DNA from: a virus
IMG/VR virus record: IMGVR_UViG_3300049811_000816
Span: 1 to 24,996 of that record
Direction: 5' to 3' (one strand)
Length of the DNA: 24,996 nt
Positions 1 to 24,996 of this stretch are shown here, in pieces (position 1 is the stretch's first letter; every line of letters starts with the position of its first letter). The position numbers and the translations under genes were made by a program. The notes under the pieces were generated by a model. The model saw only the letters and a program-made list of their open reading frames with translations. It made no database searches and was not told the origin of the DNA.

Positions 1-522
1 ATGAACACACCGATCCCCGCGCAGGACCTGTGCCCCGAAACGGGCGCGATCTCCCGGTCCTGTATCCTCGCCCTCGATCTCGGCACCACGACCGGCTGGG
101 CGCTCCGCAGCCATGACGGACTGATCACCAACGGCACGGTCAGCTTCCGGCCCGGACGCTTCGACGGTGGCGGCATGCGCTACCTGCGCTTCACCAACTG
201 GCTGACCGAACTCGATCGGCTGTCCGGGCCCATCGCCGCGATCTGGTTCGAGGAAGTAAGAGCTCACAGGGGCGTGGACGCGAGCCACGTTTATGGCGGG
301 CTGATGGCCACGCTGACGGCATGGGCGGAGCTACGCGGCGTGCCATACGAGGGCGTCGCCGTTGGATCGATCAAGCGCCACGCCACCGGCAAGGGCAACG
401 CGCCCAAGGAGGCGATGATCGCCGCGGCGCGAGCACGAGGGTTCTCACCCGCGGACGACAACGAGGCCGACGCAATCGCCATCCTGCACTGGGCGATCGA
501 AACGAACGGGGGCCTGGGATGA
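1..522 (+). CDS. RuvC-like Holliday junction resolvase (phage type)
   Basis: This 173-aa protein has the RNase H-like fold signature of RuvC-type resolvases, which cut branched DNA and in phages help resolve recombination or packaging intermediates. Visible acidic positions are D26 in LALDLGTTTGW, E84/E85 in IWFEEVRAH and the terminal D/E cluster DDNEADAIAILHW (about 152-163), the usual order of the metal-binding carboxylates. The ATG is the first base of the window, so an upstream start or ribosome site cannot be judged. The stop overlaps the next start as ATGA, which indicates translational coupling in one operon. Family assignment is by motif; the exact substrate is inferred. Confidence 0.85.
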   Translation: MNTPIPAQDLCPETGAISRSCILALDLGTTTGWALRSHDGLITNGTVSFRPGRFDGGGMRYLRFTNWLTELDRLSGPIAAIWFEEVRAHRGVDASHVYGGLMATLTAWAELRGVPYEGVAVGSIKRHATGKGNAPKEAMIAAARARGFSPADDNEADAIAILHWAIETNGGLG

Positions 523-719
523 GGTGGTATCCGAAAGGCTATGGCGGCACGCGCCGGGATCCGGAACAGGTGAAGCGCGATGGCTGGCACGATCAGGGTG
601 TGCTCGCCGTCTCCGTCGACGACGACCGGCTAACCTGGCCGGAGCGCGAGCTGGTGCGTCAACTCGGCGAGAAGCTGTATGGGCCTCGGGCGGGCGACCG
701 GGAGGCCGCGAATGGCTGA
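519..719 (+). CDS. small conserved phage protein, unknown function
   Basis: This 66-aa protein begins MRWYPKGYGG and is rich in charged residues. I do not recognise a family. Its ATG overlaps the stop of the resolvase gene (ATGA) and its 3' end overlaps the start of the next gene by 8 bp, so it lies in a tightly packed three-gene operon; this packing is the main evidence that it is real. A longer version of the frame runs back to 321, but that part lies wholly inside the resolvase gene. There is no signal peptide or membrane segment. A role in phage DNA metabolism or late control is only suggested by position. Confidence 0.6.
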   Translation: MRWYPKGYGGTRRDPEQVKRDGWHDQGVLAVSVDDDRLTWPERELVRQLGEKLYGPRAGDREAANG

Positions 720-1137
720 GTGGACGCCCACCATGGTCGAGGACCGCCTTGAGAGCGCGGCCGACGTGTTCCGGTCGCTGCCCGAGGTGAAGCCGCAGGG
801 CTACTTCAACGCCTGGCCCGAGTACTTCCACAGCTTCGCCGATCAGGTCGGCCAGGAGCCCCAAACCCGCAGGCCCAAGCCCAGCCCGCGTGACATCACG
901 CAGGCCGAGGATGCGCTGCTATGGCTGCGCTGGCTCGAGCCCGCCGATGCGCGCCTGCTCTGGCTCCGGGCGAACCGCAAGCCGTGGAAGCGGATCTGCT
1001 GGGAACTCGGCATCAGCCGCGCTACAGCGAACCGGCGCTGGCAGTACGGCATCGCGGTCATCGTCTGGCGACTGAACGGGAAGCAGGTGCCGAGGAAGCG
1101 GTCGATGGAGTTCGTTGTGCGATGCGTGAGATCTTGA
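712..1137 (+). CDS. DUF6362 family protein with helix-turn-helix
   Basis: This 141-aa protein starts at the ATG preceded by GGGAGG. The N-terminal part (MAEWTPTMVEDRL) resembles DUF6362 proteins of alphaproteobacterial prophages. The segment around residues 95-125 (KRICWELGISRATANRRW) reads as a helix-turn-helix like sigma-70 region 4, so DNA binding is likely. Such a gene at the end of an early operon and upstream of the packaging genes could be a late regulator. That role is inferred from the position and the HTH, not shown. A longer frame from 679 is rejected because the 712 start has the better ribosome site and matches the family N-terminus. Confidence 0.75.
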   Translation: MAEWTPTMVEDRLESAADVFRSLPEVKPQGYFNAWPEYFHSFADQVGQEPQTRRPKPSPRDITQAEDALLWLRWLEPADARLLWLRANRKPWKRICWELGISRATANRRWQYGIAVIVWRLNGKQVPRKRSMEFVVRCVRS

Positions 1138-1142
1138 GATGG

Positions 1143-1172
1143 TTGTTGCCCGCGTATTTCGACGGAATAATG
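1143..1172 (+). promoter_or_regulatory. possible sigma-70 type promoter
   Basis: TTGTTG (1143-1148) and ATAATG (1167-1172) are separated by 18 nt and lie 28 nt before the ATG at 1201. They sit in a locally AT-richer gap between a GC-rich operon and an autonomous-looking gene. The match is modest and could be chance. Confidence 0.25.
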
Positions 1173-1200
1173 CGGCGGCATCCTGCTTGAGCGAGGGTAT

Positions 1201-1998
1201 ATGCAAGGCGAGGAGGAATACGCTGAAGGTCTTGACCTCAGCAGCGGCGACGATGAACTGCCGAAGCCCTACGATCCGGCGAAGCTGCAGGTGGCGCTAC
1301 GATCCCTATGCTTTCTGGGCGATGATCCCTACCTGTCGATGCAGGTGACGAACGTTGCGATCGTGGATGACTTTCTGGTGCAGGTCGAGGCACAAGCCGC
1401 GAGAGAGCATATCCAGAACGACCGTGTTCCGATTGATCAGCTCACGTTCCTTTCCGCCCAAACCCAGATGTGGCTGTTCGCGATCTATGAGCTTATGCGA
1501 ACATGGCGGCAGCGTGTCTCGGAGGCACTGAAGCTCCACGAGAACGGCGGTCTTCAATTCAAGATCGACCACCTTCGGCAGAAGGATGGGCCCGCCGACT
1601 TTGGAAGTCAGGTTCGGGCGCGGCAACTCGAGGCGGTTCGAGACGATTCTGATTTCGTTGAAAAGCTGCGCTCCGACCAGCGGCGAGTACACGTGATCTT
1701 TCGAACGATCGAAGCGCTGCGCATAAGCATCGCGAAGCACGAGGTTGCTGGCATTCGCAACTCGATTGCCTTCATGCCAGGTTACGCACGGCTAGACCTG
1801 ATGACCGGCTCCTTGAAGTACGAACTATCGATGGGAACGGTGATCTACGATTACGTGTCACGTCGTGGGATCGCTGACGGCATCAGAGCTATCCCCGATG
1901 GCGATGCGCCGACCGCTGAGGACATCGATAGCTACGAAGAATGGATCAAGGCACTTCGGACATCACCTCCTGAATTTCCATCGACCGAGGATTTCTGA
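1201..1998 (+). CDS. hypothetical protein, accessory (moron-like) gene
   Basis: I do not recognise this 265-aa protein. It is soluble and mostly helical by eye, with an acidic N-terminus and C-terminus and a central motif TQMWLFAIYELMRTWRQRV that looks like an amphipathic helix bundle. There is no signal peptide, zinc motif or obvious catalytic pattern. Its composition is noticeably less GC-biased than the neighbours, and it has its own upstream gap with a possible promoter and a 464-bp gap after it. This fits a separately acquired single-gene insert. GAGGG lies just 3 nt before the ATG, a tight but possible ribosome site. Host-interaction or defence is a guess from context only. Confidence 0.7.
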   Translation: MQGEEEYAEGLDLSSGDDELPKPYDPAKLQVALRSLCFLGDDPYLSMQVTNVAIVDDFLVQVEAQAAREHIQNDRVPIDQLTFLSAQTQMWLFAIYELMRTWRQRVSEALKLHENGGLQFKIDHLRQKDGPADFGSQVRARQLEAVRDDSDFVEKLRSDQRRVHVIFRTIEALRISIAKHEVAGIRNSIAFMPGYARLDLMTGSLKYELSMGTVIYDYVSRRGIADGIRAIPDGDAPTAEDIDSYEEWIKALRTSPPEFPSTEDF

Positions 1999-2199
1999 AG
2001 ACCCATACGGTCAATACGTCAATTTAATCCGAGACAATCTCCGGCGAGACACCGGACTGCGAGACGGATCGCCCTTCTGACGGTATCCATGACGATATAC
2101 TCGGGGTCGTGCGCTCGGGCGAACCGACGCTCATCCCGAGGTGGACACCGGGACTGGCTTCCGGGGCCCGGAATGAGCTAAGGCCGCCAAGCCATTGTT

Positions 2200-2218
2200 G
2201 TCCGGTTCCTTTCCGGAC
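2200..2218. other. hairpin, possible terminator-like element
   Basis: A perfect 6-bp stem, GTCCGG (2200-2205) with CCGGAC (2213-2218), encloses a 7-nt T-rich loop. No run of T follows, so a classical intrinsic terminator is not supported. It may be a weak terminator for the upstream gene or a protein-binding site. Confidence 0.3.
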
Positions 2219-2363
2219 CTAAACCTATGCTGGGGGGCGAGGCCCGACGCTTTCCCAGTGACACCGCCGAAACCACCCGTTTCGTTTCGCTTTGAGCGGG
2301 ACCCCAAGGAAACATGGCCTGACGGCCCCGCGACACCCGGCTGAACCGAAACGGGGATCGGAC

Positions 2364-2441
2364 CCCATTTCGCTTTCGCGGACCTCCGGTTCGTTTCGGC
2401 CGCCACCCGTTTCGCTGACGCGGACCTGCGGTTCGCTTCGG
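2364..2441. repeat. imperfect tandem repeat, two 36-bp units
   Basis: Unit 1 (2364-2399) and unit 2 (2406-2441) are in direct orientation with a 42-bp period and differ at 5 of 36 positions. Both contain TTTCGCT, CGCGGACCT and CGGTTCG. A related fragment, ACCCGTTTCG followed by GAGCGGGACC, occurs at about 2275-2302. The array ends 21 bp before the methyltransferase ATG. Binding sites for a regulator, possibly the ParB-like protein itself, are an inference. Confidence 0.55.
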
Positions 2442-2462
2442 GATGCAAACCAGGATCCCCCG

Positions 2463-3749
2463 ATGGATGTCGTCGACCTGCCGCTCGGGCAGATCATTCC
2501 CTATGCGCGCAACCCGCGGCGCAACGAGAAGGCGGTGGCGACCGTCGCCGCCTCGATCGCCGAGTTCGGCTGGCGACAGCCGATCGTGGTCGACGAGGCC
2601 ATGGTCGTGCTGGCTGGGCACACGCGGCTTCTGGCGGCGCGGCAGCTCGGGCTCGTGACCGTGCCCGTGCACGTTGCGCGGGGGCTGACCGATGCGCAAG
2701 CGCGCGCCTTCCGGATCATGGACAACCGCTCGAGCGAGAACGCCGAGTGGGACAACGAGCTGCTCGGCCTCGAGCTTGGCGATCTGCTCGAGGCGGATTT
2801 TGATCTCGGCCTGACCGGGTTCACCGACGAGGAACTGGATGCCCTGATGAACGGGCTCAAGGACGGTGCGGTCGGGGCGCAGGACGGTGAGGATGACGTT
2901 CCCACGACGCCGGAGGACCCGGTCACCCGGCCGGGGGATCTCTGGGTGCTGGGCAATCACCGGCTGCTCTGCGGCGACAGCACGGTGGCCACCGACGTCG
3001 AACGGTTGCTTGGGACGGTGAAGCCGCTCCTGATGGTTACGGATCCGCCCTACGGGGTGGAGTACGATCCCGGCTGGCGGAACCAGGCTGGCGCGGCGAA
3101 GACCCGGCGCACCGGCAAGGTGCTGAACGACGATCGTGCCGACTGGCGCGAGGCCTGGGCGCTGTTCCCGGGTGACGTGGCTTACGTCTGGCACGGGGCG
3201 CTGCACGCAGCGACGGTGGCTGAGAGCCTCGAAGCGGCAGGCTTCGCTGCGCGCTCGCAGATCATCTGGGCCAAGGATCGGCTGGTCCTGAGCCGCGGCG
3301 ATTACCACTGGCAGCATGAGCCCTGCTGGTACGCGGTGAAGAAGACCGGCAAGGGCCACTGGGCGGGCGATCGCAAGCAGACGACGCTCTGGCAGATCGC
3401 GAACCGGGACCAGGATGCCGACACGGTGCACGGGACGCAGAAGCCTGTGGAGTGCATGCGGCGGCCTATCCTAAACAACTCGAGCCCGGGGCAGGCGATC
3501 TACGAGCCCTTCATGGGGTCTGGCACCACGCTGATCGCGGCGGAGACCACGGGGAGGGTCTGCCTCGGGATCGAGCTGAACCCGGCCTATGTCGATGTCG
3601 CGGTCGAGCGGTGGCAGCGGTTCACCGGGCAGGAGGCGGTACTCGATGGGGACGGGCGTAGCTTCGACGATGTGAAGACAGTACGGGGGCGGCCCGATCA
3701 GTCGGACGCCGGTGCCGGCCTCGCGGCATCGGCCTCGTCGGCGGCGTAG
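2463..3749 (+). CDS. ParB-like nuclease domain fused to beta-class DNA methyltransferase
   Basis: This 428-aa protein has two parts. Residues 1-100 are a ParB/Srx-type domain with GHTRLLAARQLG (52-63). Residues about 160-395 are an amino-methyltransferase with TDPPYGVEY (193-201) and, after it, the SAM-binding motif FMGSGTTLIAAE (350-361). The order DPPY then FxGxG marks the beta class, which makes N6-methyladenine or N4-methylcytosine. Such fusions are common in prophages and usually have no partner restriction enzyme; they are thought to protect or mark phage DNA. The ATG at 2463 is chosen because AGGA lies 8-9 nt upstream and the ParB domain starts at once. The open frame back to 2292 is only the repeat region. 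The last 52 bp overlap the antisense CIA30 gene. Confidence 0.88.
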   Translation: MDVVDLPLGQIIPYARNPRRNEKAVATVAASIAEFGWRQPIVVDEAMVVLAGHTRLLAARQLGLVTVPVHVARGLTDAQARAFRIMDNRSSENAEWDNELLGLELGDLLEADFDLGLTGFTDEELDALMNGLKDGAVGAQDGEDDVPTTPEDPVTRPGDLWVLGNHRLLCGDSTVATDVERLLGTVKPLLMVTDPPYGVEYDPGWRNQAGAAKTRRTGKVLNDDRADWREAWALFPGDVAYVWHGALHAATVAESLEAAGFAARSQIIWAKDRLVLSRGDYHWQHEPCWYAVKKTGKGHWAGDRKQTTLWQIANRDQDADTVHGTQKPVECMRRPILNNSSPGQAIYEPFMGSGTTLIAAETTGRVCLGIELNPAYVDVAVERWQRFTGQEAVLDGDGRSFDDVKTVRGRPDQSDAGAGLAASASSAA

Positions 3750-4300
3750 AACCGGATGTCGGCGATCGCGATGTCGGCCTCGAACTCCCGACCGATGGCC
3801 ACGATGCAGATCCGGCGGAGCCGCGCAAGGTTCAGCGGCCGCTCGGTGCGGTGCGGGATGAACCCGTAAAACGGCAGCCTGACGCTCGTCCATGTCGCGG
3901 GCGCCCGGAAGCTCTGACGGTAGGACTCCCACGGCCGCCGGATGTCGGAGGTGCGCAGGTGGAGGTTGTAGACCTGTTCGTTGCCGAACACCTCGAGACG
4001 GATCCCGGTCCAGCGGCGCGCATCAACTTCGCTGCCCGCGTCGCCGAGATCGACCGCGACCTGCAGGAACCCACCGTTGTTCTCAAGGCTCACGCCACCA
4101 GTCATGCGGATGGCCTCGCGGCCGGCGACGATCTCGCGCGTCATGCGTCCCGTCGATGCGCCGCCCATCACGCGATCGGAGATGAGGGCCCACCCGTTGC
4201 CGGTGACGGCGAGCGGCGGGTCGAACCGCAGGTCGTCGATGATCTCGGGCGCGTCAGATTCGGTGAGGCGTTTGTCTTCCATGAGGGGAGAGTTAGGCAT
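3698..4300 (-). CDS. CIA30 family protein (complex I intermediate-associated protein 30 domain)
   Basis: This 200-aa protein shows the diagnostic CIA30 pattern: W38, then DRVMGGAS (42-49) and GGVSLENNGGF (68-78), followed by beta-rich sequence ending in IADIRFY. In eukaryotes the family assists respiratory complex I assembly. Bacterial members form a jelly-roll, galactose-binding-like fold of largely unknown role. It is antisense to the phage genes, overlaps the methyltransferase 3' end by 52 bp, and its longest start overlaps the start of the divergent DUF7220 gene within GCATGC. A second in-frame ATG at 4282 would avoid that clash; neither start has a good ribosome site. It is a non-structural cargo gene, and its task in a prophage is unknown. 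Confidence 0.85.
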   Translation of the reverse strand: MPNSPLMEDKRLTESDAPEIIDDLRFDPPLAVTGNGWALISDRVMGGASTGRMTREIVAGREAIRMTGGVSLENNGGFLQVAVDLGDAGSEVDARRWTGIRLEVFGNEQVYNLHLRTSDIRRPWESYRQSFRAPATWTSVRLPFYGFIPHRTERPLNLARLRRICIVAIGREFEADIAIADIRFYAADEADAARPAPASD

Positions 4301-4649
4301 GCCTGATCGGGACGCAATCCCGGCCGCGCATCGTCAGTCGCGGGCCATGTCCCTCGTTGAATCCATCGCCAACGTGCTGGTGGGCTATGGCGTCGCAGTC
4401 GTAACGCAGATCCTGATCTTCCCGGTCTTCGGGCTGCACACGACGTTGGCGCAAAATCTTAAGATGGGCGCGGTGTTCACGGTGGTGAGCATCGCGCGCT
4501 CCTTCGCGCTGCGGCGGCTGTTCGAGGCGATCCGGGTCAGAGTGACGAAGCCACCGCTCAGGACGAGCGGTGGCTCTGTTCGGCGCCGGCTTCCCTACAG
4601 CCGGGATTTCGGCGGCGCGGGAGTCCGAGATCAGCGGTCGATCCGATAG
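4299..4649 (+). CDS. DUF7220 family small membrane protein
   Basis: This 116-aa protein has two hydrophobic helices at about residues 21-42 (NVLVGYGVAVVTQILIFPVF) and 50-65 (NLKMGAVFTVVSIARS), then the basic segment ALRRLFEAIRVRV. This two-helix plan with the conserved core MSLVESIANV...SFALRRLFE matches a small family frequent in alphaproteobacterial prophages (DUF7220). A good ribosome site, GGGGAG, lies 8 nt before the ATG at 4299. The core would also start at the internal ATG coding for MSLVE (4348). The last roughly 40 residues are basic and not obviously conserved. Its 3' end overlaps the convergent DUF3489 gene by 19 bp. Function is unknown; the inner membrane is the likely location. 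Confidence 0.75.
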   Translation: MPDRDAIPAAHRQSRAMSLVESIANVLVGYGVAVVTQILIFPVFGLHTTLAQNLKMGAVFTVVSIARSFALRRLFEAIRVRVTKPPLRTSGGSVRRRLPYSRDFGGAGVRDQRSIR

Positions 4650-5215
4650 GCCCGCCCGCGGCCCTCGATCTTCTCGGAGGTGATGGTCAGGCCGAGTTTC
4701 TTCTTCAGGGCACCGGCCATGGCGCCACGCACCGTGTGGGCCTGCCAGCCTGTGGCGGCGACGATTTCTTCGATGGTCGCGCCGCCGTCCGTGCTCAGCA
4801 TCTCGATCAGCATGGCCTGCTTCGTGCCCGAGCGCGGTGTGCGCGGCTTGGACGCGGGTTCGGCCTCGGCGGGAGCGTCCAGCGCGGCCGCCGCGCTCCG
4901 CGCTTCGTCGGCGCCCGTGGGTGCACTGTCGCTGCCCTCCGGCTCGACGCCGATGGCGGCGAGGCCCGCGTCAGTGATGTGCAGGAGAATGGCGTGGCCG
5001 CCCTCGTCGTTGCGCCAGACGCGGTTGAGCGCGGCGTCGGCGCGGGTAAGGCTGTCGGTCGTCGTCTCCGCGATCAGCCCGCGGGTGAGCAGCGCGCCGA
5101 CCACCTTGTCGGCGGCGCCGCCGCGGAGCGATCCCGGGAGCGGCAGGACATTGCGGTCCTCGCGCTGCGCGGCGGCTTTGAGGATCAGGGCTTGGGTATC
5201 GGAAAGCTTGGTCAT
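4631..5215 (-). CDS. DUF3489 domain-containing protein
   Basis: This 194-aa protein has an N-terminal winged-helix-like part (KLSDTQALILKAAAQR, then a GLI...HITDAGLAAIG segment), an Ala/Pro/Glu-rich linker at about 95-130 and a C-terminal DUF3489 domain, GTKQAMLIEMLSTDGGATIEEIVAATGW followed by HTVRGAMAGALKKKLG. Both halves look like DNA-binding helix-turn-helix folds. The family is frequent in prophages and mobile elements of alphaproteobacteria, but its targets are unknown. A strong ribosome site, GGAGGA, precedes the ATG. It is antisense to the late genes and probably co-transcribed with the small gene at 5307-5576, from which two hairpins separate it. Confidence 0.85.
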   Translation of the reverse strand: MTKLSDTQALILKAAAQREDRNVLPLPGSLRGGAADKVVGALLTRGLIAETTTDSLTRADAALNRVWRNDEGGHAILLHITDAGLAAIGVEPEGSDSAPTGADEARSAAAALDAPAEAEPASKPRTPRSGTKQAMLIEMLSTDGGATIEEIVAATGWQAHTVRGAMAGALKKKLGLTITSEKIEGRGRAYRIDR

Positions 5216-5267
5216 GATGGTCCTCCGTATCGGGGCGCGCGGGATGCGGGCCCTTCTACGAGACCGA

Positions 5268-5302
5268 GCCCGCCGGTTGGCGGGCGGGACCCCTCAAGGG
5301 TC
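5268..5302 (-). other. two adjacent hairpins between antisense genes
   Basis: GCCCGCC (5268-5274) pairs perfectly with GGCGGGC (5279-5285) around a GGTT loop. Directly after, GACCC (5288-5292) pairs with GGGTC (5298-5302). They lie between the stop of the 89-aa gene and the start of the DUF3489 gene on the minus strand. No T run follows on either strand, so attenuation or mRNA stability is more likely than full termination. Confidence 0.4.
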
Positions 5303-5306
5303 GGCG

Positions 5307-5576
5307 CTACTCGGCGTGCTCGCCTTCGCCGAAGGCGCTGTCGGTAATCCGCTTCAGGAGCCCGGCGTAGTAGTCGAGCGTACCGACCATCGCCCAGCCG
5401 ACCTCGTCGGGGTGGCAGTTGAAATGGTCGTCGCTGAGCGCCTGCAGCCGGGCAAGCATCGCGTCGATCTCGGCCTTCTTGCCTATGACGGCGGCGAGCG
5501 CGGCTTCGCGGTTCCGGCGCGCCTTCTCGGCGCGAAGTTCGTGGCGGGGCGTGGTGATCGGGTTCAGGCGGGTCAT
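5307..5576 (-). CDS. small conserved prophage protein, unknown function
   Basis: This 89-aa protein begins MTRLNPITTPRHELRAEKARR. It has a long basic N-terminal helix (about residues 12-35) followed by DDHFNCHPDEVGWAMVGTL, which looks like a compact conserved core. I do not recognise a named family. AAGGAG lies 8 nt before the ATG, a clear ribosome site, and codon use fits the neighbours. It is the first gene of a two-gene antisense unit with the DUF3489 gene and is divergent from the terminase small subunit. It is likely cytoplasmic, and no function can be assigned. Confidence 0.7.
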   Translation of the reverse strand: MTRLNPITTPRHELRAEKARRNREAALAAVIGKKAEIDAMLARLQALSDDHFNCHPDEVGWAMVGTLDYYAGLLKRITDSAFGEGEHAE

Positions 5577-5693
5577 CCTGGCGGCTCCTTCGGGTGCGTC
5601 GCTTCGTTGGATGCAGGTTCGCTCTGAGGGCCGGCTCTATCCAGTCTAATCGGAGCAATATCAGTGCTTTGATCGACGCGAGAGGATCATCAA

Positions 5694-6263
5694 GTGTCAT
5701 CGTCGGCGCAGCCGATCGGGGTCATCGCGAAGCTGCTCGACCTGTCGGAGCGGCGGGTGCAGCAGCTGAGCCGGGAGGGTGTGATCCCCAAGGCGACGCG
5801 GGGGCAGTACGACCTGATCGGGTCGGTGCGCGGCTATGTGCGGTACCTCCGCGATCAGGCCGCCAAGGCACAGGCCGGCGCGCCCGACTACGCATCGGAA
5901 CGCGCGCGGTTAATCAGGGCACGGGCCGATCTCGCGGAGATCGAGGCCGACGAGAAGCGCCGCAGCGTCCTCGCGGCCGAGGACGTGGAGGAGGCCTGGA
6001 TCGCCGTGCTCGCGCTTCTGCGGACGCGGATATTGGCGCTGCCGGACCGGCTCGCCCCGATCGTCCACCTACAGACCACGGTCGCTGACACCCGGAGCCT
6101 GATCCGCGCCGCCATCCGCGAGGTGCTCGACGATCTCGCGGAGACCCATGTCGCGCCAGCCCCAGAGCCCGAGCCTGACCCTGAGGGGGACCCTGATCCT
6201 CAGGCAGACGGTGAGGCGGGCGCTCTCGGTGCTGCGGCCGCCGCCGGAGCTGACGATCAGTGA
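5694..6263 (+). CDS. terminase small subunit, Nu1-like
   Basis: This 189-aa protein (lambda Nu1 is 181 aa) is expected to bind the packaging site and recruit the large terminase. The first about 50 residues hold the winged-helix pattern IGVIAKLLDLSERRVQQLSR then GVIPKATRGQYDL, typical of the Nu1 DNA-binding domain. A charged helical middle (ASERARLIRARADLAEIE) is the usual dimer or interaction region. The tail is Pro/Asp/Glu-rich. The start is a GTG with AGAGGA 7 nt upstream. The last 116 bp overlap the start of the large-subunit gene in another frame, an unusually long overlap even for Nu1/A pairs. It opens the lambda-order structural module. Confidence 0.88.
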   Translation: MSSSAQPIGVIAKLLDLSERRVQQLSREGVIPKATRGQYDLIGSVRGYVRYLRDQAAKAQAGAPDYASERARLIRARADLAEIEADEKRRSVLAAEDVEEAWIAVLALLRTRILALPDRLAPIVHLQTTVADTRSLIRAAIREVLDDLAETHVAPAPEPEPDPEGDPDPQADGEAGALGAAAAAGADDQ

Positions 6264-6720
6264 CTGGGCGGACCGGAACCGACGACTGAGCTCGGAGGCA
6301 AGTGCGGAGCCCGGCCAGTGGCGCACCTCCCGCGCGGAATACCAGCGCGGGATCATGGAAGCGATTTCCGACCCGGGAACGGAGACCGTGGTCATCATGT
6401 CCTCGGCACAGGTCGGCAAGGCGCTAGCGCTGGAAACGCCGATCGCAACGCCGACGGGCTGGACGACGATGGGCGCGATCCGGGTCGGAGATGTCATCTT
6501 CGACGAGACCGGCGCGCCATGCACGGTGACCGCGGCCACGGATGTGATGCACGACCGGCGCTGCTACCGCGTCCGGTTTTCGGACGGCAGTTCGATCATC
6601 GCCGATGCCGATCATCTTTGGGCGGTCGAGTCCGACACGCCGGTCGGCGTGCAGGACGCAATGAGGGACCTCTTCCATGATGATCCATCGGGGGGTCCTG
6701 ACCACGAGGGAGATCGCTGA
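6148..6720 (+). CDS. terminase large subunit (GpA family), N-extein plus N-terminal intein part
   Basis: This 190-residue frame encodes the first 91 residues of a GpA-type large terminase, including ISDWADRNRRLSSEASAEPG and the Walker A loop up to SSAQVGK. It then enters an intein at base 6421 (ALALETPIATPTGWTTMG). The frame continues through intein block B (ADADHLW) and ends at a stop at 6718-6720 after sequence that no longer resembles an intein. The ATG has GGAG 6 nt upstream and overlaps the Nu1 gene by 116 bp; a GTG at 6211 is an alternative. The correct continuation (VLTTREIAE) lies in the +1 frame after a G6 run at 6690-6695. See the overlapping gene starting at 6677. Confidence 0.88.
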   Translation: MSRQPQSPSLTLRGTLILRQTVRRALSVLRPPPELTISDWADRNRRLSSEASAEPGQWRTSRAEYQRGIMEAISDPGTETVVIMSSAQVGKALALETPIATPTGWTTMGAIRVGDVIFDETGAPCTVTAATDVMHDRRCYRVRFSDGSSIIADADHLWAVESDTPVGVQDAMRDLFHDDPSGGPDHEGDR

Positions 6721-7654
6721 GACAGCACAACGGGTCGGCCCGAGAAGACGAAACCGCTATGCCATCCCGGTCGCTGGCGCGCTTCAACTGCCAGATGTGA
6801 ACCTGCTAATTCCGCCGTATGTGCTCGGGATCTGGCTTGGCGACGGGCACAGCTATGGCTCGCAGATTACCTGCCATCGGGACGATCTGGAGATTGCCGA
6901 TCACCTGCGGTCCTGCGGCATGGCGGTTGAAGTCAGCGCCAAGGACAAGCGGCGCCCAGATGTTCTGACGCTGAAACCGACCGTGCCCTGGCCCGCTCAC
7001 GTCTGTCGCCGGGGCCACGACCAGAACCGCCTGGGCCGGCACGCAAATGGCAACTGCGCGGAATGCGGGCGCCAATTCTCTCTACGCTGGAAGAACGGAT
7101 CGCCCGTCGATCCGGTACTGGAAGAGGTAAAGCCGTTCAGTCAGCGGCTGAGGGATCTGGGACTCGTCAAGGACCGCAAGACGCTCGGGACGGGAAAGCA
7201 CATCCCCGCCGTCTATCTCCGCGCTTCAAGGGATCAGCGGCTCGCATTGCTGCAGGGGCTGATGGATACGGACGGCTATGTCGGCTCCAACGGGCGCTGC
7301 GAGTTCATCACGATCTACCCACGCCTGGCCGATGGCTTCGGCGAACTTCTGGCTTCGCTCGGGGTCAAGTTCACGTCGGCTTCGAAGCAGCCGAGCCTGG
7401 TCGTCGACGGGGAGCGCAGGCTGGGCAAGCCGGCGACGCGCTTCTCGTTCCTGGTCTATGACGACGTACCGGTATTCCGTCTGGCCCGCAAACGCGGACG
7501 ACAGGTGTCGCGGGAGGGGCGGCGGACGACGGAGACAGAGCGTCGGCGCATCGTTGCGGTCGAGCCGGTCGACAGCGTGCCGGTCCGATGCATTCAGGTC
7601 GACAGCCCGAACCAGCTCTATCTGGCGGGGCGGGCAATGATCCCGACCCACAAC
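6421..7654 (+). other. class 3-like intein with LAGLIDADG homing endonuclease
   Basis: The intein interrupts the terminase Walker A loop between K and T (SAQVGK / TEILNN). With one nucleotide removed it would be 411 residues. Position 1 is Ala, not Cys or Ser. Block B is ADADHLW (His65, Trp67), block F is PVRCIQVDSPNQLYL with Cys at 7589-7591, and block G is IPTHN with Thr at 7646-7648, followed by extein Thr. Ala1 together with W in block B, C in block F and T in block G is the class 3 signature, in which the block F Cys is the first nucleophile. Two LAGLIDADG helices are seen, VLGIWLGDG (near 6821) and LLQGLMDTDG (7247-7276). The reading frame is broken between 6665 and 6720. Confidence 0.9.
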
Positions 7655-9340
7655 ACCGAGATCCTGAACAACGCGGTGGGCTACCACATCGACCAGGACC
7701 CGGCGCCGATCATGGTGGTGATGCCGACCGAGCGCGACGCTGAGACCTGGTCGAAGGACCGCTTCTCGCCGATGGCGCGGGACACGCCGTGCCTTGTGGG
7801 CAGGATTGCGGATCCGAGGTCGCGGGATGGCACCAACAAAATCCTGCACAAGCGCTTTCCGGGCGGGCACCTGACGATCGTGGGCGCGAATGCGCCCTCG
7901 GGACTCGCGAGCCGCCCGATCCGGCTCCTCATGTGCGACGAGGTCGATCGCTATCCGTTCAGCGCGGGCGCCGAGGGGGATCCGGTCAACCTCGCGAAGA
8001 AGCGAACGGTCACCTTCTGGAACCGCAAGATCGTGCTGGTCTCGACGCCCACCAACAAGGGCGCGAGCCGGATCGAGACGGCCTTCGAGGAAAGCGACCA
8101 GAGGCAGTTCTGGGTGCCGTGTCCGGACTGCGGGACCGAGCAGGTCCTGACCTGGCCGCGGGTGCGCTGGGACAAAGGACCTGACGGCGCGCACCTGCCG
8201 GATACGGCGCTGTATAATTGCATCGAGTGCGATGCGGCATGGCGCGACGAGACCCGCTGGGCGGCGGTCTCGAAGGGGCGCTGGATCGCGAACCGGCCTT
8301 TTGCGCGGACGGCGGGGTTCCATCTCAACGAGATCTACTCGCCCTGGGTGCGGCTCGAGGCGATGGTGCGCAGCTTCCTCTCGGCCCGGGCCGGGGGCGA
8401 CGAAGCGATGAAGACCTTCGTGAACACCGCGCTCGGCGAGACCTGGATGGAGAGCGGCGAGGCGCCGGACTGGCAGCGGCTGGCGGACCGGCGCGAGGCG
8501 TGGCCAGCGGGGACGGTGCCCGAGCGCGGCTTGTTCCTGACCGCGGGCGCGGACGTCCAGAAGGACCGGATCGAGGTCGATGTCTGGGCCTGGGGCAGGG
8601 GGCTCGAAAGCTGGCTCGTCGAGCATGTGGTGCTGGAAGGTGGACCCGGCGATCCGGCCTGCTGGCAGAAGCTCAGCGACCTTTTGGGGCGGGTCTGGCA
8701 ACACGCCAGTGGCCAGCACCTGACGATCGCGCGGCTCGCGATCGACACCGGCTACGAGACCAGCGCCGTCTACGGCTGGGCTCGTGCAGTGGGCTTCGCG
8801 CAGGTGGCGCCGGTGAAGGGCCTTGAGGGCTTCAACCGGTCGAGCCCGGTGACCGGGCCGACCTATGTCGATGCCACGATCGGAGGCAAGCGGCTCCGGC
8901 GCGGGGCGCGGCTCTGGACGGTGGCGACATCGACCTTCAAGACTGAGACCTATCGGTTCCTGCGGCTCCCTGCGCAGGAGGCCAGCCCGGCAGATGCGGA
9001 AGCACGGCCCCCAGGCTTCATGCATCTGCCGGGCTGGATCGACGCCGAGTGGCTGAAGCAGCTGACCGCGGAGCAGCTAGTGACGGTGCGCACGAAGCGC
9101 GGCTTCGCCCGGCTGGAATGGCAGAAGCTGCGCGAGCGCAACGAGGCGCTGGACTGCCGGGTCTATGCGCGGGCGGCAGCCTGGATCGTCGGTGCCGACC
9201 GCTGGTCCGAGGCGAGGTGGCAGGAACTGGAGCGTCCGCTGGCGGTGGGGCAGGGCAGATCGGCCGGGGAAGCGGCGGCACGGGCTTTGCCGCGCCCGTC
9301 CGCGCGGCGGCGGACGGTGCGGTCGAGCTACATGGGGTGA
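6677..9340 (+). CDS. C-terminal intein part with homing endonuclease, plus terminase large subunit C-extein
   Basis: This frame has 887 codons. Residues 1-326 are the intein endonuclease and splicing blocks F and G. Residues 327-887 are the GpA C-extein, giving a 652-aa terminase after splicing (lambda A is 641 aa). The extein shows Walker B LLMCDEVDRYP, the motor motif VLVSTPTN, a zinc pair CPDCGTE...CIECDAAW, and the nuclease start LTAGADVQKDRIEVDVWAWG. It cuts concatemers and pumps DNA into the prohead. The ATG at 6677 has GAGG 10 nt upstream, so independent initiation is conceivable. The upstream frame closes at a TGA at 6662-6664. Without frameshifting, slippage, trans-splicing or sequence correction, an intact terminase cannot be made. 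Confidence 0.88.
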   Translation: MMIHRGVLTTREIAETAQRVGPRRRNRYAIPVAGALQLPDVNLLIPPYVLGIWLGDGHSYGSQITCHRDDLEIADHLRSCGMAVEVSAKDKRRPDVLTLKPTVPWPAHVCRRGHDQNRLGRHANGNCAECGRQFSLRWKNGSPVDPVLEEVKPFSQRLRDLGLVKDRKTLGTGKHIPAVYLRASRDQRLALLQGLMDTDGYVGSNGRCEFITIYPRLADGFGELLASLGVKFTSASKQPSLVVDGERRLGKPATRFSFLVYDDVPVFRLARKRGRQVSREGRRTTETERRRIVAVEPVDSVPVRCIQVDSPNQLYLAGRAMIPTHNTEILNNAVGYHIDQDPAPIMVVMPTERDAETWSKDRFSPMARDTPCLVGRIADPRSRDGTNKILHKRFPGGHLTIVGANAPSGLASRPIRLLMCDEVDRYPFSAGAEGDPVNLAKKRTVTFWNRKIVLVSTPTNKGASRIETAFEESDQRQFWVPCPDCGTEQVLTWPRVRWDKGPDGAHLPDTALYNCIECDAAWRDETRWAAVSKGRWIANRPFARTAGFHLNEIYSPWVRLEAMVRSFLSARAGGDEAMKTFVNTALGETWMESGEAPDWQRLADRREAWPAGTVPERGLFLTAGADVQKDRIEVDVWAWGRGLESWLVEHVVLEGGPGDPACWQKLSDLLGRVWQHASGQHLTIARLAIDTGYETSAVYGWARAVGFAQVAPVKGLEGFNRSSPVTGPTYVDATIGGKRLRRGARLWTVATSTFKTETYRFLRLPAQEASPADAEARPPGFMHLPGWIDAEWLKQLTAEQLVTVRTKRGFARLEWQKLRERNEALDCRVYARAAAWIVGADRWSEARWQELERPLAVGQGRSAGEAAARALPRPSARRRTVRSSYMG
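6690..6695 (+). other. G6 homopolymer at the intein frame break
   Basis: Removing one G would join the upstream frame (DDPSG) directly to VLTTREIAE, a normal-looking intein continuation. The G6 run is therefore the simplest site of the 1-nt indel. It may be a real mutation, a slippage site or a sequencing error. Confidence 0.6.
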
Positions 9341-9431
9341 GCGCCACACCGAGGCGGTGTTGGTCGTCGCGGTTGCGAGGGTCTCCGAACTCTGTTCTGG
9401 TCTTGGGATCGCACGAGAAGGAGAGAGGGAA

Positions 9432-10049
9432 GTGTCCAGAGAACCGGAGCTGTTCACGCTTCCCGCTCGTCGCGGGCGTGCCGTCCGCCTCGGAAAGGGG
9501 GAGGCAATCCAGATCATCAACACGCACGGGTCCCAGGTTGTGGACACGTGGGTGTTCAACGCCGAGGATCTGACGGAATTCCTGTCCAACGAGCATATGC
9601 GCCCGACCCTGGGCAAGCTGTGGCCCGGCAGGGGAGATGCGCTGATCACCAACCGGCGCCGGGCGATCATGATCATGGAAGAGGATACCTCGCCGGGACG
9701 ACACGACACCCTGATCGCGGCCTGCGACGACTACCGCTACGGCCTCCTCGGCTGCACCGAGTATCATGACAACTGCACGGACAACCTTCACGCCGCCATG
9801 CGACGGATCGGGCTGGAGGCGCCAGAATGCCCGAGTCCGCTGAATCTGTGGATGAACATCCCGGTCGCAGCCGACGGCTCAACAGGCTGGGGTGAGCCTC
9901 TGTCCAAGCCGGGAGACCATGTCATCCTGCGGGCTCAGATGGACTGCGTCGTCGCCATGTCGGCCTGCCCGCAGGACATGCTGCCGATCAACGGCGCGGC
10001 CTGTCAGCCGACCGAGGCTCACTACCGGCTCCTCGAGCGCGGTACGTGA
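9432..10049 (+). CDS. DUF1989 / urea carboxylase-associated family protein
   Basis: This 205-aa protein has the DUF1989 pattern: INTHGSQVVDTWVFN near the N-terminus, TPGR-like TSPGRHDTLIAACDD (86-100), and GCTEYHDNCTDNLHAAM (107-123) with Cys/Glu/His positions suited to a metal. Its closing motif is ACPQDMLPINGA. Family members are encoded beside urea amidolyase and guanidine carboxylase, and some act as a metal-dependent carboxyguanidine deiminase. Here no carboxylase gene is near. The start is a GTG with AAGGAGAGAGGGA just before it; the frame upstream of that is a shadow of the terminase. It follows the terminase by 91 bp on the same strand and looks like metabolic cargo. Substrate is uncertain. 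Confidence 0.85.
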   Translation: MSREPELFTLPARRGRAVRLGKGEAIQIINTHGSQVVDTWVFNAEDLTEFLSNEHMRPTLGKLWPGRGDALITNRRRAIMIMEEDTSPGRHDTLIAACDDYRYGLLGCTEYHDNCTDNLHAAMRRIGLEAPECPSPLNLWMNIPVAADGSTGWGEPLSKPGDHVILRAQMDCVVAMSACPQDMLPINGAACQPTEAHYRLLERGT

Positions 10050-10074
10050 TCCTCCGGGCTTTTCGCGGGGCTGC

Positions 10075-10971
10075 CTAGTTCAGGCAGCATTTCTTGAACT
10101 TCTTGCCACTCCCGCAGGGACAGGGATCGTTGCGCCCGACCTTCGGCGTGTCATGCTCGAAGGGTGCACCGAAGAAGTCGTGCACAGACTCCGGGCGCTC
10201 TCCTGCGGCCGCACGGGCCTTCAGGTACTCCTCGGAGAAGCAGTACCAGCCCGAGAGATCGTCAATGGCGCTCTCGATGAGGCGGCTGTTGCGGCTGCGA
10301 TGGTACCAGGACGCTTCGCTGCCTGCGACGGCTTCACGGAGTTGCTCCTGGAAGAAGGCGAAATCTGCCTCGTCGGGCGAGATCCACTCCTCTGCGAAGG
10401 CCTGCTGCACCTGGGGCTCCAGATGCTCCAGTCCGAGGTCGGCAACGGCGAATGCCCAGGAGCCCCAGAGGGTTTCGGGCTTGTCCAAGTCGACGGTGAA
10501 GAACTGCTCGAGATAGTCGGTGACCTCTGGCCGGATTTCCGGCTGGGTTCGCGCAATGAGGACGAGCGCATCGATCATCTGGCAGCGAACATACTCGTCG
10601 GCGGCCGGGTCCTCGATCAGCCCGAAGATTGGCTGAAGGTCGCCATCGCAGACCCCAGCAACGACGCGCGCGGTGCTCTCCGTCAGCGCATCGCCGAGTA
10701 GAAGTTCGAGGAATGCGGGATCGTGGTGCAATAGGGCGGTGAGCGGATGGTAGGCGCGGGTGTCGCGCCATTCGCCGAGCAGGAAGAAGGCGAAGAGAAA
10801 GGCTGACAGGTCATCCTCGGCCACGCTGTCCGGGGTCGCGCGCCGGAGACGGTGGATCAGGTCGAGGAAGACAGGAATCATGTCTTCGCGGTGCTCGCCC
10901 GCCGCGACCATGGCGTCGCGGGGGAGCCCAACCGCTTCGGCGAGGGCAGTGAAGATCTGCTCGGGGGTCAC
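10075..10971 (-). CDS. DUF1186 domain protein with C-terminal SEC-C zinc motif
   Basis: This 298-aa protein is antisense to the virion genes. Residues 1-230 form an Ala/Leu/Glu-rich helical-repeat-like region matching DUF1186 ([22 protein letters not shown] is within it). The C-terminus is a SEC-C motif, [19 protein letters not shown], which binds zinc and in SecA contacts SecB and ribosomes. The start is a GTG with GGAG about 9 nt upstream. It is convergent with the DUF1989 gene (25 bp between stops) and divergent from the W-like gene. No enzymatic motif is visible. It is a non-structural insert between terminase and head-joining genes, and its function is unknown beyond likely protein or metal binding. 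Confidence 0.85.
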
Positions 10972-11059
10972 CGTGTGGTCTCCGTCTCAAGTGCCTCCGC
11001 GCGCCATATCGCAGCCGACGACGGCGTGCCACCGGCGACGCATACGAAGGGAGCCTCTG

Positions 11060-11275
11060 ATGCCCACGCCTGCGGAACTCCGCGCCCGCCGCGAGGCGCT
11101 GACGGCGCAGCGGTCCTCCGGAGTGGCGCGGGTGAGTTATGACGGCAAGACCGTGGACTATCGCAGCGTGGCCGAGATCGACCGGGCGCTTGAGGCGCTC
11201 AATCGTGAGATCGCCGCCGCCGAGGGGCGGCGGATCGTGCGCCAGATCCGGGTGACGACGGCAAAGGGGCTCTGA
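11060..11275 (+). CDS. head completion / head-tail joining protein, gpW-like
   Basis: This 71-aa protein (lambda W is 68 aa) has the pattern of gpW-family connector proteins: N-terminal helix PAELRARREALTAQRSSG, a short beta hairpin VSYDGKTVDYRS and a second helix VAEIDRALEALNREIAAAEG. After packaging, gpW plugs the portal and prepares the tail-attachment surface. AAGGGA lies upstream of the ATG. It sits directly before the portal gene with 3 bp between them, as W and B do in lambda. A longer frame starting near 10760 belongs to the antisense strand of the DUF1186 gene and is rejected. Confidence 0.88.
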   Translation: MPTPAELRARREALTAQRSSGVARVSYDGKTVDYRSVAEIDRALEALNREIAAAEGRRIVRQIRVTTAKGL

Positions 11276-11278
11276 CCC

Positions 11279-12799
11279 ATGGGTCTCTTCGACCGCTTCC
11301 GCCGCCGACCTTCCGGCGGCCCGGCCGCCGTGCGCGCCCGCCTCGAAGGCGCCATGGCAAAACGCCGGCTGCGCGGCTGGAACCCGCCCTTGGAGAACAT
11401 CAACACGCTGGTCGCCTCGGGCGGCCCGCGGCTCCTGGCGCGGTCCCGCGAACTTGTGGTGACGAACGGCTATGCCGCCAACGCCTGCGAGGCCTTCGCC
11501 GCGAACCTCGTCGGCGACGGCATCAAGCCGTCGTCGCTGATCGAGGAAGTCGCCTTGCGCGACCGGGTGCAGCGGCTCTGGCTCGCCTGGACCGACGAGG
11601 CCGACGCGGACGGGCTGACCGACTTCTACGGCCTCCAGGCCATGGTCGCGCGGGAGATGTTCGTCGCCGGCGAGTGCTTCGTCCGGCTGCGGCCCCGCCG
11701 CGCCGAGGACGGTCTGATGGTCCCGCTACAGCTGCAGCTCCTGCAATCCGAGATGCTGCCCTTCGAGAAGACGGAGACGGCGGCGAACGGCAACCGGATC
11801 CGTTGCGGGATCGAGTTCGATGCGATCGGCCGGCGCGTGGCCTACCACTTCCGCCGCCGCCACCCGGGCGACAGCACCGACCAGCGCGTGGCTTTGCCCG
11901 AGAACGTCCGTGTTTTGGCCCCGGAGGTGCTGCACATCTACCGGCCGATCGACGCGGGCCAGATCCGGGGACTTCCGCATGTGGCGCCCGCCATGGTGCG
12001 GCTGTTCCTGCTCGACCAGTACGACGACGCCGAGCTCGACCGGAAGAAGACCGCGGCGATGTTCGCGGGCTTCATCACCAAGACCGCGCCGGAAGAGCCG
12101 ATGATGGGCGAGACGGTGGCCGATCTGGATGGCGCGGCCATCGCAAGCTTGGAACCCGGCACCATGCAGGTGCTCTTGCCCGGGGAGGACGTGAAGTTCT
12201 CCGCGCCCGCGGACGTCGGCGGCGGCTACGAGGCGTTCCAGTACCGCACGCTGCTCGCGGTCTCGGCCTCGCTGGGGCTGCCGTATCACCTCGTGACCGG
12301 CGATGTCCGGCAGGCAAACTACTCGAGCCTCAGGGCGGAACTCGTCGAGTTCCGCCGCCGCATCGGCCAGCTTCAGCACGGCGTGATCGTGCACCAGCTC
12401 TGCCGCGCGGTCTGGCGGCGCTGGCTGGAGACGGCGGTGCTGGCGGGCGCGCTCGACGCCGATCCTGTGGCAGCGCGGCCGGTTCAGTGGATCCCGCCGC
12501 GTTGGGACTGGGTCGACCCGCTGAAGGACATCCAGGCGCAGGTGCTGGCGATGGAGGCGGGGATCACATCCCGGCGCAAGGTGGTCGAGGCCACAGGCTA
12601 TGACATCGAGGAAGTCGACCGCGAGAACGCGACGGACGCGGCCCGCGCGGGTGCACTTGGCCTCAGGTACCGCACCAGCCCGGGCGAGACGCAAGGCGCG
12701 CGCGCGACACCGGCGGAGCGGGCTCAGCCCGGCGATGGCGCCGGCAACGACACGGACGACGGCGCGGCGGCGACCAATCCGACCACCGAACAGGAGTGA
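11279..12799 (+). CDS. portal protein, lambda gpB family
   Basis: This 506-aa protein (lambda B is 533 aa) forms the dodecameric portal through which DNA enters the head. Family features seen are the early region ANACEAFAANLVGDGIKPSS, the stem/wing part VLHIYRPIDAGQIRGLPHVAP, FITKTAPEE, and QYRTLLAVSASLGLPYHLVT with NYSSLRAELVEFRR, which is highly typical of lambda-type portals. The C-terminus is a disordered Ala/Gly/Asp/Thr-rich tail. The ATG is 3 bp after the W-like gene, and the protease gene follows 4 bp after the stop, so all three are coupled. Confidence 0.94.
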   Translation: MGLFDRFRRRPSGGPAAVRARLEGAMAKRRLRGWNPPLENINTLVASGGPRLLARSRELVVTNGYAANACEAFAANLVGDGIKPSSLIEEVALRDRVQRLWLAWTDEADADGLTDFYGLQAMVAREMFVAGECFVRLRPRRAEDGLMVPLQLQLLQSEMLPFEKTETAANGNRIRCGIEFDAIGRRVAYHFRRRHPGDSTDQRVALPENVRVLAPEVLHIYRPIDAGQIRGLPHVAPAMVRLFLLDQYDDAELDRKKTAAMFAGFITKTAPEEPMMGETVADLDGAAIASLEPGTMQVLLPGEDVKFSAPADVGGGYEAFQYRTLLAVSASLGLPYHLVTGDVRQANYSSLRAELVEFRRRIGQLQHGVIVHQLCRAVWRRWLETAVLAGALDADPVAARPVQWIPPRWDWVDPLKDIQAQVLAMEAGITSRRKVVEATGYDIEEVDRENATDAARAGALGLRYRTSPGETQGARATPAERAQPGDGAGNDTDDGAAATNPTTEQE

Positions 12800-12803
12800 G
12801 AGC

Positions 12804-13805
12804 ATGGCAAGCTGGTATGCGATCCGCGCCCGCGCGACGGGTGCGGAAGTGGCGATCTATGACGAGATCGGCGCCTACGGGGTCTCAGCGAAGGGGTTCC
12901 TTGCCGAACTTGGCGCGCTGCCGGACAGCGCCCCGATCGACCTGCGACTGAACAGTCCGGGCGGATCGGTCTTCGACGCGGTCGCGATCTTCAATGCTCT
13001 GAAGCGGCACGAAGGGACGGTCACGGTCTGGATTGACGGCATTGCCGCCTCGGCCGCCTCCTACGTGGCCATGGCGGGTGACGAGATCGTCATGCCCGAG
13101 AACGCCTTCCTGATGATCCATGACCCGGCCGGGCTCGTGATGGGCACGGCCGAGGACATGCGCGCCATGGCCGAGGCGCTCGACAAGGTGAAGGGCAGCC
13201 TCGTGCAGGGCTACGCGTCGAAGTCGGGTAGGGCGGCCGAAGAGATCGCCGCGCTGATGGCGGCCGAGACCTGGTTCGACGCGAAGGACGCGCTCGACGC
13301 TGGCCTCGCCACTCGGATCGCCGAACCCGTGCGCATGGCCGCCAGCTTCGACATCGGCCGCTTCCGCAATGCGCCGCCTGCGCTGGCTGAGACTTTCGAC
13401 GCTAAACCGGACCCCGACGACGAGATCGTCGACACCAACACCGAAATGGACGAAGCCACCGAAGAAGACGCCGAGGACGAGCAAGCCGTCGTCCCCGATA
13501 CCCCGCGGCCTCCGTCCGTAACGCCGCTGCCCAGCGACGCGCCGCCCGATCCCGCCGCGATCCGCGCGGACGCCATCGCTCATGCCCGCGCCGTGATCGA
13601 CCTCTGCCGCCTTGCCGGCCTGCCCCAAATGGCCGGCCGCTTCCTCGAGCAGGACGCGAGTGTCGACGAGGTGCGCGCGGCGCTCCTCGCGGCCAAGGCC
13701 GAGGCCGAACCCGAGATAGCACCACACCACCCGCAGCCCGGCCGAAGCGCCACCACCCGGCCCTGGGGCGACGTGATCGCCTGCACCTTCAGGACGAAAG
13801 GATAA
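12804..13805 (+). CDS. head maturation protease, ClpP/S14 type
   Basis: This 333-aa protein has a ClpP-like serine protease domain in residues 1-190: LNSPGGSVFDA (49-59, oxyanion loop), GIAASAASYVAMAG (79-92, likely nucleophile Ser83) and MIHDPAG (104-110, His106). It trims capsid proteins during prohead maturation. The segment about 200-250 is strongly acidic with Pro-rich stretches, and the C-terminal helical region could act as the scaffold, as Nu3 does for lambda C; that is inference. Lambda uses an S49-type protease here, so the protease class differs while the gene order is kept. CAGGAG precedes the ATG. Confidence 0.9.
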   Translation: MASWYAIRARATGAEVAIYDEIGAYGVSAKGFLAELGALPDSAPIDLRLNSPGGSVFDAVAIFNALKRHEGTVTVWIDGIAASAASYVAMAGDEIVMPENAFLMIHDPAGLVMGTAEDMRAMAEALDKVKGSLVQGYASKSGRAAEEIAALMAAETWFDAKDALDAGLATRIAEPVRMAASFDIGRFRNAPPALAETFDAKPDPDDEIVDTNTEMDEATEEDAEDEQAVVPDTPRPPSVTPLPSDAPPDPAAIRADAIAHARAVIDLCRLAGLPQMAGRFLEQDASVDEVRAALLAAKAEAEPEIAPHHPQPGRSATTRPWGDVIACTFRTKG

Positions 13806-13811
13806 TTCCCC

Positions 13812-14177
13812 ATGACCACGCTCACCGAAGGCAAGCACCCCGGCGGCTTCCTCGTCTGGGAAGCCTTCCGCGACTACACTCGCGAGACGATCACCATCGC
13901 AGCGGGCGATCTCTTCCCCGGCACCGTCCTCGGTCGGATCACCGCCACCGGTGCCTATGCCGCTCATGACCCCGCCGCCGTCGACGGCACCGAGACTGCC
14001 GCCGGTGTCCTCTGGGGCCGCGCCGATGCCACAGGCGGCGAGGTCCCGGGCGTCGCGCTGCTCCGCGGTCCCGCCATCGTCAACCGCCACGACCTCGTCT
14101 TCGCCGGCACGCCCGGCGAGGCCGAGATCGCCGCCGCCCATGCGGCGCTGCTCGCCGCGGGCATCCTCGTCCGCTGA
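13812..14177 (+). CDS. head decoration protein, gpD-like
   Basis: This 121-aa protein (lambda D is 110 aa) matches the head decoration family that trimerises on expanded capsids and stabilises them. Visible features are an N-terminal arm ending in FLVWEAFRDYTRETITI, the beta segment AAGDLFPGTVLGRITATG, the middle AAGVLWGRADATGGEVPGVAL and the C-terminal AAAHAALLAAGILVR. AAAGGA lies upstream of the ATG. It sits between protease and major capsid genes exactly as D does in lambda. Confidence 0.92.
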   Translation: MTTLTEGKHPGGFLVWEAFRDYTRETITIAAGDLFPGTVLGRITATGAYAAHDPAAVDGTETAAGVLWGRADATGGEVPGVALLRGPAIVNRHDLVFAGTPGEAEIAAAHAALLAAGILVR

Positions 14178-14204
14178 TCCGAATCCCAAAGGAGGCATCC
14201 AGTC

Positions 14205-15218
14205 ATGGCCACCATGGACATCTTCGAAGGCGATGCCTTCTCCATCATCGAGCTGACCCGCGCGCTCGAGAACATCCCCTTCAAGCCGGCGATCCTGTCG
14301 GGTGCGGGTCTCTTCGGCAGCCGCGGGGTACGCGCGCGAACCGTGATGATCGAGAGCCGCGGCGGCACGCTGTCGCTGATCCCGTTCTCCGAGCGTGGCT
14401 CGGCCTACGAGCAACAGGTGCCGGAACGCCGGGAGATGCGCGCCTTCGTCTGCCGCCAGTTCAAGAAGCAGGACGTGCTCTGGGCCTCGGAGATCCAGGC
14501 GATCCGCGACTTCGGCTCGGAAACGGCGGTGAGCCAAGTCCAGACCGAGGTGGCGCGCAAGATGGCGCGGCTCCGCAACGACGCCGAGGCCACCTTCGAG
14601 TTCCACCTCTTCAACGGCATCCAGGGCGTGGTGAAGGACCCGCGCGACGGAGCCACGGTGGTGAACTACTACACCGAGTTCGGCATCACGCCGGCGGCGG
14701 AGGTGGACTTCGACCTCGACAACGCGAGCCCGGCCTCGGGGGCGCTCAGGAAGCGCTGCCAGGCGCTGATCGAGAGCGTCGAGGACACACTTGGTGGCCT
14801 TGCCGCGGGTCAGGTTCAGCTGCGCGCCGAATGCGGCTCGGCCTTCTTCTCCGATCTCGTGGCGCACAAGGAGGTGCGCGAGACCTATCTCAACACCGCC
14901 GCCGCCGCGGACCTGCGGGGCCGGGTGGGCGAGGAGGTCAGCTTCGGCGGCATCACCTTCCGCCGCTACCGGGGCGGGCTTGGCTTCGGCGTGCCGACCG
15001 ACAAGGCGCTGTTCTATCCCGAAGGGGTCGAGGGGCTCTTCGAGATCTACTACGCGCCGGCCGACACCTTCGAGACGGTCAACACCGTGGGTCTGCCGCT
15101 CTATGCGCGCATGATCCCCGATCGCGACCGCGATGAATGGGTGCGGCTCGAGATCGAGAGCAACCCCCTCCCGATCTGCACCCGGCCGCAGGTCCTGCGG
15201 AGCGCACGGCGGACGTAG
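14205..15218 (+). CDS. major capsid protein, lambda gpE family
   Basis: This 337-aa protein (lambda E is 341 aa) forms the capsid shell with the HK97 fold. The N-terminus MATMDIFEGDAFSIIELTRA and the segment TVMIESRGGTLSLIP are typical of this family, as are FGGITFRRYRGG and the C-terminal GLFEIYYAPADTFETVNT followed by WVRLEIESNPLPICTRP. A strong AAAGGAGG precedes the ATG. It is probably the most highly expressed virion gene. No truncation is seen. Confidence 0.94.
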   Translation: MATMDIFEGDAFSIIELTRALENIPFKPAILSGAGLFGSRGVRARTVMIESRGGTLSLIPFSERGSAYEQQVPERREMRAFVCRQFKKQDVLWASEIQAIRDFGSETAVSQVQTEVARKMARLRNDAEATFEFHLFNGIQGVVKDPRDGATVVNYYTEFGITPAAEVDFDLDNASPASGALRKRCQALIESVEDTLGGLAAGQVQLRAECGSAFFSDLVAHKEVRETYLNTAAAADLRGRVGEEVSFGGITFRRYRGGLGFGVPTDKALFYPEGVEGLFEIYYAPADTFETVNTVGLPLYARMIPDRDRDEWVRLEIESNPLPICTRPQVLRSARRT

Positions 15219-15238
15219 GTCGTGAGGGTGGCTTGACG

Positions 15239-15469
15239 TCAGGCCAGCGGCTCGTTCGCCAGATCGGCGATGAGCCGCAGCAGGGCCTGGTGCTCGGGGC
15301 CTTCGCCTCCCCGAAGGAGGAACTCCCCCACGTCCATGTCGATCGCCTCGCCGCCCGAGGCCGCGTTCGGTTGGTGGCGGACCATCACCTCATGGCTGTC
15401 GGCCTCGCGCACCAGGCTCCAGCGGTCGCCGTTGGGACTTCGGTACAGATCGCGTGTCAGGAGTGTCAT
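15239..15469 (-). CDS. small conserved hypothetical protein
   Basis: This 76-aa protein starts MTLLTRDLYRSPNGDRWSLV and continues with VMVRHQPNAASGGEAIDMDV and an acidic/Leu C-terminus. The sequence looks like a small soluble protein widespread in alphaproteobacteria, but I cannot name the family or function. The ATG at 15469 is chosen because conserved-looking sequence begins there. A GTG at 15514 with GAAGG upstream would add 15 residues. It is antisense in the gap between the major capsid gene and the FII-like gene, at the place occupied by FI in lambda, and is another non-structural insert. Confidence 0.7.
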   Translation of the reverse strand: MTLLTRDLYRSPNGDRWSLVREADSHEVMVRHQPNAASGGEAIDMDVGEFLLRGGEGPEHQALLRLIADLANEPLA

Positions 15470-15543
15470 CGTGAAGACTTTCGCAGGTTCGGGACGGGGC
15501 TCTCTCCGGCTCACAAGCGCCTTCGCCGCGGAATGATCCGAGT

Positions 15544-15855
15544 ATGTTTGCTATTGAGGCCATGATCGACCTGCTGTTTGCCGACGCCAACATCGGGAGA
15601 GATGCCGTCTACACCGCCGATGGCGGCGCCCCGCAGCTCGTCCGCGTGGTCGCTCGCCGTGCGGACGAGATCACCGGCTTCGGCGAGGCGCGGCTCTGGT
15701 CCGAGACCACCCGCGTCGACCTGCGCGTGGCCGAGGTGACGACGCCGCGCCGCGGGGATCGGATCGAGGTCGACGGCGAGGTCTTCCTCATTCAGAGCGA
15801 GCCAGTGCGAGATCGCGAGCGGCTCGTCTGGACCGTCGACCTGCGCCCGGCATAG
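15544..15855 (+). CDS. head-tail joining protein, gpFII-like
   Basis: This 103-aa protein (lambda FII is 117 aa) has the small beta-barrel pattern of head-tail joining proteins: DLLFADANIGRDAVYTADGG, then a beta-rich body with RVDLRVAEV, RRGDRIEVDGEVFLIQSEPV and a terminal VWTVDLRPA. It binds the gpW-portal complex and creates the docking site for the tail. No strong ribosome site is seen for the ATG at 15544; an ATG at 15562 with GAGG close by is an alternative. Position after the capsid gene supports the call. Confidence 0.82.
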   Translation: MFAIEAMIDLLFADANIGRDAVYTADGGAPQLVRVVARRADEITGFGEARLWSETTRVDLRVAEVTTPRRGDRIEVDGEVFLIQSEPVRDRERLVWTVDLRPA

Positions 15856-15896
15856 TAGGGGCGGCCGTGATACGCTCGTTTAGTCAGGAACCGCCG

Positions 15897-16364
15897 ATGA
15901 ACCAGGACTGGAGTCGTCTGAATCACCTGCAGATCGGCCGATACGCCGAGTACTTCACGAAGATGCAGATGGTGCTTCTCGGTCTCGACGTCTATTCGGC
16001 AGAGGTCGATGATCGCGGAATCGACTTCGTGGTCCGTCTGGAGCCGGACAGATACTGGGATGTTCAGGTCAAGTCGGTCCGGAAACTCAACTACGTGTTC
16101 ATGCGCAAGGACGTCTTTCGCCTGCGGCCCAATCTTCTCCTCGCACTCACCCTGTTCGAAGATGGCCTAGCACCGAACCAGTATCTCATTCCGGCGATGC
16201 GTTGGACGCAGGCTGATGAGCTCTTTGTCGATCGGGATTACGAGGGGCTGGCCAGCATGCCGGAGTACGGTCTGAACCTTTCGCGTTCGCGGTTGCATCA
16301 GCTCGAGCCCTTCCGCCTCGAGAGGGCAGCCGTCGACGTCTTCGGCCTCGGCAAGGAAGCTTAG
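15897..16364 (+). CDS. DUF4365-like protein with PD-(D/E)XK nuclease-type core
   Basis: This 155-aa protein has the layout of DUF4365/restriction-endonuclease-like proteins: helix GRYAEYFTKMQMVLLGL with E18, then SAEVDDRGIDFVVRL with D43, then YWDVQVKS with Q57 and K59. This D...QxK arrangement is the catalytic core of many PD-(D/E)XK enzymes, though Q in place of E makes activity uncertain. The C-terminal half (MPEYGLNLSRSRLHQLEPF) is family-like. The ATG at 15897 has CAGGA 7 nt upstream; the frame opens at 15867. It lies in sense between two joining genes, is not a virion protein, and may be a defence or exclusion gene. Confidence 0.75.
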   Translation: MNQDWSRLNHLQIGRYAEYFTKMQMVLLGLDVYSAEVDDRGIDFVVRLEPDRYWDVQVKSVRKLNYVFMRKDVFRLRPNLLLALTLFEDGLAPNQYLIPAMRWTQADELFVDRDYEGLASMPEYGLNLSRSRLHQLEPFRLERAAVDVFGLGKEA

Positions 16365-16384
16365 CCGGTGCCTTTTGAGATCTG

Positions 16385-17014
16385 ATGAAGCTGAAGCTCG
16401 ACATCACGCCAGATCTGGTCGCCGCCATGGCTGCCGAGGTGAAGGCCGGCGAGAAGGCCGTCACCGCTGCCATGCGCGAGGCCGGCACTGTGCTCAAGAC
16501 CGCCTGGCGTGGGCAGATCACCAGTGCGGGGCTGGGTCAGCGACTCGCGAACTCGATCCGGATCCAGATCTATCCGAAGGCCGGCGAGAGCCTGAACGCT
16601 GCGGCGCTCGTCTGGTCGAAGGCCCCGGTCATCGTCGGAGCCCATGATACCGGCCCGCTGATCCGGTCGAAGGACGGTTTCTGGCTGGCGATCCCGACCG
16701 AGGCCGCCGGGCAGGGCCTGCGCGGCGGCAAGATCACGACCGGCGAGTGGGAGCGCCGCCGCGGTCTGCGCCTGCGCTTCGTCTATCGCCGCCGGGGCCC
16801 GAGCCTGCTGGTGGCGGAAGGACGGCTGAGCAGCAAGGGCCTGGGCGTCGCATCAGGCTCGAAGACCGGCCGCGGGCGCACGACAGTGCCGATCTTCCTG
16901 CTGGTGCCGCAGGTCAAGTTACCGAAGCGGCTCTACCTCGACCGGGATGCGGAGCGGGCGCTCGACAGCGTGCCGGGGCTGATCGTGGCGAGCTGGGTTG
17001 ACGGACGGATCTGA
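16385..17014 (+). CDS. DUF6441 family minor tail protein, gpZ-like position
   Basis: This 209-aa protein opens MKLKLDITPDLVAAMAAEVKAG and has the DUF6441 features: a helical N-terminus with AMREAGTVLKTAWRGQI, the core LVWSKAPVIVGAHDTGPLIRS and the beta segment FWLAIPTEAAGQG, and a basic C-terminal half ending in PGLIVASWVDGRI. Lambda Z (192 aa) occupies the same slot and completes the tail top before joining. The equivalence is by position and size rather than by clear sequence identity. GAG lies close before the ATG, a weak ribosome site. Confidence 0.8.
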   Translation: MKLKLDITPDLVAAMAAEVKAGEKAVTAAMREAGTVLKTAWRGQITSAGLGQRLANSIRIQIYPKAGESLNAAALVWSKAPVIVGAHDTGPLIRSKDGFWLAIPTEAAGQGLRGGKITTGEWERRRGLRLRFVYRRRGPSLLVAEGRLSSKGLGVASGSKTGRGRTTVPIFLLVPQVKLPKRLYLDRDAERALDSVPGLIVASWVDGRI

Positions 17015-17017
17015 TCC

Positions 17018-17458
17018 CTATGGACCGGGCGCAACCTTGCTCCGATGCTTCTTCAGACGCATGGCGGCCGCAGCCACATCGCGCAGTAGAGCCCGTCCAT
17101 CAATTGCTAAAGACCTCGCGTCAGCATCGATCTGCTCAATGGCTAAGGAACCATCTGCCATGCCGTGCATGAGGTCATTTCTGCGCTTTCCCCAAGCTTG
17201 GATTCTTGCCTTCGGAAAATTTGCAGCCAAGAGCTGATCACTACTCTGACGAGCATCCAATTCGCCAATCTTTGGGCCAAGCATCGTTATTTTCTTTCCA
17301 CTCGCGAATGTAGCTCCCCCGGTTTGTTGAAGCATAGATATCAGACGATCCTCAAGAGCGGCATAGATGTACCACGAAGCCTCGAAGAAATGGCCCGACG
17401 CAATGCTGGTATCAATCCGGCCGATGAAATCTTCATAAAGCGAACGTTTGCTTGCCAT
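17018..17458 (-). CDS. HEPN-like protein, possible defence gene
   Basis: This 146-aa protein starts MASKRSLYEDFIGRI and is all-helical by eye. It has the acidic/aromatic helix FFEASWYIYAALEDRLISML and the motif RRNDLMHG (R93 to H98, R-N-x3-H) expected of HEPN domains, which include RNases of toxin-antitoxin and abortive-infection systems. No partner nucleotidyltransferase is adjacent. The composition is less GC-rich than the flanking tail genes, and the gene is antisense between the Z-like and U-like genes, so recent acquisition is likely. The frame extends to 17545, but the extra 29 residues look non-coding and no ribosome site separates the options. RNase activity is inference. Confidence 0.65.
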   Translation of the reverse strand: MASKRSLYEDFIGRIDTSIASGHFFEASWYIYAALEDRLISMLQQTGGATFASGKKITMLGPKIGELDARQSSDQLLAANFPKARIQAWGKRRNDLMHGMADGSLAIEQIDADARSLAIDGRALLRDVAAAAMRLKKHRSKVAPGP

Positions 17459-17561
17459 GCGCTGGGGTCTCGCCCTGTTCGGGTCTAGAGCGGAGCACTC
17501 TCGACTTACGGTCCCACAATAACCAGCCCGGATCAGAAGACACAACAGAGCCCCTTACAGC

Positions 17562-17981
17562 ATGCCCACCCTTCGCGAAACCATCCTTGCCGCACTGCAC
17601 GCGCGGCTTTTGGCACTGCCCGCCACCGCTCTGCGCGGCGAGGTCCTGCCCGAGCGCGTGCCGGCCGGAGGCCTCGTAATCCTGCGCGACGGCGAGCCAG
17701 GCGACCCGGAAGTCTCGCTGTCGCCGCTCGCCTACCACTACCAGCACCGCGCCGAGATCGAGGCGGTCGTGCAGGGCGCCACCCGTGACGCCGACTTCGA
17801 CAGGCTCTGCGCCAGTATCGGCGCGGGGCTTGCCGGCGACCGGACGCTGGGCGGGCTCTGCGAATGGGTCGAGGCTGAGGCGCCGCGCCCAGTGGACCTG
17901 CCTGTCGAAGGCGCGGCCAGCCTGAAGGCGGCCGTGATCCCGGTCGTCCTGCACTACACCACGGCCGACCCGCTCGGCTGA
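17562..17981 (+). CDS. tail terminator-like protein, gpU position
   Basis: This 139-aa protein (lambda U is 131 aa) begins MPTLRETILAALHARLLALP and has the alpha/beta layout of tail terminators: a first helix, the strand GGLVILRDG, then HYQHRAEIEAVVQ and the C-terminal strand AVIPVVLHYTTADPLG. Tail terminators cap the finished tail tube and fix its length. Relatives in alphaproteobacterial prophages are often mislabelled acyl-CoA transferase. The ribosome site is weak. Its last 28 bp overlap the convergent bactofilin gene. Confidence 0.78.
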   Translation: MPTLRETILAALHARLLALPATALRGEVLPERVPAGGLVILRDGEPGDPEVSLSPLAYHYQHRAEIEAVVQGATRDADFDRLCASIGAGLAGDRTLGGLCEWVEAEAPRPVDLPVEGAASLKAAVIPVVLHYTTADPLG

Positions 17982-18355
17982 GTGAGCGCCAGTGGTTCTG
18001 CAGACCGGCCTGCGTGCACCTGGCCCTCCAGTTCCGCGCCACTGTCGATGCTGAGCGTCTCGCAGGTGATCTCGCCGGTGACCCGCGCACTGGCATGCAG
18101 CTTGACAGTGCCGCCCTTTAGCAGGCCCTTGAACCGCCCCTTGATCGCGATGCTGGCCGCTTGAAGCTCACCCTCGACCTCGCCGGTATCCTCTATGATG
18201 ATTGTAGACGCTTCCACGCGCCCCTTGACGTGACCGGGCAACTCGACCGTGCCGGGGAACTGCAGCTCTCCGGTGACACGCGAGCCGGCTTCAAGATAGG
18301 AGCGCCCCCCGGCGCCGACGCGGCTCGGATCAGTATTCATCAGCCATTGCCTCAT
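17954..18355 (-). CDS. bactofilin family protein
   Basis: This 133-aa protein is a bactofilin by pattern. After a short disordered N-terminus (MNTDPSRVGAGGRSYLEAGS) come repeating beta strands such as VTGELQFPGTVELPGHVKG, IIIEDTGEVEGELQA and ARVTGEITCETLSI, which form the right-handed beta-helix that polymerises into filaments at the membrane. Bactofilins guide cell shape, stalk growth or septation. The start may be ATG 18355 or ATG 18340; neither has a strong ribosome site. It is antisense between the U-like and V-like genes and overlaps the former. A cell-shape gene inside a tail operon is unexpected. Confidence 0.85.
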   Translation of the reverse strand: MRQWLMNTDPSRVGAGGRSYLEAGSRVTGELQFPGTVELPGHVKGRVEASTIIIEDTGEVEGELQAASIAIKGRFKGLLKGGTVKLHASARVTGEITCETLSIDSGAELEGQVHAGRSAEPLALTQPSGSAVV

Positions 18356-18364
18356 TCAGCTTGA

Positions 18365-18378
18365 TCCCCGCTCGGGGA
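18365..18378. promoter_or_regulatory. inverted repeat between divergent genes
   Basis: TCCCCG and CGGGGA are perfect 6-bp arms with CT between them, located in the 54-bp gap between the bactofilin start and the tail tube start. It could be an operator or an RNA hairpin in the leader of the tail tube gene. No clear -10/-35 pair is seen with it. Confidence 0.3.
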
Positions 18379-18409
18379 CCATCTGCGCCAACCTACAGGA
18401 GAATTCACC

Positions 18410-19354
18410 ATGGCACGAGCCCAGGGGGCGCGGGCGCAGATGGCGCTTGCGTTCGAGACCGTCTATGGCACGCCGCCCGCGAGCGGCTTCACGAAGATGC
18501 CCTTCGCCAGCACCACGCTCGGCGCAGAGCAGCCGCTCCTGAACTCCGAGCTGCTCGGCTACGGCCGCGATCCGCTGGCGCCGATCAAGGACGCGGTGAC
18601 GGCAGACGGCGACGTGGTTGTACCGCTCGACGCCGAGGCCTTCGGCTTCTGGCTGAAGGCGGCGTTCGGGGCGCCGTCAACGACAGGCACGGCTCCCGGA
18701 CCGTTCACGCACGAATTTCAGTCCGGCGCCTGGACCTTGCCGAGCCTTTCGATCGAGACGGCGATGCCAGAGGTGCCGCGCTTTGCCATGTATTCGGGCT
18801 GCGTGCTCGACCAGCTGACCTGGCAGATGCAGCGCTCGGGCCTGCTGACCGCGACGGCGCGATTGGTGGCGCAGGGCGAGACGGTCGGCACCACGACGAG
18901 CGCAGGCACACCAGCAGCGCTGGAGCTTAAGCGCTTCGGCCATTTCAACGGCTCGATCACCCGGAATGGGATCGCTCTCGGCAACGTGGTCTCGGCCGAC
19001 ATCACCTATGCCAACAACCTCGACCGGATCGAGACCATCCGGAGCGACGGCCGCATCGATGGGGCGGACCCGTCGATCGCTGCGCTGACCGGTTCGATCG
19101 AGGTGCGCTTCGCCGACGCCACGCTGGTGACGCAGGCGATCAATGGCGATCCTTGCGAGCTCGAGTTCGGCTACCTGCTGCCATCCGGCGAGAGCTTCAC
19201 CTTCAAGGTGCACGCCGTCTACCTGCCGCGCCCACGGATCGAGATCTCTGGGCCGCAGGGGGTTCAAGCCACCTTCGACTGGCAGGCGGCGCGCGACAGC
19301 GCGGTCGGCCGGATGTGCACCGCAACCCTCGTGAATGACGTGGAGACCTACTGA
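18410..19354 (+). CDS. major tail tube protein, gpV-like
   Basis: This 314-aa protein is the predicted tail tube subunit. The N-terminus MARAQGARAQMALAFETVYG is followed by PPASGFTKMPFASTTLG, typical of phage tail tube proteins, and beta-rich sequence follows throughout, including FTHEFQSGAWTLPSLSIE and IEISGPQGVQATFDWQAARD near the end. Lambda V is 246 aa; the extra length may be an added domain. ACAGGAG sits at ideal distance from the ATG. The stop shares a base with the chaperone ATG (TGATG), so the two are coupled. Confidence 0.88.
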   Translation: MARAQGARAQMALAFETVYGTPPASGFTKMPFASTTLGAEQPLLNSELLGYGRDPLAPIKDAVTADGDVVVPLDAEAFGFWLKAAFGAPSTTGTAPGPFTHEFQSGAWTLPSLSIETAMPEVPRFAMYSGCVLDQLTWQMQRSGLLTATARLVAQGETVGTTTSAGTPAALELKRFGHFNGSITRNGIALGNVVSADITYANNLDRIETIRSDGRIDGADPSIAALTGSIEVRFADATLVTQAINGDPCELEFGYLLPSGESFTFKVHAVYLPRPRIEISGPQGVQATFDWQAARDSAVGRMCTATLVNDVETY

Positions 19355-19791
19355 TGCTGACGCTCGACCTCACCAACGCCCCGCGCTGGCATGAGCTCGC
19401 GCCCGGCGTAAGGGTGCAGCTGCGCCCGCTGACCACCGCGCTGATGGTGGCGACGCGCAGCGATTCAGCCATCGAGGCGATGCCGGAGGACGCCTCCGAC
19501 GAGGAACGCGCCGTGGCTTTCGCGAAGGCGCTGGCACGGCGTGCGGTGCTCGCCTGGGAGGGTGTGGGAGATGCCGACGGCAACGCGATAGTCCCGAGCC
19601 CCGAGGTCATCGACGCGGCTCTCGACGTCTGGCCGATCTTCGAGGGCTTCCAGCTCACCTACGTCTCGAAGGGCCTGCTGCTGGAACGGGAAAAAAACGT
19701 CTCCGCGCTCTCGCCGAATGGTCCTTCGGCGGGGGCGAGCGGTACTGCGACGCCTGCCAAGAGACGTGCGAAGACTGCCCGTCGCGGCTGA
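19354..19791 (+). CDS. tail assembly chaperone, gpG-like (zero-frame product)
   Basis: This 145-aa protein (lambda G is 140 aa) would coat the tape measure during tail assembly. It begins MLTLDLTNAPRWHELAPGV and has a helical middle (DEERAVAFAKALARRAVLAW). After codon 115 the sequence becomes low-complexity (SALSPNGPSAGASGT and a basic end). The change in character falls at the slippery site A AAA AAC (19692-19698), where a -1 shift gives a longer G-T fusion. The ATG is fused to the tail tube stop. Position before the tape measure gene and the frameshift support the assignment more than sequence identity does. Confidence 0.88.
   Translation: MLTLDLTNAPRWHELAPGVRVQLRPLTTALMVATRSDSAIEAMPEDASDEERAVAFAKALARRAVLAWEGVGDADGNAIVPSPEVIDAALDVWPIFEGFQLTYVSKGLLLEREKNVSALSPNGPSAGASGTATPAKRRAKTARRG
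19692..19698 (+). promoter_or_regulatory. programmed -1 ribosomal frameshift slippery site
   Basis: The heptamer A AAA AAC is in the zero frame of the chaperone gene and fits X XXY YYZ perfectly. After slippage the ribosome reads CGT CTC CGC and stays open to 20021. A hairpin begins 11 nt downstream. Confidence 0.88.
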
Positions 19792-20021
19792 ACCGGCCGA
19801 TCACCCATGAAGGCTGGCAGGTCTGGGATCTCGTCGGCCGCCTCGGTGGCCAGCTGCGCGTGCTTCCCGGCGCGGTGATCGGCTGGGACATGTCAGCGGC
19901 GCTCGCAATTGGTGACGCGCTCGGGGTGCCGCCGCTCGCCATGGCCGAACTGCTGCCTGTCATCGAGGCGGTAATGGTGCGGGCGGCGAATGCAGAGATC
20001 GCCGGTAGGGGCGCCCAATGA
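19698..20021 (+). CDS. gpT-like -1 frame extension of the tail assembly chaperone
   Basis: This open frame has no start of its own and is reached by a -1 shift at the heptamer 19692-19698, giving a fusion of about 222 residues (115 zero-frame codons plus 107). The extension reads as real protein: a Cys cluster YCDACQETCEDCPSRLNRPI that may bind zinc, then EGWQVWDLVGRLGGQLRVLP and a helical end ELLPVIEAVMVRAANAEIAG. In lambda the G-T product recruits tail tube subunits to the tape measure while G coats it. The fixed ratio of the two products is set by shift efficiency. The zero-frame alternative over the same bases is low-complexity. Confidence 0.85.
   Translation, partial: RLRALAEWSFGGGERYCDACQETCEDCPSRLNRPITHEGWQVWDLVGRLGGQLRVLPGAVIGWDMSAALAIGDALGVPPLAMAELLPVIEAVMVRAANAEIAGRGAQ
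19710..19739 (+). promoter_or_regulatory. frameshift-stimulating hairpin
   Basis: CTCGCC (19710-19715) pairs with GGCGAG (19734-19739), and GAA pairs with TTC inside, with a small bulge. An alternative inner pairing is CCGAA/TTCGG. The stem starts 11 nt after the slippery heptamer, slightly beyond the common 5-9 nt spacing. Confidence 0.6.
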
Positions 20022-20032
20022 TGGGCAGCCCC

Positions 20033-20410
20033 TCAGGTGACGATCTTCCAGTAGGAGTCCTTCCGGATCACCTTGCCGTCCTCGAACGTGTAGAAGTCGC
20101 AGCCTCTGACGCGGACCTTCTCTCCGGCCGGCGTGGTGCCAGTCAGAAGCCACTTGGACATGCCGGTGTTTCCGCAGGTGAAGTTCTCGATCTCGCCGTA
20201 GTGGACGTCGGGCGTGCTCTCGAACCTCGTCATGAGGCCCCGTCGCACCTCGTCGCGGCCGATATATCGGCTGCCATGCGGTTCCGGGCCGCGGGGAAGA
20301 TCCAGACTGCACTGTTCCGCAAAGAAACCCATGATCGCGTCGATGTCGTGGGCGTTGAACCCGGCGGCCAGCCCGTCGAGTGCTGCCAGTATCCGGTGTT
20401 CCTCTTCCAT
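20033..20410 (-). CDS. NTF2-like / SnoaL-like family protein
   Basis: This 125-aa protein is full length for the SnoaL-like/NTF2 fold: an N-terminal helix EEEHRILAALDGLAAGFNAHD, then DAIMGFFAEQCSLDLPRG, a YIGRDEVRRGLMTRFES loop, and the closing beta strands VRVRGCDFYTFEDGKVIRKD. Members are small cone-shaped proteins that isomerise, hydrolyse or bind hydrophobic ligands; the substrate cannot be read from sequence. A perfect ribosome site, GGAGGA, lies before the ATG, and a promoter-like TATGAT lies 27 nt upstream. It is antisense between the G/T chaperone and the tape measure gene, with its own control region, so expression in the lysogen is likely. Confidence 0.85.
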   Translation of the reverse strand: MEEEHRILAALDGLAAGFNAHDIDAIMGFFAEQCSLDLPRGPEPHGSRYIGRDEVRRGLMTRFESTPDVHYGEIENFTCGNTGMSKWLLTGTTPAGEKVRVRGCDFYTFEDGKVIRKDSYWKIVT

Positions 20411-20430
20411 GGCGATCCTCCGGTTTTGAT

Positions 20431-20454
20431 CGGGCCATCATACACGTTGGCCCG
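20431..20454 (-). promoter_or_regulatory. promoter with overlapping inverted repeat (operator candidate)
   Basis: CGGGCCA (20431-20437) and TGGCCCG (20448-20454) form a perfect 7-bp inverted repeat with a 10-bp spacer. On the minus strand the spacer contains TATGAT (20442-20437), a near-consensus -10, 27 nt before the NTF2-like ATG. No clear -35 is present, which fits activator- or repressor-controlled promoters. Confidence 0.5.
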
Positions 20455-20547
20455 CATTGGCCACCGCAGAAACTGCGCACGCCACGAGCTGCGTACAGGC
20501 CCCCGACCGTCCATGCGCCACGACGCACTTCTGCTCAGGAGACAAAC

Positions 20548-23034
20548 ATGGCCGAGAAACGCGTTAGCGTCCGCCTCGCCGCGGTCGGCGGGCGACAGGT
20601 GCGCGCCGAACTGGAAGGCGTGGGCGAGGCCGGCGCCCGCGGCTTCGGGCGGCTCAGCCGGGAGATGGAGGCGGCGAACGCCCGGCTCGCGGCGTTCTCG
20701 CGTCGGGTGCGTGTGGCTGCCGCTGCCGCTGTGGCTGCCGCCGCCGCTGCTGGCGTGGCGATGATCCGCTCCGGCCTCCAGACGGTCGATGCGCAGGCCA
20801 AGCTCGCGCAGTCGCTCGGCACCACGGTGGCCTCGATCCAGACGCTGGAGCGCGCCGGCGAGCTGGCCGGCGTGTTGATGTCCGGCATCGAGCAGGCGAC
20901 GAAGGATCTCACGCGCCGCCTCAGCCAAGCGGCAGCCGGGACCGGACCTGCCGCCGATGCGCTGGACCGGCTTGGGCTTTCGGCGAACGAGCTGATCGCG
21001 CTGCCGCTGGACCAGCGCGTAGGGGCCATCAATGCCGCCATCGAGGCCTTCGTGCCCGCCGCCGAGCGTGCGGCGGTCGCGGGACAGCTCTTCGGCGAGG
21101 AAGGCTCCATCGCCATGAGCCGGATCGACACCGCGACGCTGCGCCAGGCGACGGAGGATGTGCGCGCCTTCGGAGTGGTCGTCTCCGAGCAGGACGCCGA
21201 CCAGATCGAGCGGACGAACGACGCGATCTCGAGGCTGGGCCTTGTATGGCGCGGGCTGTCGAACCAGCTCGCGGTCGCTGCGGCGCCTGCGCTTGAAGCG
21301 GTGGCGGATGCCATGGCGGCGCTTGCGAGCCGAACCGGACCTCTGGGTATGGCAATCCGCGGACTTTTCGACAACATCGGTCGGCTGACGACCTATGCCG
21401 CCACCTTTGCCGCCTTCCTTGCGGGCCGCTGGGTTGCGGGTCTTGCCGCCGCGGCCCTGTCCGCGCGCGGGCTCGCGACGGCGCTGGTCGTCCTGCGCGG
21501 CGCGGTCATCCGGACGGGGATCGGCGCGCTCATCGTTGGCGCAGGCGAGCTGATCTACCAGTTCACCCGCCTCGTCTCGGGCGCGGGCGGGTTCGGCGAG
21601 GCGATGGCGCTCCTCGGCGATCTCGCGAGCGAGGTCTGGGATCGGATCGGCATGGGGGCTGCGAGCGTCGCGGCCTCGGCCATGGCGGCCTTCGCTGACA
21701 TCCGGGCTTCCGCGGCGTCCGCGATGCAGAGCGCGGTTGAGGCCGTGGTCGGCTTCGCCAATACCGCCGTGAACAGTTTCGAGGGGGCGTTCGAGGCGAT
21801 CAGGGCCGTCTGGGGGCTGCTGCCCGCCGCCATCGGCGACCTGGCCTTCCAGGCCGCGAACAGCCTGATCGAGGGCCTCGAGGCGATGCTGAACGGCGTC
21901 GTCACCCGGATCAACGGCTTCATCGAGGGCGTGAATGCCGGCCTCGAAGCGCTCGGGGTCGATCGCCGGATCGGCGTCATTGCCGAACTCGACATCGGCC
22001 GTCTCGAGAACCGCTTCGCCGGCGCCGCGACACAGGCCGCCACGGCGGCGCGTGATGCCTTCGCCTCTGCCTTTGCCGACAACCCGCTCGCCGTGCCCGA
22101 TCTCGGGCTGACAGCAGCCGCGACAGACGCCGCAGCCTCAGCCGGCGCCTGGCGTCAGACGGCCGCCTCGCTGGCGGACGGTGCACTTCAGCCAATGGCC
22201 GCACTTGACGCCCTGCGCGCCGCGATGAGCGCCACCGGAACTGAAGCGACGACGGCGCTCGATGGGGCAACCGCTGCGGCCGGGCGCTTCGATGCCGCGC
22301 TTTCCGGTGAGGACGGGGCTGGACCGGCCGCCGCGCTCGACGAGACCACCGAGGCCGCGGGTCGCGCAGGCGGCGCCATGCAGACGGCGGCCGATGTCGC
22401 ACGGCAGTCCTGGGATGCGGCACGCGCCGCCGTGGAACGCACGCAGGAGATCGCGAAGGGACTTGCAGAAGACATCACCGGCCCGATCAAGGAGGCGCTG
22501 AAGGCGGGCGAGCTCAGCTGGCAGACCTTCGCAGGCGCGGTGGCGGGGATCGCGCGCAATCTCGCGAGCCGGCTCATCGATACAGCCTTCAAGCCGATCG
22601 AGGATGCGCTCTTCCGCGCTTTCTCCGGTGCAGGCACCGGCGGCGGTGGCGACCTCTTCGGCTGGCTTACCAGCGCCCTCGGCGGTCTGTTCGGGATTGG
22701 CGGTACCTTCGCGCGGGGCGGGGCCTTCGCGCAGGCCGGTGAGATCACAGCCTTCGCCCGGGGCGGCATTGTCTCCCGCCCAACGGTCTTTCCCTTTGCG
22801 CGCGGGATCGGGCTCATGGGCGAGGCAGGTCCGGAGGCGATCCTGCCTCTCCGTCGGGGGCAGGGCGGACGGCTCGGCGTCGAGGCGAACGGGGCAGCTC
22901 CCGCGCCGCAGTCTGCAACGCGGATCGTCAACGTGCTCGATCCCTCCATTGTCGGCGACTACCTCGCCACCCCTGCGGGCGAGCGGCTGATCGTCAACGT
23001 GATCCGGCGCAACCGGGGAGGTCTCGATGCCTGA
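20548..23034 (+). CDS. tail tape measure protein, gpH-like
   Basis: This 828-aa protein (lambda H is 853 aa) sets tail length and is ejected on infection. It begins MAEKRVSVRLAAVGGRQVRA, with a helical region and an Ala-rich hydrophobic stretch at about 55-75. Further hydrophobic segments occur around 285-330. Long Ala-rich helices follow, and the C-terminus has a Gly-rich patch and the signature GEITAFARGGIVSRP and GEAGPEAILPLRRG that is highly typical of phage tape measures. CAGGAG precedes the ATG at good distance; the frame upstream to 20380 belongs to the control region of the antisense gene. The GC-rich CTGCCG runs at 20710-20757 encode the Ala stretch. Confidence 0.94.
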   Translation: MAEKRVSVRLAAVGGRQVRAELEGVGEAGARGFGRLSREMEAANARLAAFSRRVRVAAAAAVAAAAAAGVAMIRSGLQTVDAQAKLAQSLGTTVASIQTLERAGELAGVLMSGIEQATKDLTRRLSQAAAGTGPAADALDRLGLSANELIALPLDQRVGAINAAIEAFVPAAERAAVAGQLFGEEGSIAMSRIDTATLRQATEDVRAFGVVVSEQDADQIERTNDAISRLGLVWRGLSNQLAVAAAPALEAVADAMAALASRTGPLGMAIRGLFDNIGRLTTYAATFAAFLAGRWVAGLAAAALSARGLATALVVLRGAVIRTGIGALIVGAGELIYQFTRLVSGAGGFGEAMALLGDLASEVWDRIGMGAASVAASAMAAFADIRASAASAMQSAVEAVVGFANTAVNSFEGAFEAIRAVWGLLPAAIGDLAFQAANSLIEGLEAMLNGVVTRINGFIEGVNAGLEALGVDRRIGVIAELDIGRLENRFAGAATQAATAARDAFASAFADNPLAVPDLGLTAAATDAAASAGAWRQTAASLADGALQPMAALDALRAAMSATGTEATTALDGATAAAGRFDAALSGEDGAGPAAALDETTEAAGRAGGAMQTAADVARQSWDAARAAVERTQEIAKGLAEDITGPIKEALKAGELSWQTFAGAVAGIARNLASRLIDTAFKPIEDALFRAFSGAGTGGGGDLFGWLTSALGGLFGIGGTFARGGAFAQAGEITAFARGGIVSRPTVFPFARGIGLMGEAGPEAILPLRRGQGGRLGVEANGAAPAPQSATRIVNVLDPSIVGDYLATPAGERLIVNVIRRNRGGLDA

Positions 23035-24151
23035 GCGGCTCTGGCCCTTCCCGGTGCAGGTGCCGGTGACCGAGGTGCTGGAGTGGTCGACCGATGTCCT
23101 GGTCACCGAGGCTGCCGAACAGCGCATCGCGCTGCGCACGGGCCCACGATCCACGCTGACCCTTGCGCATCGTCTCAATGCCGCGGGGCTCGCCGAGTCT
23201 GTCGAACTCGGCCGGGCCGGTCCGCTGGACGACTGGATCCTGCCGCTCTGGCAACTGGCGCGCCCGGCAACGGCTTCGGTCGACGCGGCTGACCTGACGG
23301 TCTTTGTCGACACGACCGACGGCGCTTTCAGTGGCGCGGGACGGGCGGTGATCGCCGCCGCCGGCGGCAGGGCGCAGCTCGTCGAGATTGCCGCGGTGCT
23401 GCCCGACCGGCTGGAGCTGGCCGCGCCCGCCGGCGTCAACCTCGTCCACCCGATCGTCGCGCCGGTCGGCACCACCTTGCTCGCGCGGCCCGTCGAGATC
23501 GAACGCCGCCGCCAGGGACTGGGCACGGTCACGGCGAGCTTTACACTCCGGGGCGGCAACGATCTCGCGGTCAGCGTCTATCCTCAGCACCAGGGGCTCG
23601 ACGTGCTGACCGATCCCGCCGTCCTGCGCCAGCCGCTCGCCGAGACGCTGGGGCAAACCGTCGAGGCCATCGACAACGGCTTCGGCCCCATCGTGCTCAA
23701 GCCCGTACTCACTCATGTCCAGCGCCGGTCGACCATCACGCTCATCGACCGCGGCACCGCGCGTCTGACCCGCCGGCGCTGGCTACTCTCCTTGCGTGGT
23801 CGCCAGCGCGCCTTTTGGCTCCCAACCTGGGGCCGGGAACTGGTGCTGCAGGCCGCCGTCACCTCCGGCGCGACCTCCATCTTGGTCACGCCGCTTGCCG
23901 ATTCCTCCGTCTGGATCGGCCGACACCTGATGATCGACCACCCGACCGGACCGGTCTTCCGCGAGATCACCGCCGCCGTCTGGGATGCGCTGGGGATCCG
24001 CCTCACCATCGCCGCTCCCGGCAAGAGCGTCGCCCTCGGCACGCCTATCCATCTGCTGGTGAAGGTCCGCTCGGATGCCGACCGGATCGAACTCGCCCAC
24101 GGACCTAACCGGACCGAACTGGCCTTGCCACTGATCGAGACGCCCTCATGA
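23027..24151 (+). CDS. distal tail structural protein, unknown family
   Basis: This 374-aa protein starts MPERLWPFPVQVPVTEVLEW, overlapping the tape measure stop by 8 bp, with GGGGAGG before the ATG. It is beta-rich (LVEIAAVLPDRLELAAPAG and VRLTIAAPGK-like segments), as expected for a tail tip or hub component. I recognise it only as a protein type found after the tape measure gene in alphaproteobacterial prophages; no named domain is certain. It does not look like lambda M or L, so the tail tip departs from lambda here. Its stop overlaps the next start (ATGA). Confidence 0.75.
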   Translation: MPERLWPFPVQVPVTEVLEWSTDVLVTEAAEQRIALRTGPRSTLTLAHRLNAAGLAESVELGRAGPLDDWILPLWQLARPATASVDAADLTVFVDTTDGAFSGAGRAVIAAAGGRAQLVEIAAVLPDRLELAAPAGVNLVHPIVAPVGTTLLARPVEIERRRQGLGTVTASFTLRGGNDLAVSVYPQHQGLDVLTDPAVLRQPLAETLGQTVEAIDNGFGPIVLKPVLTHVQRRSTITLIDRGTARLTRRRWLLSLRGRQRAFWLPTWGRELVLQAAVTSGATSILVTPLADSSVWIGRHLMIDHPTGPVFREITAAVWDALGIRLTIAAPGKSVALGTPIHLLVKVRSDADRIELAHGPNRTELALPLIETPS

Positions 24152-24996
24152 CCTACGATCTCGCCGAGACCTCGACCGCCGAGGGGCGGCCGTATTTCCT
24201 CTACCTCTTCGCGGAAGGGGACACCGCCTGGCGGTTCACCAGCCGCGCGAGCGCCTGGACCTCGCCCGCAAGCGCCATCGGAGACGAGACCGGCGATCTC
24301 GTCTGGGAGCCCTCGGCCCTCAGCCATGGCTCCGTCGTCCAGAGCAGCGATCCGCGGCGGGTGGACCTGTCGGTGACCTTCCCGCTCTCGGATCCCTTCG
24401 CGCGCCGCTATCTCGGGCCGCGCGGAAGGTCGCTGACGACGCTCACCATCTACCGCGGGCATGAGCAGGTCCCGGCCGAGGTGGTCGCACACTGGAAGGG
24501 GCGCATCGTGTCAGCCCGGGTCGAGGGGCGGCGCATCACGCTCCGGGCGGAGTCGCTTTTCACCTCGATGCGGCGGGAAGGCGTGCGCGCCAAGTACCAG
24601 CGCCTCTGCCGCCACGCACTCTATTCCCGCGGCTGCCGCCTCGACATCGACACCTTTTTCGTCGGCGGGACCGCGACCGCGCGCTCCGGCCTCGAGATCA
24701 CCGTGGCCGAGGCCGCACTCCTGCCGGACGGCTGGTTCCGTGGCGGCGTCCTGCGCCACGCGGGGCTGCTCGGCTTCATCACGGGGCATGTCGGGGACAA
24801 GCTGACGCTTGCGGGGCGCATGCCCGAACTCGAGACGGCGATCGACGATCCGGAGGCGGTGGCTGTCATCGACATGGCGCCCGGCTGCGATCTGCGCCGC
24901 GACACTTGCGCTGCCAAGTTCGGCAATCTCTTGAACTTCGGGGGCTTCCCCGACATCCCCGGCCGGAATCCCTTCGGCGGGACGAGTATCGTGTGA
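24148..24996 (+). CDS. phage BR0599 / DUF2163 family tail protein
   Basis: This 282-aa protein ends at the last base of the window with a stop. It has the DUF2163-like N-terminal half (RPYFLYLFAEGDTAWRFTSR) and the BR0599-type C-terminus: RLCRHALYSRGCRLD, the Cys-bearing APGCDLRRDTCAAKFGN, then NFGGFPDIPGRNPF. The family is a tail-tip/baseplate hub component of alphaproteobacterial siphophages and gene transfer agents. In that setting it is normally followed by a peptidase (NlpC/P60) and a host-range fiber gene, which would lie just beyond this window. The ATGA overlap shows coupling to the previous gene. Confidence 0.9.
   Translation: MTYDLAETSTAEGRPYFLYLFAEGDTAWRFTSRASAWTSPASAIGDETGDLVWEPSALSHGSVVQSSDPRRVDLSVTFPLSDPFARRYLGPRGRSLTTLTIYRGHEQVPAEVVAHWKGRIVSARVEGRRITLRAESLFTSMRREGVRAKYQRLCRHALYSRGCRLDIDTFFVGGTATARSGLEITVAEAALLPDGWFRGGVLRHAGLLGFITGHVGDKLTLAGRMPELETAIDDPEAVAVIDMAPGCDLRRDTCAAKFGNLLNFGGFPDIPGRNPFGGTSIV

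What the first reader, a model, noticed from the sequence alone, without database searches (positions are those of the whole stretch)
6665..6720. Frame break inside the intein: mutation, error, slippage or natural split
Blocks A and B are in one frame (stop 6718-6720); the endonuclease and blocks F and G are in the +1 frame, open only after the TGA at 6662-6664. Losing one G from the G6 run (6690-6695) restores DDPSG-VLTTREIAE. The second ORF has its own ATG ATG at 6677 with GAGG 10 nt upstream and overlaps the first by 44 bp. Two separate polypeptides that trans-splice into one terminase are therefore possible, as is a dead prophage, a slippage-dependent terminase or a homopolymer sequencing error.
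Basis: partly seen in the sequence, partly recalled or inferred. Interest (0 to 1): 0.8.

Follow-up and report, generated by a model that had tools for sequence, protein, structure and literature searches.

The report
Naturally split intein in phage terminase
In a lineage of phages of Rhodobacterales bacteria, the DNA-packaging motor gene is cut in two by a conserved frame break inside a self-splicing protein insert, so two separately made protein halves probably have to be joined by protein splicing before the phage can package its DNA.

Summary
The frame break is real and is not a sequencing error. The window carries a GpA-type terminase (Pfam GpA_ATPase and GpA_nuclease). A class 3 LAGLIDADG intein interrupts it inside the P-loop, between GK and T. 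Every close relative found, 38 of 38 loci in the first survey and 54 of 54 in the second (28 distinct intein sequences, from metagenomes and sequenced isolates), has the same +1 break; all 54 inteins are exactly 1234 nt. More distant class 3 inteins are in one frame (177 loci). The split ones form one clade (support 100). The G6 run is private to the window, so homopolymer slippage is excluded. Both halves and both exteins are under purifying selection (pN/pS 0.16-0.21). ORF2's start codon is conserved (27 ATG, 1 TTG of 28), with a purine-rich Shine-Dalgarno-like element upstream. No slippery site is conserved. The W-C-T catalytic triad is divided: W on ORF1, C/T/H/N on ORF2. Best reading: a naturally split class 3 intein whose C-half keeps its homing endonuclease, made from overlapping ORFs and trans-splicing the terminase. 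One naturally split class 3 intein was published before (AceL NrdHF); this is a new variant. Trans-splicing itself is inferred.

The parts
6148..6720 (+). ORF1: N-extein of GpA-type terminase (91 aa, ends ...SSAQVGK) plus IntN (99 aa, intein blocks A and B, W of the WCT triad)
   Evidence: Pfam GpA_ATPase E=2e-9; 28/28 relatives ALA[LI][DE]T...HLW; pN/pS 0.16-0.19
6421..6717 (+). IntN fragment, starts A1 (no nucleophile at position 1)
   Evidence: match to class 3 DnaB inteins 6rix/6bs8 at E about 1e-30
6662..6668 (+). purine-rich Shine-Dalgarno-like element of ORF2 (GAGGGA; GGGGGA/GAAGGG in relatives)
   Evidence: present in all 28 distinct relatives
6677..6679 (+). start codon of ORF2
   Evidence: ATG 27/28, TTG 1/28; only start-like triplet in the C frame kept in all loci; N-frame wobble sites are otherwise almost never invariant, 3/134
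6665..6699 (+). predicted hairpin enclosing the SD-like element and start codon; candidate translational-coupling element
   Evidence: 96.6% of cells paired over 22 sequences, weak covariation, ordinary stability for this GC: suggestive only
6677..6720 (+). 44-bp overlap of ORF1 and ORF2; codon constraint passes from the N frame to the C frame here
6677..9340 (+). ORF2: IntC with embedded LAGLIDADG endonuclease (326 aa) plus C-extein of the terminase (561 aa)
   Evidence: Pfam GpA_ATPase remainder, GpA_nuclease, LAGLIDADG_3
6677..7654 (+). IntC fragment: LAGLIDADG motifs LGIWLGDG and LLQGLMDTDG, then block F Cys and block G THN
   Evidence: A1 alignment, invariant residues D56, D197, D199, C305, T324, H325, N326
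7655..9337 (+). C-extein, begins with T of the Walker A (GK|T)
   Evidence: in intein-free relatives GK is directly followed by T or S (four distant ones read GA|T)
5694..6263 (+). gene just upstream (N-terminal helix-turn-helix match; probable small terminase, by position)
   Evidence: weak HTH_17 match; function by position, inference

Best explanation
This is a naturally split class 3 intein. ORF1 makes the N-terminal part of the terminase fused to IntN. ORF2 is started independently at its own ATG, inside ORF1, and makes IntC (still holding its LAGLIDADG homing endonuclease) fused to the rest of the terminase. The two intein halves associate into one HINT domain. The block F cysteine attacks the N-splice junction, the +1 Thr takes over the N-extein, Asn cyclisation releases the intein, and a 652-aa terminase results. 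Because the insertion lies inside the P-loop (GK|T), neither half can be a working ATPase alone, so packaging should require trans-splicing. Shown here: the conserved break, selection on both halves, conserved start codon, divided catalytic residues, complementary predicted fold. Inferred: independent initiation, association, trans-splicing, endonuclease activity, dependence of packaging on it.
For: Same +1 break in 38/38 and 54/54 loci with an intein of exactly 1234 nt, including contigs of named Rhodobacterales isolates: Seohaeicola, Thalassobius, Thalassovita, Paradonghicola. One clade, support 100, one change on the tree (quick tree). pN/pS 0.16 to 0.21 in N-extein, IntN blocks, IntC, C-extein; the constrained frame switches around the ORF2 start. 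Start codon 27 ATG + 1 TTG of 28; the ATG-to-TTG change alters ORF1's residue (H/D to L) but keeps a start codon. SD-like element in all. WCT, H and N residues kept in all complete copies. The read-through intein folds with pLDDT 95 and pTM 0.92, with the break in the least confident linker; it matches PI-SceI and the class 3 DnaB inteins. Artificial splitting of a class 3 intein near this place gives trans-splicing (PMC10559147).
Against: No protein data. The SD-like element is modest and about 10 nt from the ATG. The predicted hairpin would hinder initiation unless ORF1 is being translated. A conserved GGAGATTGC-TGA at ORF1's stop (25/28 sequences) superficially resembles a +1 frameshift signal. 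The fold was computed on a joined sequence, not on two chains.
Confidence: 0.8

Rival explanations
1. Programmed +1 ribosomal frameshifting in the overlap makes one continuous precursor that splices in cis; ORF1 alone would be the frequent by-product.
For: The needed shift is +1 in all loci. An SD-like AGGAG lies 5 nt before the ORF1 stop TGA, an RF2-like layout, with unusually conserved wobble positions (GGAGATTGC in 25/28).
Against: The stop is lost in 4 of 28 sequences, where ORF1 runs 123 to 159 nt further. The codon before the stop varies (TGC, CGC, AGC) and none re-pairs after a +1 step. C-frame constraint starts at least 24 nt before the stop, so that frame is translated upstream of such a shift. 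No 7-mer upstream of it in the overlap is conserved in 80% of sequences. An invariant start codon would be unexplained.
Confidence: 0.12
2. Transcriptional slippage or a homopolymer sequencing error at the G6 run.
For: G6 at 6690-6695 in the window.
Against: The same break is in all relatives, whose run at this place is 1 to 3 G.
Confidence: 0.01
3. Decaying intein or dead prophage terminase.
For: The reading frame of a contiguous ancestor is broken.
Against: pN/pS near 0.2 in all parts, no indels in 54 loci, catalytic residues kept, break shared across about 0.5 synonymous divergence. Two of seven host genomes tested have no other GpA than the split pair.
Confidence: 0.02
4. The two halves are both made but assemble without splicing, the intein halves acting only as a docking tag and the endonuclease as a homing enzyme.
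For: Splicing activity cannot be shown from sequence.
Against: All splice-site and catalytic residues (A1, W, C, T, H, N, +1 T) are invariant and the insertion divides the P-loop itself.
Confidence: 0.05

Closest known systems
AceL NrdHF split intein (first natural split class 3 intein; PMC7891396)
   Same: Naturally split class 3 intein of probable phage origin; IntN about 98 aa; Ala at position 1; break at the usual endonuclease insertion site.
   Different: AceL NrdHF lies in a ribonucleotide reductase, has an MCT instead of WCT triad, a 48-aa IntC without endonuclease, and a separate GIY-YIG gene between its halves. Here: terminase, canonical WCT, LAGLIDADG domain retained in IntC, overlapping ORFs with no intervening gene, a conserved lineage.
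Contiguous class 3 LAGLIDADG inteins in phage terminases and helicases (L090, L160, L161, L031; 6BS8/6RIX DnaB)
   Same: Same blocks, same WCT, same endonuclease family in the full-length ones; the nearest ones sit at the same GpA site.
   Different: Single reading frame; cis-splicing.
Artificially split M. smegmatis DnaBi1 (PMC10559147)
   Same: Class 3, split near the endonuclease loop, both nucleophiles on the C-fragment, trans-splices.
   Different: Engineered; no endonuclease.
AceL TerL split intein (named in PMC7891396)
   Same: Natural split intein, named TerL.
   Different: Described only by name in the text read here; class and anatomy not compared.

Membership tests
Class 3 inteins | No Cys/Ser nucleophile at intein position 1 | tested here: met
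   Ala1 in all 28 distinct sequences
Class 3 inteins | WCT triad: W in block B, C in block F, T in block G | tested here: met
   invariant in all complete copies; W67, C390, T409 invariant over 71 class 3 rows
Class 3 inteins | HINT fold | tested here: met
   AF2 pLDDT 95; Foldseek matches to PI-SceI, 6bs8, 6rix
Class 3 inteins | Splicing through a block F Cys thioester | not testable with these tools
   needs biochemistry
Naturally split inteins | Two intein halves on two reading frames, conserved by selection | tested here: met
Naturally split inteins | Separate translation of the two halves | tested here: inconclusive
   conserved start codon and SD-like element, no conserved slippery site; no protein data
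Naturally split inteins | Trans-splicing | not testable with these tools
   needs co-expression or mass spectrometry
Fractured-gene split inteins with a free-standing homing endonuclease between the halves | Intervening separate endonuclease gene | tested here: not met
   ORFs overlap by 44 bp; the LAGLIDADG domain is inside ORF2
LAGLIDADG homing endonucleases | Two LAGLIDADG motifs with acidic residues | tested here: met
   Pfam LAGLIDADG_3; LGxWLGDG and LLQGLMDxDG with invariant D
RF2-type +1 programmed frameshift | Conserved in-frame stop with slippery P-site codon | tested here: not met
   stop lost in 4/28 and the codon before it varies
GpA-type terminase large subunit | GpA ATPase and nuclease domains | tested here: met
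   PF05876 and PF20454

The most novel reading that the evidence does not exclude
A functional, lineage-stable split class 3 intein that keeps its homing endonuclease on the C-half and is made from two overlapping ORFs. One frame change plus one start codon in a flexible linker turned a cis intein into an obligatory trans-splicing system on which genome packaging depends, possibly with a hairpin coupling translation of the second half to the first.
Probability: 0.72. Interest if true: 0.78.

Novelty: new variant of a known kind. Interest (0 to 1): 0.72.

Why it matters
A survey of 1701 class 3 inteins in the protein database found none split, and one split case was then described from a metagenome (PMC7891396). 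This clade is a second, better-populated case, present in cultured bacteria. It shows a very simple route from a cis intein to a split one (a frame change and a start codon in the linker). It also shows that a split intein can keep its homing endonuclease. Gene callers would annotate such loci as frameshifted pseudogenes, so more may be hidden. Canonical class 3 split pairs are also wanted as protein-ligation tools, because both nucleophiles lie on one fragment.

Tried and rejected
(1) Sequencing error or slippage at G6: rejected, the run is private to the window. (2) RF2-like +1 frameshift at ORF1's stop: considered because of the AGGAG...TGA layout, rejected as main route. (3) The hairpin around the ORF2 start looked compelling in RNAalifold, but covariation is weak (2 pairs with a change on both sides; 25 of 500 shuffles reach that) and its stability ranks only 98 of 640 windows, so it is kept as suggestion only. 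(4) L216, scored as interrupted by stops, reads TGA at Trp positions and is contiguous under code 4. (5) Phage and plasmid records: no close relative of the split clade (the one plasmid match in the 60-80% band was not opened). (6) Family-wide genome searches: 3 of 395 genomes each, so the element is rare. (7) Literature search on split inteins with programmed frameshift: nothing relevant.

Full report
Observation. The window is a 24,996-bp IMG/VR viral record. ORF1 (6148-6720) carries the N-terminal 91 residues of a GpA-type terminase, up to ...SSAQVGK, and then intein blocks A and B. ORF2 (6677-9340) carries the rest of the intein with a LAGLIDADG_3 domain, then the remaining GpA ATPase and nuclease domains. 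The frames differ by +1 and overlap by 44 bp.

Is it an error? Searching public viral contigs and one genome per species for the intein gave 38 relatives at about 73-85% identity. In every one the two halves lie in different frames with the same +1 offset. A second classification, by the gap between the two extein halves, found 54 loci with an intein of exactly 1234 nt, all +1. It also found 61 relatives with an empty site (gap exactly 0, C-extein identity median 92%), 21 contiguous full inteins and one contiguous mini-intein at the same site. Some loci in that count are re-fetches of the same contig; distinct intein sequences number 28. Outside the clade 177 class 3 inteins were contiguous, one lone contig (L187) was out of frame, and one (L216) uses TGA at Trp positions. 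Carriers include contigs of named Rhodobacterales isolates. The G6 run is in the window only; other sequences have 1-3 G there. A homopolymer error or slippage is therefore excluded.

Is it alive? Over 24 divergent copies pN/pS is 0.16 (N-extein), 0.19 (IntN blocks), 0.19 (IntC) and 0.21 (C-extein). It rises to 0.47 in the tail of ORF1. Synonymous divergence near 0.5 shows that the break is old. Intein and extein distances covary (r = 0.83), so the element has mostly descended with its phages, with a few pairs closer in intein than in extein. A quick maximum-likelihood tree puts all split copies on one side of one branch (support 100), beside contiguous inteins of Parvibaculum and viral contigs. 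The careful tree was not finished.

Split or frameshift? The codon periodicity of substitutions passes from the ORF1 frame to the ORF2 frame inside the overlap. The triplet at 6677 is ATG in 27 and TTG in 1 of 28 distinct sequences. It is the only start-like triplet of the ORF2 frame kept in all, although ORF1 wobble positions are invariant at only 3 of 134 sites. A purine-rich SD-like element lies about 10 nt upstream in all. No 7-mer between 40 nt upstream of position 6695 and that position is conserved in 80% of sequences. The one conserved stretch, GGAGATTGC(TGA), is at ORF1's stop. Its layout recalls the RF2 +1 signal, but four sequences have lost the stop, the codon before it varies without re-pairing, and the ORF2 frame is already under constraint upstream of it. 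The wobble conservation there remains partly unexplained. A hairpin enclosing the SD-like element and ATG is kept in 96.6% of cells, but covariation is weak and its stability is not exceptional. If real, it would couple ORF2 initiation to passage of ribosomes through ORF1 (inference).

What the intein is. Position 1 is Ala; W (block B), C (block F), T, H, N (block G) and +1 Thr are kept in all complete copies: a class 3 intein with the canonical WCT triad. W sits on ORF1; both nucleophiles and the terminal Asn are on ORF2. Both ends match solved class 3 DnaB inteins (E about 1e-30) and the middle matches PI-SceI. A read-through of the two halves, aligned with 70 contiguous relatives, folds with mean pLDDT 95 and pTM 0.92; the break falls in the least confident linker (residues about 71-90). 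Foldseek returns PI-SceI and the class 3 DnaB inteins. The insertion splits Walker A between GK and T; most empty relatives read GK followed by T or S. So neither half alone can be a terminase ATPase (inference from the motif). In two of seven carrier genomes tested (G004, G005) the split pair is the only GpA found.

Comparison. Hoffmann et al. (PMC7891396) found 1701 class 3 inteins, all cis, and described one natural split case, AceL NrdHF, with an MCT triad, a 48-aa IntC and a separate GIY-YIG gene between the halves. Ariagno et al. (PMC10559147) split a class 3 intein artificially at the equivalent loop and obtained trans-splicing. The present clade shares the kind (natural split class 3) but differs in triad, host protein, retained LAGLIDADG domain, overlapping ORFs and being a conserved lineage. 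I file it as a new variant of a known kind. Splicing and independent initiation are inferred, not shown. The literature library holds open-licence papers only, so earlier notice elsewhere cannot be excluded.

Noticed in passing
L216:3859-4881: A phage terminase class 3 intein whose block B Trp and another conserved Trp are encoded by TGA: the phage probably uses genetic code 4.
   Followed up: partly
L187:1949-3203: A lone, unrelated terminase class 3 intein with a +1 break and about 100 extra residues before the endonuclease; a possible independent split or an error.
   Followed up: partly
window 3698-4300, 10075-10971, 17954-18355, 20033-20410 (all minus strand); 9432-10049 (+): Host-like genes (CIA30, DUF1186 with SEC-C, bactofilin, SnoaL; DUF1989) lie among the phage structural genes, four of them on the opposite strand.
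   Followed up: partly
window 6707-6720: GGAGAT.GC-TGA at the end of ORF1 is conserved more than ORF2 coding needs (GGAGATTGC in 25 of 28 sequences); the reason is unknown.
   Followed up: partly
L081 and L084: Thalassovita autumnalis CECT 5118 carries two different split-intein terminases on separate contigs.
   Followed up: no
L076:3342-3836: A contiguous mini-intein without endonuclease (498 nt) at the same GpA site.
   Followed up: no
window 2292-3749: ParB-like domain fused to an N6/N4 DNA methylase.
   Followed up: no
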